Below the pieces are notes generated by a model. The model was not told the origin of the DNA, did no database searches, and saw only the letters and a list, made by a program, of their open reading frames with translations. 64,000 nucleotides of DNA, from NCBI GenBank assembly GCA_003576745.1, contig QEVR01000002.1:361884-425883 (forward strand). Reading direction: 5' to 3'. A program made the position numbers and the translations under genes. Origin of the DNA: Candidatus Uhrbacteria bacterium (GTDB taxonomy: Bacteria; Patescibacteriota; Patescibacteriia; 2-12-FULL-60-25). This document shows positions 1 through 64,000 of this stretch, piece after piece. Position 1 is the first letter of the stretch; each line of letters opens with the position of its first letter.

Positions 1-2290
1 GAACGGCGTCTTCGCGCGGTTCATCGAAAAATGCGGCCGCCGGCTCTGCAAACCCGTCGGCGCTCAAAAGCGAGCTTCCCCGAGGGACATAGAATCGAAA
101 ATATGCGACATTCCGCACGCCGCGGAACAATTCGCCCGGCGATGCATTGTGTTGCCTCGTAACGGTCACGGTGTCCGCTATGCCGCCTTCTTCGCTGATG
201 CGAACGTCATGGCGGACATCCTCACGGATAACGGCATCGGTTTTTTGCCCCGCGATATTCGCGGCGATCACGGCCAGTTCATCCCCGACCGAAGGCTTCA
301 GGCGTCCGCTCCACCCGAACTGCTGGGCGAATTCGTTTTTTTGCGGATCCGTGAGGGCGATTTGGACGTCTTTACGCGTGATGGCTCCCGAGAGCATGCC
401 GAGCAGCCGAAGTTTTTCTGCGGGCGGCAGCGCGGTGAGTTTTTCCATGAGCTTGGGCGCCATGAGCCCGAGGATTTTCTTGGGCTGATTTTCCGCCCTG
501 TCATATTCCAGCTCCACCGCCTTCTGCGTTTCAAGCATGAAATTCTCACGATCAATTACCTTGTCCAGTTCCGGAATATCGATAGGCCCCGTGAAATCGA
601 GCAAGTCCTCAATGAGCGTCGCATTGACGGCGATAATGCCGTCCACGGTGTAGCCTCCGGATTTGCTCCAGAAAAACCGCATTTTCTCGGCGGCGGCCGG
701 AAAATCCGGTGACCAATTGCTGTCCTGAAATTCCCAGCGCTCCGCGACCAGCGAGAGAGGCTTGGGAGGAATAACCTGCGCCAACAGCTGGCCCTGCAAA
801 TCATAGGTGCCGCCTCCGGGAATGTTCAGGCGCTTGATATTGCCGCGTGAAAGATCAAGTTCCGCATATGAACCCATGAATCCTCCGGTCGGGCGCAGTT
901 CATGCGGATTTTGAAATACGATCACATACCGCCGCGGCTCCGTTTCGCCGAGCAGATCGCGCAGGAACTCGGATAATCCGACGAATTCACGGACCGCGAC
1001 ACGGCCATTCTGAATGCCCTCCGAAAGCGCGTTCAGCTTTTCGCGTTCACTCTCCGGCAAAACAGACTCGTCCACATTCGCGAGGGACTGCACGGCCCGG
1101 TCCAAAAGCGGAAGGGCGCCGTTCGCATACGTGGCAAACACCGTAAGCCGGTCGAGCGCCGAGCGTGATGAATCTTCCACGGCCGCCGAGAGTCCGGTGG
1201 CGAGCAATCTGGCGGCATCGGCGGAAGAGGATCCGATTTCCAGCAACGCTCTCGCCGTCCGGTAATTGGAGCGGGTGGCGGGCAAAAGGGAGGAGAGTCC
1301 GGTTGCGATGGTATTTGTTTCCGAAAGCAAACGATCCGCCGCCCGGAAACGTTCGCTGGTTTTGCGCAATGTGGCGATGGAAGCATCCAAGTCCGTACTC
1401 TCCCTGAGGGATGCCATATCGGACAACGCGAGTTCGCCAGCCTCGGTGACGGCTGCTTTTTTTGCATCAAACGCCCGCGACAATCGAACGGCATTTGCCG
1501 GCAACGTGGCGATGAGAAGCAGCATGCCCACGCCGGCAACCGCCCGCAGGGGCGACCATGCCGGCTCGACGAATACTTCCCCGTCCTGAAGCGCCGTCAC
1601 GCGCGAATGCCGGCGTCGGAATAGCGAGGTTGCATCGCGAATGCCCGACTCCACGCGATTCAATGCATGGATCAGAGGCCCGTAGCTCATGCGATAGGCC
1701 GATGAAAAACTCGCCGGCGTGAATTGCAAAGAGTATCGCTCCTCGATATCGCCGTTCAAACGCAGGTCGCGCGCGAGCGATTCGAGCACGTCCAGACTCG
1801 GCGGCCGTTCCGACGGCGCCGGCTCATAGCGCAGCATGTCGGAAAGGAATACGCGCTCATCCGGAGCCGGCGTGCCGCTATAAAACGTAATGCTCCGCAA
1901 TGAAATGACAAACGGACTCCGCGCATGCTCCATATATCGCACGGAAACAGGCATGCGCTTTTGTTCCGACTTCCGCTGTTTTGCAAACCCTACGATCACG
2001 CGATCCAGATCGGCAACGACATCCCTGCCATTATCGCTCTCCGGGGTGGAAACGGCGGGACGCGCGAATGACGGCCGCTCGCTTCGCACGCGGCGTCGAC
2101 GGCGGCGGCGTCTTGCGGCGCCGGGAACGGTGACATTCGTCGGACGGCCGATGAGGAGAATGCCGTCTCCCGCGTCTATCGCAACCCCCTCGCCCTCCAT
2201 AACGGAGGCGAGCCGTTCTTCGAGCGCTTGTTCCGGCAATTCCGGATATGACGCAGCTTCCGGATCCGTATCATCAAATCGGGGCAACAT
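1..2290 (-). CDS. DUF4012 domain membrane protein (C-terminus cut by window edge)
   Basis: About 763 residues are visible from an ATG at 2290; the frame is still open at base 1, so the C-terminus is missing. A run of eight arginines lies at residues ~60-67 and one hydrophobic segment (GMLLLIATLPANAV) at ~248-266. From ~445 the DUF4012 domain is recognisable by RYVIVFQN, ELRPTGGFMGS and DSNWSPDFP. DUF4012 is common in CPR and Actinobacteria and has no proven function. The arrangement suggests a cytoplasmic basic N-terminus, one membrane anchor and a large external domain. It starts 5 bp after a GT4 glycosyltransferase on the same strand, so the two are probably co-transcribed, and an envelope or polysaccharide role is inferred. 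I am sure of the family, not of the function. Confidence 0.85.
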   Translation of the reverse strand, partial: MLPRFDDTDPEAASYPELPEQALEERLASVMEGEGVAIDAGDGILLIGRPTNVTVPGAARRRRRRRRVRSERPSFARPAVSTPESDNGRDVVADLDRVIVGFAKQRKSEQKRMPVSVRYMEHARSPFVISLRSITFYSGTPAPDERVFLSDMLRYEPAPSERPPSLDVLESLARDLRLNGDIEERYSLQFTPASFSSAYRMSYGPLIHALNRVESGIRDATSLFRRRHSRVTALQDGEVFVEPAWSPLRAVAGVGMLLLIATLPANAVRLSRAFDAKKAAVTEAGELALSDMASLRESTDLDASIATLRKTSERFRAADRLLSETNTIATGLSSLLPATRSNYRTARALLEIGSSSADAARLLATGLSAAVEDSSRSALDRLTVFATYANGALPLLDRAVQSLANVDESVLPESEREKLNALSEGIQNGRVAVREFVGLSEFLRDLLGETEPRRYVIVFQNPHELRPTGGFMGSYAELDLSRGNIKRLNIPGGGTYDLQGQLLAQVIPPKPLSLVAERWEFQDSNWSPDFPAAAEKMRFFWSKSGGYTVDGIIAVNATLIEDLLDFTGPIDIPELDKVIDRENFMLETQKAVELEYDRAENQPKKILGLMAPKLMEKLTALPPAEKLRLLGMLSGAITRKDVQIALTDPQKNEFAQQFGWSGRLKPSVGDELAVIAANIAGQKTDAVIREDVRHDVRISEEGGIADTVTVTRQHNASPGELFRGVRNVAYFRFYVPRGSSLLSADGFAEPAAAFFDEPREDAV

Positions 2291-2295
2291 GGGCT

Positions 2296-3405
2296 TTATC
2301 GGACCGCATCCTCATACGCCTCCAGGGTCCGCGAAGCCGCGAGACGCCAGTCGTGCCTGCCGGAGAGGACGGGGACGATTTGGCGCGCATTCCCACGAAC
2401 ACCACGAGGATCGCGAAGGACGGTCTCGATGGCTTCGAGTATAGCATTCGGGTCCCCGGGTTTGAAGAAGACAATGCCGTCCTTTCCGAGAACTTCCGGC
2501 AGGCTTCCCGCATTACTCGACAGAACCGGGCATCCATAGGCCAATGCCTCGAGCGGAGGAAGGCCGAAACCCTCCAAACGGCTGGGAAACACAAAGGCAA
2601 GCGCTTCCGCATAGAGATTGCGGAGGCGCTCCTCGCCGACCTCGCCCTCAAAACGAACGCGGCAAAGGCCCTTCTTTGCCGACTGCGTCTCCAATCGCCG
2701 CATAAAATCGTCACGCTTTCCTGCAATGACAAGCGATACCCGCTCCTGCCGCGCTTCTACGAGTTTCCAAGCATCAAGGAGCTTGTCGAGATTCTTATGG
2801 GGATAGGCGGAACCGACATACAGAATATATGGCGTTTCCAAATTCGGCTCGCGCCACGACGATTCGTCCGGTTCTGGCATACCCTCGCCGGTGATGGTGA
2901 TGGGCGCGTGAACGGCAAACCGGCGTTCAATCCATTGGCGCGAAAAGACGGATGGCACAAGGATGCGGCGCGAACGCGTAAGGGCGTTTCGGAGCGCAAG
3001 ACGATATCCCGCGCGCTTGAGCGCGGCGACGACAGGCCCGCGCGTGGTGACGGACGCGGAATCCGGCTCTTCCAGAAGAATAAGATCATGGATGGTAACC
3101 ACGCGGGGGTGCGCATCGAACACCGGGACATTCCAATGCGGAATATGGACGATATCCGGTTTTGTCGTACGGATAATAACAGGAAGATGGATTTGTTCCG
3201 CGAAACCGTACCAAGGAATGTCCGCATGAACGTGTTCCACGGACGAATGACCGAGAAACGGGGACGAATCGGGGTACCGTTCAAGGAGGCAATATGTATG
3301 CATCGGGGCAATGGCGAGCATGGCCCGGATCAATTCCTCGATGTATCGACCTATGCCGCGCGCGGCGCCTGCGCCCATCATGCGCGCATCAATGGTTATT
3401 CGCAT
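2296..3405 (-). CDS. GT4 family glycosyltransferase
   Basis: 369 aa from the ATG at 3405 (MRITIDARMM), a typical GT-B N-terminal strand. The reading frame stays open further upstream but carries no family features there and overlaps the divergent gene. The C-terminal half has ILYVGSAYPHKNLDKLLDAW and then the nucleotide-sugar site EGFGLPPLEAL (two glutamates seven residues apart, ~277-285), as in mannosyl- and rhamnosyl-transferases. It would add a sugar from an NDP-sugar to a lipid-linked or surface glycan on the cytoplasmic face. It is the first gene of a pair with the DUF4012 gene (5-bp gap). Donor and acceptor sugars cannot be read from sequence. Confidence 0.9.
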   Translation of the reverse strand: MRITIDARMMGAGAARGIGRYIEELIRAMLAIAPMHTYCLLERYPDSSPFLGHSSVEHVHADIPWYGFAEQIHLPVIIRTTKPDIVHIPHWNVPVFDAHPRVVTIHDLILLEEPDSASVTTRGPVVAALKRAGYRLALRNALTRSRRILVPSVFSRQWIERRFAVHAPITITGEGMPEPDESSWREPNLETPYILYVGSAYPHKNLDKLLDAWKLVEARQERVSLVIAGKRDDFMRRLETQSAKKGLCRVRFEGEVGEERLRNLYAEALAFVFPSRLEGFGLPPLEALAYGCPVLSSNAGSLPEVLGKDGIVFFKPGDPNAILEAIETVLRDPRGVRGNARQIVPVLSGRHDWRLAASRTLEAYEDAVR

Positions 3406-3474
3406 ACGGAATAGGACAAGCCTAGGCGTTAAAAGATACCGGCGCAAGTCTCGACAGCCGAGGAAACATCTGTT

Positions 3475-3942
3475 ATGTTCACGGTCCGAACCTTTGGAAA
3501 TGGCATGGAAACCATACGGCTCCTCCGCGCGAAATACCTCCATCGTCGGCCGCAGGAACGAGAGATGCGTCTCCTGCGCTCCAAACTTGCATCGCTCATG
3601 GATCCCGAGCTTCGCATTGCATGGCATAAGCTCGAAAAAGGAAGACCGGACACGCTGCCGATCATCGCCCTGCGATTTCGCGGATGCGTGGAACTCGACG
3701 AGCTGTTTTGCGCATTCTTTTGGGGGCGAGTCATCCCGTCCTCGGGCGCGGGATGGATTATCCGCGCGCATGCCTTTGATCCCGATCAGGGAACCGTTCT
3801 TGCCGAACCGCTTTCCGACGGCCTCAATCTGCTGTGCGCGAATATCTGGCATGACGGCGACGGCTATAATCCCCTTGTCTCGGCCTGCCTCGGTTTCAAA
3901 TATCTCTACCCATTTCGGGACATCGAATTCCCGACACAATAA
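3475..3942 (+). CDS. hypothetical protein, 155 aa
   Basis: I do not recognise this family. The frame runs from ATG 3475 (an alternative ATG lies at 3505) to a TAA overlapped by a hairpin terminator, which supports it as a real gene. The protein is soluble-looking, with a basic helical N-terminal third and a mixed alpha/beta remainder (LPIIALRFRGCVELDELF, GWIIRAHAFDPDQG). It has no signal peptide or membrane segment. It is divergent from the GT4 gene with a 69-bp gap and transcribed alone. Confidence 0.65.
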   Translation: MFTVRTFGNGMETIRLLRAKYLHRRPQEREMRLLRSKLASLMDPELRIAWHKLEKGRPDTLPIIALRFRGCVELDELFCAFFWGRVIPSSGAGWIIRAHAFDPDQGTVLAEPLSDGLNLLCANIWHDGDGYNPLVSACLGFKYLYPFRDIEFPTQ

Positions 3943-3969
3943 CAGCGTCCTTTTCCGGGCGCTGTTTTC
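3941..3969 (+). terminator. hairpin terminator after 155-aa hypothetical
   Basis: AACAGCG-T-CC, a short T-rich loop, then GG-CGCTGTT followed by TTCC. The stem begins inside the TAA stop codon. Confidence 0.75.
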
Positions 3970-4154
3970 CGTATACCCTTTTCAAACGGCAAAGAATCGG
4001 CTAGGATGCCGTCGCCTTTCCATGTTCTGCAGGGTGTAGCTAGTAGTACCTGCCGGCAGGCAGGGAGCGCATGCTTTGGGGCCGAGGACCAAAGATCCGA
4101 GGCGGGCGTCCCTATCCCAATCAGACGCCCGGGCTCGAAGTCGGTGCGTATGGT

Positions 4155-4231
4155 CGGGCCGTGGCGCAGTTGGCTAGCGCGCCTGCTTTGGGAGCAGGAG
4201 GTCGTGGGTTCAAGTCCCACCGGCCCGACCA
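4155..4231 (+). tRNA. tRNA-Pro(UGG)
   Basis: The 7-bp acceptor stem CGGGCCG pairs with CGGCCCG, followed by discriminator A and an encoded CCA. The anticodon arm CCTGC-TTTGGGA-GCAGG gives anticodon TGG. The T arm is GTGGG-TTCAAGT-CCCAC, and C1-G72 is the usual bacterial tRNA-Pro identity pair. A 12-bp perfect palindrome (CCTGCCGGCAGG, 4050-4061) lies about 95 bp upstream. Confidence 0.97.
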
Positions 4232-4448
4232 TACACAGCAACGAAGAGAGGAGGTCGCACGTTCACGTCGTTTCACCCCGACCATGAGGTCGTCCCGCCA
4301 ACGCAGGATTACCCCCGAACACCGAGGATGCCCCGTCAATGCGAGGCACACCCGGTGAAACGTGATGGGTCGTGCGTTATGGGTTTTGCGTCAAATCGAT
4401 GAAAAACGATGGAACGCATCCCACACAACCCATAACACAAAACCATAC

Positions 4449-4523
4449 GCGGGTATCGTATAGTGGTTATTATGCGACCCTTCCAAGGTTGAGAGGCGGG
4501 TTCGATTCCCGCTACCCGCTCCA
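4449..4523 (+). tRNA. tRNA-Gly(UCC)
   Basis: Acceptor GCGGGTA pairs with TACCCGC, discriminator T, encoded CCA. Anticodon arm CGACC-CTTCCAA-GGTTG gives anticodon TCC. T arm is GCGGG-TTCGATT-CCCGC. The 217 bp between this tRNA and tRNA-Pro contain only direct and inverted short repeats (arms GTTATGGGTT at 4376 and AACCCATAAC at 4427) and no gene I can support. Confidence 0.97.
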
Positions 4524-4526
4524 TAA

Positions 4527-4560
4527 AGAAACACTCCGGCATATGTCCGGAGTGTTTCTT
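4527..4560 (+). terminator. terminator after tRNA-Gly
   Basis: Perfect 14-bp inverted repeat AAGAAACACTCCGG with a 7-nt loop, ending GTTTCTTA. It starts four bases after the tRNA CCA. Confidence 0.85.
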
Positions 4561-4658
4561 ATTACGAACGCCGACTCGATCAGTAATGTTTGATGATTCG
4601 GGAATCAATTCCGTTCATTCCTTCTTCCATCCATATCCGGATGAGGAAAAAATCCTAT

Positions 4659-4688
4659 GAAAACAACCAGCCGTAGCTGGTCGTTTTC
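4659..4688 (-). terminator. terminator after the tRNA-like element
   Basis: 13-bp stem with a CGTA loop. The single non-Watson-Crick position is an A/C mismatch if read on plus but a G-U pair if read on minus, and T-rich sequence follows on the minus side. This marks it as the minus-strand terminator of the element at 4692-4762. Confidence 0.7.
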
Positions 4689-4691
4689 ATA

Positions 4692-4762
4692 TGGTGCCGA
4701 GGGTCAAAATTTCACTCACTCATCCCGCAGATACGGGATTCGCTCTCACGGGTAACCTCCCG
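4692..4762 (-). pseudogene. degenerate tRNA-like element (tRNA-Phe relative)
   Basis: Read on the minus strand the last 18 bases before and including CCA match the neighbouring tRNA-Phe almost exactly (CTCGGCACCA). The T arm agrees at about 13 of 17 positions but has TGAAATT in place of TTCAATT. Counting back, a 71-nt tRNA-like layout is visible: 5' CGGGAGG (only four of seven acceptor pairs form), a D-arm relic ending GAGCG, and an anticodon-like hairpin ATCCCG-TATCTG-CGGGAT whose loop is not seven bases. A minus-strand terminator follows directly. It is either a decayed tRNA duplicate or a tRNA-shaped RNA with another role. Confidence 0.5.
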
Positions 4763-4796
4763 ATTCCCCGTGAACCCTTCCCTCCGTCCGGCACGG

Positions 4797-4821
4797 TCGG
4801 GGGAGCGTCCCGCTCCCCCGA
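4797..4821 (-). repeat. G/C hairpin element, related to the dispersed intergenic repeats
   Basis: An 11-bp perfect stem TCGGGGGAGCG with a 3-nt loop. On the minus strand it is preceded by GGGGGTTCGGGGGAGCGGGA, nearly the same as the sequence at 54353-54380 beside tRNA-Glu. It lies between tRNA-Phe and the tRNA-like element. Confidence 0.55.
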
Positions 4822-4855
4822 ACCCCCAGCGTTCAATTCTTCCCCTCATCGGAAA

Positions 4856-4894
4856 ACACAACAATAGCTCGCAGATTGCGAGCTATTGTTGTGT
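4856..4894 (-). terminator. terminator after tRNA-Phe
   Basis: Perfect 18-bp inverted repeat (ACACAACAATAGCTCGCA) with a 3-nt loop, followed on the minus strand by TTTTCC. It begins at the last base of the tRNA CCA. Confidence 0.88.
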
Positions 4895-4968
4895 GGTGCC
4901 GAGGGTCAGAATTGAACTGACGACGCCGGGCTCTTCAGGCCCGCGCTCTACCACTGAGCTACCTCGGC
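4894..4968 (-). tRNA. tRNA-Phe(GAA)
   Basis: Minus-strand acceptor GCCGAGG pairs with CCTCGGC, discriminator A, encoded CCA. D arm is GCTC-AGTGGTA-GAGC; anticodon arm CGGGC-CTGAAGA-GCCCG gives GAA; T arm GTCAG-TTCAATT-CTGAC. All arms pair fully. Confidence 0.97.
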
Positions 4969-5109
4969 ATGTATACGGCTACAATGTTCTACTCTCGCGC
5001 GGCTCTATTGTCCCCCGAAGCCCGAAGGCGCAGGAGAAAGCTCCCTCGGCAGATTTTTCAGAAACGCTTTTCCTTTACGGAGGATGAACGCGCTCACAGT
5101 TTGCGAAAT

Positions 5110-5583
5110 TTATTTCCGTTTGAAAAAACGGATACGGCTTTTTCCTTCCTCCGCCGCTTCCGCCTCCAAATCATAACGGCGAAGAACCACGAGAAGAAAG
5201 AGGATGAGAATGCTTGCGACAATGGCTACAATCCAGAGCCCGAATCCGCAGGCAATGCCCACGCCGGCCGCTGCCCACATGGTGGCAGCCGTCGTGAGGC
5301 CGCGCACTTCCCCGCGCGACTGAATAATGACGCCGGCGCCGATGAACCCGATGCCTTGAACCACAATGGAAGCAAGGCGCGTTACGTCCACGAAGGCGCC
5401 GTTCGACCCAGCGACAAGCACGCCGGAAACCGTCATGATTGCCGCGCCAAGACCCACCAGCGCATTCGTACGGAAGCCGACCGGCTTTCCGTGAATCTGA
5501 CGTTCAATGCCCAGTATGCCGCACAATAAGGTTGCGGCGACAAGCCGGAGAACAATGTCTTCCCAGGTAAGCTGCATATCCAT
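5110..5583 (-). CDS. MgtC/SapB family membrane protein
   Basis: 157 aa with four to five hydrophobic helices. The family signature is clear: LLCGILGIERQIHGKPVGFRT near residue 20, then LVGLGAAIMTVSG and GIGFIGAGVIIQ, then LTTAATMWAAAGVGIACG. MgtC proteins sit in the inner membrane and are tied to growth at low magnesium and modulation of ATP synthase in pathogens; the role in CPR is unknown. The C-terminus (EAEAAEEGKSRIRFFKRK) is short and charged and lacks the ACT-like domain of longer members. It is transcribed alone from a good promoter at 5624-5652, with a short hairpin (GCTATC-ATAC-GATAGC) in its leader. ATG 5583 and ATG 5577 are both possible starts. Confidence 0.9.
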   Translation of the reverse strand: MDMQLTWEDIVLRLVAATLLCGILGIERQIHGKPVGFRTNALVGLGAAIMTVSGVLVAGSNGAFVDVTRLASIVVQGIGFIGAGVIIQSRGEVRGLTTAATMWAAAGVGIACGFGLWIVAIVASILILFLLVVLRRYDLEAEAAEEGKSRIRFFKRK

Positions 5584-5623
5584 CCGTGCCCACGGACGGG
5601 GCTATCGTATGATAGCGGAGGCT

Positions 5624-5652
5624 AGTATAGGAAGCATCTTGCCAAGGGTCAA
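5624..5652 (-). promoter_or_regulatory. sigma70 promoter of the MgtC gene
   Basis: Minus strand TTGACC, 17-nt spacer, TATACT. Transcription would start near 5617, about 35 nt before the coding start. Confidence 0.75.
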
Positions 5653-5692
5653 TAGATTCGCTAAACTCTCGCCACATTGCGAAAAGGCTGTC

Positions 5693-5769
5693 GGGCGTGT
5701 AGCTCAGTTGGTTAGAGCGTTACACTGATAATGTAAAGGTCCCTGGTTCGAGTCCAGGCACGCCCACCA
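5693..5769 (+). tRNA. tRNA-Ile(GAU)
   Basis: Acceptor GGGCGTG pairs with CACGCCC, discriminator A, encoded CCA. Anticodon arm TTACA-CTGATAA-TGTAA gives GAT; T arm CCTGG-TTCGAGT-CCAGG. It reads AUC/AUU; AUA is covered by a separate tRNA at 15494. Confidence 0.97.
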
Positions 5770-5770
5770 T

Positions 5771-5800
5771 AAAAACGATCGGCCGCGGCCGATCGTTTTT
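5771..5800 (+). terminator. terminator after tRNA-Ile(GAU)
   Basis: Perfect palindrome AAAAACGATCGGCC with a GC loop, ending in TTTTT. Confidence 0.88.
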
Positions 5801-5846
5801 GATGTTCACGGTAATCTCGAGTACCCAAAAGGAGGCGGAACGCCGG

Positions 5847-7139
5847 TTACGGCGCCTCGGATAAGGGGGGCGGCTGGAAAAGGTAGAGGGACGGGTCGGC
5901 ATCGGCGCCGGGCTGGAATTCCGGACGATCCGACGGACCGTACATTACAAGAATGCCGGTATTGTAATTCGACAGCTGATCATTTGGATCAATGGATCCG
6001 ACCACGAGCTTTAGGCTGAAAATCTGGTTCCCGACCGGGCGCTGATAGATGCGGATGAGGTCAGCGTCCTGATCTTCCACGCGAATTTCGGTCCAGGAAT
6101 ATTTTGCCAGCTGTCCCTGATACCAGTTAAACACATTCATCCTCGGATCCAGGGTGTATCCGATGTATATGGCCGTCTGTTCATCGGCGTCCTGGTTGCG
6201 GATAAGCTCGTCGGCGCTCGGATACACGGGAACAATATCCGGAAACGGCGGCGCTTTGGGACCGACGCCGTAATATACAAGCAAATGCGAATCCACCGGC
6301 ATAACGGTAATCGTCGCTTCCGTATCCGCGCCCATATCTTTCATATACACGCCGACGCCCTGCAAATGGAGCAGCTGAAACAGAACGCTGTTCGTTTTCT
6401 TCTTCCAGCCCTTTCCGGAAAGACGCGCGTCAAACCAGTTCAATAGTGTGCTCGAGGCATCCGCGACGTCCTGGAGCGCATATCCGTACATAACGCTGGC
6501 GGATTCGCCGACAGGGCTGCTTCCGATGTCCCCTTCATCGAATTTCATGATCCCGGTAAGGGTGCCCGACGGATACACGGAGAGATCGTCGGGAAGTTCG
6601 GACGCGTCAATACTCGCGCGGTCTCCGCCCACCTTCAGGCTGTGATAGTAAGGATCGTCCGGATGATAATCTTCCGCACTCTTGATGGGATTCCCGGTGC
6701 GGTAATCCGCAAAGAACGCATCCGGAATATCATGGACATTCTTTGCCCAAGCGGATCCGTACAAGGCTTTGGCAAGGGATTCTGATGTGACCCACCGAAG
6801 AAGGCCCCCGGCGCCCACGGCATACACCTTGGGATCTGTTGTGATTTTCACAAGCCTTGTCCCCGGCTTATATGTGACTGTGCCGCCGATCGGCATGTCC
6901 GCCAGTTCTTCGTCGCTGACCGCGCGTATATTGGAAAAATCGGGATACCAGCTGAAATACACTTTCTCGTTCGGGAAGACGTAACGCGTCCCGTCGCCGG
7001 ATCGGTAATACACGGCCGGACCGGAGGCCTTTACGAGGCCGGTATCCGGGGATTCCGATGTCATGTCGGGAATAACACAACCTTGCCCAATGACAACAAG
7101 GGCGCCGAGCGCAACAAGAAGGCTGAAATTGCGATTCAT
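5847..7139 (-). CDS. lipoprotein with YVFPNEK-type module
   Basis: 430 aa. A signal peptide ends in a lipobox (VVIGQGC, Cys21), so the mature protein should be lipid-anchored outside the membrane. Residues ~42-150 form a module with RYVFPNEKVYFSWYP, IGGTVTYKPGTRLVK, VYAVGAGGLLRWV and DIPDAFFADY. The same module occurs in the secreted protein at 18334-19203. The remainder (~190-415) looks like two related alpha/beta units (MYGYALQDVADASSTLLNWF and IYIGYTLDPRMNVFNWYQGQL), a pattern also seen in the next lipoprotein (WFRSKAESMGY). It lies 2 bp behind the upstream lipoprotein gene, so they form an operon. I know no named family for the module; an envelope role is inferred. Confidence 0.8.
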   Translation of the reverse strand: MNRNFSLLVALGALVVIGQGCVIPDMTSESPDTGLVKASGPAVYYRSGDGTRYVFPNEKVYFSWYPDFSNIRAVSDEELADMPIGGTVTYKPGTRLVKITTDPKVYAVGAGGLLRWVTSESLAKALYGSAWAKNVHDIPDAFFADYRTGNPIKSAEDYHPDDPYYHSLKVGGDRASIDASELPDDLSVYPSGTLTGIMKFDEGDIGSSPVGESASVMYGYALQDVADASSTLLNWFDARLSGKGWKKKTNSVLFQLLHLQGVGVYMKDMGADTEATITVMPVDSHLLVYYGVGPKAPPFPDIVPVYPSADELIRNQDADEQTAIYIGYTLDPRMNVFNWYQGQLAKYSWTEIRVEDQDADLIRIYQRPVGNQIFSLKLVVGSIDPNDQLSNYNTGILVMYGPSDRPEFQPGADADPSLYLFQPPPLSEAP

Positions 7140-7141
7140 GC

Positions 7142-7684
7142 TTATTGGATGGAGCTGGCAACGACGATATTCGAACCCCCTTCGTACGCATCCGCAATGG
7201 TAATACTCAACACGCGCGTATCTTCCCCTTCGTTCCGCTCATAGCTCACGACAATCGAATCCTGCACCTCGAATGAAGCCGTCTGCGCATATCCCATGCT
7301 TTCTGCTTTCGATCGAAACCATGCGGCCACATCTCGTTTCGCATCCGGGGTTTCCATACTGTATCCAAAGGATCGCGAGGATTCATCCGTGCTCACGAAG
7401 GCGAGCGTCCCGTTTTGATACCGGGGGATGTCCGAAGGAAAATTCTCGGGAAATTCCACCTGGGCACCGACGCGCAAACTCCGCCCCTCCTGATCCTGTA
7501 TTTGCCAAGAGTCGGAATCGTAATCTACCTGTACGTCTCCTCCCTGCCCTTGTTCGATGCTCCGTTCAATGGCGCGTTCCGCCGCCCGTTCGCCGATACG
7601 CTGTCCGAACGGCCCGCATCCCTGCCCGAGCGCGGCAATCGCAAGCATGGAGACAAGAGGGACGGCAATGGACGAATGTCGCAT
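7142..7684 (-). CDS. small lipoprotein
   Basis: 180 aa from ATG 7684 (MRHSSIAVPLV), chosen because a lipoprotein signal follows at once (AIAALGQGCGP, Cys23). The frame stays open upstream to 7777 without family features. After the lipobox come a charged helix with RIGERAAERAIERSIEQG, a beta-rich stretch (SLRVGAQVEFPENFPSDIP), and a C-terminal domain with RDVAAWFRSKAESMGY, which resembles the repeated unit in the downstream lipoprotein. The two genes are 2 bp apart and likely co-transcribed. Function unknown. Confidence 0.78.
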   Translation of the reverse strand: MRHSSIAVPLVSMLAIAALGQGCGPFGQRIGERAAERAIERSIEQGQGGDVQVDYDSDSWQIQDQEGRSLRVGAQVEFPENFPSDIPRYQNGTLAFVSTDESSRSFGYSMETPDAKRDVAAWFRSKAESMGYAQTASFEVQDSIVVSYERNEGEDTRVLSITIADAYEGGSNIVVASSIQ

Positions 7685-7742
7685 AGAAAATATCGTCAAA
7701 GAATGATGTGGGAAGGATACGTGAACGGCCGGAAAGGAGCAA

Positions 7743-8477
7743 TCAGGAAAAGCGTTCTCGTCGGATTCTCCCGGCATCGACGCCCAGCGCGTTCAGCGTT
7801 TGCGTAAGATCCTCCATAAAACCCTTCGGACCGCACAGGAGGAATTCTCCGCATGAAACATCGCCGGCATAGGTTTCGATGATTTTCCGGCCGATGCGTC
7901 CCCGCTCGCCCTTCCAGCCCTTTGGACATTCCCCCGTACAAATTTCGACAAAACGGACATGTGGATGCGATGCGGCAAGCGCGCGGAATTCCTCCGCATA
8001 CGGCATGGCGCTCGCCTTCCGCGAAGAATAAAAAAGGATGATGTCTCCCCGAACGCCTGATGCGGCGAGCTCGCGAACCATGCTGCGGATAGGAACGATG
8101 CCTATGCCCCCGGCGAAAAACATCCAGCGCCCGGCATGCATGTTCGGGGTGAAAACGCCGAAGGGCCCCTGCAGGTTTACCATATCACCCGGCAACAGGG
8201 ATTCTGCGCGCGCCGTAAAATCCCCTTCCCGTTTGATGCCGAGTTCTATGGATCCGTTATATTCGTGCGGCGCAATGGCAATGGAGTATGCCGCGCGCGC
8301 CCACTCGGTTCCGTCGGTGTTCAGGAGATGCAGACCGACCCATTGTCCGGCTTGAAACGGCGGAACGGGCCGCGATGCATCCGCGGGTTCGAGCGTGAGC
8401 GCGAAACATCCCTCCGCTATGGGACGGTTTTCCGTGACGCGATACGGCCGGAGTTCGGCCTGCGGAGGAATAGTCAT
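7743..8477 (-). CDS. ferredoxin-NADP reductase-like FAD oxidoreductase
   Basis: 244 aa. An N-terminal FAD-binding beta barrel (ending ARAAYSIAIAP, the usual RxYS-type flavin motif) is followed by an NAD(P)-binding Rossmann domain with FFAGGIGIVPIRSMVREL and a C-terminal FLLCGPKGFMEDL. This is the plan of FNR-like reductases that move electrons between NAD(P)H and a flavin or iron-sulphur partner. There is no fused 2Fe-2S domain, so a separate partner is needed. The start at 8477 overlaps the stop of the upstream metallopeptidase gene by four bases (ATGA), a sign of translational coupling. The physiological substrate is unknown. Confidence 0.88.
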   Translation of the reverse strand: MTIPPQAELRPYRVTENRPIAEGCFALTLEPADASRPVPPFQAGQWVGLHLLNTDGTEWARAAYSIAIAPHEYNGSIELGIKREGDFTARAESLLPGDMVNLQGPFGVFTPNMHAGRWMFFAGGIGIVPIRSMVRELAASGVRGDIILFYSSRKASAMPYAEEFRALAASHPHVRFVEICTGECPKGWKGERGRIGRKIIETYAGDVSCGEFLLCGPKGFMEDLTQTLNALGVDAGRIRRERFS

Positions 8478-8875
8478 GACGAAAAGTGAATGCCGAGAAC
8501 ATCGTCCCCGGCGCATGCGGAAACATTCTTTTGGTATTGCTTCCAGAAACGCGGATGATGCGCCATGCGCATCATCCGTCCGCCGTACACACAGCGCCTC
8601 GGCGGTTCCTGATGATGCGCCAGCTCGTGACAGATGACACGGATGATGGCGTCGAATTTACGGGGCTTCACGGTTTTTGGCGTATAAAGATCTACCGTAA
8701 TGGATTGCTCGCCAATAACCGTGTAGCCGTATCGAAACGAGCGGAATGCTCCGGCCCCGCGCTTGCGGCGGCGGAGAGGCCGCAGGCAAAACCCCGGCAT
8801 GCCGAGTAGCAGGCATATGCGCTGAAACAGGTGCTCGACATACGCTTCGTGACGCGGATCGACGATGTCCGCCAT
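8474..8875 (-). CDS. zinc metallopeptidase-like protein (HELAHH)
   Basis: 133 aa. The key motif is VICHELAHH (His83, Glu84, His87), with a third ligand candidate in AHHPRFW (His106 or His107). This is the layout of YgjP/WLM/SprT-like minimal gluzincins: HExxH, then about 20 residues, then an H near an FW pair. No signal peptide is present, so it should act in the cytoplasm. It is translationally coupled to the downstream oxidoreductase, and its 5' end lies 2 bp from the stop of the preceding gene, which suggests one operon from 9621 to 7743. The substrate is unknown. Confidence 0.75.
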   Translation of the reverse strand: MADIVDPRHEAYVEHLFQRICLLLGMPGFCLRPLRRRKRGAGAFRSFRYGYTVIGEQSITVDLYTPKTVKPRKFDAIIRVICHELAHHQEPPRRCVYGGRMMRMAHHPRFWKQYQKNVSACAGDDVLGIHFSS

Positions 8876-8877
8876 GG

Positions 8878-9621
8878 CTATGGAGCGCTCGGCGATTCCT
8901 GAATGCGCATGCTCTTGGCGAGTTGAAGCGCGGGCGCCGCGCCCGCCGTTTCATCCAACACGGAAATAAGCACGCCGCTGTCATTGGCCTCCCCAAGGCG
9001 TACCATCACGAATGTCCGAAGCCCTCGAGGCGCCTGATCGATTTTTCGAACCGCTTCGAGCGAAAATTTCTCATATGGCAGGCCGGCCTGCGTTTTTCCG
9101 GCGATCGCGTTTTTCGGCTTATCGAGACAAATCACAAGATCCTCATCTGTTGTTCCGCTCGCGCACTGGAATTGCGCCATGGTGAGCCTGAAACGTTCCC
9201 ATGTGGGGAAGCTTACGGCATCGCGCATAACCGGAATCATGGACGCGACGCGCGTATGTTGCACCTCATCGGCCGGATCCGGACTTCCGGGTGCGGGCGG
9301 CGAACCCGGAACCAGCGAAAACTCTCCTCGGAGCTCCGATTCATATACCCAATAGCCTGCGGGCGGCGTGAATCCCACTTTGCGCGCTCGCATCCATGTG
9401 ACGTCCCACGGCAATGGATCGGTCGGCTCGGATGGCGCTGTGGTTGCGGCGTCCCCGAAACTCGGAGATGCGGACTCGAAGGCGCCTAAAACAGGGCGCT
9501 CCTCTCCCGTGTCCTTCCCCGGCGATTTCACGTCGTTTTTCACGATAAAGAATGCCACGCCAATAGCGAGAATCGTAAGAATGGCCAGGGCGATGAGAAT
9601 GCGTCGAAGAGTCGGTTTCAT
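8878..9621 (-). CDS. single-pass membrane protein, unknown function
   Basis: 247 aa from ATG 9621 (MKPTLRRILIALAIL), chosen because a membrane anchor starts immediately (residues ~8-26, ALAILTILAIGVAFFIV). A Pro/Ser/Thr/Asp-rich linker (~30-75) leads to an external domain with GFTPPAGYWVYESELRGEF and FERFRLTMAQFQC-like content (Cys in QCASGTTDEDLVICLDKP). I do not recognise the family. It is the first gene of the run ending at 7743. Confidence 0.7.
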   Translation of the reverse strand: MKPTLRRILIALAILTILAIGVAFFIVKNDVKSPGKDTGEERPVLGAFESASPSFGDAATTAPSEPTDPLPWDVTWMRARKVGFTPPAGYWVYESELRGEFSLVPGSPPAPGSPDPADEVQHTRVASMIPVMRDAVSFPTWERFRLTMAQFQCASGTTDEDLVICLDKPKNAIAGKTQAGLPYEKFSLEAVRKIDQAPRGLRTFVMVRLGEANDSGVLISVLDETAGAAPALQLAKSMRIQESPSAP

Positions 9622-9670
9622 ATTCTTCGCAAACGATTCGTGAATATCTGCTGGGTTCAACGGGAGCGAT

Positions 9671-11665
9671 CTACAGAAGCGCCGCAACGAGAAGAAGGGC
9701 GACAATGTTCAGCACCTTGATCATGGGGTTGATGGCCGGACCGGCCGTGTCTTTATACGGATCGCCCACGGTGTCTCCGGTAACGGCCGCCTGATGCGCG
9801 AACGAGCCCTTGCCGCCGAAATTTCCTGCTTCGATATATTTCTTGGCATTGTCCCATGCTCCGCCGCCCGTGGTCATGGAAATGGCCACGAAAATGCCGG
9901 TGATGATGGCGCCGATCAAGAGTCCGCCGAGCGCGATCGGACCAAGCCAGAAGCCCACGATAATGGGAGCGGCCACCGGCAGAAGCGCCGGAAGAATCAT
10001 TTGTTTAATGGCCGCGCGAGTGACGATATCGACCGATGTGGCGTAATCCGGCTTGGCAGTCCCTTCCATAATGCCTGGAATCTCGCGGAACTGGCGCCGA
10101 ACTTCCTCAACAACGGCGCCGGCAGACTTCCCCACCGCTTCCATGGCGAGCGCACCGAACAGATACGGAATGAGTCCGCCCAAAAACAGGCCGATAATGA
10201 CCTTCGGATCTTCCAGCGTGAATACGAGACGGCGTCCGAGCTCGGCAAATTCCTGCGTATACGATGCGAACAGCACAAGCGCGGCGAGTCCGGCCGAGGC
10301 AATGGCATATCCTTTGGTGACGGCTTTCGTGGTATTGCCGACCGCGTCGAGGGGATCCGTGATATTCCTGACGTCCTCGGACAAGCCCGCCGATTCCGCG
10401 ATACCGCCGGCATTGTCCGTAATCGGGCCATAGGCGTCGATGGTGACGATAATGCCGGTAAGCGAAAGCATGGCCATGGCGGCAAGCGCGATGCCGTACA
10501 GGCCCGCGAAGCTATGGGCTGCAAAAATTCCGGCGGCGATCACGATAACCGGAAGCGCGGTAGATTTCATGCCCACGGCAATGCCGGCGATCACATTGGT
10601 GCCATGCCCCGTTTCCGATGCTTTCGCAATGGCTTTCACCGGTTTATAGCTCGTGGACGTATAGTATTCCGTAATCCACACCATGAATGCGGTAACCACG
10701 AGCCCCACGAGAGCGGATTTGGTGACGTCCGAGGCCGTAATGGGTCCTGTCTCGGGAAAGAACTGGTTCGCGGCATACCAGAACGCGATTGCCGCAAGCA
10801 CGCCCGCGACGGCGAGACCCTTATAGAGCGCGCCCATGATGTTCTGATTGTTACCGAGTTTAATGAAGAAGCCGCCGATGATGGAGGTGACAATGGCAAT
10901 GCCCCCAAGCACGAGCGGGAAAAGGATCACGATGTCTTTTCCGGGGAAAGCGAGACTGCCCAAAATCATGGCCGCGAGCGCCGTGATGGCATAGGTCTCG
11001 AACAAATCCGCGGCCATGCCGGCGCAGTCACCTACATTGTCGCCCACATTGTCCGCGATAAAAGCAGGGTTGCGGGGATCATCTTCCGGGATACCAGCTT
11101 CCACTTTGCCCACGAGGTCCGCGCCCACATCCGCTGCCTTGGTAAAAATGCCGCCGCCCAAACGCGCAAAGACGGAAATAAGCGAACCGCCGAATCCCAG
11201 ACCCACAAGCGCTTTCAGATCCCCGGTCAATGCATAAAATCCGGCCACGCCAAGAAGACCGAGTCCCACCACAAAGAGCCCGGTAACGCTTCCGCCTTTT
11301 ACTGCGACGTCCAGCGCTTCCTTCATGCCTTTTTTCGCGGCCTCCGCAGTGCGCACATTCGCGCGGACGCTCACGCTCATGCCGATATACCCCGCGAGCG
11401 CGGAAAGGATGGCGCCCACCGCGAAGCCGAGGGCGGTGTTTCTCCCCAGAGTCACGAGCAAGACGATAAAGATGATGGCGCCGATAAAGGCAACCGTCTT
11501 ATTCTGACGAAGAAGGTAGGCTTTCGCTCCCTGCTGTATCGCTTCGGCGATTTCAGTCATTTTCCCCTCCCCCGCCGGCTGATTCAGAACCCAGCGGACG
11601 AGATATGCGCCCCATGCAAGCGCCAAAATGGATGCGCCGAGGGCAAATTGTAGTGCTTGTGGCAT
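9671..11665 (-). CDS. hppA: membrane-bound proton-pumping pyrophosphatase, K+-independent
   Basis: 664 aa with about 16 membrane helices. It hydrolyses cytoplasmic pyrophosphate and pumps H+ out. The substrate motif [19 protein letters not shown] and the following [19 protein letters not shown] are intact, as is the C-terminal [15 protein letters not shown]. The subtype marker reads GNTTKAVT: Lys and Thr at the positions that are Ala and Gly/Ala in K+-dependent enzymes, so this is the K+-independent H+-PPase class. In a fermentative CPR cell it can build a proton gradient from biosynthetic PPi. A promoter lies at 11693-11721. No partner gene is apparent. Confidence 0.97.
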
Positions 11666-11692
11666 AAGATTTTTTGGTCAATGATGGAGAGA

Positions 11693-11721
11693 ACACTAAC
11701 GAAAAATGTCATTAAGGTCAA
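11693..11721 (-). promoter_or_regulatory. promoter of hppA
   Basis: Minus strand TTGACC, 17-nt spacer, TAGTGT, about 30 bp upstream of the hppA start. The -35 box overlaps the end of the restriction-gene remnant. Confidence 0.55.
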
Positions 11722-11949
11722 CGGGGAAGCGAAGAAACCTCGATAGCAATTCTGTCAGGGTCACCAAAATGAACATCTCGGTCAGCACCCTTTTTTGCCG
11801 TATTAACTATGTCCCACCCCAACTCCTCAAAATAGCGGGTTTAAAAATTCGTTCCTTAGGTCCTCTTCGTTGTATTCGATGGATTGATAGTAATTAAAAT
11901 TTTCCGTAAAACGCTCGACCAGTTCTATGATTCGGTTCGGCGCTGGCAT
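11718..11949 (-). pseudogene. frameshifted remnant, N-terminus resembles a type II restriction-methylase
   Basis: A strong Shine-Dalgarno (AAGGAGG, 8 nt before ATG 11949) starts a 40-codon frame (RIIELVERFTENF, YNEEDLRNEFLNPLF) that stops at TGA 11827. Skipping one base in the TTTT run restores the frame: EELGWDIVN and then 28 more codons to TGA 11718. The first ~50 residues resemble the N-terminus of Eco57I-like restriction-methylases (helix, then F-x-NPFF-EALGWDV). The last part (VHFGDPDRIAIEV) looks more like the end of a VOC-family enzyme, so two fragments may be joined. Everything catalytic is missing. A sequencing error in the T run would remove the frameshift but not the truncation. 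Confidence 0.5.
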
Positions 11950-11974
11950 AATGTTGCCCTCCTTCCCCATTGTC

Positions 11975-12823
11975 TCACATTTTCGACACTTTTACAGCCT
12001 CGGCATACCGCTCCATGCACTCTCGGAGCGCCACGTGGATTGGACGCATCTCAATGCCAAGTTCTTTGAGACGGTTGTTCTGAAGAATGCAATTCGATCG
12101 TCCCTTGACCGCGAGCCCCTGCGATACCAGTTCGTCGGTGCTAATCCATTCATTCCTATGCTCCGGGTCCACCAGCTCTTTATAGAGCGCCATGAGATCG
12201 CGATGCCGCATGGTGCCGTCATTCACGGCGTGGAAGACGCCCTGCCCACGTTTTTCCATAAGCTGCCGTACGGCATTGATGAGGTCCGGAACAACCGTAA
12301 CAGAATTCTCCACGTCGACGATTTTTGGATAGTGCGCGAGTTTCGTAATGAGATTGCGCGGTCCGGGCTTGCCGTCGATGGGCATGCGTAAGCGCACAAT
12401 GGCGACATTCCGGAGCGTTGCGAGCACAAGATCCGCAGAATATTTCGAACGGGAATACATGGCAGAGGGATTGGCAAAATCATCCTCGCGCCATCCCGCC
12501 GGATCCGGCGATTCGCCGTAAAAAATACATCCTGACGCAAGATGCGTCATGTGAATGCCGCGCTTCTGACATGCTTCCGCGAGCATGAGCGGCGCAAGAA
12601 CATTCCCGCGAATCGTCTCGAGCTGATTGGACTCGCACCAGTCCACATTGGGTCGTCCGGTTTTGCCCACCGCGGATAAAACAAATTCCGGACTGTGCTC
12701 ATCGAGCGCCCGTTCGATTCCTGCAGGATCATCCGCGCGTTCAAGCGTAAGTACGGCGTCATCCCAGACATTATTGAATGCATTTCCGAGATACCCGGGA
12801 CCGAAAATAAGAATACGGGACAT
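11975..12823 (-). CDS. RmlD-like NAD-dependent sugar epimerase/reductase (SDR)
   Basis: 282 aa. The N-terminal dinucleotide site MSRILIFGPGYLGNAF (GxxGxxG), a VLSAVGKTGRPNVDWCE stretch, and the catalytic region with HLASGCIFYGE and MYSRSKYSADLV (YxxxK, with Ser/Gly upstream) place it in the extended SDR group closest to dTDP-4-dehydrorhamnose reductase or GDP-sugar epimerases. It probably makes an activated deoxysugar used by the glycosyltransferases in this window. It is transcribed alone and followed by the restriction-gene remnant. Exact substrate unknown. Confidence 0.82.
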   Translation of the reverse strand: MSRILIFGPGYLGNAFNNVWDDAVLTLERADDPAGIERALDEHSPEFVLSAVGKTGRPNVDWCESNQLETIRGNVLAPLMLAEACQKRGIHMTHLASGCIFYGESPDPAGWREDDFANPSAMYSRSKYSADLVLATLRNVAIVRLRMPIDGKPGPRNLITKLAHYPKIVDVENSVTVVPDLINAVRQLMEKRGQGVFHAVNDGTMRHRDLMALYKELVDPEHRNEWISTDELVSQGLAVKGRSNCILQNNRLKELGIEMRPIHVALRECMERYAEAVKVSKM

Positions 12824-12854
12824 AGTTTCGGTGATGACTATGACATGGATTTGA

Positions 12855-13385
12855 GGCTGGGGTCTAGGGGCTCAAGTTGCGGTATGCGGTATGCGATATG
12901 CGGGTTGTGGGGAAGATTGTGGGTGGGAGCTGTTAGCTATTGGCAATGGGGCCGTTCAAGCGTTCCAGAGTTTTAGGGTTCTAGAGTTATCATGAGTTTC
13001 GTGTTTTTAATAAATAGCACATTACTTACGGACCTACGATCTTACTGGCCCAAGGGCAAAGGGAACGGGTTACGGGGTTCGGGGAGAATTATGCTCCCCC
13101 TACGCAACTACGTCCTGCGCAACTACGTCCTCTTCCCCCCTACGCAACCACGCAACTTCCCGCATGACTCACGACCCATACCTCACGACCCATGCCCTAC
13201 GTCCTACGGTCTTACGAACCTACGAACGTATAGACCCCAAGGGCTAAGGGAAGATTTTGTTCCCCTACGCCCTACGCACCACGTCCTACGGACTTTTCGC
13301 ATACCGCAACCCGCATACCGCATTCCGCGCTCGCCGCACGGCTCACGGCCACCCCTTCCTCCTTCCTCCTCCTTCGCGCCCCTTG
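12855..13385. repeat. composite intergenic repeat, copy 1 (longest)
   Basis: No gene is supported in this ~530-bp stretch. It is made of short recurring words: GCGGTATGCGGTATGCG, CTTACGGACCTACG, GGGCAAAGGGAACGGG, then a hairpin core GGGGAG-AATTATG-CTCCCC, then CTACGCAACTACGTCC in several versions, then CGCATACCGCA words near the end. Positions 12947-12984 are identical to 38441-38478. Flanks are divergent genes (SDR and rnhB). Confidence 0.8.
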
Positions 13386-13397
13386 TACGCTCCTCTT

Positions 13398-14060
13398 ATG
13401 GTGAATGCATCGAGGATACGACCGATTTCCGTCGGCATCGATGAGTCCGGACGCGGTTGCGTCATCGGACCCATGGTCGTGGCCATCGTTGCCGCGGATG
13501 AAAGCGACCGCCGCTGGTTCTGGAAACATCGTGTCCGCGATTCCAAGCTCGTCCCGCCGCACGAGCGGGATGCATTGGCTGAACGGATCAAGGAACGCTG
13601 CTGGTTCGAGCTCCGAATCGCGGATGCGCCGACGATCGACGAAGCCGTGCGCAATCGATCGAGGAATCTCACAGGCCTCGAGCTCGAAATGATGGCGGAG
13701 CTGCTCCGCGAATTTCAAGACGAGCATCCGGACCGCGCTGCTCTCGCGCTCGTGGATGCGCCGAGCGTGAATCCGCAGGGATTTTTGGAAAAACTCTATG
13801 ACGCAAGCGGGTGGGAAAGCATGGAACAACTGGTCGCAAAACATCGCGCAGACAAAACCGACCGCACCGTCGCAGCCGCATCAATTCTGGCCAAGGCCGA
13901 ACGCGAGCGACTGATCGCGAGGCTGAAAAAAGAACTTGGGATCGATTTTGGATGCGGATATACGCATGATGAGGCAACGAGGACATTCGTGGCATCCTGT
14001 CCGGCACATGCCCCTTATGTTCGCTGGAGTTGGTCCACGACGCGTATTCGTTCATCTTGA
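13398..14060 (+). CDS. rnhB: ribonuclease HII, archaeal-type
   Basis: 220 aa from ATG 13398. The frame is open upstream through the repeat, but the fold begins here. It cuts RNA embedded in DNA duplexes, including single ribonucleotides. Catalytic acids are in GIDESGRG (Asp15, Glu16), in ALVDAPS and near the conserved KHRADKT block. The sequence VAKHRADK-TVAAASILAKAERERL and the GCGYTHDEATRTF end follow archaeal and eukaryal RNase H2A (AEHKAD, AASIIAKAERD, GSGYPSDP) rather than the usual bacterial RnhB. It has no clear Shine-Dalgarno; a 62-bp gap separates it from the next plus-strand gene. Confidence 0.93.
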   Translation: MVNASRIRPISVGIDESGRGCVIGPMVVAIVAADESDRRWFWKHRVRDSKLVPPHERDALAERIKERCWFELRIADAPTIDEAVRNRSRNLTGLELEMMAELLREFQDEHPDRAALALVDAPSVNPQGFLEKLYDASGWESMEQLVAKHRADKTDRTVAAASILAKAERERLIARLKKELGIDFGCGYTHDEATRTFVASCPAHAPYVRWSWSTTRIRSS

Positions 14061-14122
14061 CAATGCGTCACTTTTTCATCATTCTCACAGCGCCCTTTCA
14101 CCCGACACAGAGGAGATGACGA

Positions 14123-15241
14123 ATGCCCGGAAACGCCGAAAAGCCTCCTGTACGTTTTTTGGAGCTTGCGCTGGAGGGATCCTTCCGGCACCACGTGCAA
14201 ACCCCCGCGGGGATGCTCGAGCATTTTCCGCCGGACGGCCTCATGGCCGACATCCTGAAAGAACGCCCCCAAATGCGAGCCAATGTGCTCACAAGCGCCC
14301 TCAACATGGAAGGCGACTTCTTGACGAAGCTCGGACCGTACACGGCCGGCGACCTGCTGCAGACGGCATATGAGGCCGGCGAGGCGGATGCCGGAAAAAT
14401 CGTGGAGGCGAACACCTACCGCGCATGGGCCGAGGTTATCCCGCAGGCTGCGCTCTGGAATTTCATCTCGGGCCGCGAATGGTGGCGGAATCCGGATGAC
14501 GGCGAACGGCAATACCTCCAGTTCCTGCTCGAAGCCATCCTCGCCCACGACTTCCTTCCGACAAAGGACTACCTCGACCAGCTGTCGCCGAAGGAGCTCG
14601 CTCCCGCGCTCAGCAAGAATAAACTCGAGGAGCTCTTTGCCGACGCGGCAATCACAGGTCACCGGAATGAGCCGTTTCACGCGGATCGCGTGTTCAAGAT
14701 CGTCGGGGTTCCCGACTTTTTCGACGGCTTGCCGCCGGAATACCTGTTCGAACGTATCGTTCGTCGAACGGTGGATCGGCTCGGCATCCTGCGTTCCCAA
14801 ACGATCCTCGAGGGATCCCCCGAAACCGCCGCAGCCATGGAGCAGGACGTCCAAGCCATCGGGCGCGCGCCGGGTGGCGAAGACGCGGAACGCATTCTCG
14901 CAACCGAACAGGCATTGGAGCCGTCCGGAACCGCTCCCGTCGAATTGCAGGCAATGACCGACGAGAATGCTCCCGAAACGACCGCGGCCACACCCGCGAG
15001 CAAGGAGGAGGAAGAAGCCGCAGAAGCGGAAGCCGGCGTTCATCACGGCAACAAAAAGCGCCGTGGAAAAACGACGACGCTCAAACCAGAAGCTGCGGTT
15101 CCGGAACCCCCGATGCAGGCGACGGAGGAGAGACCGATCGAGCACGGCTGGAGTGCCCCGCCGAATGACACCCACGAAGCCGTGCCTTCGACGAAAAGCT
15201 ACGGGCCCGCCGATCCGGACAACGATTCCAGCGCATCCTGA
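14123..15241 (+). CDS. hypothetical protein with acidic disordered C-terminus
   Basis: 372 aa, ATG 14123 preceded by GAGGAG at a 7-nt spacing. Residues ~1-245 look like a folded helical domain (LMADILKERPQMRANVLTSA, YTAGDLLQTAYEAGEADAGK, YLFERIVRRTVDRLGILRS). Residues ~245-372 are low complexity, rich in Glu, Ala, Pro and Thr with one basic patch (GNKKRRGKTTT). No signal peptide or membrane segment. I do not recognise the family. It is followed by a good terminator. Confidence 0.75.
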   Translation: MPGNAEKPPVRFLELALEGSFRHHVQTPAGMLEHFPPDGLMADILKERPQMRANVLTSALNMEGDFLTKLGPYTAGDLLQTAYEAGEADAGKIVEANTYRAWAEVIPQAALWNFISGREWWRNPDDGERQYLQFLLEAILAHDFLPTKDYLDQLSPKELAPALSKNKLEELFADAAITGHRNEPFHADRVFKIVGVPDFFDGLPPEYLFERIVRRTVDRLGILRSQTILEGSPETAAAMEQDVQAIGRAPGGEDAERILATEQALEPSGTAPVELQAMTDENAPETTAATPASKEEEEAAEAEAGVHHGNKKRRGKTTTLKPEAAVPEPPMQATEERPIEHGWSAPPNDTHEAVPSTKSYGPADPDNDSSAS

Positions 15242-15267
15242 CCGGGCACTCATCTCCTCGATTCTCC

Positions 15268-15300
15268 AAAACGCGTCCCCGCCTTCGAGGACGCGTTTTC
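15268..15300 (+). terminator. terminator after 372-aa hypothetical
   Basis: 11-bp stem AAAACGCGTCC / GGACGCGTTTT with a 10-nt loop. Confidence 0.85.
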
Positions 15301-15309
15301 AATACCGTG

Positions 15310-15462
15310 AGACACGGATCGAGGGCTAAGGGAAACGGGTTTCGGGTTTCGGGGAAGATTGTGCTCCCCTACGCACCACGTCCTACAGGGCGCGGCATGC
15401 CGCGCTCCTACATCCTACTCCCTGTTCCTCATCCTACGCCCCACGTCCTCCCTACTCCCTAC
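15310..15462. repeat. composite intergenic repeat, copy 2
   Basis: Contains GGGCTAAGGGAAACGGG, TTTCGGGGAAGATTGTGCTCCCC (hairpin core variant, read in two parts), CTACGCACCACGTCCTAC, a near-palindrome around GCGCGGCATGCCGCGC shared with the copy at 45.2 kb, and TCCTACTCCC words. Lies between converging transcription units. Confidence 0.75.
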
Positions 15463-15491
15463 AAAAACGCCCTCGTTATGAGGACGTTTTT
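15463..15491 (-). terminator. terminator after tRNA-Ile(UAU)
   Basis: 12-bp stem AAAAACG(T/C)CCTC with a 5-nt loop; the one mismatch is a pair only when read on the minus strand. It starts 2 bp beyond the tRNA CCA. Confidence 0.78.
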
Positions 15492-15493
15492 CT

Positions 15494-15570
15494 TGGTAGG
15501 CCCGCCTGGACTCGAACCAGGAACCGCCAAGGTATAAGCTTGGTGCTCTAACCAATTGAGCTACAGGCCC
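15494..15570 (-). tRNA. tRNA-Ile(UAU)
   Basis: Minus-strand acceptor GGGCCTG pairs with CGGGCCT (two G-U pairs), discriminator A, encoded CCA. Anticodon arm CCAAG-CTTATAC-CTTGG gives anticodon TAT, which reads AUA directly. T arm CCTGG-TTCGAGT-CCAGG is the same as in tRNA-Ile(GAU). Most bacteria instead use a CAU tRNA modified to lysidine by TilS. Confidence 0.93.
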
Positions 15571-15660
15571 GGAATTGTTACGCGATCCTACTGGAAATCG
15601 CGCTTTTCTTCAACCATTGCCGGCATTGCCGACCATGCCATTCTACGCCATAATCGCCCC

Positions 15661-16629
15661 ATGGCAGAACATTGGGTTATATCCCATGAAGACGCGGGAA
15701 CGCGTCTTGACGTGTTTTTAAGCAAAACCATCGACCCACTAACACGTTCTCAAGCGAAAAAAAGCATTGAGGCGGGAATATATTCTGTGAACGGAACGCA
15801 TGCAGCCGCGCATTATCTTCTGAAGTCGGGCGATGTGATTGCTTATGACGGCGAAAAAGAAATTCTCCGTGAGGAAGCGGAGGAGGACTCGCGGACCTTG
15901 CGCGTGGCCGCGGACGATCTCCGCATTATCGATGAAACGGACGCGTATATCGTGCTCGACAAGCAGGCAGGTGTGCTCATGCATCCGGACCATCACCATC
16001 CCCACGATCATCCTTCCGGTACGCTCATAGATGCCGTTATCGAACATGCGCCGGAGATCGTAAAGGTCGGCGACGACCCGGTACGGCCGGGCATTATGAG
16101 CCGCCTGGATAAAGATGTGTCGGGACTCGTGGTGATCGCAAAAACACAGGGCGCCTACGAAGCGCTGAAGAAGCAATTCGCGGAACATTCTGTAACCAAG
16201 GAATATCTGGCGCTCGTACACGGCGCGGTCGAACAGGATGACGCGGATCTCAAATTCCGCGTGGCACGATCATCAAGCAAGGCGCGCATGGCTGCCCTGC
16301 CGGAAGGAAGCGCCGAGGGACAGGCTGCATGGACGCATGTTCGCGTCATCGAACGATATGCGGGCGCGACGCTCGTGAAGCTCCAGATTTTGTCCGGGCG
16401 CACGCATCAAATCCGCGTGCACTGCTTCGCCTTCAATCATCCGGTGATCGGGGATATTCTGTACAAGCCGCGGCGGGCACAACGAAATATCAAAGCGCCA
16501 AGGCTCATGCTCCAAAGCATTCGTCTCGCATTCAACGACCCGGAGACGGGAGAACGGAAACAGTATGCGCTCGAACCCGACCCCGCCTTTGACGCCGTCA
16601 TTTCCAGCCTTCGGAACAAAAAACCGTAA
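15661..16629 (+). CDS. RluA-family pseudouridine synthase
   Basis: 322 aa from ATG 15661; translation further upstream would run through the tRNA. An N-terminal S4-like RNA-binding domain (RLDVFLSKTIDPLTRSQAKK, then VNG..LLKSGD) is followed by the catalytic domain with VLDKQAGVLMHP and RPGIMSRLDKDVSGLVVIAK; Asp150 is the catalytic aspartate that attacks uridine. The usual HRLD reads SRLD here. A His-rich insertion (HPDHHHPHDHP, 108-118) follows the first catalytic-domain motif. C-terminal motif KLQILSGRTHQIRVH is intact. It converts uridine to pseudouridine in rRNA or tRNA; RluC versus RluD specificity cannot be told. Confidence 0.9.
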   Translation: MAEHWVISHEDAGTRLDVFLSKTIDPLTRSQAKKSIEAGIYSVNGTHAAAHYLLKSGDVIAYDGEKEILREEAEEDSRTLRVAADDLRIIDETDAYIVLDKQAGVLMHPDHHHPHDHPSGTLIDAVIEHAPEIVKVGDDPVRPGIMSRLDKDVSGLVVIAKTQGAYEALKKQFAEHSVTKEYLALVHGAVEQDDADLKFRVARSSSKARMAALPEGSAEGQAAWTHVRVIERYAGATLVKLQILSGRTHQIRVHCFAFNHPVIGDILYKPRRAQRNIKAPRLMLQSIRLAFNDPETGERKQYALEPDPAFDAVISSLRNKKP

Positions 16630-16753
16630 TAGACGCCCGTGTCTTCGCCACCTTGCATCAATCACGATCAGAGGCGGTGAATTTCGCCCCGTATTCCTCC
16701 CCAATCTCCCGATGTTCGCCTCGGCGAACAAAAAAGGGAATCCCTTCTCCTCT

Positions 16754-17320
16754 ATGATTCTCACCATCGCCGGTTCGCCCGGCACCGGAAAAACATCGGT
16801 CGGAAAAATTCTCGCGGACAAACTCGGCTACCGTTTCTATTCCATGGGCGGGCTTCGGGGAAACATGGCGCTCGAAAAAGGCCTGACGCTGGATGAGTTG
16901 AATGCCCTCGGTGAACAGGAAGGTTCCACAGATATTCCGGTAGACGAATATCAAAAGGAGCTTGGGCAGAAAGAGGATAACTTCGTTATCGAAGGACGAT
17001 TGTCATGGCATTTCATCCCCCATTCCTTCAAAATTCTGCTCACCTGCGACCCAGCGGAAGCCGCGAGACGCATTTACCTTGCCAGGAAGCATGAGGCGGA
17101 TACGCGAGAGGACGAACCCTTGTATGCGAGTCCGGAAGAAGCGGAAAAGGTTCTGCGTCTCCGGGTGGAGTCAGACAAGCGGCGATACCAAAAATACTAC
17201 GGCATCGATTATCAGGATCAGGCGCACTATGATCTTGTCATAGATACGACGGACTCCTCCGAGCCTGAAGAAACAGCCGAACGCATCCTGGCCGAACTCC
17301 GGAAACGCAGGCAAGGATAG
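16754..17320 (+). CDS. cmk: cytidylate kinase, archaeal-type
   Basis: 188 aa from ATG 16754, where the fold begins. P-loop GSPGTGKTS at residues ~7-15, then LADKLGYRFYSMG, a lid and substrate region with FVIEGRLSWHFIPHS, and a C-terminal RVESDKRRYQKYYGIDYQD followed by YDLVIDTT. These motifs match the archaeal (d)CMP kinase family (TIGR02173-like: ESRLAGW, EKRRYLKFYGID, YDLVINT) rather than bacterial Cmk of ~225 aa. It phosphorylates CMP/dCMP with ATP. It follows the pseudouridine synthase by 124 bp and precedes rplS, which has its own promoter. Confidence 0.85.
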   Translation: MILTIAGSPGTGKTSVGKILADKLGYRFYSMGGLRGNMALEKGLTLDELNALGEQEGSTDIPVDEYQKELGQKEDNFVIEGRLSWHFIPHSFKILLTCDPAEAARRIYLARKHEADTREDEPLYASPEEAEKVLRLRVESDKRRYQKYYGIDYQDQAHYDLVIDTTDSSEPEETAERILAELRKRRQG

Positions 17321-17346
17321 CCTCACGAACGGCGCGCTGCCATCTA

Positions 17347-17375
17347 TTGACGGCGTAGCCTGCTTCCGCTATGAT
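17347..17375 (+). promoter_or_regulatory. promoter of rplS
   Basis: TTGACG, 17-nt spacer, TATGAT; start of transcription near 17382, about 30 nt before the ATG, with a small CGCG-AAA-CGCG hairpin in the leader. Confidence 0.75.
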
Positions 17376-17410
17376 CCCGCCACGTAATACGCGCGAAACG
17401 CGTTCATGGT

Positions 17411-17926
17411 ATGGCACAAACACAGCAGTACCGGATCATTCAGCCGGCGGAAGTCGCAACCGGCATGGTCATCCGGATTCATCAGAAAATCGTCGAAGGA
17501 AGCTCCAAAGACGCCAAGGAGCGTATTCAGGTATATGAAGGACTCGTGCTGAATGTCCGAGGGAAAAGCCCGAATCGAACCATGACGGTCCGAAAAGTCT
17601 CAAATGGCGTGGGCGTGGAAAAAATCTTCCCCCTTCATCTGCCGAGCATCGAAAAAATCGAGGCCGTAAAACAGTATAAGACTCGCCGGAAGAATATCGC
17701 GGCAGTTGTCGCCAGCAAAAAACGCCTGAAGGAAGTCCCCATCAAACCCGCGCGGATGAAACCTGCGCCGGCCATCCCGCAGGAATCCGAACGTCTTTCT
17801 GCATCAGAAGAAGCATCCGATGGACCGACAGTATCGATAGCAGAAGCTCCTGCGGAATCCGCACCGGTCGAAAAAACGGAACAGGAATCGTCGGAGAATG
17901 GCACAGAGGAAAAACAGCCGGCATAA
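17411..17926 (+). CDS. rplS: 50S ribosomal protein L19 with C-terminal extension
   Basis: 171 aa. The L19 core spans ~1-117 (QVYEGLVLNVRGKSPNRTMTVRK in part, GVGVEKIFPLHLPSIEKIE, KTRRKNIAAV). Bacterial L19 is normally about 115-120 aa, so the last ~54 residues are an added Glu/Ser/Ala/Pro-rich acidic tail, probably disordered and surface-exposed on the 30S-50S interface side. In many bacteria rplS closes the rpsP-rimM-trmD operon; here it stands about 45 kb from trmD and has its own promoter and terminator. Confidence 0.95.
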   Translation: MAQTQQYRIIQPAEVATGMVIRIHQKIVEGSSKDAKERIQVYEGLVLNVRGKSPNRTMTVRKVSNGVGVEKIFPLHLPSIEKIEAVKQYKTRRKNIAAVVASKKRLKEVPIKPARMKPAPAIPQESERLSASEEASDGPTVSIAEAPAESAPVEKTEQESSENGTEEKQPA

Positions 17927-17941
17927 CCTACAGATACGGAT

Positions 17942-17966
17942 AACGCGGAGCAATGCTCCGCGTTTT
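17942..17966 (+). terminator. rplS terminator
   Basis: AACGCGGAGC-AAT-GCTCCGCGTT followed by TTT. Confidence 0.9.
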
Positions 17967-17981
17967 TGTTACGCTCCTACG

Positions 17982-18009
17982 TTGACATACGATTTTTCAT
18001 GCGTATGAT
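17982..18009 (+). promoter_or_regulatory. promoter of the 79-aa membrane protein gene
   Basis: TTGACA, 16-nt spacer, TATGAT. Confidence 0.75.
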
Positions 18010-18051
18010 ACAAGGCCACCCGTACGTTCCCCTCATACATCGGAAAAAACC

Positions 18052-18291
18052 GTGAACGACGAACCGGATCCCGGCAACGAACGCCCTGAACAGAACGCGG
18101 AGACCGTTTTGAGCTTCCTCCCTGTCCTTCTCCTCTTCGACGTTCCCGTCGCCTTCTGCATTGCCATCCCGCTCCGTATTCTGGTGAACCAGGGGGCCTT
18201 GCGCGATTCCGCCGGAATCCTCATCGGACTTTCCTGCTGCACCTTCATCATCGGCCTCATCGTCGCATACGAAACAGCCGTTCAGGATTGA
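18052..18291 (+). CDS. small two-helix membrane protein
   Basis: 79 aa with a GTG start at 18052. An acidic polar N-terminus (MNDEPDPGNERPEQNAE) is followed by two hydrophobic helices (~20-42 and ~54-74). The last helix has CCTFIIGLIVAYE. It is framed by its own promoter and a terminator only 8 bp after the stop, which supports the frame as a gene. I do not recognise the family. Confidence 0.7.
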   Translation: MNDEPDPGNERPEQNAETVLSFLPVLLLFDVPVAFCIAIPLRILVNQGALRDSAGILIGLSCCTFIIGLIVAYETAVQD

Positions 18292-18298
18292 ACCGCAT

Positions 18299-18326
18299 TA
18301 AAACGACCCCGTCTTCGGAGTCGTTT
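18299..18326 (+). terminator. terminator after the 79-aa gene
   Basis: AAACGACcCC-loop-GGAGTCGTTTT hairpin; may also serve the converging minus-strand gene. Confidence 0.75.
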
Positions 18327-18333
18327 TCTGTAT

Positions 18334-19203
18334 TTATTGAATGCTCTTGTCGACACCGATGCTCTGTACGCTGTTTCGGACGATATCCGGAACATAATCG
18401 AGCGAATTCGCTACGGGTTCGCCGAATTCATAATTGACGTAAAAGCTTTCGGGGATATCATCGATATATTGATTCCAGTTCGCGCCGAATATCCCCTGCG
18501 CCACGGACTCGTCCTTTAGCCATCGAAGGATCCCGCCGCGGCTCACCACATAGGTTTTTACGTCCGTCTGAAATTTAAGCATGCGCGTGCCCGGCCGGTA
18601 TGTCACGTTCCCGCCGATCGGAATAAGCGACATTTGATCGAGGGGAATAATTTTGACGTTTGAAAAACTTGGATACCATGTAAAATACGTTTTTTCGTTC
18701 GGAAAAACGTAACGTTTGCCGTCTTTCGCATAATAATACACGGCTGTGTCGCTCTGCGTGAGCGGATCTCCGTCATCGGGGATTTTAATGAGATCACCGT
18801 CATTTAACGCCACAGCGATGCCGCCGCTTACCGACAAAGCCGCCTGGCGCACCAGAGCCTGTCCGTCCACGATCGCGGTAAAAACGGATCCGCCCTTTTT
18901 GAGCGAAGTGATTTTGAATTTCGCGCGGCCGAAAAGATCCGTCACATTATTGAGGATGGTGATGGTGTCCTCGCTGCCGCGGCTCGACTGAAGCGTCACA
19001 TTCGCACCCACGACAGAACCCAAATTCATGTCCCGGAGAACCACGGTAACAATGGCATACTCAATCCCGTCGGCCTCGATCTCCGCTTTATCAATGCCGA
19101 CCGTTGAGTTTTGATAGTCGATTTGCGCCGCCAGCGCGAATGCGGGCGCGGCAAGGCAAACGGCTGCCACAAAAACACAGAGGCGTTTCAACATATGCGG
19201 CAT
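18334..19203 (-). CDS. secreted protein: Ig-like domain plus YVFPNEK module
   Basis: 289 aa. A cleavable signal peptide is clear (MLKRLCVFVAAVCLAAPAFA), with ATG 19203 or 19194 as start. Residues ~27-130 resemble an invasin/BIG-type Ig-like domain (ADGIEYAIVTVVLRDMNLG, GANVTLQSSRG, FGRAKFKITS). Residues ~153-265 are the module shared with the lipoprotein at 5847-7139: RYVFPNEKTYFTWYP, IGGNVTYRPGTRMLK, TYVVSRGGILRWL, DIPESFYVNY. No membrane anchor, so it is exported and free or loosely bound. It converges on the 79-aa gene and lies 49 bp downstream of uvrA. Confidence 0.8.
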   Translation of the reverse strand: MPHMLKRLCVFVAAVCLAAPAFALAAQIDYQNSTVGIDKAEIEADGIEYAIVTVVLRDMNLGSVVGANVTLQSSRGSEDTITILNNVTDLFGRAKFKITSLKKGGSVFTAIVDGQALVRQAALSVSGGIAVALNDGDLIKIPDDGDPLTQSDTAVYYYAKDGKRYVFPNEKTYFTWYPSFSNVKIIPLDQMSLIPIGGNVTYRPGTRMLKFQTDVKTYVVSRGGILRWLKDESVAQGIFGANWNQYIDDIPESFYVNYEFGEPVANSLDYVPDIVRNSVQSIGVDKSIQ

Positions 19204-19252
19204 TGTAACGCAGGTGCGTCTCCGAACAAAATGCCGATCTCGCGCCGTCCTC

Positions 19253-22144
19253 CTAGTCTTTCAGAACGGGCTTCAAATACACGGCGGTGAGCGAGCCTTT
19301 TTGCTTCGCTACCTGCTCCGGCGTCCCTTCGGCGATAATTTTTCCGCCGCGGATGCCGCCCTCCGGCCCCATGTCAATCACCCAGTCGGCGGATTTAATG
19401 ACGTCCAGATTATGTTCGATCACGAGAACGGTATTTCCCCTGTCCACGAGCGCCGACAAAACGCCCAAAAGCCGCTTGATGTCCTCAAAATGAAGCCCGG
19501 TTGTCGGTTCGTCCAGAATATACAATGTCCTTCCCGTTGCCCGGCGGGACAGCTCGGTTGAAAGCTTGACGCGCTGGGCCTCGCCGCCGGAAAGCGTCGT
19601 TGCCGGCTGACCGAGTTTGACATATCCGAGACCCACGTCATGAAGTACGGAAAGTTTTTCATAAATGAGCGGCTGGTCTACAAAAAACCGCCGCGCCTCT
19701 TCAACCGTCATTTCCAAAACGTCTGCAATGTTCTTGCTGCGCCAATGAATTTCGAGCGCCTCCTGATTGTACCGGCGTCCATGGCACTCGCTGCACTCCA
19801 CATATACATCCGGCAGGAACTGCATTTCAATCTGTACATACCCGTCGCCGCCGCACGCTTCGCAACGGCCGCCGCCTTTCACATTAAAAGAAAACTTTCC
19901 TGCGTCGAATCCGCGCATCTTTGCTTCGGGAATACCTGCAAAAAGATCGCGGATCACGGTAAATACCCCTGTATACGTAGCCGGATTGGACCGCGGTGTC
20001 CGTCCGATGGGCGACTGGTCTACAGAAACCACTTTATCGAGATGCTGGATGCCTTCGATTTTTTTGTGCGGACCCGGCAAATCTTTTGCATTATAAAAAT
20101 GAGCGGACATCGCCCGCGCGAGAATATCCAATACGAGCGTGGATTTGCCGGAACCCGACACGCCGGTGACGCAAGCCATGAGGCCGAGCGGGAGTTTAAA
20201 ATCGACATTTTTCAGGTTATACGCCGTTGCGCCGCGGACGACGAGCATTTTCCCGTTTCCGCTTCGCCGTTTTGCCGGCAATTCCAGCTCGCGCTTTCCC
20301 GTAAGATAAGCGCCGGTGAGCGACTCCTTGTTCCTCTTAATATCGCCGAGCGTGCCCTTGGCGATAATTTCCCCGCCGTATTCGCCCGCACCGGGGCCCA
20401 CATCCACCACGAAATCTGCCGCCTCCATGACGGCCTGATCATGCTCCACCACGATGACGGTATTTCCCAGATCGCGGAGACGCTTCATGGTATGAATAAG
20501 CTTATCATTGTCCCTCTGGTGCAGACCGATGGACGGCTCATCCAGAATGTAAATGACACCCGAAAGCTCCGCGCCAAGCTGGGCCGCCAAACGCACGCGC
20601 TGGGCTTCGCCGCCGGAAAGGGACATGGCGCTCCGGTCCAGCGTAAGATAATTCAACCCGACTTCGACAAGATTTTTGATGCGACGCTGGATTTCGCCCG
20701 ACAACTGATCCACGATAAGCCGTTCCCGTTCCGTAAAACCCAGAGGATCGTCCTTCCGCTCGTTTTTCACTCGCATGATTTTCGAGGCCTTCGCCTTTTT
20801 CGGACCGGTGCCGAGCGCGCGAAACCATGCCTCAAGGTCATCAAGCGGCATCATCACCAAATCGGCAATCGTGCGTTCCGCCATGGTGACGGAAAGCGCC
20901 TCGGTGCGCAAACGCCGACCTTCGCATACGGGACATGTCAGGACGCGCATGTAGGATTCGATTTCTTTTTGCACGTATTCCGAATCGGTTTGCCGGTATT
21001 TTTCTTCGAGCATCGCGAGAATGCCTTCGAACCGCATATCCTTCCCCCCGACGTCATAGGTTTCATCGCCGGTTCCATCCAAAATAATCTGAACGGCTTT
21101 TTTCGAAAGCGCATTTACCTCCTCGTGGATGGAAAATCCGTGCCGTGTACCCACGGCCTCGAGAAGCTTGAGATGCGATGTCTGGTTTCCGGCAATGCGC
21201 GTCCACGGTTTAATGGCGCCCTGCGCAATTGTCAGCCGGCCGTTCGGAATAACAAGTTCCGGTTCCAAAACGAGTTTCGTACCGAGACCGGTACAAGCGG
21301 CACAGGCGCCATGAGGCGAATTGAATGAGAACAGCCGCGGCTCGAGCGCGGGAAGGGAAACATTGCATGCCGCGCAATATAACGATTGCGAATACAGCGT
21401 TTCGTCGAGCGTGTCTTTGTCGAGGACGGCGAGAAGACCGTTCCCGAGTTCCAACGCCTGTTTAACGATTTCGAGCATGGACTCAATAACCATGGCGGCA
21501 TTGGCCTCGATGCTCGATATGACGACTTCGATGGTATGCGGAAGCTTTTTGTCCGGCTTCACCCGCAAAAGCTCGTCGATATCCACGAGCGTTCCGTCAT
21601 ACCGTACTTCGTGATACCCGGCGTTCTGCGCTGCCTGCAAAATCACTTTATGCTCTCCCCGCTGTTCCCGGACCATGGGCGCGAGAAGAACGAGGTTCGC
21701 CTTCTGCGATTGTTTCAGAATCTTTTCCGCGATTTCTCTGGGCGATTGTTCGGCCACTGGTTTGCGGCAGACGGGACAATGTGCCCGTCCGGCCCTCGCG
21801 AACAGGAGCCGCAGAAAATCATAGACTTCCGTAACCGTTCCCACAGTGGAACGCGGGTTATGCGAGCTGGACTTTTGATCGATGGCGACCGTGGGAGACA
21901 ACCCTGTAATCTCGTCCACGTCCGGCTTGTCCTGAAGCTCCAAAAACTGGCGGGCATAGGAGGACAGGCTCTCCATATAGCGCCGCTGACCCTCGGCATG
22001 GATGGTGTCAAAGGCGAGCGAGGATTTTCCGGAACCGGATAATCCGGTAATGACGATAAGCTTGTCTTTCGGAAGAGACAGCGAAATGTTTTTGAGGTTG
22101 TGGACGCGCGCCCCTTTGATGGAAATGGAAGTTGTCGGTGACAT
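19253..22144 (-). CDS. uvrA: excinuclease ABC subunit A
   Basis: 963 aa from ATG 22144, preferred over the ATG at 22159 because GAGG lies about 6 nt upstream. It is the DNA damage sensor of nucleotide excision repair. Two ABC ATPase halves are visible: Walker [17 protein letters not shown] near the N-terminus and [14 protein letters not shown] near 635; two signatures ([15 protein letters not shown] and [15 protein letters not shown]) and two Walker B/DEP motifs ([24 protein letters not shown]). Zinc-binding cysteines occur as [17 protein letters not shown], and [19 protein letters not shown]. Length is typical. uvrB and uvrC are not in the window. Confidence 0.98.
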
Positions 22145-22194
22145 GTGGGCCTCATGCATGCTTGAAATGCAATGAACGCGAGGCTACCACGGAT

Positions 22195-22425
22195 TTTCAT
22201 ACGGGGCAAGGGGGAGGGAAGGGTAGCCATGGGCCGCGGGCCATGCGGGATGCACCATGCGGTATGCGGAAAGTGCGTAGTTGCGTAGTACGTAGTTGCG
22301 TAGGGGGAGCATAATTCTCCCCGAACTCCGTAACCCGTTCCCTTTGCCCTTAGCCCTTTGCCCTGTTCCCTTTTGCTCATTGCTTTACGGACATTTCACC
22401 TTTCCGCATTTTGCGCCGGGGTTGA
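22195..22425. repeat. composite intergenic repeat, copy 3 (inverted)
   Basis: Same vocabulary as the other copies but on the minus strand: GTGCGTAGTTGCGTAG, hairpin core GGGGGAG-CATAATT-CTCCCC, CCGTAACCCGTTCCCTTTGC, CCCTTAGCCCTTTGCCC. It lies just upstream of uvrA. Confidence 0.75.
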
Positions 22426-22546
22426 TGAGTTTTAAAGCCGCGCATGCGACATCGCCGATGTATGTACATGTACAAAACTGGCCGGCTGAACCTAGGCACG
22501 GCATCCTCGTTGCACCGCATGTCTGATCCTAAACGCAACCGGTAAT

Positions 22547-24511
22547 TTACCCTGACGCCTTCCCTTTGCAGAGTCCTGCAGCGACCGGGTCGGAAGGCGC
22601 ATTGGCATCGGACATCATAAAGTCGCATGTAATGGGGGCATCGCCGTTTATGGCGGCGCGCAATTCGTCGGCAGACCAGAATTTGAGCGGCTTCTTGGGG
22701 TCATCAACGAGGTTTCCCTGCTGATTGGCGCATGAAATAGCCTCGGCGATCTGCGTAAAATCCGTCGCCGTTCTTCCATCCGAATACCCGGGACCCTGTT
22801 TGGCGCTCCCGCGAACGCATTGCTGTTTGACGACTAGCAAATAATCATCTCCCGTAGGATCGAGAATCGGTTTGGAGGGTGTAAGCCCGCGATCATAGTA
22901 CTTCATGGCCAGCATGGCGCCGCGCAATCCTCCCTTTGTTGAACAAAAACTCTCGGCATCTTTTACGACATTTTCGGTGAGCGCAAAGGAGTAGTTCCGA
23001 AATCCGGTCTTGCGCGTGTCTGTGACTTCATTGCCCTGGAGACCCACGGCCTCAAATCTGTTTTGAAACGGCACTTTCATGCTTCCCTCGATGGCGGCGA
23101 CATCGTTATTTTGCGCGTAATTGCAGAAGAAAATAAGATACGCCTCTGTCGGACGACGAAAATCCATATAGGTGATCGACCCGGCGAAAACGGCCTTGCT
23201 GCAAACAAATTTTGCGCTTCTCTGTCCCCGGCATTCTATAGCTTCTCCGTCCGCGCAAGATTGGCAGAGCTCCCCCTTGGGACACACGTTTCCCTCGCAT
23301 GCGTCGGCAATGGGATTATTTTCCAAATAGTAAAATTTCCCGCATTCGGTTTTGTCGCCCGGGGTATTGAAATTGGCGGGATTGGCCGCGATCGTTTGAT
23401 ACGCGGGAACCTGAAGCCGATCTTCGCCGGCCAGCGCAAATTTTCCCGATCCGGCAATATCCTTGCAGAACTGGGTCTGAATGAACTGTATGGTGTTGAC
23501 CATGTACACCTTGAGCGGATTCAGCGTGAGCGTATTCGGATTAATCGTCCGCAAAATCGTCACCGCCCCGATGACGAGCAGCATGCCCACCACGGCATCG
23601 ATCATGTATTTTTTCCCCTGCTCGATTTTCGGCATGGCGCTTCCCACCAAATACAGAAATGCGCCGAAAATGAACATGACCGTGCTTATGACGGCGATGA
23701 CGGAAATGAGGTAGCGATAGGCGGTAATGACATAATTGGCCATTCCCTGCACCTGCGACACATTCCCGATTTTTGTATTGAGGGTGATAATCGGCTCCTT
23801 GGCATAACAGCGCCCCTTGCCGCTCGGGCATTCCGCATACGTTTCGAAAACACCGTCCTGCGTGCTGCATTCATCGGGACGAAAGCAGGTCATGTTCAGC
23901 GAAATTTGAGCGGCCGCGCCGGTTTGAGCCACAGACGGCGCGCTGCCGCCCGCCGTCTGGATGAGATACGGCAACGCTCCTGCGCATTTGGACGCGGTTT
24001 TCCTTGGCGCGCATGCCGCATCGCATTCTTCGCGGGTTACACCCTGCGCACTGCCCGCCACGCCGATTAACACGGGTGTTCCCTCCGCTTTTCCTGAACA
24101 ACCCTGCGATGTATCGCCTTCGGCGCATTCGCAATAGCATGCCGACGTTCTCAATAGCGGAAGCTTATTCTGATTCAATGGCCTATCGCGCAGATAGCTG
24201 ATGACGCCATCTGGCGGAGGCGTATGACCCTGCTTCAGGGTGACCAGGGGACCGGACAACTCAAAATTATCCTTCACATATTCCGCCCATTTGTCGTTGC
24301 GGCAGAATGTCGTGAACTCATTGCAATCGGCCTTGGCCGGCCCCTTGATTTCGCACCAGCCTTTTTCTGTGGCGAATTTGATTGCGCTGTAGATGTGCGG
24401 AATGGCATTCGGTTGCGCCCGCGCCGGCGACGGCGCGATGAACACCGCATATGCCAGCAAAAAAACCGCTGTTGCTGCCAAAACATGTACTGCGCGCAAT
24501 GCCCTCTTCAT
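22547..24511 (-). CDS. secreted cysteine-rich protein with VirB2-like double helix
   Basis: 654 aa with a signal peptide (AATAVFLLAYAVFIAPSPARA). I count 28 cysteines after it, in clusters such as ACYCECAEGD and LCQSCADGE. Midway (~265-330) lie two hydrophobic helices separated by a short charged loop (VISTVMFIFGAFLYLVGSA, PKIEQGKKYMIDAVVGMLL, VIGAVTIL), the layout of TrbC/VirB2-like pilins and of CPR proteins annotated as such. The flanking Cys-rich regions are predicted extracytoplasmic. The DsbA-like oxidase gene lies 2 bp upstream on the same strand, so disulfide formation in this protein is the likely reason for the pairing. An exact function in a pilus or secretion channel is inference. 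Confidence 0.75.
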   Translation of the reverse strand: MKRALRAVHVLAATAVFLLAYAVFIAPSPARAQPNAIPHIYSAIKFATEKGWCEIKGPAKADCNEFTTFCRNDKWAEYVKDNFELSGPLVTLKQGHTPPPDGVISYLRDRPLNQNKLPLLRTSACYCECAEGDTSQGCSGKAEGTPVLIGVAGSAQGVTREECDAACAPRKTASKCAGALPYLIQTAGGSAPSVAQTGAAAQISLNMTCFRPDECSTQDGVFETYAECPSGKGRCYAKEPIITLNTKIGNVSQVQGMANYVITAYRYLISVIAVISTVMFIFGAFLYLVGSAMPKIEQGKKYMIDAVVGMLLVIGAVTILRTINPNTLTLNPLKVYMVNTIQFIQTQFCKDIAGSGKFALAGEDRLQVPAYQTIAANPANFNTPGDKTECGKFYYLENNPIADACEGNVCPKGELCQSCADGEAIECRGQRSAKFVCSKAVFAGSITYMDFRRPTEAYLIFFCNYAQNNDVAAIEGSMKVPFQNRFEAVGLQGNEVTDTRKTGFRNYSFALTENVVKDAESFCSTKGGLRGAMLAMKYYDRGLTPSKPILDPTGDDYLLVVKQQCVRGSAKQGPGYSDGRTATDFTQIAEAISCANQQGNLVDDPKKPLKFWSADELRAAINGDAPITCDFMMSDANAPSDPVAAGLCKGKASG

Positions 24512-24513
24512 AC

Positions 24514-25299
24514 CTATTTCGGCTGGGCTTCCAAAAACTGATTCAGCACCAGGGTAAATGTTTTTTCATCCATGAGTCCCTGAAAGCGGACGCCGTTCAC
24601 GAAAAACGTGGGCGTTCCCTGCACGCCGGCGCGGCGTCCGTCGTCGACATCTTTATCGATTTTCCTGTCGTACGTGCGCGCCTCCATGCACGCGTCATAC
24701 TGCGCCATATCGACGTTCACGAATGTTGCAAGTTTGCGGAGATCGTCCGGGCTCATGTGTTCCTGATCCATGTACACGAGGTCATGAAAACGCCAGTAGG
24801 GATCCTGCCCCTGGGCGAGAATACAATTGGCCGCAAGCGCCGCATTTCTCGCATCGGGATGAATTTCTGAAACGGGAAAATCGCGTATCAAGAAATGCAC
24901 CTGATTCCCCATGGCGGCGATAACACGCCGCACGATGGGCGCCTGTTCCTTGCAGAACGGGCATTGGTAATCGGCAAACTCAATAACGGTAACGCGCGCG
25001 CTCCTGTTTCCAAGTTCCGGCGCCAGTCCCGCGGGGGTGAGCCGCTCGATATCCGCGGGTGTCACCTTGGCATTCGCGACATACGAAGAAAGGCTCGCCT
25101 GCATGCGGCGCGCATTCGGGTCCACGATGGCGCCGCTCTTCAGCCGAAGGTAATATCCGACGGTCAAATAGCCGAACCAGACTAGGGGCAGGAGAATCAA
25201 AAAACCGAGAACCGAGAACAGGATCAGCATGAGACGTTTACGCCGGGTTTTCCGAAGATCAAACTCGGCTGGAGCCGCGTCGTTCACGCGGATTATCAT
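24514..25299 (-). CDS. membrane-anchored DsbA-like thiol oxidoreductase
   Basis: 261 aa. A basic N-terminus (RKTRRKRL) and one membrane helix (~23-48) precede a DsbA/thioredoxin-4 fold outside the membrane. The active site is CPFC (Cys113, Cys116) after VIEFADYQ, and the cis-proline loop GVQGTPTFFVNG is present near residue 226. Enzymes of this type introduce disulfides into exported proteins. Its gene ends 2 bp before the 28-cysteine protein gene, its probable main substrate. The repeats of the surface protein at 41150 also need disulfides. No DsbB or VKOR partner is seen in the window. Confidence 0.9.
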   Translation of the reverse strand: MIIRVNDAAPAEFDLRKTRRKRLMLILFSVLGFLILLPLVWFGYLTVGYYLRLKSGAIVDPNARRMQASLSSYVANAKVTPADIERLTPAGLAPELGNRSARVTVIEFADYQCPFCKEQAPIVRRVIAAMGNQVHFLIRDFPVSEIHPDARNAALAANCILAQGQDPYWRFHDLVYMDQEHMSPDDLRKLATFVNVDMAQYDACMEARTYDRKIDKDVDDGRRAGVQGTPTFFVNGVRFQGLMDEKTFTLVLNQFLEAQPK

Positions 25300-25355
25300 A
25301 TCATGCGGCGGCTCCGTACGTCAGCGCGTGAAGAGACGCATCATGTCGGCCGCCG

Positions 25356-25384
25356 TTGACAAACGGGCCTGCCGGAGCTACCCT
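25356..25384 (+). promoter_or_regulatory. promoter of secG
   Basis: TTGACA, 17-nt spacer, TACCCT. The start site would fall near 25391, only about 9 nt before the ATG, so the mRNA would be almost leaderless. Confidence 0.6.
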
Positions 25385-25399
25385 CCCAGCACTTCATCT

Positions 25400-25621
25400 A
25401 TGCGGGAACTTCTGTTACCGATTATCCAAATGATCCTGTCGGTGCTGCTCGTGGCCGCTATTTTGCTGCAGCAGCGCGGTTCGGGCCTGGGCGCGGCGTT
25501 CGGCGGCGGCGGAGACGTATTCCGGACAAAACGCGGCGTTGAAAAAATCCTCCACTACGCCACCATCGGGCTGGCGATGCTCTTTTTCGGCAACGCCATT
25601 CTCACCGTTCTCCTGGCGTAA
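25400..25621 (+). CDS. secG: preprotein translocase subunit SecG
   Basis: 73 aa from ATG 25400. Two membrane helices flank the family motif LLQQRGSGLGAAFGGGGDVF, which is followed by RTKRGVEKILHYATI. SecG is the small auxiliary subunit of the SecYEG channel and helps SecA-driven export. The next gene starts 3 bp after the stop, so the two are co-transcribed. Confidence 0.95.
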   Translation: MRELLLPIIQMILSVLLVAAILLQQRGSGLGAAFGGGGDVFRTKRGVEKILHYATIGLAMLFFGNAILTVLLA

Positions 25622-25624
25622 TCC

Positions 25625-27490
25625 ATGCGCGCGATTCTCGCGAAGATCCGCGTCTTGTTCCATCGGATATTCTTCTGGCACGAGGGCGGAAAACAATCTT
25701 CGGAATTTATCCCGAATGCAGGGCATGATCATGCCCTGGTATTGCATGTCGCTGAACCGTCGAAAATCCCGCGCTGGCGCCAACTCCGTTACGTTAGCCA
25801 TGTCCTAAACATCAAAGAACGGCGGGCGCTCATTGCGGCAGCGCTCGTATTCGCGCTGGGCATCGCCGGAACCGCCTGGGCGATTTCGACCGAACGCATG
25901 ATTCGCGTACCGTCGAATGGCGGACGCATGATCGAGGCGGTCGTCGGCGCCCCCAAAACCATCAACCCCCTTTACGCCGCCAAGAGCGATCCGGATCAAG
26001 ATCTGACCTCTCTCGTCTATGCCGGGCTCTTCCGCCGAACCGGCGGAACCGGCGTGGTCCCGGACATCGTGGAACGCTTTGAATGGTCGGAGAACGGCAA
26101 ACGGCTGCGACTCGAACTCCGCAAGGATGTGCGTTTTCATGATGGGACGCCTCTTACGAGCGATGATGTGCTTTTCACCATCCACGTCGCAAAGAACCCG
26201 GCCTGGAGAAGCACATACGCGAATGCCCTCCGGGACGTAAACGGAGAACGAATCGACGACTATACGCTCGACATCGTCCTGAAGGAGCCGGACATTTTTA
26301 TTTTGGATGCACTGACCATCGGCATTCTCCCCGCGCATATTTGGCTGGATATTTCGCCGGGAAATGCCCTGCTCGCCGATGCGAATATACGACCGATCGG
26401 CGCAGGTCCGTTTAAAATCCACTCGTTCCGCAAAGACACGCGGGGCGTGATGCTTGCCTATACGCTGGAACGGTACGAAGGCTATCACGGCATTCAGCCC
26501 TTCCTGTCCCAAATAGAATTCCGCTATTTCCCGTCGAAAGAACAGGCGGAAGACGCATTGCGCGGCGGACGCGTTGATGCGCTCGCCTTTGTGGAGAGCG
26601 GCAGTATCGGCAGACTCACCGGCAATGAGCGGTTGACCTATGCAACCATCGAGCTTCCGCAGGAGACCATCGCCTTCTTCAACCTGAATGACGAACTGCT
26701 GAAGAATTCCAAAGTGCGCCAGGCGCTCGCGCTCGCCGTGGACCGAGAACTTGTGGTGGACGCGCAAGCCGGCATTTCGACGCCCGTGTACGGCCCGTAT
26801 CCTTTTGACGATGTGACGCCGACAGCTTCTTCCTCCGAAGAACGGCTGGATGCCGCGCGCGCTCTCCTCGCGGAAGCGGGGTGGGTGCAGGTGATGAATT
26901 CCGAAGTCCGAATTCGAAAGGACACGGCACAGGGATCGCCGTCGAGCACCATGAGCGCAACGGCGTCATCCACCGAACTCGTACTCACCATTTCGGTCCC
27001 GCAAGTAGCGGACCTCATCAGCGTGGCGCAGGTGCTTGCGCGACGCTGGTCGCTCTTGGGCGCGAAGGTGAATGTGGACGTGGCGGATCCGGATCAGCTG
27101 GCCCAGCGCGCCACGCGCGCCCGCGATACGCAGATTCTGGTCTGGAACGTGCGTCTGAATCCTTCGCAGGATCTTTACCCCGTATGGTGGAGCGGAAACG
27201 CCAAAGGCAATGGCCTGAACCTGTCCAATTTGTCGGATCGCAATGTGGACGATGCCATAGAGGCGCTCCGAAGCGCGACCACCACGGAGGCGCTCAAGGC
27301 CGCACGAAAAACCCTGTCGAATGCCATTCTCTCACGAGATCCTGCCGTCTTTTTGACGCGCCCTGCCTATGGCTACGTATATTCTTCGGACATTCGCGGC
27401 GTCAGCGACAGGCTCGAACTCGGCACACCTTCAGACCGCTTCCTCGATATACCGAATTGGTATGTAAAGACGCGGTGGGCATGGAAATAG
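25625..27490 (+). CDS. peptide/solute-binding protein (SBP_bac_5), membrane-anchored
   Basis: 621 aa. A ~60-residue cytoplasmic N-terminus leads to a single hydrophobic helix (ALIAAALVFALGIAGTAWAI, ~76-95), then the SBP family 5 fold: VVGAPKTINPLYA, DIVERFEWSENGK, RKDVRFHDGTPLTSDDVLFT, then GAGPFKIHSF and QALALAVDREL. Such proteins capture oligopeptides or similar ligands for ABC importers. No permease or ATPase genes are adjacent. The N-terminal anchor replaces the usual lipobox. CPR cells are auxotrophs, so peptide uptake fits, but the partner transporter is not here. Confidence 0.88.
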   Translation: MRAILAKIRVLFHRIFFWHEGGKQSSEFIPNAGHDHALVLHVAEPSKIPRWRQLRYVSHVLNIKERRALIAAALVFALGIAGTAWAISTERMIRVPSNGGRMIEAVVGAPKTINPLYAAKSDPDQDLTSLVYAGLFRRTGGTGVVPDIVERFEWSENGKRLRLELRKDVRFHDGTPLTSDDVLFTIHVAKNPAWRSTYANALRDVNGERIDDYTLDIVLKEPDIFILDALTIGILPAHIWLDISPGNALLADANIRPIGAGPFKIHSFRKDTRGVMLAYTLERYEGYHGIQPFLSQIEFRYFPSKEQAEDALRGGRVDALAFVESGSIGRLTGNERLTYATIELPQETIAFFNLNDELLKNSKVRQALALAVDRELVVDAQAGISTPVYGPYPFDDVTPTASSSEERLDAARALLAEAGWVQVMNSEVRIRKDTAQGSPSSTMSATASSTELVLTISVPQVADLISVAQVLARRWSLLGAKVNVDVADPDQLAQRATRARDTQILVWNVRLNPSQDLYPVWWSGNAKGNGLNLSNLSDRNVDDAIEALRSATTTEALKAARKTLSNAILSRDPAVFLTRPAYGYVYSSDIRGVSDRLELGTPSDRFLDIPNWYVKTRWAWK

Positions 27491-27587
27491 GTTATTGGTT
27501 TTCGTTATCAGGTATTCGTTGTCCGTTATTATCTCTCTGCCTTACAAAAACGAATAGCCAATACCCAAAAACCTGCCGACATCCCTC

Positions 27588-27616
27588 TTGAAAAACAGAA
27601 GGTTCTCATCTATTCT
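27588..27616 (+). promoter_or_regulatory. promoter of tRNA-Leu
   Basis: TTGAAA, 17-nt spacer, TATTCT, ending 21 bp before the tRNA. Confidence 0.7.
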
Positions 27617-27637
27617 AGCGCGGCTGGATATAGACGC

Positions 27638-27724
27638 GGGCGAGTGGCGGAACTGGTAGACGCACTGGCTTCAGGAGCCAGCGGGGGCAACCCCATGAGA
27701 GTTCGAGTCTCTCCTCGCCCACCA
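27638..27724 (+). tRNA. tRNA-Leu(CAG)
   Basis: Acceptor GGGCGAG pairs with CTCGCCC, discriminator A, encoded CCA. Anticodon arm CTGGC-TTCAGGA-GCCAG gives CAG; a long variable arm (CGGGGGCAACCCCAT region) and T arm GAGAG-TTCGAGT-CTCTC complete a class II tRNA of 87 nt. Confidence 0.97.
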
Positions 27725-27759
27725 TACACACGAGCGCCGACATGCGCTCGTGTGTATAT
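27725..27759 (+). terminator. terminator after tRNA-Leu
   Basis: ACACACGAGCGC-loop-GCGCTCGTGTGT hairpin directly after the CCA, followed by ATATTT. Confidence 0.75.
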
Positions 27760-27918
27760 TTCGGAGCGACTGCGCATCTCTCTTTTACGTACCCAACCTG
27801 CAAACACGTCTCTCTGTATGACCGGAGAGGAGGGCGGCCTTGCCAATATATTCATTCGCGAGAATGGTTTCATAGGCTCCTCACCCTCTGACTCGCATTT
27901 TGCTATACTCCTTCGTAT

Positions 27919-28470
27919 ATGGAACGACTGAATATCCCGGTATTGCTTGGTACAGCCCGTGAAGGACGCGCGAGCGAAGGGCCGGCAAAATATATCCACC
28001 GCCTTCTCTTGGAAAAAGACGTGGAGAGCGCGCTCATCGATCCGCGCGATTATCATGAAAAAAAGACCTTCGAAAAAGAGCGTGTTCAACCCTGGGCAGA
28101 TATCATGAAGCGCGCGGACGGGCTCGTTATTGTAACGCCGGAATACAATCACGGATATCCGGGTCCGCTCAAAGAAATGCTGGATGCCCTCTATGAAGAA
28201 TTTGCGCGCAAGCCCGTGGCTGTCTGCGGCGTATCCGCCGGCATGCTGGGTGGCGCGCGCGTTGTGGAACAGGTGAAACTCGTGGCCATCGAGCTCCACA
28301 TGTGTCCCATCCGCGAATCCGTGTATTTTTCGGATGTACGAAATCTCTTCAATGAGAAAGGCGACATAACGGATCCCGGCTTCGATGCGCGATGCGCTCA
28401 AATGTTCGAAGAGCTTTTCTGGTTTACCCGCGCGCTCAAAGCCGGACGCGAGGGAGTTGTCCGGGAATAA
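27919..28470 (+). CDS. NADPH-dependent FMN reductase family protein
   Basis: 183 aa. A flavodoxin-like fold is shown by PVLLGTAREGRASEGPA (phosphate loop) and TPEYNHGYPGPLKEMLD (flavin ring contact, ~73-89), with VCGVSAGMLGG later. These enzymes reduce FMN, quinones or azo compounds with NAD(P)H. The gene stands alone. An extended -10-like TGCTATACT lies 16 bp upstream, with no good -35 box. Confidence 0.9.
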   Translation: MERLNIPVLLGTAREGRASEGPAKYIHRLLLEKDVESALIDPRDYHEKKTFEKERVQPWADIMKRADGLVIVTPEYNHGYPGPLKEMLDALYEEFARKPVAVCGVSAGMLGGARVVEQVKLVAIELHMCPIRESVYFSDVRNLFNEKGDITDPGFDARCAQMFEELFWFTRALKAGREGVVRE

Positions 28471-28474
28471 AGCG

Positions 28475-28672
28475 AAGGGGTACGGTTTGGGGAAATTATC
28501 GCTGGGAACTTTTGGCAATTGGGAATTGGGAATTGGGAAAAGAGGGCAAAGGGCAAAGGGAACGGGGTTCGGGGAGAATTATGCCCCCTACGCAACTACG
28601 TACTACGCCCTACGCAGCTCTCCTACTCCCAACTCCCCGCTCCCCACTTCCGACTTCCTGCCGACGAGCCGA
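28475..28672. repeat. composite intergenic repeat, copy 4
   Basis: Words: GGAATTGGGAATTGGG, GGGCAAAGGGAACGGGG, core GGGGAGAATTATGCCCCC, CTACGCAACTACGTAC, CTCCCCACTTCC. It ends at the -35 box of the RNase J promoter. Confidence 0.78.
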
Positions 28673-28675
28673 TAA

Positions 28676-28704
28676 TTGACAAAACGGACATCGTGGAGTA
28701 TTAT
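28676..28704 (+). promoter_or_regulatory. consensus sigma70 promoter of the RNase J gene
   Basis: TTGACA, 17-nt spacer, TATTAT: a perfect -35 and near-perfect -10. The expected start near 28711 leaves a leader of about 195 nt before the coding start. Confidence 0.85.
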
Positions 28705-28710
28705 GACTTC

Positions 28711-28906
28711 TCGAAGTGACATTTCGCGATTTCCTGACTCTGTCGGGACCTCGCGATCGGTACGAATGCGCATACGCATCCGGACCATCCAACGCGACAC
28801 AATCGAAATTCTTAACCCGCCAAAACCGCGGATCGCAAAACGTTGATTTTTTCAAATAAACGGCAATTGCCTCACGGTTTCTGGCATTTCACATGTTCAA
28901 TGTTCT
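28711..28906 (+). other. long structured 5' leader of the RNase J mRNA
   Basis: About 195 nt with no gene. Complementary pairs include CGCGA at 28727 with TCGCG at 28751, and ATGCG-CATA-CGCAT near 28767. I recognise no known riboswitch. mRNAs for RNase E are autoregulated through their leader; the same is possible here but is inference. Confidence 0.5.
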
Positions 28907-30907
28907 ATGGAAGCAATGAAAAATGACGGTCGTCCCTCCTCCGGGAGCGGTTCGGCCGGTTCGGGACGTCCTCCTTCGCGCGGATCATCCCACAAAAAGG
29001 GAATGTCGTCCCATGGCGGACGAAAACCATTCCATCCCGGCAAGCCGGGACAAAAAAAACACGGCCATGCAGGCATGTCCCTCAAAGAGGGGTTCGCCAA
29101 AGAAGAAGGACCGCGCCGTCGGAAAAAATCGGATCGTTTCGGCGGCCGCGGCGGAGGAGCTTTTTCCTCGCTCCCCCGCATGTCCGCCTTTAAGCATAAG
29201 CCGTTTTTAAAAACCGGTACGGATAAAGACACGCTTTCGCACGGAGACCGGCTCCGAGTCATCGTTCTCGGCGGCAATGAAGAAGTCGGACGCAACTGCA
29301 CCATTCTCGAATACGGCAATGACATTATTATCATTGACCTCGGTCTTCAGTTTCCGGACGAGGATATGCCAGGCGTGGACTATATTATCCCGAATATCTC
29401 GTATCTGAAGGGGAAGGAAAAGAATGTCCGGGCAATTGTCATTACGCATGCGCACTATGACCATATCGGCGGCGTCTCCCATCTGGCTTGGCGGCTCGGG
29501 AATCCTCCGATTTTCGCCGCAGACCTTACCTGCGGCATCATCAACAAGCGGCATCAGGACCATCGGGACCTTCCGCCGCTCAATCTGCGTTCGGTAAAAT
29601 CCGATGACGTGCTCCAGCTCGGGCAATTCAAGCTCGAATTCTTCGGCGTGGCCCACTCGGTGCCGTCCTCGCTGGGCGTTGTGGTGAATACCCCGTGCGG
29701 GATTATCGTGCATACGGGCGACTTCAAGCTCGACCCGAACCCGGGTTCGCAATCCATCCAGGAGACGCACAAAATCAAAGCGCTCGGCAAACGGAATGTT
29801 TTGGCGCTCATGATCGACTCCACGAACGCATCCCAACCGGGACGGCAGATTGCGGAACATGAAATTCAGACGAATATCGACGAAATCATCACCAATGCCG
29901 AAGGACGCATTATCATCGGCACATTCGCGTCCATGATTGCCCGTATCCAGCAGATTATCCTCGCCTGCGAACGGAACGGCCGAAAAGTTGCCGTGGAAGG
30001 CTTCTCTATGAAATCGAATGTCGCCATTGCCCAGGAACTCGGCTACATGAAAATCCAAAAAGGCACGCTCATCGACTCCAAGCAAATCCATTCCTATCCG
30101 CGAAATAAGGTGGCGGTGATTTGCACGGGCGCACAGGGCGAGGAACGCGCGGTCCTCATGCGCATTGCAAACCGCGAACATCCGTTTTTGTCCATTGAGC
30201 CGGGCGATACCGTGGTGTTCTCTTCGTCGGTCATTCCGGGCAATGAACGGACGGTGCAGCGCGTGAAAGACACGCTCTACCGCGAGGGCGCGGACGTGGT
30301 GCACTATAAAATGATGGACGTGCACGCCGGCGGACATGCCAAACAGGAAGACCTGGCCGAAATGCACGAAATGGTGAAACCAAAATACATCATTCCGATC
30401 GAAGGCCATTATTCCTTCCTGTGCGAACATGCGAAAGTGGCCATCCAGAACGGCTTTCCGAAGGAACGGATCTTTATTGCCGACAACGGACAAATCATGG
30501 AATTCGATAAAAAAGGAAACGGCGTCTTGACCAACAAGAAGGTGCCCACCGAATACGTGTTCGTGGACGGACTCGGCGTTGGCGATACTAATCAAATCGT
30601 GCTCCGCGACCGGCAGGAGCTGGCCGGGGACGGCATTATGATTGTTGTCGCCGTCATCGAAGCACGCACCGGCGTCCCGCTCGCGCTCCCCGACATTATT
30701 TCGCGCGGATTCATCTACATGAAGGAATCCCAGGATCTCATTCAGTCCGCGCGGCGTTTCTGCGCCAAAGTTCTGAAAGACAATGATCCGAACTCCGAGG
30801 CGAATCCCACCTATCTCAAGGAGAAACTCAAGGATGAGCTCGGCGAATATCTCTTTAAGAAAACCGAACGCCGTCCGATGATTTTGCCCGTGATTGTGGA
30901 AGTGTAA
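28907..30907 (+). CDS. rnj: ribonuclease J with disordered basic N-terminal tail
   Basis: 666 aa. Residues ~1-115 are a low-complexity Gly/Ser/Lys/Arg/His tail (GSGSAGSGRPPSRGSS, GGRKPFHPGKPGQKKHGHAG). The metallo-beta-lactamase/beta-CASP core starts at RVIVLGGNEEVGRNC. Zinc motifs are HAHYDHIGG (~183-191), HTGDFKLDP and later GHYSFL; the beta-CASP region includes GTFASMIARIQQI and GAQGEERAVLMRI. RNase J has 5'-3' exonuclease and endonuclease activity in mRNA decay and rRNA maturation. Typical length is ~555 aa, so the tail is an addition that could bind RNA. It is the main RNase of many bacteria lacking RNase E. ATG 28907 is used; ATG 28916 is possible. Confidence 0.95.
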   Translation: MEAMKNDGRPSSGSGSAGSGRPPSRGSSHKKGMSSHGGRKPFHPGKPGQKKHGHAGMSLKEGFAKEEGPRRRKKSDRFGGRGGGAFSSLPRMSAFKHKPFLKTGTDKDTLSHGDRLRVIVLGGNEEVGRNCTILEYGNDIIIIDLGLQFPDEDMPGVDYIIPNISYLKGKEKNVRAIVITHAHYDHIGGVSHLAWRLGNPPIFAADLTCGIINKRHQDHRDLPPLNLRSVKSDDVLQLGQFKLEFFGVAHSVPSSLGVVVNTPCGIIVHTGDFKLDPNPGSQSIQETHKIKALGKRNVLALMIDSTNASQPGRQIAEHEIQTNIDEIITNAEGRIIIGTFASMIARIQQIILACERNGRKVAVEGFSMKSNVAIAQELGYMKIQKGTLIDSKQIHSYPRNKVAVICTGAQGEERAVLMRIANREHPFLSIEPGDTVVFSSSVIPGNERTVQRVKDTLYREGADVVHYKMMDVHAGGHAKQEDLAEMHEMVKPKYIIPIEGHYSFLCEHAKVAIQNGFPKERIFIADNGQIMEFDKKGNGVLTNKKVPTEYVFVDGLGVGDTNQIVLRDRQELAGDGIMIVVAVIEARTGVPLALPDIISRGFIYMKESQDLIQSARRFCAKVLKDNDPNSEANPTYLKEKLKDELGEYLFKKTERRPMILPVIVEV

Positions 30908-30927
30908 AAGAAATTGAAAGCCGCAAA

Positions 30928-30958
30928 CGCTTTTGATTTTTTTAAAAAATCAAAAGCG
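30928..30958 (+). terminator. terminator after RNase J
   Basis: Perfect 15-bp stem CGCTTTTGATTTTTT with a one-base centre, rich in A/T. Confidence 0.7.
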
Positions 30959-30964
30959 TACGTT

Positions 30965-31085
30965 CAGAGGAGGTTCCCCTACGCAACGACGCACCCCTAT
31001 ACTTCCTACTCCCCACTTCCTAACTTCCTGTCCTCGCATCCTGCTCACCGTGTTCTGCTTCCTGAAATCCCCTCATCACGCTACA
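30965..31085. repeat. composite intergenic repeat, copy 5 (short)
   Basis: Only the right half of the unit: TTCCCCTACGCAACGACGC, CTTCCTACTCCCCACTTCC, CTAACTTCCTGTCC. Lies between RNase J and trpS. Confidence 0.6.
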
Positions 31086-31097
31086 CTGCCCGGCAGT

Positions 31098-32090
31098 ATG
31101 AAAGCCCTCTGTTTTTCCGGCATACAGCCCACGAATGTCATCCATATCGGCAATTATATCGGCGCGCTCAAGCAATGGAGCGATCTTCAGCACCGGTATC
31201 CATGCTATTTTTGCGTAGTGGACCTGCATGCCGTCACCGTAACGCAGGATCCAAAACTCCTCCGCGAAAATATCCTGAACACGGCGGCAACGTATTTGGC
31301 GGTGGGCATTGACCCCAAACGGTCTCGCCTGTTTATCCAGAGCGAGGTGAAAGAGCATGCCGAACTCGGATGGCTTTTGGGCACTATCGTGAAAATCGCG
31401 GAACTACAACGCATGACGCAGTTCAAGGACAAATCCAAAAAACGCGGCGAGAGTGTTGGCGTAGGCTTGTTCACCTATCCGGCGCTCATGGCCGCGGATA
31501 TTTTGCTCTATGACACGACCGTCGTCCCGGTGGGAGAAGACCAAATGCAGCATGTGGAACTCACACGGACCATCGCACGCCGTTTCAACCAGCAGTTCGG
31601 TGACACCTTCGTAGTCCCGGAAAGCCTTATCCAAACCACGGGCGCGCGTATTATGGGACTTGATGATCCGACAGAAAAAATGAGCAAAAGCGCTCGCTCC
31701 CCCATGAATTACATCGCCCTCACGGATGACGATGACACCGTCAGAAAGAAGGTGATGCGCGCCGTTACCGACAGCGGAGACGACGTTTCATATGACCCGA
31801 AGAAAAAACCCGCGATTTCCAATCTTCTCACGATCTATCACCACATGACCGGCACGCATTTAAAAGATACGGAAAAGAAATTCTCCGGCAAAGGATATGG
31901 CGATTTCAAAAAAGCGCTTGCGGAAGCGGTTATTGAGCATATTGCGCCTGTCCGGAGGAAGATTGCGGAATATCGGAAGGATCCGCAGCAATTGATGAAA
32001 CTATTGGACGAAGGACGCGATGCCGCCTGTGAGGCCGCAGAGAAAAAAATGAACCTGGTACGCGACAGGATGGGTCTAGGGCGCCGATAG
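31098..32090 (+). CDS. trpS: tryptophanyl-tRNA synthetase
   Basis: 330 aa from ATG 31098, the normal class I TrpRS length. The HIGH motif reads HIGN in NVIHIGNYIGALKQW (~15-29) after FSGIQPTN, and the KMSKS loop is intact in PTEKMSKSARSP (~194). The sequence GEDQMQHVELTRTIARRFN is the tryptophan-pocket region. It charges tRNA-Trp with tryptophan using ATP. It stands alone after a terminator and a short repeat. Confidence 0.97.
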   Translation: MKALCFSGIQPTNVIHIGNYIGALKQWSDLQHRYPCYFCVVDLHAVTVTQDPKLLRENILNTAATYLAVGIDPKRSRLFIQSEVKEHAELGWLLGTIVKIAELQRMTQFKDKSKKRGESVGVGLFTYPALMAADILLYDTTVVPVGEDQMQHVELTRTIARRFNQQFGDTFVVPESLIQTTGARIMGLDDPTEKMSKSARSPMNYIALTDDDDTVRKKVMRAVTDSGDDVSYDPKKKPAISNLLTIYHHMTGTHLKDTEKKFSGKGYGDFKKALAEAVIEHIAPVRRKIAEYRKDPQQLMKLLDEGRDAACEAAEKKMNLVRDRMGLGRR

Positions 32091-32142
32091 CCTGATCCTC
32101 GTGCAAATACGCTCCTCGAGATTATTCCGTTATCCTGCGGAA

Positions 32143-34143
32143 TTATTTTTTCGTATACACCCACGTGCCGTCCCAGCCGTCTGCCGGGGGCTCCTGCAAA
32201 AAATGCTGCGTGCGGGCGCGAAGGAGGAACGAGGGCGCATCGTCGGGGAACGATCTTAAAAGATCGTCGCAAGCCGATGAGGCTTCGCGGAACCGTTTGG
32301 AAAAATACAAATCGAGCGCGGCTTCAAAGGATGCGGCAAGAGTTTTTTGCTTCTTGGTCGCTTTCGGCGACTCCGCGACGGCTTCAAAAATGGTCACGGG
32401 CTCTGTTTTTCCCTTTACCGCCACCTTGTCGAGCTTGCGGAGGAGAATAGCCCCATCGAGATCGTCCGCCGTGGCCTCCGTAATGATCGTGCTCACGCCG
32501 TATTCCTTGGTGAGTCCCTCGAGCCTCGATGCGAGGTTTACGGCATCCCCGATAACGGTGTAATCCGTGTGGATTTTCCCGCCGATATTCCCCACGATCA
32601 CTTCACCCGTATTCAGGCCCATGCCCACCCGCAGCTTGAGATCGCCGAAGGCGCCCTCCGTATTCATGGCATCGAGCGCTTCGCGCATGCGCAGGGCGGC
32701 GGTAACGCCGCGAAGGGCGTGGTCGGCCTGGTCAAGCGGCGCATTCCAAAACGCCATCACAGCATCGCCGATGTATTTGTCGAGCGTTCCTTCCGTGGAA
32801 AACACAATATCCGTCATGCGCTCCAAATAGCGGTTCAGGTATTCCACCAGCGTCTCCGCATCCATGGACTCGGAAATGCTCGTGAACCCGCGGATGTCCG
32901 AAAAAAATATGGTCATGCGCCGCCGGTCGCCGCCGAGTTTGAGCTTGGCCGGATCTTTCAGGATGCTGTCGACCACCGAGGGGGTCACATACCTCGAAAA
33001 GACGCCGCGCAACTCTCGTTTTTCCTGTTCCGCCGCCATGCGCCGTTCGAGCGTGACCATGGCATAGCCCGCTCCGAGTACGAATGTGGGCCATACCACG
33101 TCTATAACGAATCCTCGATCAAATGCCACGAAAGCCGTAATAAGAATGGCGGCCCACATGGCGACCGACAGTAGCGCGCTCCATCGCGCGCGGACCAGAG
33201 GAATAAGCAGTCCCATAAAAGCGCCGAGCGCGAGCAAAAGCAGGGCAGTGGCCCAGCCGGGCGCAGGAACGAGCCATCGCCGCGACAGCAGGGTATCGAG
33301 CAGGGACGCATGAATTTCCACGCCGGGCATGGGCGCCCCCAGGGACACGGGAGTGATTTGCTCATCGTGCAGATTCGGCGCCGTGCTCCCCACAAGGACA
33401 ATGCTGTTTTTGAATATGGAAAGATCGGTATTGTCCAAAAGAATGTCGGCAGCGCTCACGCGGGGAAACGCGGCACCGGGCTCTCCAGGGTAATTCGCGA
33501 GTATGCGTCCCGCGCCGTCGCTCGGGATGGTACTCATATCCGGCGCGCGATTGACGAATTGCGCGATTTCATACGCGAATGCCGAAACGATGTTTTCTCC
33601 CGACGAATCCGCGACGCGCAATGGCACGCGCCGCACCACCCCGTCATCGTCGGGCGGCGTATTCGTGTGGCCGGCGCGCGCCGCGGCGTTCAAAATGGTC
33701 GTGATGCTCTTGAGGACGCCGTCCGGCGCATAGCTGAAACCGCCTCCAGATGTCCGTTTGAGTGGAAGCTCAACGGGCAACACCACGTTTCCGGCATCGA
33801 TCATGGCCGCGGCGAGCGCATTGTCGTTTTGCGCATCCTGCGGCTCCGGAAAATTCACATCATACCCGATCACGGCGGCGCCGGCCCTGTGCAGTTTCCG
33901 GATAAGATCCCCGTGAACGCGGCGATCCCACGGCCAGCGGCCGATGCGGGTAATGGACGCATCGTCGATGGCGACAATGACGATGGACGGATCCGGCGTG
34001 CGTTCCAGAAAAAAACGATCCGTCGCCCGATCGCTCCAGCTGCCGAGAATGCCGGAGGCAAACGCGAGCGCCCCGAAGACGCCAACCCCGATTCCGACCG
34101 CGAGCGGACGCCGAAGGTTCTTGTGTTCCGTGCGCTCGCGCAT
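32143..34143 (-). CDS. CHASE2-domain class III adenylate/guanylate cyclase
   Basis: 666 aa. An N-terminal helix (~13-33) is followed by an extracytoplasmic CHASE2 sensor (IVIVAIDDASITRIGRWPWDR, VIGYDVNFPEP, IFKNSIVLVGSTAPN), then three helices (~295-375) and a cytoplasmic class III cyclase domain: RMTIFFSDIRGFTSISE and KYIGDAVMAFWNAP supply the two metal-binding aspartates, then GMGLNTGEVIVGNIGG and DYTVIGDAVNLASRLE. A C-terminal tail of ~65 residues carries a TPR-like pair of helices. It would make a cyclic nucleotide in response to an external signal. The FecR-domain gene lies 16 bp upstream, so they are one operon. No cyclic-nucleotide receptor is seen nearby. Confidence 0.92.
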   Translation of the reverse strand: MRERTEHKNLRRPLAVGIGVGVFGALAFASGILGSWSDRATDRFFLERTPDPSIVIVAIDDASITRIGRWPWDRRVHGDLIRKLHRAGAAVIGYDVNFPEPQDAQNDNALAAAMIDAGNVVLPVELPLKRTSGGGFSYAPDGVLKSITTILNAAARAGHTNTPPDDDGVVRRVPLRVADSSGENIVSAFAYEIAQFVNRAPDMSTIPSDGAGRILANYPGEPGAAFPRVSAADILLDNTDLSIFKNSIVLVGSTAPNLHDEQITPVSLGAPMPGVEIHASLLDTLLSRRWLVPAPGWATALLLLALGAFMGLLIPLVRARWSALLSVAMWAAILITAFVAFDRGFVIDVVWPTFVLGAGYAMVTLERRMAAEQEKRELRGVFSRYVTPSVVDSILKDPAKLKLGGDRRRMTIFFSDIRGFTSISESMDAETLVEYLNRYLERMTDIVFSTEGTLDKYIGDAVMAFWNAPLDQADHALRGVTAALRMREALDAMNTEGAFGDLKLRVGMGLNTGEVIVGNIGGKIHTDYTVIGDAVNLASRLEGLTKEYGVSTIITEATADDLDGAILLRKLDKVAVKGKTEPVTIFEAVAESPKATKKQKTLAASFEAALDLYFSKRFREASSACDDLLRSFPDDAPSFLLRARTQHFLQEPPADGWDGTWVYTKK

Positions 34144-34159
34144 AGAATAGGCGCTCCGA

Positions 34160-36202
34160 TCAACGGATATTGAGCGTAATATCCCCCGTTACGGTGACGC
34201 CGCCCTCGGTAAACGATCCAAGGATAAGCGCCGTCCCGACATAATCAAGCTGAGCGGTAAAAAAGCTGCCGTTCATGGAGCCGGCGGCAGGCGTGGGCAA
34301 TTCATACACCGTTTGCGCCGTCACCGCTTTGCGATACCCGTTGCTGTACACGGCAGAAGCGATAATCTGCGTGGTCGGATTCTTATATGCATCGATAAGC
34401 AATCCCTGGGACGATGAAAGCTCGAGCCCCGTGAGCGTCACCTGACCCTGAACGGTGACCGTAGCCGACGATGTGCGGACGGTGCCGTTGTCGTTCAAAC
34501 TTGCCTGCACGGTAATGGTCCCCTGCTGGCTGCCCGTGACGGTGGGACCGTTCAGATTTCCAACGCCATTCACAATGACAAAGGTAGATTTCGCGGTGAC
34601 GTCCGCAATGGCGCCGGCGGCTGTTTTCGCCTCAACAATAAGATTCGCCGCCTGCCCCACATTCACCGGATTCGGCTGAATAAAGAGCGTGATGGATTGG
34701 TATTGGGGACCCTGCGGAGAGTCACCCTCTCCCGGCGACCCCGTTTGCGGAGGCTCCCTCGGCGGTTCGGACGGGGGAGGCCCAAGAAGCGTGGACGTGG
34801 CTGCGTCCGTTCCGTCTTCCGTGGACGTTGCCGTTTCATCAGACAAAGCTGGAGTCATGGCCGCCCGAAGCGCATGCCGTTCCGCCAAACCCCGCGCGAT
34901 CAAGGCCGCAAGCTTTCCCCGAAGCGCCCGGCGCGCCTCCTTTGGGAGGGATGGCAACATCGATTCGGATTCGCGGGCGATGTTCTGAATTCCGCTTTCG
35001 GCCACGCTAAGCGATGTGGCGGCATCGGTAAATTTCCGTGCCGCGCGGAAACGGGCCGCCTCATTCAATCGCGCATCAATGCCGAGCATGCGAACATACA
35101 AAAGCGCTGCGTCATTCCCCTCTTCGAGAGCTTCCAGCAGATTTTCCAGACGCTGCTTGAACGGGAACAGCGGAGAATCCGGACCGGCGTCCGCCACGAG
35201 AATATTCACCCGGGCAATGGCGATGCGCATGCTCCTCCGCTCTCGTTCCATGGTTGCCCCTCGGAGCTGGGTGCGCGCATGCGTCTCGATCCGCGCGAAT
35301 TCCTGGGCGGCCAATCCTGTTTTTCCTTCTTCGACCAGATTGAGGATACGGGCGAACCGTCGCGCGAAATACCTGGAGGCGAGCGCATCTTTCCGTTCAT
35401 CGGAGGCGAATGCCAAATGCAAATTTTCCGATGCCCTGCTTATGCCATACAGCACGCTGTCCGGACCGACGCCGCCCATCCGAAGAAACATCGTTTTCAT
35501 CCGTTCCCGCTCATCATTCACAAACGCCTCATCGGACTCCGTATTCCAACTGAACCACGGGCCGGATGTTACTTCTTCGGATATCGTTGAAGTCGCCTGA
35601 AGGTTCCCATCCGAGCCGTAGCGGGCACTCTGCCCTTCGGCGACAGCGCCGGGCGATTCAAGAAGAATTCCCTGACTCGGGGCCACATCCACCGCCGACT
35701 GGCTCACCCAGAGTTCGGACGATCCGTCAGAAGCGGAAGAGATGTCGAATGCCGTTCCGCGCACCGTCGCCACCACGGCGCTGGTTTCCACGGCATACGA
35801 GCTTTCAATGTCGAACAGTTTCAAAACACGCGACCATATGCGTCCGGTTCCGAGTTTCAAAAGGATGTTTACCTTGGTCGGATCCTCCGCGTTTATCATT
35901 GCCTTCGTTACCGTCACTTCCGTGACATTCCCCAAACGGCTTTCCCCCTGGCCGCCAAAACGAATGACCGCGACGCCATTGGCGTCGGTTTTTACGCTCC
36001 ATCCTTCGCCGATCTCCATGCCAGTCGCGGCGTTCTCCCACAGCGTTGTGCCGGGCCGCCTGACCTGTACATTCGATTCCTGAATATCAAGCGTCACGCC
36101 GCGTGGCGCTTCCGAAGAAACGGATCCGAGCAGCCAGAACCAAATACCGACTCCGCACATCACGACAATCGCGGCACCCGCGACAAGCATCCATTTTTTC
36201 AT
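34160..36202 (-). CDS. FecR domain protein with DUF5667-like and Ig-like regions
   Basis: 680 aa, anchored by an N-terminal helix (~5-27). Residues ~38-190 form a FecR-type domain (GEGWSVKTDANGVAVIRF, SSYAVETSAVVATVRGTAF). Residues ~215-440 are helical and resemble DUF5667 (GPDSVLYGISRASENLHLAF, DSPLFPFKQRLENLL). A Ser/Thr/Pro/Glu linker (~475-510) leads to a C-terminal Ig-like region (LFIQPNPVNVGQAANLIVEA, GTITVQASLNDNG). FecR-type proteins outside siderophore systems are often paired with CHASE2 cyclases; here the cyclase gene follows after 16 bp. It may present a periplasm-side ligand to CHASE2. A promoter lies at 36217-36245. Confidence 0.82.
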   Translation of the reverse strand: MKKWMLVAGAAIVVMCGVGIWFWLLGSVSSEAPRGVTLDIQESNVQVRRPGTTLWENAATGMEIGEGWSVKTDANGVAVIRFGGQGESRLGNVTEVTVTKAMINAEDPTKVNILLKLGTGRIWSRVLKLFDIESSYAVETSAVVATVRGTAFDISSASDGSSELWVSQSAVDVAPSQGILLESPGAVAEGQSARYGSDGNLQATSTISEEVTSGPWFSWNTESDEAFVNDERERMKTMFLRMGGVGPDSVLYGISRASENLHLAFASDERKDALASRYFARRFARILNLVEEGKTGLAAQEFARIETHARTQLRGATMERERRSMRIAIARVNILVADAGPDSPLFPFKQRLENLLEALEEGNDAALLYVRMLGIDARLNEAARFRAARKFTDAATSLSVAESGIQNIARESESMLPSLPKEARRALRGKLAALIARGLAERHALRAAMTPALSDETATSTEDGTDAATSTLLGPPPSEPPREPPQTGSPGEGDSPQGPQYQSITLFIQPNPVNVGQAANLIVEAKTAAGAIADVTAKSTFVIVNGVGNLNGPTVTGSQQGTITVQASLNDNGTVRTSSATVTVQGQVTLTGLELSSSQGLLIDAYKNPTTQIIASAVYSNGYRKAVTAQTVYELPTPAAGSMNGSFFTAQLDYVGTALILGSFTEGGVTVTGDITLNIR

Positions 36203-36216
36203 AGAAAATCATTGCT

Positions 36217-36245
36217 AATTTAGCATTCATCGGATCGTCTGTCAC
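36217..36245 (-). promoter_or_regulatory. promoter of the FecR/cyclase operon
   Basis: Minus strand GTGACA, 17-nt spacer, TAAATT, 15 bp before the FecR gene start. Confidence 0.6.
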
Positions 36246-36273
36246 GTTTCGCGCATCCGGTCTTTTCCGTCCA

Positions 36274-36302
36274 TTGACGCAATGTCAAAAATAGGTTACA
36301 TT
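36274..36302 (+). promoter_or_regulatory. promoter of the RNase P RNA gene
   Basis: TTGACG, 17-nt spacer, TACATT; expected start near 36309, matching the 5' end of the RNA. Confidence 0.78.
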
Positions 36303-36309
36303 ATTTCGG

Positions 36310-36858
36310 CTCGGGTAAAGCAGACGGCCGCGTCCCGGTAAAAACGGGATGAGGAAAGTCCGAACACCGTTTGGAGCAGCAATGTTCCTTTCACGGAGAG
36401 CCGCTAACGGCGGCCGGGATATAGCAACGCGAACGAAAGGACACGTGCCGGACGTCCCGTTGTAAACCCAGGGAAAGTCCCGGTGAAAACCGGGATCGAC
36501 GCATCGTAAAAAATGCGCCGATGCCACAGAGACCATACTACCCGGTCTGCATGCAGACCGGGGAAACGTGAAAAGTGATGCGGTGCGGTTGTCCGTCGAA
36601 AGACGCGCAACTGCTACGTATTTCCCGCGGCGGCAACGCCGCGAGGCGGTAAACCCTCTCCGGTGCAAGAGCAAGAGTCTGTTTTTCGATCGCGAACAGT
36701 GGTCGGAAAAGAGACGACTGGTAGCTCGCAACGAGGTGCCGAGCAATCGGCATCCCAGATAGATGGCCGTCACTTCTTCATCATCGGGTTTGGGGGACTT
36801 GTCCCCCGAAATCCGCATGGCAAAGAAGGACAGAATTCGGCTTATCGCTTCATCCGCG
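36310..36858 (+). ncRNA. rnpB: RNase P RNA
   Basis: About 550 nt, longer than the usual 350-400 nt. Conserved regions appear in order: GAGGAAAGTCCGAACA (CR I), a P-loop region with AAAGGACACGTGCCGG, GCCACAGAGACC, AAACCCTCTCCGGTGCAAGAG, AGATAGATGGCCGTC, and the 3' signature GACAGAATTCGGCTTATCG. The outer stem P1 forms between CGGGTAAAGC (36312-36321) and GCTTCATCCG (36847-36856) with one mismatch. Extra length comes from stem insertions, for example the perfect hairpins CCCGGTCTGCATGCAGACCGG (36540) and GCGGCGGCAACGCCGC, quoted in part. It is the catalytic RNA that matures tRNA 5' ends. A terminator follows directly. Confidence 0.95.
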
Positions 36859-36860
36859 CA

Positions 36861-36892
36861 ACAAAACTCCCCGAACGGGGATTTTTGTTTTG
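36861..36892 (+). terminator. rnpB terminator
   Basis: ACAAAACTCCCC-GAAC-GGGGATTTTTGT followed by TTTG. Confidence 0.85.
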
Positions 36893-36943
36893 ACGCATCC
36901 CGTCAATCGTGGGTTGTTCGTGCTATGATATCGGACGATTCCC

Positions 36944-38365
36944 ATGCGACGAAAATTCGATCTCACGTTTACTGCCCTGCAGATTCCGCTGGACCTTTTT
37001 GCCCTGCTTGCCGCTGCCGGAGGCGCATACAGCCTCCGCTTTTCGGAAACGCTGCGCGACATACGGCCTATCCTGACGGAAATCCCCTTTCGGGATTACA
37101 TGGCCACGGCCGTGCTGTTCAGTTTTGTGTGGATCCTGTTTTTCGCCATCGCCGGACTCTATTCTACAACGCCACGCCGGGCGTGGCCGGAACTGGGGCG
37201 CATTTTTTTGGCCGGCACCGCCGGTGCCATGATGCTCATTGCCACGGTATTCTTCCAGCGAGAATTCGAGACATCACGGTTCATCGTCATCGCCGTCTGG
37301 TTGTTCAGCATTGCCTTTGTATGGTTTGAACGCCTGATCGTCCGCGTCATCCGCCACGCTCTGTTACGCGCAGGCATCGGACATAAGCTGGTGGTGATTA
37401 TCGGACGCGGACGCGCAGCAGAACAGCTGACGGCCTTGTACAAACAACACCCTATTTTTGGCTATACCGTCACACGGCATTTCAACGGGTGGAATGCATC
37501 GGTGCGAAAAGACCTGGAACGGCTCATACGCAAAGGGAAAGTGGATGAATGTTTGCTTGCCGATCCAGACATGCCCAAAAAAGATGCTCTCGAATTGATT
37601 CATTTCGCTGAATCCCATCACATCACCTTCAAATACCTTGCCGACCTCTTTGCGGCGGCATTTTCGAATATTGAAGTATCTGCGGACGGAGGCGTTCCGA
37701 TTATTAAGGTTAGACGCACCCCGCTCGAGGGCTGGGGGCGTATTTTTAAACGACTCTTCGATATTCTCGTCTCCTTCGCCCTTCTTATCATCCTCTCCCC
37801 CCTTCTGCTCGTTATTGCTCTGCTCATCAAACTGACATCGGAAGGTCCTGTCTTTTTCAGCAGACTCCCGGGCGGAAACAAGGTAATGCGTATCGGTGAA
37901 AACGGAAAGCCGTTCCATTACTTCAAGTTCCGTACCATGAAAAAGGATGCTCACAAATACCATCTCGATCCGGAGTTCATGAAAACATACGGCAGCCACC
38001 GCGAAGGCCCGCTTATGAAAATAAAGGATGACCCTCGTGTAACGAATCTGGGACGATTCCTGCGTTCCTGGTCGCTGGATGAGCTGCCAGAATTGTTTCT
38101 GGTCCTGAAGGGAGACATGAGCCTGGTCGGGCCGAGGCCACATCTCCCTGAAGAAGTCAGCTTGTATAAACCGGAACAGAGGCGCGTGCTCGATATCAAG
38201 CCGGGCATTACCGGCATGGCGCAGATTTCGGGCCGCGCGGATTTGGACTTTGACGACGAGGTGAGCCTCGATGCCTGGTATATCGAAAACTGGTCGCCGG
38301 CAAAGGATCTCTATATTTTATTGAAAACGCCGTTTGTTGTTTTGCAGAGAAAAGGAGCGTATTAG
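36944..38365 (+). CDS. polyprenyl-phosphate sugar-1-phosphate transferase (WbaP/UndPP-GT type)
   Basis: 473 aa. Four N-terminal membrane helices (~10-130) and a Rossmann-like CoA-binding-type domain (LVVIIGRGRAAEQL) precede a fifth helix (~265-290) and the bacterial sugar transferase domain: KRLFDILVSFALLIILSPLL, then PVFFSRLPGG, KFRTMKKDAH, LRSWSLDELPELF and MSLVGPRPHLPEEV, KPGITGMAQISGR. It transfers a sugar-1-phosphate to undecaprenyl phosphate and so starts assembly of a repeat-unit polysaccharide. Two GT4 genes follow after a 325-bp repeat region, suggesting a common surface glycan pathway. Confidence 0.95.
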   Translation: MRRKFDLTFTALQIPLDLFALLAAAGGAYSLRFSETLRDIRPILTEIPFRDYMATAVLFSFVWILFFAIAGLYSTTPRRAWPELGRIFLAGTAGAMMLIATVFFQREFETSRFIVIAVWLFSIAFVWFERLIVRVIRHALLRAGIGHKLVVIIGRGRAAEQLTALYKQHPIFGYTVTRHFNGWNASVRKDLERLIRKGKVDECLLADPDMPKKDALELIHFAESHHITFKYLADLFAAAFSNIEVSADGGVPIIKVRRTPLEGWGRIFKRLFDILVSFALLIILSPLLLVIALLIKLTSEGPVFFSRLPGGNKVMRIGENGKPFHYFKFRTMKKDAHKYHLDPEFMKTYGSHREGPLMKIKDDPRVTNLGRFLRSWSLDELPELFLVLKGDMSLVGPRPHLPEEVSLYKPEQRRVLDIKPGITGMAQISGRADLDFDDEVSLDAWYIENWSPAKDLYILLKTPFVVLQRKGAY

Positions 38366-38379
38366 CCTTTTGTCTCGGA

Positions 38380-38685
38380 AAGACGGCGAGGGCTCGGGTT
38401 GTGGGGAAGATTGTAGCTGGGCGCTTTTGATAATTGACACTGGGGCCGTTCAAGCGTTCCAGAGTTTTAGGGTTCTAGGGTTGGAAAAGAGTTTTGTGTC
38501 TTTAATAAACAGCATATGACCTACGAACCTTCGATCTTACGGACCTACGGACACAAGGGCTAAGTACAAAGGGAACGGGTTACGGGGTTCTGGGTTACGG
38601 GTCTCGGTTAAAATTATGCCCCCCTACGCAACTACGTCCTACGCAACCACTGCCCTTGTCCATTCCCGTCTGCGTGCCTAAGGTA
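38380..38685. repeat. composite intergenic repeat, copy 6
   Basis: The left part matches copy 1: GGGTTGTGGGGAAGATTGT and the 38-nt identity at 38441-38478. The right part has CTACGAACCTTCGATCTTACGG (in pieces), ACAAAGGGAACGGG, TTACGGGGTTCTGGG, AAAATTATGCCCCCC and CTACGCAACTACGTCC. No gene is supported here. Confidence 0.78.
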
Positions 38686-38690
38686 GCGTC

Positions 38691-39824
38691 GTGCAACAGA
38701 CAATCCCGTTCCGGCATCAGGATGCCGCCACGTCGCGCGTGGCGCTTGTCCATGATTACCTTCTTCAGGACGGGGGCGGCGAGCGCGTGCTGCTCGCTCT
38801 CCAGGAACTGTTCCCGGACGCGCCCACATTTGCGCTGTTTTACGATCCCGATCGCGCGCATGTCGCCTTTCGAAAAAAAGACATTCGTACAAGCGTGCTT
38901 CAAAAATGGCCGTTCGTCAGACGGCATGAGGAATGGACCCTTCCATTCATGCCCATGGCCATCGAGCATCTGGATTTTACGGGCTATGATTTGGTTCTTT
39001 CGAGCTCAAGCTCCTTCGCCAAAGGCGTCATTGCGGCGCCCGGCGCCCTGCATGTGTGCTACCTCCATACGCCGACCCGGTTTTTGTGGGAAGAACGGAT
39101 GAGTTACGTGAATGACCTTCCCCAGCCGCGCTTTATTAAACGCTATCTCCCCCATGTCCTGCACCGCCTGCGCATGTGGGACCGGCTCGCGGCCGAGCGA
39201 CCGGACACCCTGATTACAAATTCCGAAACATCCCGACGGCGCATACGGCGATATTACGGACGCGATGCCTTGGTTATTCATCCTCCCGTGGATGTGGCTG
39301 CCATGCCTCGCGTGACGAGCGCGGGTTCCTACTGGCTCACGGGCGGAAGGCTTGTGGGATACAAACGCTTCGATCTCACGGTGAAGGCATTTGCGAAGCT
39401 CGGCATCCCGCTCAAGGTCTTCGGAACGGGACCGGAACTTTCCCGTCTGAAAACCCTGGCCGGACCGCGAACGAAATTTCTCGGACGCATACGCGACGAC
39501 CAAAAAATCGATCTGTTCACCGGCTGTATCGGTTTTATCCATCCGCAGGTGGAGGACTTCGGCATCACGGCCATTGAGGCCATGGCTGCTGGAAAACCCG
39601 TCATCGCCTATGGGAACGGCGGGGCACGCGAAACCGTGATCCCCGGCGTCACCGGGGAATATATCGACACGCAGGCATGGGAAGATATCGGGGATGCGAT
39701 TATTCGTTTTGATCCGTCCGCCTATGATCCCATCACCGTCCGCGCGCATGCGGAGACCTTTTCAAAAGAACGGTTTCAAACACGCATGAGTCTTTTGATT
39801 CACCAGCTACTCTCGGGCCGCTGA
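38691..39824 (+). CDS. GT4 family glycosyltransferase
   Basis: 377 aa with a GTG start at 38691 (AAGG 9 nt upstream). N-terminal domain: RVALVHDYLLQDGGGERVLL, then HVCYLHTPTRFLWEE; C-terminal donor-binding domain: GGRLVGYKRFDLTVKAFA, FLGRIRDDQKIDLF, HPQVEDFGITAIEAMAAGKP with the paired glutamate motif. These features resemble WbaZ-like mannosyl or rhamnosyl transferases. It is followed after 11 bp by another GT4 gene. The sugar is unknown. Confidence 0.9.
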   Translation: MQQTIPFRHQDAATSRVALVHDYLLQDGGGERVLLALQELFPDAPTFALFYDPDRAHVAFRKKDIRTSVLQKWPFVRRHEEWTLPFMPMAIEHLDFTGYDLVLSSSSSFAKGVIAAPGALHVCYLHTPTRFLWEERMSYVNDLPQPRFIKRYLPHVLHRLRMWDRLAAERPDTLITNSETSRRRIRRYYGRDALVIHPPVDVAAMPRVTSAGSYWLTGGRLVGYKRFDLTVKAFAKLGIPLKVFGTGPELSRLKTLAGPRTKFLGRIRDDQKIDLFTGCIGFIHPQVEDFGITAIEAMAAGKPVIAYGNGGARETVIPGVTGEYIDTQAWEDIGDAIIRFDPSAYDPITVRAHAETFSKERFQTRMSLLIHQLLSGR

Positions 39825-39835
39825 AACCAGAATCT

Positions 39836-40918
39836 ATGACGGAAACGCGAAAACCTACCCTCCTTGTGGATGCCCGTCCGCTCGCGGATCCGCATGCCGG
39901 AGGCGTACGCCGCGTGGCAGAACAGATTCTCTTGGCACTCATCAAAAGAGACGTTGCGGACTGGACCTTCGTTACGACGGGCTCCCGCATTCCGAGCCTT
40001 CCTGCCATTTTTCAAAACCGTATCGAACACGTCCATATCAAATGGCCGAACAAACTGTGGACGGCGGCCACGAGTTTCGGCACCGTGTCGCTTGATCGCG
40101 CAACGCGGCGGATCACCGGACGTACATACGACGCGGCGATTCTTCCGAATCTCGGGTTCTCTGGCTACATGGAAATTCCGTATGCCCTGGTGCTTCACGA
40201 TCTGTCATTTTTGATCGAACCCTCATGGTTCCGGAATACGTCGCGGCTATGGCATCGTGCGGTCAATGTTCGCGAACAAACGCGGCGCGCGAACCGCATC
40301 TTCTGCGTGAGCGAAACCACGGCACGCGATGCCACGCGCCTGCTCGACATCCCCAAGGACAAGCTCGAGGTCTTCCATCCAGGCATTCCCCCGCTGCCAG
40401 CGCCGAGCCCCATGGGGCATGCGCCAAGCGCCCCATATGTCATGACGCTGAATGAGCGCGACCCGCGAAAAAACATCGGGACGGCCATTGAGACCGTGCA
40501 CGCGCTCCGAAAGGAAGAAGTATTCCGCGACCTCGAACTCGTCATCGCCGGATGCGGACGCGAAGGGACCGAAGAAGGGATAAGACGCCTCGGTCGAATC
40601 TCCGACGCGGAGCTCGCAGAGCTTTACGCCTCTGCGTCCGCATTTCTCTACCCGTCCTGGTACGAAGGATTCGGTTTGCCGCTCCACGAAGCCGCGCGCT
40701 TCGGCATTCCCTGCCTCGCGTCTGCGCACGGTTCGCTTCCGGAAACTGTGCCCGCGGGCACACTCCTCCTCCCGCCCATGAAACCCCATCTTTGGATCTC
40801 CATGCTCCGGGACGTTCTGCGAAATCCCTCTGCCTATCGAACAGTATTTGATGAAGATCTTGAAGAAACTACCGTTCAAGGATTCATTCAATGGATACAA
40901 CGCGTTTCACGGCAGTAA
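39836..40918 (+). CDS. GT4 family glycosyltransferase
   Basis: 360 aa. N-terminal TLLVDARPLADPHAGGVRRVAEQ and VLHDLSFLIEP; C-terminal VMTLNERDPRKNIGTAIE and SWYEGFGLPLHEAARFGIP (paired glutamates), then ASAHGSLPETV. It is like the GT4 at 2296-3405 and likely adds a sugar in the same surface glycan as its upstream neighbour (11-bp gap). Donor and acceptor unknown. Confidence 0.9.
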   Translation: MTETRKPTLLVDARPLADPHAGGVRRVAEQILLALIKRDVADWTFVTTGSRIPSLPAIFQNRIEHVHIKWPNKLWTAATSFGTVSLDRATRRITGRTYDAAILPNLGFSGYMEIPYALVLHDLSFLIEPSWFRNTSRLWHRAVNVREQTRRANRIFCVSETTARDATRLLDIPKDKLEVFHPGIPPLPAPSPMGHAPSAPYVMTLNERDPRKNIGTAIETVHALRKEEVFRDLELVIAGCGREGTEEGIRRLGRISDAELAELYASASAFLYPSWYEGFGLPLHEAARFGIPCLASAHGSLPETVPAGTLLLPPMKPHLWISMLRDVLRNPSAYRTVFDEDLEETTVQGFIQWIQRVSRQ

Positions 40919-40992
40919 TCGCTTTTCCTCGAACCAAGAATGTCCAGGATGGCAATAACGCTGCGATACGAAATACAAAAAGCAAAGCAATC

Positions 40993-41021
40993 TTGACATT
41001 TTTACAACTTTCTGCTATATT
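40993..41021 (+). promoter_or_regulatory. promoter of the large surface protein gene
   Basis: TTGACA, 17-nt spacer, TATATT in an unusually A/T-rich spacer. The transcript would have a ~120-nt leader; GAAAGGAC is about 38 nt before the ATG, too far to be a normal Shine-Dalgarno. Confidence 0.82.
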
Positions 41022-41149
41022 TTGGCGTTCGTAGCTGCTGATATTTGGCGCTACGATCCTTCCGAATTCGGCGTTTTTGGTCCAACAGAGACGTATGGAC
41101 CTAAGACATTGAAAGGACAGATTCAATTATCTCAATCACCATTCATCAT

Positions 41150-44035
41150 ATGAAGACCTTCCTTACCCATCTTACGATCGCAATCCTTGCGGTCTCGCTC
41201 TGGACCCCGGGCATGGCGCAAGCCGCAACGGGATCCTGGCAATGGCAGGACATTTCCGGCCAGCTGACCACGCGCACCAACCGCCCCATTTGGGCCATGG
41301 CCTATGCCAACGGCAACTGGTTCTATACCGACGGCCAGGACCTGAACCATGGCGGTCAGGTATACCGCTTCGACGGACAAACGCAGGTGAATATTACGAA
41401 TGACGTTCGCAATGCGGGCATGAACCGCATTGATGATATCGTGTCCGATCATTCGAACACCGTGCTCTTCCTTCAGGACGTGGTCCGTTACGACAACCAA
41501 TTGAAGGTTGTTTCCTATCAAAACGGCACATACTCAAACCGAACGTCTCAATTTCAAAACGCGCTGGGCATTGATGAAGGTGTCAGTACCATTTCCGGAT
41601 GGAACGGGACATGGTACTTCTTTTCAACTAAGGCGCGTTTGTTCCGCTGGGATTCGAATTCCGGCACCCCCGCTCGGGTAAGCCTCCCGGTGACGCCGGC
41701 AATCCCGACGACCGGTGGCATGAAATACACCCCTGGGAGCAATAACCATCCGTTCATGGTCGTTCCGGTTCGCGACTCGAACTGGCTCGTGAGCGTTGTG
41801 ATAAAAAAGGGTACATACGGCGACCCAGAAGCCACGACGCTGTATCGTTTTAACGGGACGACATTCACGGCGATCCAGAGCAATGTGCCAATCATCGGCA
41901 ATATGTATTCGAACGGCCAGGATGCGCTGTTCATGAACGTTAACCAAATCCACGCGGGGCTCCTCACAGGAACTCTCATGGCATATGAAAACAGCTCCAT
42001 TCGAACGGTATCCCTCGATGGATCAATCGACTCCGCAATAAAAAATGCGGGCTGGAACGATTTTTGTCCTGCAGATTGGGACGGCACCTCCTGGATGATT
42101 CCCTGTTCTAAGCGCGTTTACCGCCTCCAGAATGGCATCATTTCAGATCTTGGCGAAACCCGCGATTATTTCGTTACCGCTGCAGGCGACAATGCCGGAC
42201 ATTTTCTGTTGGGTGGTGCCGTTTCAGAGATGGGAAACCCGGACCCGACCAATCCCCTTACCGCCAAGCTTGTGCTTGTAACCGAAAGCGGCGCAGCGGC
42301 CTTCAATCCGGTCGTGACCACCAATACGGATACCAATACGAATACGAGCGCGAACACGGACACCGGAACCGGCATTAACCGATGGACCTGGCTCGACCCG
42401 AATGTCACAAGCATCAAGAAGGACGGCAATGTAACATTCTACGTTGGCGCGCAGGATGATGATGGTATCAAGAACATCGAGATCCTTGTGAACGGCGCCG
42501 TGAAACGCGCCTGCGACCTCGGGAGTGCCAAGGGCAATCAGCAGTGCGCCTATACTGTCTATTCAAATGACTATGCGCGAGGCACGGATATTTTTGTGAA
42601 TGCAAAGGTCACCGACGCAAAGGATAATGAAACCTGGACGACCTCGACAACCCTTCAAAACGAGGCCAATACCGCCTCTCCCGGAAATCAGGTGAGCGAT
42701 GCGGGCACCGGCATTTCACAATGGACCTGGCTCGAGCCCAATCAAACTACGCTGAAAAATAATGAAAAAATCGCGTTCCGCGCCGGTGCGCAGGATACGG
42801 ACGGCATCAAAACCATTGATGTGTATGTAAACGGCGCCATCCGACGCTCGTGCGTATATGGCGCAGCCCTCGGGAATCAGGAATGCGCGTATGATCTCTG
42901 GGCCAGCGACTACCCGCTGAATACCGATATCTTCGTGAATGCAAAGGTGACTGATGGTCTCGGGAAATCCGTGTGGACGCAGGGATACACCATACGCCGC
43001 GACGGCGGCAATACGAATGTGGACGGCATGACCGTAAGCGGAATCAGCGCCTGGAGCTGGTTCGAGAATACGGCGGATCTCAAAAAGGGCCAGAACGTAA
43101 TCTTCCGCTCGCAAGCTTGGGCCGAACAAGGGCTCAAATCCATGGAAGTCTTTGTGAACGGTCAGAGTAAACATTCCTGTAATTTCAGCACGGCTTCCGG
43201 CAATCAGGACTGCAATTATACGGTAGCCGCGAACGATTATGCCGCCGGTTCCACGGTATCTGCATATGTGAAGGCCACGGACAAGAACGGCAAAACCATG
43301 ACCGGCGATACAAAGAAGATCAATATTATTGCAACAGACGGAAATGCTTCCGGCAGTACATCGAATACCGGTGATACGCATTCGCCGACCGCCTGGCATT
43401 GGCTCGATCCGCAAAAAACCAGCATCACCACAAATGAGACTGTCCGATACTGGGCGGAAGCCTGGGACAACACCGGCATTAAATCCATGACGCATTACGT
43501 GAACGGCAAACCGGAATACACCTGCAACTATTGGCCCGGCACCGGGAATCAGAAATGCTGGATCGAAATCGCCGGCCGTGCGCATCCGGCCGGAAGTACG
43601 TTCTTCGTGAATACCCTTGTAAAGGACTTCGCGGGCAATGAAACGTGGACCCATGGCGAGACCATTACCATCACACAGGGAACCATCCAGACTGCAGCGA
43701 ACCCCGAACCGACGCAGACTTCAATATCGGCTCCGACTCCGGCCTTCGAGACATGGTCCTATCTGTCCGGTCCCGCAGCCGTTATGAGCGGCACAAAAAC
43801 AACCTATGTGGCGGCCGCATGGGCGGAAAAAGGCATTCGCCGCATCACTATGTATGTAAACGGAAAGGCGCAGTACCCCTGCACCTACTGGCCCGGCACC
43901 GGGAACCAAGAATGTCGATTCGATATTATCGGATCGAACTACCCCTCGGGAACATCCGTATCCATAAACGCTCTTGTGACCGACTTCGCTAATCAGGATA
44001 AATGGACAGAGCTCGCAACCATACCCGTGAATTAA
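41150..44035 (+). CDS. secreted surface protein with five CX6GNQXC Ig-like repeats
   Basis: 961 aa. Signal peptide at 1-25 (cleavage after MAQA). Residues ~27-385 look like a beta-propeller (repeated W/Y-rich strands such as GNWFYTDGQ, GTWYFFSTKARLFRWD, YRFNGTTF). A Thr/Asn linker (~393-408) leads to five ~112-residue repeats starting near 411, 524, 634, 748 and 868. Each begins with W-x-W/Y-L/F, has a GI-K/R and VNG core, and contains exactly two cysteines in the pattern C-x6-GNQ-x-C, presumably one disulfide per repeat. There is no C-terminal anchor. It is probably a cell-surface or adhesive protein; family not recognised. Promoter and terminator are its own. Confidence 0.85.
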   Translation: MKTFLTHLTIAILAVSLWTPGMAQAATGSWQWQDISGQLTTRTNRPIWAMAYANGNWFYTDGQDLNHGGQVYRFDGQTQVNITNDVRNAGMNRIDDIVSDHSNTVLFLQDVVRYDNQLKVVSYQNGTYSNRTSQFQNALGIDEGVSTISGWNGTWYFFSTKARLFRWDSNSGTPARVSLPVTPAIPTTGGMKYTPGSNNHPFMVVPVRDSNWLVSVVIKKGTYGDPEATTLYRFNGTTFTAIQSNVPIIGNMYSNGQDALFMNVNQIHAGLLTGTLMAYENSSIRTVSLDGSIDSAIKNAGWNDFCPADWDGTSWMIPCSKRVYRLQNGIISDLGETRDYFVTAAGDNAGHFLLGGAVSEMGNPDPTNPLTAKLVLVTESGAAAFNPVVTTNTDTNTNTSANTDTGTGINRWTWLDPNVTSIKKDGNVTFYVGAQDDDGIKNIEILVNGAVKRACDLGSAKGNQQCAYTVYSNDYARGTDIFVNAKVTDAKDNETWTTSTTLQNEANTASPGNQVSDAGTGISQWTWLEPNQTTLKNNEKIAFRAGAQDTDGIKTIDVYVNGAIRRSCVYGAALGNQECAYDLWASDYPLNTDIFVNAKVTDGLGKSVWTQGYTIRRDGGNTNVDGMTVSGISAWSWFENTADLKKGQNVIFRSQAWAEQGLKSMEVFVNGQSKHSCNFSTASGNQDCNYTVAANDYAAGSTVSAYVKATDKNGKTMTGDTKKINIIATDGNASGSTSNTGDTHSPTAWHWLDPQKTSITTNETVRYWAEAWDNTGIKSMTHYVNGKPEYTCNYWPGTGNQKCWIEIAGRAHPAGSTFFVNTLVKDFAGNETWTHGETITITQGTIQTAANPEPTQTSISAPTPAFETWSYLSGPAAVMSGTKTTYVAAAWAEKGIRRITMYVNGKAQYPCTYWPGTGNQECRFDIIGSNYPSGTSVSINALVTDFANQDKWTELATIPVN

Positions 44036-44050
44036 GTTGAGACAGCGAAC

Positions 44051-44080
44051 AAAAACGCCCCCAATATGGAGGGCGTTTTT
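44051..44080 (+). terminator. terminator of the surface protein gene
   Basis: AAAAACGCCC-loop-GGGCGTTTTT, 15 bp after the stop. Confidence 0.88.
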
Positions 44081-44084
44081 GTAT

Positions 44085-44345
44085 GATGCGATGTATAGGT
44101 ACAACAAATGGGCTAAGGGAACAAGTGAGTGGTTCGTGGTTAGTGGTGCGTGGTTACGGACGCATGACGCACAACGCATCTCTTACTCCCTACTTCCCAC
44201 TCCCTTTTTTCTATGACCTACTGACCTGCAGAATTACGGACCGCTCGGGTCTCGGATTTCGGGGCGCATGACTCACGGTGCATAACTCACCCCCTACGCT
44301 CTACGTACTACGCCCTACCCCCTCCTTCCTATCTCACGCATTCCG
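44085..44345. repeat. composite intergenic repeat, copy 7
   Basis: Words: GGGCTAAGGGAACAAGTGAG, TGGTTCGTGGTTAGTGG, CTCCCTACTTCCCACTCCC, CGGGTCTCGGATTTCGGGG, CCCTACGCTCTACGTACTAC. It overlaps no gene and lies between converging genes. Confidence 0.7.
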
Positions 44346-44362
44346 CACGGCTTTCACGATCT

Positions 44363-45049
44363 CTATGGCAATGACGGCGGCAAGGCATGCGCTTCCTTAT
44401 AATATGTAATCTCCTGATCGAGGCTGTCCGTATTCAAGACTTCTCCCTCATAATACAGGCGGTCTTCCCACGCTTCGATCTTTCCGATGATTTCGCGCTC
44501 CACCGTGGGCGTTTCGAATGCGAGATCGCGCAGAATCTTTATTCGTTCCTCGATCGCTTCAAGATTCCGCTCGGCCTCCTGTTCGTATATCTGCAGCTCA
44601 GTCCGCCGTTCGCGATACATGACGGGGAGGATGTGCCTCCGTACCTCCTGAATTTCAACGCGTTCTTTTTCACTGAATGCTATGTCGGAATCTTCGTGTT
44701 TCAGCACGTCTTCGAGCGATACCGCGAGCGTTCGTTCGCGGAATCTTTCCAAAAGATGACCGGTGGAATTACTGACGGCCGCCACAACCTTTCTCCACTC
44801 GTGTTCGCGGCCATCCGGCGTTTCGATATACCGTTCAACGGCCTCCCGCCTCGGAAAGGCCGCGCGTGCCACCTTCCGCGCAAGCGCCGCAAGCTCTTCC
44901 ATGGAAACGCGCTCGTGCTGTTCGATGTCATCCAAAAGGTGGTCCGCATTTTTCCGAACGCTATGCGACGCTTCGAGGTATTCCAACGCGCCGAGAATAA
45001 AATCGAGCACCTGTTCTCTATCGCGAAGATCAAGATAAAAGCCCGGCAT
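44363..45049 (-). CDS. hypothetical helical protein, 228 aa
   Basis: I do not recognise the family. The protein is almost entirely helical and highly charged, with coiled-coil-like stretches (ILPVMYRERRTELQIYEQEA, LEAIEERIKILRDLAFETP, REIIGKIEAWEDRLYYEGEV). No signal peptide, membrane segment or cysteine. It is a lone minus-strand gene between two repeat regions and shows normal coding composition for the window. Confidence 0.7.
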   Translation of the reverse strand: MPGFYLDLRDREQVLDFILGALEYLEASHSVRKNADHLLDDIEQHERVSMEELAALARKVARAAFPRREAVERYIETPDGREHEWRKVVAAVSNSTGHLLERFRERTLAVSLEDVLKHEDSDIAFSEKERVEIQEVRRHILPVMYRERRTELQIYEQEAERNLEAIEERIKILRDLAFETPTVEREIIGKIEAWEDRLYYEGEVLNTDSLDQEITYYKEAHALPPSLP

Positions 45050-45109
45050 ACGGAAGAGATGATAGCACGGAGGCGTAGAGAAGATATTCGTCGGTCACTG
45101 GTAGCTGGG

Positions 45110-45415
45110 TATTGCGGGTTCGGTCGTGAAGTGGTTACAGGGTTCAGGGTTCAGGGTTCAGGGTTCAGGGTTCAGGGTTCAGGTAGAATTATGCACCCCC
45201 TACGCAACGACGTCCTACAGGGCGCGGCATGCCGCGCCCTACATCCTACTCCCCACTCCCTACGCCTATTCCGCATCCTACGCACCACGTCCTACGTACT
45301 TTTCGCATACTGCATCCCGCTTACCACATGACCCATGGCTCACGCCCTACGACCTATACGTCCTACGCAACTACGCAACCTTACTCCCCGCCCCCGACAC
45401 TTGCCAAAAAGTCCG
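45110..45415. repeat. composite intergenic repeat, copy 8, with tandem 7-mer
   Basis: Begins with six perfect tandem copies of GGTTCAG (45141-45182), then GTAGAATTATGCACCCCC, CTACGCAACGACGTCC, a 22-bp perfect palindrome centred at 45229/45230, then ACTCCCCACTCCC, CGCACCACGTCCTACG and CTACGCAACTACGCAACC. No gene is supported. Confidence 0.8.
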
Positions 45416-45537
45416 TTTTCATATACTCTCTCGGCACCTTGAAACATCTTAATATACGCGGCTCCTCTCTTATTTAAGGATGCTGCGGCTGATCCAAGCC
45501 CTCGGTCGGGGGGAGGACGGCTAAATCACCTACGACC

Positions 45538-46650
45538 ATGCAGAATACGCGAACGGAACGCGATGCAACCGCGTTCGGACAATTGCTGAAAGAACACGAA
45601 TCCCTTACCCGCCTTCCGAAACCGGGCGACACCGTCAAAGGGACGGTGATTGCCGTCGGCCGGAATGAAGTCCGTGTGGACCTGGACGGCCTTGCCATCG
45701 GCATTGTCCGCGGACTGGAACTCGAACCGGGCACTGACCTGCATGTCGGCGACGAAGTGGAGGCGAATGTTATTGAACAGGAAAACGAACATGGCGAGCT
45801 GGAACTTTCCCTCCGGGGCGCCGGACGACGCCGATCGTGGGATCGCCTGAAGGAGCTTTTTACCAGCGGCGAAATCGTCACCGGCAAGGTTCTCGAAGCA
45901 AACAAGGGCGGGCTCATGATTCGCGTGGAAAACACCACGGCGTTTTTACCCGTTTCCCAGTTGTCCCCGGATAATTACCCACGCGTTGCCGGCGGGGAAA
46001 AGCAAAAAATCCTTGAAAAACTCCGTCCGCTCGTGGGACAGGATATGAAGGTGAAAGTTATTGACGCCAATGAAGAAGAGGACAAGCTCATCGTCAGCGA
46101 AAAGGCGGTATGGGAAACCCAGCAGGAGTCCGTCATCTCGAAATACAAAACAGGCGACGTGGTGGAAGGCGATGTTACGGCCGTAACGGATTTCGGCGCC
46201 TTCGTGAAATTCGACGAGGGACTGGAGGGCCTCGTGCATATTTCGGAAATCGCCTGGCAGCGCATCGAGCATCCGCAGGACATCCTGAAAGTGGGCGACC
46301 ACGTGCGCGCGGAAATCATCAATATCGAAGGATCCAAAATCTTCCTCTCCATGAAGAAACTCGTGCCGGATCCGTGGAAGGGCGTGAAGGACCGGTACAA
46401 AATCGGACAAAAAGTCAGCGGCAAAGTTCTGAAAATCAATCCGTTCGGCCTTTTCGTGGAACTCGACCAGGATATCCACGGCCTCGCCCATATCTCCGAG
46501 CTTTCATCCAAACCCGTACGCGACGTAAACGAATTCGCGCGCGTCGGCGATGAATTCGAATTCGCCATCGTCTCCATTGACCCGGAAAATCACCGGCTCG
46601 GCCTTTCCCTGCGACGGGCAAAAGGCGACGCGGAAGGAGAGAAAAAATAA
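45538..46650 (+). CDS. rpsA: ribosomal protein S1-like protein, four S1 domains
   Basis: 370 aa with four S1 (OB-fold) domains at ~28-95, ~110-190, ~207-275 and ~292-362. The third and fourth carry the strongest signatures (GDVTAVTDFGAFVKFDEGL, GLVHISEIAWQ; GKVLKINPFGLFVELDQDI, GLAHISELSS). S1 binds single-stranded mRNA on the 30S subunit to help start translation. E. coli S1 has six domains; four-domain forms are usual in Gram-positives and CPR. GGGGAGGAC lies about 20 nt upstream of the ATG. Transcribed alone. Confidence 0.93.
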   Translation: MQNTRTERDATAFGQLLKEHESLTRLPKPGDTVKGTVIAVGRNEVRVDLDGLAIGIVRGLELEPGTDLHVGDEVEANVIEQENEHGELELSLRGAGRRRSWDRLKELFTSGEIVTGKVLEANKGGLMIRVENTTAFLPVSQLSPDNYPRVAGGEKQKILEKLRPLVGQDMKVKVIDANEEEDKLIVSEKAVWETQQESVISKYKTGDVVEGDVTAVTDFGAFVKFDEGLEGLVHISEIAWQRIEHPQDILKVGDHVRAEIINIEGSKIFLSMKKLVPDPWKGVKDRYKIGQKVSGKVLKINPFGLFVELDQDIHGLAHISELSSKPVRDVNEFARVGDEFEFAIVSIDPENHRLGLSLRRAKGDAEGEKK

Positions 46651-46801
46651 CCTGTCGCCGCGCGGCACGGCATTGTGAAACACGGCGGAATCCGATACGC
46701 TCTTGGAACGCAAGTCGTGGACTGTGTGTCGTGTGTCATGGGTCAAAGGACAGCGGAGGCGCTATTTCCTCAAGACCCACGACCCATATCTCAAGACCGT
46801 T

Positions 46802-48682
46802 ATGAGTAAAAATACCCGAACCATTCTCATCTTTCTCGGCTCCCTGATCATTCTCGGAGCATTGCTCTCGACCGTGAACGTGGAACAGCCGAAGGAAATC
46901 GACATGGCCACGCTCGCCACGCGTGTGGAAAGCGGCGAGGTCAAGCGAGTCGTCATCCGAGGGCCAAAGCTCGAGGTGACGTTCCAGGACGATTCGACGG
47001 CCGCGGTCACGAAAGAGAGCACGGAATCCTTCTCGGAACTCCTCAAAAACTACGGCGTTTCTCCGGAACGGGCGCGAGCCGTGCAAACCGAAGTAAAGGA
47101 ACGCACGGGCGCCGCATACTGGGCGGGACTTATTCTGCCGAATTTGATTCCGATCGTTCTTCTCTTCGTGCTGATGTGGCTGCTCCTCCGCCAGGTGCAG
47201 GGCCAAAATACGCGCGCCATGTCCTTTGGCCAGTCCACGGCGCGGGAAATGCCCAAAGGCGCAAAGGACCGCATTGCCTTTAAAGACGTCGCCGGCGCAA
47301 AAGAAGCCAAAGAGGAATTGCATGAAGTCGTCGATTTCCTGAAAAGCCCCGAAAAATTCAAAAAGCTTGGCGCGAAAATTCCCAAGGGCGTATTACTTAT
47401 GGGATCACCCGGCACCGGCAAAACGCTCCTCGCTCGGGCCGTGGCCGGCGAGGCAAATGTGCCGTTTTTCCATATCAGCGGATCTGAATTCGTGGAGATG
47501 TTCGTGGGCGTAGGCGCGAGCCGCGTGCGAGACCTGTTCACGAAGGCAAAAAAGAGCGCTCCCTGCATTGTCTTTATCGACGAAATCGACGCCGTCGGAC
47601 GCCAGCGCGGCTCCGGACTGGGGGGCTCGCACGATGAACGCGAACAGACTCTGAACCAAATCCTTGTGGAGATGGACGGATTTGAACCGAATCTAGGCGT
47701 CATCGTACTCGCGGCAACGAATCGTCCGGATGTTCTGGACCCCGCATTGCTCCGCCCCGGCCGCTTTGACCGCCGCATCGTGCTCGACATGCCGGATATC
47801 AATGATCGCGAGGCGATTTTGCATATTCACGCAAAGAAAAAACCGTTTGCGAAAAACGTGGATCTTCGCAGACTCGCCGAGCGGACGCCAGGATTTTCCG
47901 GCGCCGATCTTGCGAACCTCATGAACGAAGCGGCCATTCTGGCGGCGCGGCAGAACAAGCATGAAATTTCCATGAATCATCTCCTTGATTCCATCGAAAA
48001 GGTCATGCTCGGCCCGGAGCGGAGAAGTCATGTCATGACCGATGAAGAGCGGAAGGTCACCGCCACGCATGAAACAGGCCATGCCCTTATAGCGCACTTG
48101 CTTCCGCATACGGACCCGGTGCAAAAAGTCTCCATTATTTCCCGCGGCCGCGCCGCAGGATATACCATCAAAACGCCTCTGGAAGATCGCCACATGAAAA
48201 ATCGGGAGGAGTACGTGGAAGAACTCGCCGTTATGATGGGAGGGTATGCCGCAGAATCCGTGTTCTTCAATGATGTGACCCCCGGCGCATCCAATGATAT
48301 GCGGGAAGCGACAAAGCTCGCCCGGCGCATGGTGACGCAATGGGGCATGTCGGACGCGCTCGGCCCCCGCACATACGGGGAACAGGAAGATCTCATTTTC
48401 CTGGGTCGAGAAATCCATGAGAATCGTGATTACTCCGAAAAAACCGCCGAAAAAATCGATGCGGAGATTGACCGCCTTATTTCGGATGCGCTCGAGACCG
48501 CAAAACGCATCCTCGAAACGCATCGCGATCGCGTGAACGGCGTTGTTCAAAAACTTCTGGTATCCGAAACACTGGAGCGGGAGCAATGGCTGGAAACCGT
48601 AGGGCTTCCGCCGGCGAATGAAAAAAATGTCCTGACGCGCAAAGAGGAAAAACTCGAACCGAAAAAAGAAGAAGCCGCGTAA
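46802..48682 (+). CDS. ftsH: ATP-dependent zinc metalloprotease FtsH
   Basis: 626 aa from ATG 46802. Two membrane helices (~7-25 and ~102-122) flank a small outside domain. The AAA+ module has Walker [13 protein letters not shown] (~198-209), Walker [13 protein letters not shown] (~254), and [22 protein letters not shown]. The protease site reads HETGH (~422), where most FtsH have HEAGH, with the third zinc ligand Asp in the later ASNDMREAT region. It degrades damaged or short-lived membrane and cytosolic proteins. The tail is Lys/Glu-rich. Own terminator at 48688. Confidence 0.97.
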
Positions 48683-48687
48683 TGCAA

Positions 48688-48718
48688 GAACGCCCATGGG
48701 AAAATCCCGGGCGTTTTT
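48688..48718 (+). terminator. ftsH terminator
   Basis: GAACGCCC-ATGGG-AAAA-TCCC-GGGCGTTTTT hairpin. Confidence 0.82.
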
Positions 48719-48724
48719 CATATG

Positions 48725-49020
48725 AGCAATCAACAATTTGCAATAGGGCAAAGGGCTAAGGGAACAGGTTATGGGTTATTGGTTACTGGTTACGGGTCTT
48801 GGATAAACAGCGCATTACCTACAAACCTACGGTCTTACGGACCCAAGGGCACGGGGCAAAGGGAACGGGTTACGGGGATCGGGTTTAGGATGAAGCACAT
48901 CCTAACAAACCTACGGTCTTACGGACCTACGACCTACTGACCCAAGGGCAAAGGGGATGGGTCTCGGGGTTCGGGCTCACGGCCCACGCCCTACGCCCTC
49001 CTCCCCACTTCCTGCTATAC
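48725..49020. repeat. composite intergenic repeat, copy 9
   Basis: GGGCAAAGGGCTAAGGG, GGTTATTGGTTACTGG, CTACAAACCTACGGTCTTACGG (in parts), GGGGCAAAGGGAACGGG, a second CCTACGGTCTTACGGACC run, CAAAGGGGATGGG and CTCCTCCCCACTTCC. The words AACCTACGGTCTTACGGAC occur twice within this copy (near 48824 and 48910). Confidence 0.78.
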
Positions 49021-49029
49021 TCTTGCCAT

Positions 49030-50040
49030 ATGGCAAAAATGCACGAACCTTTGTATCGCCCGATTCTCCGGAGCGCATTTCAAATCGCATGGCAGGAAAA
49101 ACGCCTCTGGTGGATTGCCCTGCTTGCCGGCATCCTGTTGACCGGAAGCGTGTACGACATCATTTGGCGTGGGCTGAACGCGCTCGCGCCGCAGGCCTCC
49201 TTAAGTTCGATTCTGGCCCAGCTGTGGCAAGTGGCCGCGCAAAGCTGGCCGGCACTTTCCGTGAGCGACACAATTTTCGGCGCCATTAATGTGTTTCTGA
49301 TCACGGGTCTATTCCTCATACTGGCGTTTGCTGTTTTCGCGGCCTCCGTCATTGCTCAGGGATCGCTCGTCTATGCCATTGGACATCTGAAAAAGGGACG
49401 AAAGGTTTTGCTGAAAGACGCGCTCACCGTGGGAGCTCGCGCGCTATGGCCGGTGCTCGTGCTGAATATTCTCGCCCTGTCCGTATTGTGGGCTACTAGG
49501 GCGCTCATCGGCATGGCCTTGTCCTTCGTGGTGTTGAATACCACGAGCTTTGCCTACCTGTTTTACCTTCTTGCATTCGTGGTGTTCGTGGTTATCAGCA
49601 TCGCGGCGGTCATTATCCAGCTCTTCGCGCTCAATGCCATGATTCTGCAGGGCGCCACGCTCGCGCAGGGCATTGAACGCGGCTATCACCTCATGAAACG
49701 CCACTGGGTAATTACCGCGGAAACCGCAGCTATCCTGTTCCTCATTTCCATCGGTTCCTGGATTCTCGTCATCGCCGTCAATATGCTGTTGTCCATTCCG
49801 CTCTTTATGCTCCTCATTACGGCCGTGTACCTGAAATCAACCATCCTCTACTGGGTTACGCTCTATGCCACCATTGCCGCCTTCATTCTTATTACGCTCG
49901 CCGTGGGCGGATTTGTCGTGGCCCTCCATTATGCCGCCTGGACGCTTATGTACCGACGCCTCGGCGAGGGCGGCGTCCTCCCAAAACTTCATCGCCTGGT
50001 CCGCGCCTTTACGCATGCGCATCACGTCCCCGGCGCCTGA
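49030..50040 (+). CDS. multi-pass membrane protein, unknown function
   Basis: 336 aa with about six hydrophobic helices (~28-45, ~85-110, ~140-165, ~180-205, ~235-260, ~275-300). Between helices it has GYHLMKRHWVITAETAA, similar to the R-x-xK-W boundary of the DUF7544/glycerophosphodiester phosphodiesterase membrane-domain group. It has no catalytic signature. The PilB-type gene starts 38 bp downstream on the same strand and may be co-transcribed. I cannot assign a function. Confidence 0.75.
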   Translation: MAKMHEPLYRPILRSAFQIAWQEKRLWWIALLAGILLTGSVYDIIWRGLNALAPQASLSSILAQLWQVAAQSWPALSVSDTIFGAINVFLITGLFLILAFAVFAASVIAQGSLVYAIGHLKKGRKVLLKDALTVGARALWPVLVLNILALSVLWATRALIGMALSFVVLNTTSFAYLFYLLAFVVFVVISIAAVIIQLFALNAMILQGATLAQGIERGYHLMKRHWVITAETAAILFLISIGSWILVIAVNMLLSIPLFMLLITAVYLKSTILYWVTLYATIAAFILITLAVGGFVVALHYAAWTLMYRRLGEGGVLPKLHRLVRAFTHAHHVPGA

Positions 50041-50078
50041 CATATCCATCAGCCCTTTTCGGTTGAAGGAATGAGCCT

Positions 50079-51965
50079 ATGCCCCCAAAAGCACAAAGCA
50101 TTGAGGATCTCATGAAGACATCGGCGACCTCGCCCGGCGGCGGACCCTCGGGAACGCCCGCGCCTTCCACCGGCCAAAAGCCGAAAGAGCCCAAACGGAA
50201 GGACGAAAAAACCCGGCAAGAACTCCTCGAGGAAAAAATGGAGGAGATCAAACTGGCGGATCTCGAAAAAATCGCGCAAAAGGAAGCGGCCCGCCGAGGC
50301 ATGTCCTATGTGCATTTGGTAGGATTCCCCATAGCACCGGAGGCCCTGTCGCTCATCCCTCGTGAAACGGCGAATCAGCTCCATGTGGTGTGCTTTCTGC
50401 ATTTGGGCGACGAACTCCGTTTCGGCACAACTACGCCGACGCCGGAGGTGCAAGCGCTGGTCGCTGATATCGCCAAACAGCAGTACGGCAATGCCGCCTT
50501 GTACTACATTTCACAGACATCGTTTGAGGCTGCGGAAAAGCTCTATGATGCCCTCCCGGAAATCAAGGAGGTTATTTACGGGTATCGCATTGAGCAGGCT
50601 GATCTGGAAAAATACCAAAGGGAAATTTCAAATTTTCGCGATTTGCAGAAAAAAATCACGGAGGTCTCCACCACGGATATTGTCACGCTCATGATGGGAG
50701 CGGCTATCCAGAGCGATTCATCCGATATCCACGTGGAAGCCGAAGAAGAAGGCGTCAAAGTCCGTTTTCGCATTGACGGGATTCTTCAGGACGTAGCGAC
50801 GCTTCCCCGCGAGGACTGGAAACAAATCATCAGCCGTTTAAAGCTCCTCGCCGGCGTCAAGATTAACATTACCGACGTGCCGCAGGACGGCCGTATTACC
50901 ATTTATCTTACGGAGGAAAAAATCGATGTTCGCGTTTCCTTTTTGCCCACGACATACGGAGAGTCCGTGGTCATGCGTTTGCTCCGCCCCAAGTCCATCT
51001 CGCTCAAATTCGAGGATCTCGGCATACGCGGCAAGGCATATCAGGATCTGGCCCGCGAGGTAGAACGGCCGCTCGGCATGATTGTAACCACGGGACCTAC
51101 GGGATCCGGAAAAACCACGACCCTCTATGCTATTCTCCAAAAACTGAACACGCCGGAAGTGAAAATTATTACGCTCGAAGATCCGGTGGAATACAAACTG
51201 AAAGGCATCAATCAAAGCCAGATCCAGCACGACAAAGGCTACACCTTTGCCATGGGACTCCGATCCATTCTGCGTCAGGATCCGGACATCGTGATGGTCG
51301 GCGAAATCCGCGATTTGGAAACGGCGGAAATTTCCATTCAAGCGGCTCTCACCGGCCACCTGGTGGTGTCCACCATTCATACGAATTCCGCCGCCGGCGC
51401 CATCCCCCGTTTTATGAGCATGGGGGTAAAACCGTTCCTTCTTGCTCCTGCGCTGAATGCCGTCATCGGGCAACGCCTAGTGCGAAGACTCTGCCAAGAG
51501 TGCAGGGTAGAAGCGGAGCTCTCGCCGTCAACGCGCAAAGAAGTCGAGCTTGAGCTTTCGCGGATACCGCCGAATTCCGGGTATAAGGTGGATATGAGCA
51601 AGCTCCTGTTTTGGGCGCCGCCGAAGCCGGCATCGAATTGCGCTGCCTGCAATGGACTGGGATACAAAGGCCGCGTCGGCATTTATGAAATCTTCACCAT
51701 GAACAAGGAAATCGAGGAAGCGATTCTTGAAGAAAACGTCTCCGAGATCAGGATCGGCGAACTCGCGGCCAAGCAGGGCATGATTACCATGACGCAGGAC
51801 GGCCTTCTGAAAGCGCTGGAGGGAATGACGTCCGTGGAAGAGGTGCTCCGCGTTGCGAATATTGAACAAGGTCTGGAGGATTTGACGGCGACGACCGAAG
51901 CGGCGAATACGGCGGAAACGGCCGCAATCCAAGAACTCAAAGATAAAGGCGCGCTCAAGTCGTAG
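50079..51965 (+). CDS. pilB: GspE/PilB-family type IV pilus assembly ATPase
   Basis: 628 aa. A Pro/Lys/Glu-rich N-terminal ~60 residues precede the GspE/PilB N-domain (~70-165) and N2 domain (QSDSSDIHVEAEEEGVKVRFR). The ATPase core has Walker A TTGPTGSGKTTTLYAIL (~338-354), an Asp box IITLEDPVEYK, and Walker B/His boxes MVGEIRDLETAEI and ALTGHLVVSTIHTN. A zinc-type CxxC pair (CQEC and CAACNGLGYKGR) lies near 475-535 around an insert. It is a cytoplasmic hexamer that powers pilus extension. Many CPR carry type IV pili; no pilC, pilT or pilin genes are in this window. Confidence 0.95.
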   Translation: MPPKAQSIEDLMKTSATSPGGGPSGTPAPSTGQKPKEPKRKDEKTRQELLEEKMEEIKLADLEKIAQKEAARRGMSYVHLVGFPIAPEALSLIPRETANQLHVVCFLHLGDELRFGTTTPTPEVQALVADIAKQQYGNAALYYISQTSFEAAEKLYDALPEIKEVIYGYRIEQADLEKYQREISNFRDLQKKITEVSTTDIVTLMMGAAIQSDSSDIHVEAEEEGVKVRFRIDGILQDVATLPREDWKQIISRLKLLAGVKINITDVPQDGRITIYLTEEKIDVRVSFLPTTYGESVVMRLLRPKSISLKFEDLGIRGKAYQDLAREVERPLGMIVTTGPTGSGKTTTLYAILQKLNTPEVKIITLEDPVEYKLKGINQSQIQHDKGYTFAMGLRSILRQDPDIVMVGEIRDLETAEISIQAALTGHLVVSTIHTNSAAGAIPRFMSMGVKPFLLAPALNAVIGQRLVRRLCQECRVEAELSPSTRKEVELELSRIPPNSGYKVDMSKLLFWAPPKPASNCAACNGLGYKGRVGIYEIFTMNKEIEEAILEENVSEIRIGELAAKQGMITMTQDGLLKALEGMTSVEEVLRVANIEQGLEDLTATTEAANTAETAAIQELKDKGALKS

Positions 51966-51974
51966 ACGCGCGGC

Positions 51975-52415
51975 CTACGCGTGTTGAAAAATCGCGCGCC
52001 GGCCTTGCGGCAACAGGCGAATGGCAAGACGGGAATGCCGCCGTTGTTCAAGCCACCTCGGAATATGCTCCGGCCATTCTATGGCGAGCATGCTTCCGGG
52101 CTCTAAAAGCTCATCTTCCAAATCGAGCGGGAGAAGATCGCGTTCATCTTCGATGCGATAGGCATCAACGTGGAGCAGTCGCCCGCGCGCAATATCATAC
52201 GCTCGAAGCATGGCGAACGTCGGACTTTTTGGCATGCGTTTTGCGCCAAGCTCCTTTGCGAGCGCCTGGACAAATGTGGTTTTTCCCGCCCCGAGCGGTC
52301 CGGAAATGGCAAGAATATCCCCGTCGTGAAGGCGGGATGCGACATACGTCGCAATGCGCCTCCAGCCGGAGGGGCTTTTGATGTCCCAGGTTTTCTTGAT
52401 TGATTGAGGCGGCAT
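51975..52415 (-). CDS. tsaE: tRNA threonylcarbamoyladenosine biosynthesis ATPase TsaE
   Basis: 146 aa from ATG 52415; the reading frame upstream runs into repeat sequence. P-loop SGPLGAGKTTFVQAL (~39-53), then KSPTFAMLRAYDI, HVDAYRIED and LAIEWPEHI are the TsaE signatures. TsaE drives turnover of the TsaB-TsaD complex that makes t6A37 on ANN-decoding tRNAs. It lies downstream of tsaD on the same strand with a repeat between them. It converges on pilB with a 9-bp gap. Confidence 0.93.
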   Translation of the reverse strand: MPPQSIKKTWDIKSPSGWRRIATYVASRLHDGDILAISGPLGAGKTTFVQALAKELGAKRMPKSPTFAMLRAYDIARGRLLHVDAYRIEDERDLLPLDLEDELLEPGSMLAIEWPEHIPRWLEQRRHSRLAIRLLPQGRRAIFQHA

Positions 52416-52424
52416 GTTTGGGTT

Positions 52425-52610
52425 ACGGGTTACGGAGAAATTGCAGATAAGAGCTGTTGGCAATGAGCAATGGGGAATTCTTGAAAAGAAACAAGTGAGT
52501 GGTTCGTAGTGAGTGGTTACGGGTTTCGGGCGCAAACGCATGGCGCAAGGCTCACGGCGCACCCCGCCCGCACGACTCACGACCTATGTCCTTCGCGACT
52601 CCCCCTCCCT
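52425..52610. repeat. composite intergenic repeat, copy 10 (runs into tsaD)
   Basis: GGGTTACGGGTTACGG, AAAGAAACAAGTGAGTGG, TTCGTAGTGAGTGGTTACGG and ACTCACGACC words. Positions ~52486-52535 match the 80-bp inverted-repeat arms at 55844 and 56938 with a few changes. The right part overlaps the last ~20 codons of tsaD. Confidence 0.72.
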
Positions 52611-53676
52611 CGCAACCCAAATCCAATCCGGGTTCCGCATCCAGATTCTTCCAGTCATCCCTTTCCCCTTTTATGATACGCCATGCGCCGGCCGCGGCGA
52701 TCATGGCCGCATTGTCCGTGGAATATACCACGGGCGTTCGAAGCAATCGGATGTTCGGATGATGCACCTTCATAGTCTCCGCCATATCCTCCCGAAGTTT
52801 CCGATTCGCCGAGACACCGCCGACAATCATGAGCGCATTGACGCGATGCAAATCCAGTGCCCGCATGGTCTTGGCAACCAGCACGTCCACAATAGCCTGC
52901 TCTATAGATGCCGCGAGATCGTAAAGCGTTTTTCCCTTTACACGCTTGTCGCCGACCAGCCGCCGAACATGGGATTTCAACCCGGAAAAACTCATATCGA
53001 GACTCGGATCATGCATCATGGGACGCGGCATGTCATAGGCGGAAACATTCCCTTTCTCCGCAAGCTTCGATAGTTTCGGACCGCCCGGATATTCGAGTCC
53101 CAGCAATTTAGCCGTCTTATCGAATGCTTCCCCCGCCGCATCGTCGCGCGTGGAACCGAGGATTCGATAGGCTCCGAAATCCTTCATGAGTACGATTTCC
53201 GTATGTCCGCCTGAAACGAGCAACGCAAGCATGGGAAATCGCCACCTCCTCCGATTCTCCGGTAATAGCCACGCGCTCGCCAGATGGCCTTCAAGATGAT
53301 TTACGCCCACCATGGGCGCATCCGTCATATACGCAAGCGTTTGCGCGGCCGTAATACCCACGCGGAGCGCGGTGGCGAGGCCCGGTCCTTTGGTGACGGC
53401 GATGGCGTCGAAGGATGCAAGCGGCTTCGATCCGAGCTGGGACGTGAGGAGCGCAATCACCTCCGGCACATGCGAGCGCGCCGCGACTTCCGGGACCACG
53501 CCGCCGTATTTGGCGTGGATTGCGACTTGGCTGGAAACCGCATGCCTCAAGATGCGTACCTTCGGAACCGCGCCTCGCGGGTCAACCGAAAGAATCGCGA
53601 CGGAGGTTTCGTCGCAGCTGGTTTCGATCCCGAGGATGCGGAACGGTTTCGAGCGTGTTAGCCTTTTTGCGGGCAT
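52552..53676 (-). CDS. tsaD: tRNA N6-adenosine threonylcarbamoyltransferase TsaD
   Basis: 374 aa from ATG 53676. The Kae1/TsaD fold is marked by GIETSCDETSVAIL, the metal-binding NHLEGHLAS (His127, His131), LLVSGGHTEIVL, and GGVSANRKLREDM near the C-terminal half with the last metal ligand Asp in YSTDNAAMIAAAG. It transfers threonylcarbamoyl to A37 of tRNAs. Typical length is ~335-345 aa; the last ~20 residues (CEGGGVAKDIGRESCGRG) come from repeat sequence beyond the normal family end. The rhodanese gene is 25 bp upstream and tsaE downstream. Confidence 0.96.
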   Translation of the reverse strand: MPAKRLTRSKPFRILGIETSCDETSVAILSVDPRGAVPKVRILRHAVSSQVAIHAKYGGVVPEVAARSHVPEVIALLTSQLGSKPLASFDAIAVTKGPGLATALRVGITAAQTLAYMTDAPMVGVNHLEGHLASAWLLPENRRRWRFPMLALLVSGGHTEIVLMKDFGAYRILGSTRDDAAGEAFDKTAKLLGLEYPGGPKLSKLAEKGNVSAYDMPRPMMHDPSLDMSFSGLKSHVRRLVGDKRVKGKTLYDLAASIEQAIVDVLVAKTMRALDLHRVNALMIVGGVSANRKLREDMAETMKVHHPNIRLLRTPVVYSTDNAAMIAAAGAWRIIKGERDDWKNLDAEPGLDLGCEGGGVAKDIGRESCGRGAP

Positions 53677-53701
53677 ACGGCGGAGTACAACGGTTCTGCC
53701 G

Positions 53702-54061
53702 TCAGCGCGATGCCTGTTCTCCGCACCAGGCAATGTATCCGCCTTCGAGATTTTTTACATTGGTATATCCGAGTTTCTGCAACTGTTCGCCACAAAGCGC
53801 CGAGCGGCCGCCGCTCGCGCATTGGAGTACGATGAATTTTTGTTTGTCTGGAACAACTTCTCCGATCTTGAATTCCAGCACTCCTCGGGGTATATGCATG
53901 GCGCCCTCGATATGCCCTTTGTCCCATTCATCCTGCTCGCGGACATCGATAAGCGTATGATCCTCGCCGGCATCGCTTATGGCGCGATACTCTTCGCAGG
54001 TGATGGGAGGGATCTTGGCTTTGGCTTCGGCAACAAGGTCTTGGGGGGTAGCATTTGACAT
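53702..54061 (-). CDS. single-domain rhodanese-like sulfurtransferase
   Basis: 119 aa. DEDHTLIDVREQDEWDKGHIEGA-type strand-helix motif (here EDHTLIDVREQDEWDKGHI) and active-site loop CASGGRSA with Cys81 as the persulfide carrier. It moves sulfane sulfur from thiosulfate or a persulfide donor. It is first in a likely operon with tsaD and tsaE, from a promoter at 54069-54096. The link to t6A synthesis is only positional. Confidence 0.92.
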   Translation of the reverse strand: MSNATPQDLVAEAKAKIPPITCEEYRAISDAGEDHTLIDVREQDEWDKGHIEGAMHIPRGVLEFKIGEVVPDKQKFIVLQCASGGRSALCGEQLQKLGYTNVKNLEGGYIAWCGEQASR

Positions 54062-54068
54062 AGAAAAA

Positions 54069-54096
54069 ATTATGAATGCTCACGCCATCCTATCAA
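54069..54096 (-). promoter_or_regulatory. promoter of rhodanese-tsaD unit
   Basis: Minus strand TTGATA, 16-nt spacer, CATAAT, about 8 bp from the coding start, so the message would be nearly leaderless. It lies back to back with the tRNA-Glu promoter. Confidence 0.6.
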
Positions 54097-54105
54097 GTCC
54101 GGCGA

Positions 54106-54134
54106 TTGACAGCCAGTCCGTTCCGACGTATGAT
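54106..54134 (+). promoter_or_regulatory. promoter of tRNA-Glu
   Basis: TTGACA, 17-nt spacer, TATGAT; gives a precursor with a ~70-nt 5' leader. Confidence 0.8.
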
Positions 54135-54211
54135 TTGCCCGCTTTTTAAAGCGTTCCCGACACTCCAAACACTTTCGCATGCCGCAGACCGCTAAGCCGC
54201 ATGCTTCAAAT

Positions 54212-54286
54212 GGCCCGTTCGTCTAGTGGTTAGGACGTCAGGTTTTCATCCTGAAAACAGGGGTTCGATTCCCCTACGGGCTGCCA
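54212..54286 (+). tRNA. tRNA-Glu(UUC)
   Basis: Acceptor GGCCCGT pairs with ACGGGCT (G1-U72 wobble), discriminator G, encoded CCA. Anticodon arm TCAGG-TTTTCAT-CCTGA gives TTC; T arm AGGGG-TTCGATT-CCCCT. Confidence 0.97.
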
Positions 54287-54323
54287 AAATAAAATGCTCC
54301 GCAACGCGGGGCGTTTTATTTTG
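54287..54323 (+). terminator. terminator after tRNA-Glu
   Basis: AAAATAAAA-TGCTCCGC-AAC-GCGGGGCG-TTTTATTTT; 17-bp stem with G-U pairs. Confidence 0.8.
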
Positions 54324-54344
54324 GTGTCGCGAGCGGAGGGGGAT

Positions 54345-54380
54345 CGAACGGTGGGGGTTCGGGGAAGCGGGACGCTCCCC
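54345..54380 (+). repeat. G/C hairpin element beside tRNA-Glu
   Basis: GTGGGGGTTCGGGGAAGCGG followed by GACGCTCCCC; stem GGGG-A-AGCG / CGCTCCCC. Nearly the same sequence occurs inverted at 4797-4836 beside tRNA-Phe. Confidence 0.6.
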
Positions 54381-54409
54381 TGCAGAGCACCCCTTTTCCT
54401 TAACTCTCC

Positions 54410-54437
54410 AATACGACGCCTCTCGGGGCGTCGTATT
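54410..54437 (-). terminator. hairpin terminator after the GT2 gene
   Basis: Perfect 11-bp stem AATACGACGCC / GGCGTCGTATT, 11 bp past the stop codon. Confidence 0.7.
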
Positions 54438-54448
54438 CTTTCATGCGT

Positions 54449-55150
54449 TTATCGACGCTGTTTTTTGATATACGCGAGATCGCGAAGAATCCTTCCGGCA
54501 TCTGAAAGTTTTACCCTTGTCTCGCGCCCATGACGCCAGGTGACGGGAATTTCCCGAATGCGAAAGCCCGCCTGGCGCGCACGGGCGATGAGCTCCACGT
54601 CGAATACCCATCCGTCCGTCTGCAATCCACGCACAAGCGGTACGAGCTCCCTGCGGAACAGCTTAAAACCGCATTGCGTGTCTTTATATGGAAGTCCCAG
54701 ATACATACGGACGCCAAGAAGATTAAAGAGTTGACCAGAAAAAACGCGATAGGCGGGCTGCTGCAACTCAATTGCGGAATCCGGATGGCTTCGCGAACCG
54801 ATGAGCAGGTCGGTTTCGGACACATGCGGAAGCGCGTGCCGAATGTCGGAGGGATGCGTCGCCAAATCCGCATCGAGAAATACAATCCAATCCTTCTCTG
54901 CCGACGCAACGCCTGTTCGGATGGCGCTTCCCTTTCCCTGATTATCCGGATGGCGGAGTAGACGGACCGATTTCAGTCCGTCTACTCCCCGAAGAGCCAT
55001 TTCGGATGTCCGATCCCGCGATCCGTCGTCGACGACAATGATTTCAAAATCGACGCCAAGGCCCTGAAACACGCGCGCGGTTTCCGCGATCGCGCGCTGT
55101 ATAGCCTTTTCTTCCTGATATGCGGGAATAATGACGGAAAACGACGGCAT
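54449..55150 (-). CDS. GT2 family glycosyltransferase (dolichyl-phosphate glucose synthase-like)
   Basis: 233 aa. GT-A fold with FSVIIPAYQEEKAIQRAI, IIVVDDGSRDRTSEMA, NQGKGSAIRTGV, the metal-binding DADLATHPSD, and YKDTQCGFKLFRREL, GWVFDVELIARARQAG. This set matches the DPG/ALG5-like group that makes polyprenyl-phosphate-glucose or -mannose on the cytoplasmic face. No C-terminal membrane helices. It could feed lipid-linked sugar to glycan assembly. Transcribed alone. Confidence 0.92.
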   Translation of the reverse strand: MPSFSVIIPAYQEEKAIQRAIAETARVFQGLGVDFEIIVVDDGSRDRTSEMALRGVDGLKSVRLLRHPDNQGKGSAIRTGVASAEKDWIVFLDADLATHPSDIRHALPHVSETDLLIGSRSHPDSAIELQQPAYRVFSGQLFNLLGVRMYLGLPYKDTQCGFKLFRRELVPLVRGLQTDGWVFDVELIARARQAGFRIREIPVTWRHGRETRVKLSDAGRILRDLAYIKKQRR

Positions 55151-55219
55151 GGCGGCAGTGTAGCATTCTTATCAGATGAGGAACGGATACCCAAGTTGGC
55201 GCCTCAAGCTGGGAAAAAC

Positions 55220-55246
55220 AAACCGACAGCAGGGCGCTGTCGGTTG
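55220..55246 (-). terminator. terminator after the 139-aa hypothetical
   Basis: AACCGACAGC-loop-GCTGTCGGTT, followed on the minus strand by TGTTTTT. Confidence 0.8.
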
Positions 55247-55255
55247 TGAGAAGAA

Positions 55256-55675
55256 TTATCCGCGATATGCCGTTATCCGCGGTTCCGCCTCGAGAACCCG
55301 CTTCACGGTGAAACCATGATACAAATTCCCCTGGCAGAGATATACGAGAAGATGCCGTTGCACCCTTCCGGCGAAGGCGTCGAGCGCCGATGCCGTGGGG
55401 AGCATGGGCATGATTGCGCCTTTTATGAGGGGACGGAACGGGCATTCCGCATCCGGAATGCCGAGCTGTGCGAGCAGGTCGTCGAGCGGAACGCAGATGC
55501 GCCCGAATTCTTCATGACTGAACACGCATCCATGCTTTTTTTCCCACGCGCGCCCGCTCATGACGTATACCGGGAAGTGGCCTATTGGGAACAAGACATG
55601 CCACACGGAGCTTTCCAAAACTTCTGCGATCAAGCGTTTCTCCTCGCAAGGGTTAAAAACGTGCCCGATAAACAT
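55256..55675 (-). CDS. hypothetical protein, 139 aa
   Basis: I do not recognise the family. ATG 55675 gives MFIGHVFNPCEEKRLIAEVL; a TTG start 24 bp earlier is possible, but that TTG belongs to a TTGACA that may be part of a promoter. The protein looks like a small soluble alpha/beta domain with HVLFPIGHFPVYVMSGRAW and RRHLLVYLCQGNLYHG-like strands (read QRHLLVYLCQGNLYHG). Four cysteines are present without zinc spacing. A terminator follows 10 bp after the stop, which supports it as a gene. Confidence 0.65.
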   Translation of the reverse strand: MFIGHVFNPCEEKRLIAEVLESSVWHVLFPIGHFPVYVMSGRAWEKKHGCVFSHEEFGRICVPLDDLLAQLGIPDAECPFRPLIKGAIMPMLPTASALDAFAGRVQRHLLVYLCQGNLYHGFTVKRVLEAEPRITAYRG

Positions 55676-55734
55676 GTGTCGAAAATCGAAAAATGTCAAG
55701 GGCCTTTAGGAAGCTTAGAGGGTGCGGAACAGGA

Positions 55735-55923
55735 AGTCGGGAGTAGGGGGAAGAGAACGTAGTTGCGTAGGACATGGGGCGTAGGGCGTGAGCCCCGAAC
55801 CCTGTGCCCTATGCCCCGTGCCCTATGACCTTGGGTCCGTAAGATTGTAGGTTCGTAGTCTGTAAGCCATGCGCCCCGTAACCCGTAACCACTCACTACG
55901 AACCGCTCACTTGTTTCTTTTCA
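55735..55923. repeat. composite intergenic repeat, copy 11 (inverted), with 80-bp arm
   Basis: On the minus strand it reads AAAGAAACAAGTGAGCGG, TTCGTAGTGAGTGGTTACGG, GTTACGGGGCGCATGG, AACCTACAATCTTACGG, CATAGGGCACGGGGCATAGG. Positions 55844-55923 are the exact reverse complement of 56938-57017 (80 of 80). Confidence 0.85.
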
Positions 55924-55996
55924 CACATTCCCTTGACGATACCTCTGTGCCGCTGTAGCATGCCCGTCCATTCGCACTTTTGCCAAGGGAGATCGC

Positions 55997-56161
55997 ATGT
56001 TTCAAGTACCGTTTCCCATCGATACGCAAAACGCAACGGACGATGACGAAGACGACGAAACCGGTTTCGACGTGGACTGGGCCGCCCTCGCGCGGCGCAT
56101 CCTCGAAGCCGTACCGGATCACTGTCCACGCGACACCCGTCCTCCCGACAGCGCGCGCTGA
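55997..56161 (+). CDS. small acidic protein, 54 aa
   Basis: ATG 55997 follows AAGGGA at a good distance (7 nt). The product begins MFQVPFPIDTQNAT, continues with an acidic run (DDDEDDETGFDVD) and a helix WAALARRILEAVPDHC. It ends at TGA 56161 and a strong terminator follows 33 bp later. The length is below the usual annotation cut-off, but the ribosome site, frame composition and terminator support it. Function unknown; the acidic patch suggests binding to a basic partner. It sits inside the inverted-repeat-bounded segment. Confidence 0.55.
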   Translation: MFQVPFPIDTQNATDDDEDDETGFDVDWAALARRILEAVPDHCPRDTRPPDSAR

Positions 56162-56194
56162 CCAAGCTTTTGTGTCCGCCCGCCCTCTTTCTCA

Positions 56195-56223
56195 AACCGC
56201 GTGCCCCTTGCACGCGGTTTTGC
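56195..56223 (+). terminator. terminator of the small acidic protein gene
   Basis: AAACCGCGTGC-CCCTT-GCACGCGGTTTT, 11-bp stem. Confidence 0.85.
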
Positions 56224-56293
56224 ATAAGGACAAATGATTGACGATGGCACGCGGTATGTGGTAGAGACGTATATCTTCTATTACACTCCCTGT

Positions 56294-56905
56294 ATGACAA
56301 AACCTTCTTCCATCGCCACTGCCGCTCTTGTTATCGCATTTGTGATTTTCGGCATCGGGCTTTGGGCAGGCTATCGCCTATTTGCACCCGCGTCCGTTCA
56401 AACGGAGCGCGTAAACGCACAAATAATTCTGACCGCGCTCCATGACCGCGGATTTCTTGTTACACAAACCTATCTGTTCGATACGCCGGTGAGCATTGAC
56501 CGGTCCACCGGAAGTGCTTTCAAGGATTTTTTCTTCGGTCAGACCATTGAAGCGCGCGGTACCATGGAAGTGAACCTCGGCATCGATCTTTCACGGGTTT
56601 CAACGGATGATGTTACGGTGGATCCCAATGCTGGCACGGTCACCGTACGCATTCCGAAAGCGACGCTTTTCAATTCACGCCTCGTTGGACCTATCGAGCT
56701 CAAGAACAAGGAAGGCATTCTGAAACGTCTTCTGAATTCGGACGACGGGTATAATGACGCGCTTGCAAAGCTCTCGCAGGCTGCGGAAGAAGCTGCAAAC
56801 CGTCAGGAGCTTTTGGACCGCGCGAATGAACGTGCAAAAGAAGATGTATCGCGGCTCCTCGGATACGTCGCGGAAAACAAAAAAATTATCGTGGAGTTCG
56901 AATGA
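56294..56905 (+). CDS. DUF4230 membrane-anchored protein
   Basis: 203 aa from ATG 56294, chosen because the anchor (IATAALVIAFVIFGIGLWAGY, ~7-27) follows at once. DUF4230 features: a short lead to ILTALHDRGFLVTQTYLF, then GTMEVNLGIDLSRVSTDDV, TVTVRIPKATLFNSRLVGP and a C-terminal amphipathic helix (AEEAANRQELLDRANERAKE) ending in NKKIIVEFE. The domain is expected outside the membrane; its function is not established. It is the main gene of the segment bounded by 80-bp inverted repeats. Confidence 0.85.
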   Translation: MTKPSSIATAALVIAFVIFGIGLWAGYRLFAPASVQTERVNAQIILTALHDRGFLVTQTYLFDTPVSIDRSTGSAFKDFFFGQTIEARGTMEVNLGIDLSRVSTDDVTVDPNAGTVTVRIPKATLFNSRLVGPIELKNKEGILKRLLNSDDGYNDALAKLSQAAEEAANRQELLDRANERAKEDVSRLLGYVAENKKIIVEFE

Positions 56906-56909
56906 TGAG

Positions 56910-57017
56910 CTGTGGGCTAAGAGCAATGGGGAATTATTGAAAAGAAACAAGTGAGCGGTTCGTAGTGAGTGGTTACGGGTTACGGGGCGCATGGCTTACA
57001 GACTACGAACCTACAAT
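56910..57017. repeat. composite intergenic repeat, copy 12, with 80-bp arm
   Basis: Starts GAGCTGTGGGCTAAGAGC, GCAATGGGGAATTATTG, then the 80-bp arm 56938-57017 that is inverted at 55844-55923. It separates converging genes. Confidence 0.85.
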
Positions 57018-57027
57018 TATCCCGATT

Positions 57028-57246
57028 TTATGAATACAGCGTCGGAAACACCTCGATGGCGTAGGCGATAACCATAAGGAGAACGCCCGCAATACCCACC
57101 GCCTGCTCGCGTCTCATCATTCGAAATACGCTCTTATCAATCTTGTGTTCGCGAAGCACGCGATGATGCACCATAAGCGCCGTATAGGCGATCATGAGTT
57201 TTCCGACGATATCGAGCGTTTTTGCCATAAAGAAGAGCGGATCCAT
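57028..57246 (-). CDS. small two-helix membrane protein, 72 aa
   Basis: Two hydrophobic segments (~10-27 IVGKLMIAYTALMVHH region and ~49-67 AVGIAGVLLMVIAYAIEVF) joined by a basic loop (HRVLREHKIDKSVFRMMRRE). The start codon lies 4 bp after the stop of the L,D-transpeptidase gene on the same strand, so the two are co-transcribed. I do not recognise the family. It could be a membrane partner of the transpeptidase; that is inference from position only. Confidence 0.7.
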   Translation of the reverse strand: MDPLFFMAKTLDIVGKLMIAYTALMVHHRVLREHKIDKSVFRMMRREQAVGIAGVLLMVIAYAIEVFPTLYS

Positions 57247-57250
57247 AGTA

Positions 57251-58687
57251 TTACGAATGCGTGATTACGGGCGTGCCCACATCGGCCCAGTTGTAAATCC
57301 ATTCCGCATCGGCTTTTCCCGCATTAATGCAGCCATGACTCATGCGATACCCGAAATTATTGTGCCAATAGGCGTAGTGGATGTAGAACGGACCGAAAAT
57401 ACGCAAGTTATATTTGACGTTCGGAAGGAAATAATTATCGGGATTCCCCGGACCATATATCCACTTGTAATCTTTCACGAAGATTTTTTCCAGCACCGTT
57501 GTTTCGAGTTCGGGCGTGGGATATTTTTTGAGCCCTGACGAAATCAAAAACGTCCGCGCGATGCGTCCGCGCTCATACGCATAGAGCCTCTGCTCGGTTA
57601 AATTCACCTCGATGAATTTTTCCTCCATGCGCGGCGATACCACCACCGGTGCCACCGCAACCGTAGCGAGCTCTTTGCCGCCTCCTGCCCGCGTAATTTG
57701 CGCCATGGACAGCCCGCCGCGATACGTGGGATCGTGCAGAAGATATGCGCCGAACGGCGTACCGAACATGTCAACGATGCGAACCTCCGGCGGCGTACCG
57801 CCATTGCCCGCAATCGCCAATTCATCGACCCCATCCCCGTCAAAGTCATATGCGGCGAGCGTTACGCCGGCGCGCCAGCTATCGGGAAATGGCTGGAATT
57901 CCTTTTGGAGTTCCGCCCCGCCGTCCACGGGAAGAAAACGCCGGACAAAAGGTTTCTGCCAGCTTTCAATGCCAACAACGATCTGCGGGCCTGACGGCGT
58001 ACGCATGATGGCAAGCGTTATGCCGTCGCGCATGTTCTCGTCGAAAGCAAAAAAATCCATGCCGAGATTCTGCATGTCCTCATTAAAGATGCGCACATGC
58101 GGTCCTCCGCCCGGTCCCGGCGCCGTCACGATTTCCGCCTTGCCGTCGCCGTTAAGGTCATAAACGGCCACATGCGCGCCGCCTTGAAATTCTTTCTGAT
58201 AGGCATGCGCGCCGCCTTTGAGAACCTGAATGCCTTCGGCATTAAAAATATTGATCTGCGGCGCAATGCCCGGTCCCGGCGCCGTCACGATTTCCGTCTT
58301 GCCGTCGCCGTCCATATCCCCGGCGGCAACGCGCACGCCGCCCTTGAACCATTCCGGATACGCACGAAAGCTTTTGAGAAGTTCGCCTCCCGAAGAATAG
58401 ATGCGCACTTCCGGGCTTCGATTCGGACCTGCCCCCACAATGAGCTCCTCCACGCCGTCACCGTCCATATCGCCGGCCGCGAGAAAAGCGCCCTGCACGT
58501 GCGCAGCCTCGAACGTGGAAAACCGCTGGCGTTCCGTAAAGGCCGATCGCCATAAACTCACCTCGGCCGTACGCGCATGCTCCGGACGCACGGGCACAGG
58601 CCGTATGGCCGCGGCTCGGACAGGCGGCATTCCGGATACAAACAACGCAAGCAGGAGAAGAGGGCCGATGATAGCGGTTCGCTTCAT
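57251..58687 (-). CDS. secreted FG-GAP/VCBS-repeat L,D-transpeptidase
   Basis: 478 aa from ATG 58687, where a signal peptide begins (IIGPLLLLALFVSGMPPVRA). Residues ~45-330 hold four FG-GAP/VCBS calcium-type repeats (AAGDMDGDGVEELIVGAGP, GDMDGDGKTEIVTAPGP, YDLNGDGKAEIVTAPGP, YDFDGDGVDELAIAG), likely a beta-propeller. The C-terminal YkuD domain (~350-478) ends with HYAYWHNNFGYRMSHGCIN; Cys453 is the catalytic nucleophile in the SHGC motif. YkuD enzymes make 3-3 crosslinks in peptidoglycan or attach proteins to it. The propeller may position it in the wall. A 72-aa membrane gene follows. Confidence 0.93.
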   Translation of the reverse strand: MKRTAIIGPLLLLALFVSGMPPVRAAAIRPVPVRPEHARTAEVSLWRSAFTERQRFSTFEAAHVQGAFLAAGDMDGDGVEELIVGAGPNRSPEVRIYSSGGELLKSFRAYPEWFKGGVRVAAGDMDGDGKTEIVTAPGPGIAPQINIFNAEGIQVLKGGAHAYQKEFQGGAHVAVYDLNGDGKAEIVTAPGPGGGPHVRIFNEDMQNLGMDFFAFDENMRDGITLAIMRTPSGPQIVVGIESWQKPFVRRFLPVDGGAELQKEFQPFPDSWRAGVTLAAYDFDGDGVDELAIAGNGGTPPEVRIVDMFGTPFGAYLLHDPTYRGGLSMAQITRAGGGKELATVAVAPVVVSPRMEEKFIEVNLTEQRLYAYERGRIARTFLISSGLKKYPTPELETTVLEKIFVKDYKWIYGPGNPDNYFLPNVKYNLRIFGPFYIHYAYWHNNFGYRMSHGCINAGKADAEWIYNWADVGTPVITHS

Positions 58688-58753
58688 GATAGAGGCCAGT
58701 ATAGCTGGTTTGACAGACTCCGCAACGAAAAAAGAATGATTCCGTATGCTACC

Positions 58754-61351
58754 ATGAGGCCCATGCTGACACGACAAATTCCTCCCCGAGAACTGGCAAC
58801 GCTTCCCGTCCAGGCCGCCCTGAAAAAGCTGGAAACGGACAAAAAAGGACTTCCCGAAGAAGAGCGCGAGAACAGGCGCGTCCGATTCGGCTCCAATGAC
58901 CTTCCGCAAAAAAAAGGGACGCCGATTCTTGTTGTCTTTTTGAAGCAATTCACGAGCCCCTTCGTTTTTTTGCTCATCGGCGTCACCGTGGTTTCCCTGT
59001 ATTTACGCGAATACAGTGACGCCATCGTGATTGCCGCCGTTCTCCTTTTTAATGCGACGGTGGGGACCTTTCAGTCCGCGCGGGCCAGCAAAGCCCTGAA
59101 AGCTCTCTCGCAAGGCATTGTGTACAATGCCCGCTGTCTCGTAGAAGGAACGAGCCGCGCCTGCGACATTCGCGAGATTGTGCCCGGCGACGTCATCCAG
59201 CTCGGCGCCGGAGACCGCATTCCCGCGGACGGGCGCTGGCTTGCGGCGAATAATCTCCGGGTGGACGAATCGAGCCTTACCGGAGAATCCGTATCGCATT
59301 CAAAAACCGCCGAGAGCATTGCCGTAAAGCCCAATGCGATTGCGGCGGATATTCGCAATGCGGGGTATGCGGGGACAAACGTCGTCGCCGGTTCCGGCCT
59401 TTTGCTGGTTACGACTATCGGAGAGCAAACCGAGGTCGGACGAATCGCGGCGAGTCTCACGGAAGCCCGGCCCGAGGCGCCGCTCATTCGGCGCGTCCGG
59501 ACGCTGGCGCATCAGGTGCTCATCGTGGTGACGATCGCCGCCATTCTATTGCTCTTGAGCTCCGTTGCCTCCGGCGGACCTATTCTGCCGAATGTCACGC
59601 TCATCCTCGCCCTCATCGTATCGGTGATTCCCGAAGGCCTGCCCATCGTGCTCACCGTGGTTCTTGCGCGCGGCGTGTGGGACATGAGCCGGAAAAACGC
59701 CATCGTTCGCAATCTCGAATCCGTGGAGGCGCTGGGAGGCGTGGACATTATCTTCACGGACAAAACAGGCACGCTCACGCAAAATGAATTGCATCTGAAA
59801 CAGGCCGTGCTTGCCGACGGAACCACCGTGCATATCGAGGACGGGTCTGTTCCCCGGCCTCATACAAACGGAAATGCCGAACACGCGGCGCGGTTTGCGG
59901 AAATCCTTGCCGCCGTGGCCGATCCGGGCGCCGGCATGGATACCCGCCTCTCAAGCATTGACCCCATCGACCGGGCGCTCCTCGAGCTCCCAAGAATGCT
60001 TTCCATCAAAAGCCCGGTTCAGTATTCGGAACGGCCCTTTGACGGAAAGCGCCGAACGCGGGCCGTAACCACGACCTTGAGTACAAAGGAGGACATTGCC
60101 ATTTTGGCCGGCAGTCCCGAACAAATTCTCGATGCATGCGGAGGCGTGGATACAGAGACGACGCAGGCGATGAATACCATGACGTCCGGGGGCCTCCGGG
60201 TCATCGCCTTTGCGGAAGCCCCGGGCAACAACCTCGAACGCGCCGACGGCGCCTGGATATATGCGGGTATGGTGGGGCTCCGCGACAATCCCCGGCTCGA
60301 AGCGAAGGATGCCCTCGCCTGGTGCCGCAAACACAATATCAACGTGATTATGGTCACAGGCGATCATCCGGAAACCGCCTATGCCATTGCGCATGAACTC
60401 GGCATGACTCGGTCGCGGAGCCAGGTTGTCTTGGGAGAGGAATTGATGCGGCTCGAAGACAAAGAACTCTCTAATGCCCTCGCCTCCCTCAAGGTGATTG
60501 CCCGCGCAACGCCGGAAACCAAAATGCGCCTTATCCACGTTTCGCGCAAAGACGGCTCTGTTATTGCCATGACGGGCGACGGCGTGAACGACGCGCCGGC
60601 CCTCCATGCCGCGGATGTCGGCATTGCCATGGGGAAGAGCGGCACCGACGTGGCCCGCGGAGCCGCAGATCTTGTTCTCGTGGACGATAATTTTGCCACC
60701 ATCGTTTCCGCCATCCAGGAAGGAAGATCCGTGGTGGGAAATATCGAAAAAGTCGTCACCTATCTTTTTGCCACTTCGAGCGCCGAGCTCGTTCTTATTT
60801 CCATGGCGATGTTCTTCTATCTTCCGACGCCGCTTTTGGCGGCGCAAATATTGTGGCTGAATCTGGTGACCGACGGATTTTTGGATATCGCCCTTGCCAT
60901 GGAACCCATGCACGGCGGACACACGCGGCCCCCGCGCGGACGCCTGATCAGCAAAAGAGCATGGACGCGTATTGCCCTCCTGGGAGCGTCCATGGGGATT
61001 ATCGGCATCGGCGTGTATGCATATGCCCTGAATACCAATGGCGACACGCTTCGATATTCCGTAACCCTTCTCGCCATGTCCGTTATGCAGTGGTGGAGCG
61101 CCTGGAGCAATCGCTCGTCAACAACCTCCATCTTCCGGCTCAATCCATTCGGAAATATCCCCCTCATTATCGCAACCGGCATCGTGCTCTTCCTTATGAC
61201 CGTGGCCCTGTACGGCGGACCGCTCTCGTCCCTTCTGCGCATCGGGCCGCTTCCCCTTTCCACATGGCTCTGGATTGTCCCGCTCGCGGCCATTCCCGTT
61301 GTGGTGGACGAATTTTGGAAGCTCGCGCATCGAAGAACGGTAAAGGCATAA
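58754..61351 (+). CDS. cation-transporting P-type ATPase (P2, Ca2+-type)
   Basis: 865 aa from ATG 58754 (ATG 58763 also possible); the frame upstream overlaps the divergent gene. An N-terminal cation ATPase domain (~5-70), TGES (SSLTGESVSH) actuator loop, M4 motif VIPEGLPIVLTVVLARG, phosphorylation site DKTGTLTQNE, KGSPE-like nucleotide region, hinge GDGVNDAPALHAADVGIAMG, and M6 LVTDGFLDIALAMEP are present with about ten helices. The PEGLP motif fits P2 (SERCA/PMCA-like) pumps exporting Ca2+ or a related ion. Divergent from the L,D-transpeptidase gene with a 66-bp gap. Confidence 0.93.
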   Translation: MRPMLTRQIPPRELATLPVQAALKKLETDKKGLPEEERENRRVRFGSNDLPQKKGTPILVVFLKQFTSPFVFLLIGVTVVSLYLREYSDAIVIAAVLLFNATVGTFQSARASKALKALSQGIVYNARCLVEGTSRACDIREIVPGDVIQLGAGDRIPADGRWLAANNLRVDESSLTGESVSHSKTAESIAVKPNAIAADIRNAGYAGTNVVAGSGLLLVTTIGEQTEVGRIAASLTEARPEAPLIRRVRTLAHQVLIVVTIAAILLLLSSVASGGPILPNVTLILALIVSVIPEGLPIVLTVVLARGVWDMSRKNAIVRNLESVEALGGVDIIFTDKTGTLTQNELHLKQAVLADGTTVHIEDGSVPRPHTNGNAEHAARFAEILAAVADPGAGMDTRLSSIDPIDRALLELPRMLSIKSPVQYSERPFDGKRRTRAVTTTLSTKEDIAILAGSPEQILDACGGVDTETTQAMNTMTSGGLRVIAFAEAPGNNLERADGAWIYAGMVGLRDNPRLEAKDALAWCRKHNINVIMVTGDHPETAYAIAHELGMTRSRSQVVLGEELMRLEDKELSNALASLKVIARATPETKMRLIHVSRKDGSVIAMTGDGVNDAPALHAADVGIAMGKSGTDVARGAADLVLVDDNFATIVSAIQEGRSVVGNIEKVVTYLFATSSAELVLISMAMFFYLPTPLLAAQILWLNLVTDGFLDIALAMEPMHGGHTRPPRGRLISKRAWTRIALLGASMGIIGIGVYAYALNTNGDTLRYSVTLLAMSVMQWWSAWSNRSSTTSIFRLNPFGNIPLIIATGIVLFLMTVALYGGPLSSLLRIGPLPLSTWLWIVPLAAIPVVVDEFWKLAHRRTVKA

Positions 61352-61705
61352 CATAAAACGCTCGATCCAATATGAACGGAACGGAGCATTTCGGGAAATT
61401 ATATCTCTTTCATCGTTTCCCGGGTAAGCAATGCCGCGATGAACGCCCCACGAATACATTGCGTCTTCCATATCCCGAGCCATCTATATCACTGCCCATC
61501 GAAGATGTCTCTGGGCTGCATCTTATTCGGGAGCATGACTCCGCTGATTCAGGATACCAAGTGATTCTGTGTTGGATGTTGGGGCATCGCTCTGGCCACG
61601 GGCCTTGCCGATGGTCATTCTGGACTGCCGCTCGCATCAGACGTTGATCGTTCATGGCCATAGCGACGAACTGTCATCTCAATCCTTTCTGATTATACGA
61701 TTCAA
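61352..61705. other. intergenic stretch without a supported gene
   Basis: Short open frames on both strands (61372-61647 plus, 61410-61661 minus) overlap each other, lack ribosome sites and have no family features. The composition is less G/C-rich than the neighbours and does not contain the dispersed repeat words. I see nothing firm here. Confidence 0.5.
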
Positions 61706-61706
61706 A

Positions 61707-61740
61707 AACCCCCGTCACGATCGACATCGCGACGGGGGTT
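61707..61740 (-). terminator. terminator of the 201-aa gene
   Basis: AACCCCCGTC / GACGGGGGTT stem with partial inner pairing; on the minus strand it is followed by TTTTTGAAT. Confidence 0.82.
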
Positions 61741-61809
61741 AGAGAAAGACCAAGGGACAAAGGATCCGAGCACTATTTCAAGTGCCGAGGTTCCAAGCGT
61801 CCAAGGTCA

Positions 61810-62415
61810 TCACTTGCGGAGAGCAACGAAACGGTAGTGCTCGAGCCACATGCTGTCGGGATCGTCATAGCTCAGGCTCAGGTGGCGCTTGCCGCGGGCG
61901 TACCAGAGTTCCGGCACGCTGAGGTCGCCGTTCGGAAGACGCCACGAGGAGCCGAGAGCCACGACGGGGAACTCACGCTGGAGATCCGGATGAGCGGCTC
62001 CGAGGAAGAGCAATTCCACGATCGAGGCGGGTTTGAGCCCCCTGCGATCGAGCTCGGCCTTCACCTGGTCCGTCGTGAGCCTCTCGTCCAGATGGACGAG
62101 GACGACTTCGACCTCGCGCTTGCCATCGCTCTTCTTGAGCGGGAAATACGTCTCCGTGATATTTTCGTTCACGTAGCCGTACTTGCCTGCTGCGATCATG
62201 TCGGCGAGGGTCTGCGACCGATCGATGGTGATACGGTAGACCGTCTCGGAGCCCTTTTGTGCGGGCTCGCGGACCTCGACCCTGCCTTCGATGAGGGCCT
62301 GCAGATGGTCCATGATGTTTCTATAATCCAACGTTCCTTCGGCGACGCGGCGGATCAGTTCGTCCGTGCGCCTCCGAAGTTTTCCGTACTGCTCGTCATC
62401 GACACATCGCGTCAT
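61810..62415 (-). CDS. hypothetical protein, 201 aa
   Basis: I do not recognise a named family. The sequence has a helical N-terminus (YGKLRRRTDELIRRVAEGTL, NIMDHLQALIEG) and a mixed domain with KYGYVNENITETYFPL, EVEVVLVHLDERLTT, VELLFLGAAHPDLQREFPVV and LSYDDPDSMWLEHYRFVAL. No signal peptide, membrane segment or catalytic signature. It is cytoplasmic and monocistronic, with a strong promoter and terminator, so it is probably well expressed. Confidence 0.75.
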   Translation of the reverse strand: MTRCVDDEQYGKLRRRTDELIRRVAEGTLDYRNIMDHLQALIEGRVEVREPAQKGSETVYRITIDRSQTLADMIAAGKYGYVNENITETYFPLKKSDGKREVEVVLVHLDERLTTDQVKAELDRRGLKPASIVELLFLGAAHPDLQREFPVVALGSSWRLPNGDLSVPELWYARGKRHLSLSYDDPDSMWLEHYRFVALRK

Positions 62416-62487
62416 GACAAGCCTCCTTTGTAATAGGACATGCCCGTGTTCCGCACAGGCGCGGGGCGTTCACGCGAACGACGTCAA

Positions 62488-62516
62488 AATATAGCGTATG
62501 TTTGCGGTTTTGTCAA
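62488..62516 (-). promoter_or_regulatory. promoter of the 201-aa gene
   Basis: Minus strand TTGACA, 17-nt spacer, TATATT; overlaps the last codons of trmD and gives a ~65-nt leader. Confidence 0.82.
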
Positions 62517-63205
62517 TGCATCCGATGCGCCTTTTTCCAGGCCTCGATGTCCTTATGATGGCCGGACAAAAGAATCTTCGGCACCTTTATGCCGAGCCAT
62601 GTTTCAGGACGGGTATATTGCGGGTACTCTCCTTCGCCGTCCGACCAGGATTCCTCGGCGAGCGATGCTTCTTTTCCGAGCACTCCCGGGACATGCCGCG
62701 CGATGGCGTCGGTCATGACAAGCGCGGGAAGCTCGCCGCCGGTAAGCACATATGGCCCGATGGAAAACACCTCATCCGCGAGCCGGTCCAGAATGCGCTG
62801 ATCCATGCCTTCGTACCGGCCGCAAAGGAACACAATGCGGGTATAACGCGTGGCCAGGCGCGCGGCATCGGCATGCGTAAACGGCTTGCCGTTCGCGGCC
62901 GTGGCGATAACGCGCGCGCGCGCGGCGCCGGTTCGTCGGCGGCCGGTTTTGATATTCCGAAGTTTGAGCCATGCGAGCGCCTCCAAAAACGGCTGCGGTT
63001 TCATGAGCATGCCGGGTCCGCCGCCGAAAGGTTTGTCGTCCACGGTTTTATGCCTGTCATGCGTCCAGCGGCGCAGATTGTGCGCATGAAAAGAGAGGAG
63101 GCGCTTCCGCGCCGCCCGTCCCAACATCGATGCCTGAACATACGGATGAATGACTTCCGGAAAAATCGTCAGGTAATCGAAACGTAATGTCTTTCGTTTA
63201 GCCAT
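62513..63205 (-). CDS. trmD: tRNA (guanine-N1)-methyltransferase
   Basis: 230 aa from ATG 63205. SPOUT-family signatures are complete: RFDYLTIFPEVIHPYV, VDDKPFGGGPGMLMKPQPF, VFLCGRYEGMDQRILD and the SAM-knot SIGPYVLTGGELPALVMTDAIARHVPGVLG (in part), then EYPQYTRPETW. It methylates G37 of tRNAs reading CNN to keep the reading frame. It follows khpA on the same strand after a 53-bp gap with a terminator-like palindrome. The usual rimM between khpA and trmD is absent. Confidence 0.97.
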   Translation of the reverse strand: MAKRKTLRFDYLTIFPEVIHPYVQASMLGRAARKRLLSFHAHNLRRWTHDRHKTVDDKPFGGGPGMLMKPQPFLEALAWLKLRNIKTGRRRTGAARARVIATAANGKPFTHADAARLATRYTRIVFLCGRYEGMDQRILDRLADEVFSIGPYVLTGGELPALVMTDAIARHVPGVLGKEASLAEESWSDGEGEYPQYTRPETWLGIKVPKILLSGHHKDIEAWKKAHRMH

Positions 63206-63210
63206 ACATA

Positions 63211-63244
63211 GCAAAAACCATGGGGATCATCCCATGGTTTTTGC
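63211..63244 (-). terminator. palindromic hairpin between khpA and trmD
   Basis: 14-bp perfect stem GCAAAAACCATGGG with a GATCAT loop and T-run; a terminator or attenuator that would lower trmD relative to khpA. Its end overlaps the trmD start region. Confidence 0.72.
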
Positions 63245-63258
63245 GACTTGTCGATAAT

Positions 63259-63621
63259 TTAGATGCCGAGATCCGCGAGGTCCTGATCGGTGACCATCCC
63301 CGCCTCGCCATGCGTGGCGCTGCCGCCGACGGACTGCGACTTCCGCTCCTGATGTTCGCGCCGAAGTTCATCCGGCTCGAAAATTTTCAGGTTCACGCGC
63401 GCATTTTCTTTGGCGCCGACCGTTTTCAGAAGAATACGGAGAGCACGGGCGGTTTGGCCCTGACGGCCGATAATATATCCCATGTCGTCCTGATTAATAT
63501 GGAGCGTAATGAGCACGCCCCGGTCATCCACGGTCCGTTCGGTCCGGACATCCTCTGGATGATTAACAAGCGCCTTTACGGCATACTCAACGAACTCCTG
63601 ATCCTTATACGCTTCAGCCAT
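63259..63621 (-). CDS. khpA: KH-domain RNA-binding protein KhpA
   Basis: 120 aa from ATG 63621 (MAEAYKDQEFVEYAVKALV). Matches the KhpA family: VNHPEDVRTERTVDDRGVLI, then the KH motif DDMGYIIGRQGQTARALRIL and a NARVNLKI end. KhpA usually is ~80 aa; here a ~40-residue Glu/Arg/Gln-rich tail is added. It binds RNA and works with KhpB in Gram-positives. Its place after rpsP is conserved in bacteria. Between rpsP and khpA lies a terminator, and a self-complementary GTGCGCA element (63694-63709) is in the leader. Confidence 0.92.
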   Translation of the reverse strand: MAEAYKDQEFVEYAVKALVNHPEDVRTERTVDDRGVLITLHINQDDMGYIIGRQGQTARALRILLKTVGAKENARVNLKIFEPDELRREHQERKSQSVGGSATHGEAGMVTDQDLADLGI

Positions 63622-63747
63622 AACGTAGATGTAAATGAGCTTCTGCTCTATTGGGTTAAGGAATGTGTGGCGAAAGCTGTCGGACCGCGCCGTGCGCAAG
63701 TGCGCACAAAGAGGGACATTCTTTCGTCGTGCCAGAGCATAGCAAAA

Positions 63748-63774
63748 ACACCCGCCCTTGGGAAGGGCGGGTGT
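63748..63774 (-). terminator. terminator of the rpsP-like gene
   Basis: ACACCCGCCC / GGGCGGGTGT stem, followed on the minus strand by TTTTTGC. Confidence 0.87.
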
Positions 63775-63786
63775 GGCATATTCGCG

Positions 63787-64000
63787 TTATTCGGCAGGTT
63801 TCTCTTCTGCAGACGGCGGGGCAGTTTCCGGCAGGACAGCGGCTTCCGGTTGCGGTTCCGGTCGGGAATCTAATGCTTCCGTGGCGGCTTCGGCTTGAGC
63901 TTTCGCCCGCTCTTCCGCCATGCGCGCTTCTTCTTTTGCTTTTGCATCCTCGACCGCTTTTTTCTCCTCTTCACGTTTGAGGTTCAGCTTTTCCTTGCGC
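63787..64000 (-). CDS. rpsP: C-terminus of probable ribosomal protein S16 (cut by window edge)
   Basis: The last ~70 codons of a minus-strand gene ending at TAA 63787. Visible sequence is RKEKLNLKREEEKKAVEDAK, then an Ala/Glu-rich helix and a Pro-rich end (SRPEPQPEAAVLPE). Family core is outside the window. The call rests on position (rpsP-khpA-trmD is a conserved order) and on the known Ala/Lys/Glu-rich tails of S16 in CPR. It could be another protein with a coiled-coil tail. Confidence 0.65.
   Translation of the reverse strand, partial: RKEKLNLKREEEKKAVEDAKAKEEARMAEERAKAQAEAATEALDSRPEPQPEAAVLPETAPPSAEEKPAE

Follow-up and report, generated by a model that had tools for sequence, protein, structure and literature searches.

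The two perfect inverted arms that bound a DUF4230 gene in this genome are probably two copies of a species-specific, dispersed intergenic repeat, which by chance came to lie in opposite orientation around a small gene pair; the copies would owe their form to slippage growth and homology-driven copying, and not to a programmed switch. Both arms are members of a family of dispersed, degenerate, non-coding intergenic repeats whose period is 7 nt.

In the window, i.e., the whole analyzed stretch of 64,000 nucleotides (C3:361884-425883), the left arm (55844..55923, minus strand) and the right arm (56938..57017, plus strand) are exact reverse complements at 80/80 positions, which cannot be chance, and form a part of a longer inverted pair of 89 nt with 97% identity. 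Sequence comparison bears out that they enclose 1,014 bp, and the content proposed for this segment, that is, a DUF4230 gene (56234..56905, plus strand; PF14014, E 1.8e-15) preceded by a 54-aa acidic ORF with a stem-loop behind it, is recovered as well. The left arm lies within a heptad element delineated by lag-7 periodicity (55715..55932, minus strand, limits approximate), and in the fold of 55715-55860, G-rich and C-rich heptads pair to form a hairpin at ~55766-55828. A candidate sigma-70-like promoter, TTGACG-17-TAGCAT (55933..55961, plus strand), identified by a match to the consensus, of which three were found and 1.6 expected in shuffles, adjoins this element and precedes orf54, the 54-aa ORF (55997..56161, plus strand), which has a coding-like score. 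A search of 56 related genomes yielded no convincing relative of orf54, and it appears to be lineage-specific. The stem-loop AAACCGCGTGC..GCACGCGGTTTT (about 56194..56221, plus strand), read by eye from the sequence, is the probable terminator of orf54, as had been suggested, but it is not among the sites listed by the terminator scan, for which 5 T are required.

The right heptad element (56907..57017, plus strand) takes up the greater part of the gap in which DUF4230 and orf72 converge, and it is shorter (cut) compared to the left one. A third copy (52451..52616, plus strand) overlaps the 3' end of tsaD, so that repeat sequence (heptad element, 52482-52616) encodes the C-terminal residues of the tsaD ORF as listed. 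Transcription of the left neighbor gene (55256-55699, minus strand) leads away from the segment, and the right neighbors, orf72 and YkuD, both on the minus strand, are the only ones pointing into it. The protein encoded at 57251-58948, the convergent neighbor of DUF4230 that is kept in relatives, has FG-GAP repeats and, after them, a YkuD L,D-transpeptidase domain. No known RNA families were found in the repeats, the tRNA at 54212-54283 being the only match above the gathering score.

With the arm as a query, the genome (1.06 Mb, four contigs) gives 49 matches, found on all four contigs. Family statistics were collected from the window, ten 20-kb stretches and individual loci, 264 kb in total. 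Lag autocorrelation in this sample shows the 7-nt periodicity expected of heptameric intergenic repeats, with 58 segments at lag 7, 23 at lag 14, and zero to nine at other lags from 4 to 13. The elements are heptamer strings changing gradually along their length, e.g., ...AAGTGAG CGGTTCG TAGTGAG TGGTTAC GGGTTAC GGGGCGC ATGGCTT ACAGACT ACGAACC; tandem copies of a single unit are not the rule in the sample, most elements being degenerate strings of different heptamers, and the longest clean array in the window consists of seven copies of GGTTCAG (45133-45183). Two heptad elements, at 15375-15405 and 45207-45237, share, within the heptad string, a perfect palindrome rich in GC (GGGCGCGGCATGCCGCGCCC at 45207), and a similar one occurs in L026.

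The elements are over-represented in non-coding DNA: by a simple codon-model gene call and at a slightly different calling setting, 50 out of 58 are intergenic, i.e., overlap called genes by less than 40%, while genes cover ~75-93% of the sampled stretches. An element is present in ~31% of gaps of at least 80 bp in these stretches, and the median gap length is 370 bp with an element versus 119 bp without one. Whichever strand is read, 39 out of 41 merged elements begin G-rich and end C-rich (p about 8e-10), compared to 34 out of 60 element-free gaps; moreover, the elements and the 40 bp on either side of them contain 24 out of the 30 G4 motifs of the sample. The family 15-mer GTAACCACTCACTAC occurs 12 times in the genome, six times per strand, and is absent from all 40 other genomes of the taxonomic family; a 19-mer family pattern has no match in the GTDB collection, from which the studied genome itself may be left out, and a 17-mer family word has none in IMG/VR. 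The repeat family thus appears to be species-specific. Spread of the repeat between species was considered and rejected, given the absence of the tested family words from the other genomes searched.

Near-identical tracts are common to distant elements: 152 bp at 96.7% in L016 and L017 (contigs C4 and C2), 128 bp at 95.3% in L010 and L011 (C3 and C1), 115 bp at 97.4% in L086 and L017, two sites on C2, and 83 bp at 97.6% in a further C2/C3 element pair. The sequence-only reading had emphasized that the arms are identical while other copies of the family diverge. This stands insofar as no pair in the sample except the 80-bp arms is 100% identical, but identities of 95-98% are seen in other pairs over 83-152 bp, and the third copy (52451-52530) agrees with the right element at 92.5% over 80 bp. 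The arm pair would then be the top of a continuum of tract sharing. Among pairs with at least 88% identity over 60 bp, 14 are direct and 17 inverted, and the enrichment of pairs closer than 10 kb is not significant (p=0.13; odds ratio 2.2, weakly positive), these pair statistics covering about a quarter of the genome.

Mosaic breakpoints are observed at both ends of the 80-bp tract. Outward of the arm, the right element matches the copy at 52451 (GAGCTGTGGGCTAAGAGCAATGGGGAATT), and most of this sequence is missing from the left element; at the other end, the left element goes on as a family element, and the right one stops. Since the identical tract has mosaic borders on both sides, it was likely copied recently, or converted, between two already existing elements, in agreement with the proposed recent duplication or gene conversion. 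We infer this step, as well as the other copying events, from the sequence. According to the preferred explanation, heptamer slippage would make the elements grow, and they would spread by homology-driven copying or by conversion of one copy by another, whether direct or inverted; the latest such event here would have made an 80-bp tract of both elements identical, with the DUF4230 segment retaining its ancestral orientation. If the segment inverts at all, this would be an occasional side effect of RecA action on 80 bp and no programmed switch. What speaks against it is that the arms, just 1 kb apart, are also the only completely identical tract sampled; the arms could therefore reflect a local inverted-repeat process, either template switching or a conversion linked with flipping.

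Phase-variable invertible segments are bounded by inverted repeats, and the region studied here resembles them in its inverted arms around a small segment and the promoter-like site near one arm; it differs from them in the lack of an adjoining invertase in a search for serine recombinases, the origin of the arms from a dispersed family, and the orientation kept in relatives. RecA recombination between the exact 80-bp arms would flip orf54 and DUF4230, so that antisense read-in from orf72/YkuD would become sense. A RecA gene is present in the genome, and thus rare, low-level inversion is possible, and there is the promoter-like site immediately inward of the left arm. As an account of the locus, however, an invertible segment is very improbable. 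The gene-order comparison that had been suggested as a check shows DUF4230 facing YkuD convergently, as here, in two genomes of the same genus (G002 and G003) and two of the same family (G012 and G027), with no fixed inversion in any of the four, and the tsaD-DUF4230-YkuD-trmD order and strands in G003 are the same as here; the present orientation is therefore the one that gene order in the relatives marks as most likely ancestral. The supposed swap of the flanking gene reading into the segment does not fit the gene map, as the left neighbor reads away and only orf72/YkuD point in, so that inversion would not switch between two drivers. Many family copies elsewhere bound no comparable segment, and a search for serine-type recombinases found none beside the segment, the two detected lying far from it (C3:62610 and C1:39927). 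The two long serine recombinases found elsewhere in the genome (L138 and L139) have open frames of 550 and 576 codons and are perhaps from integrated elements. Repeat-mediated insertion, the other origin that had been put forward for the segment, is improbable in the case of DUF4230, given its ancestral neighborhood with YkuD; it is orf54 that is lineage-specific. Since no arms of this family surround DUF4230 in G003, G012, and G027, the genes were probably there first and acquired the elements around them later.

Near-identical dispersed copies on different contigs and in both orientations might also be expected if the arms came from a MITE- or REP-like mobile element inserted twice and moved by a transposase. 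REP/BIME elements with RAYT transposases are dispersed, short, intergenic, located near gene 3' ends and found in both orientations, and the elements described here share all these features; they differ in being 7-nt periodic, throughout their sequence, and in having no defined palindromic unit. Moreover, no Y1_Tnp (RAYT, PF01797) gene is found in the genome, and the shared tracts begin and end at many points that differ from pair to pair in the sampled elements, with no fixed ends apparent, which makes such an origin quite improbable. No reverse transcriptase gene was found in the genome either, and an origin of the repeats from RAYT or a reverse transcriptase was rejected, as neither gene was found. 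Least plausible of all is an assembly artefact, with the assembler having created the perfect inverted pair: repeats longer than the k-mer can mislead assemblers, and the genome is a four-contig draft, but the flanks differ on either side of both arms, the right element runs on into sequence common to the third copy, and the gene order agrees with that in relatives. A role as functional stem-loops, i.e., terminators or RNA stabilizers whose arms are conserved for that purpose, is compatible with the preferred explanation, although we consider it unlikely. Both arms contain a 10-bp stem (GGTTCGTAGT/ACTACGAACC), the elements are nearer to stop than to start codons (37 versus 86 nt, p=0.006), and heptad hairpins in relatives have z below -3 in 36% of cases; yet the elements show no preference among convergent, tandem, and divergent gaps (p=0.89), and the arms fold only slightly better than shuffles (z -1.6 to -2.0). 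A strong RNA fold of whole elements was looked for and not seen, as they fold no better than shuffles (median z -0.3). Slippage-born, conversion-spread filler settling mainly behind genes is the most economical reading, and the elements may have a mild role in termination.

The named kin of the DUF4230 protein come from Ca. Uhrbacteria and other Patescibacteria bins, and lag-7 intergenic segments with different words are present in several relatives: CAGTAGG and GAGTTAA arrays, some of them around DUF4230, in G002, AATAAAT-type and GTACTAG arrays in G032, and further arrays with other words in G028, G014, G043, and G047. Many of these arrays consist of a heptamer array followed by its own reverse complement, thus forming the hairpins scored above. 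Near-perfect long 7-nt-repeat hairpins with species-specific words are seen in L089 (177-272), L058 (2111-2208), and L090 (589-703). Most other genomes sampled, with a few kb to 47 kb read per genome, have few or no lag-7 segments. Over 930 kb of relatives, there are 50 segments at lag 7, compared to 22-31 at lags 6, 9, and 12, which are coding-type periods, and zero to three at lags 5, 10, 11, and 13. Tentatively, Ca. Uhrbacteria and related Patescibacteria might carry an undescribed class of intergenic elements in which the 7-nt phase and the purine-first, pyrimidine-last (inverted-array) layout persist while the words turn over completely between species, which would imply general copying or slippage in 7-nt steps and homology-driven exchange between sites.

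Among the simple repeats of bacteria, heptameric ones are over-represented, and it has been suggested that the polymerase footprint favors slippage by 7 (cited in Rehm et al., 2015, PMC4692102). Intergenic quadruplex-forming heptamers, GGGNATC and GGGGAYT, some of them inverted between convergent genes, have been described in Xanthomonas and Nostoc, and tandem heptanucleotides of Calothrix are mentioned in the same study (Rehm et al., 2015, PMC4692102). The elements described here are similar in the 7-nt period, intergenic location, genome-wide dispersal, occasional inversion between convergent genes, and variation of length and sequence between relatives, and their G-rich strand may form quadruplexes, given the G4 motifs in or near them. 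Unlike the tandem copies of one unit in Xanthomonas and Nostoc (PMC4692102), they are strings of changing heptamers, 50-300 bp long, forming mosaics common to several loci and running from G-rich to C-rich on both strands. Similarly, the TAACTGA heptamer direct repeats of Beggiatoaceae are intergenic and numerous (MacGregor, 2015, PMC4679880), but they represent one fixed word, found for the most part immediately upstream of start codons; in the family described here, the words vary and the elements are nearer to stop codons. We found no description of heptad repeats in Patescibacteria, or of the long, mosaic, strand-symmetric heptad form, in the open-access literature, the coverage of which is incomplete. 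Thus, heptameric intergenic repeats as such are known, and since the period, location, and G-richness are alike, the family described here is a variant of them, being long, degenerate, mosaic, strand-symmetric, and species-specific.

The arm pair cautions that perfect inverted repeats need not signal a switch. Patescibacteria have small genomes, yet here an element is found in ~30% of the larger sampled gaps and goes with a threefold greater gap length; the elements could be slippage by-products, selfish filler, or structural signals. The species-specific words combined with the constant 7-nt phase make the hypothesis of polymerase-related slippage by 7 nt testable across many related genomes.
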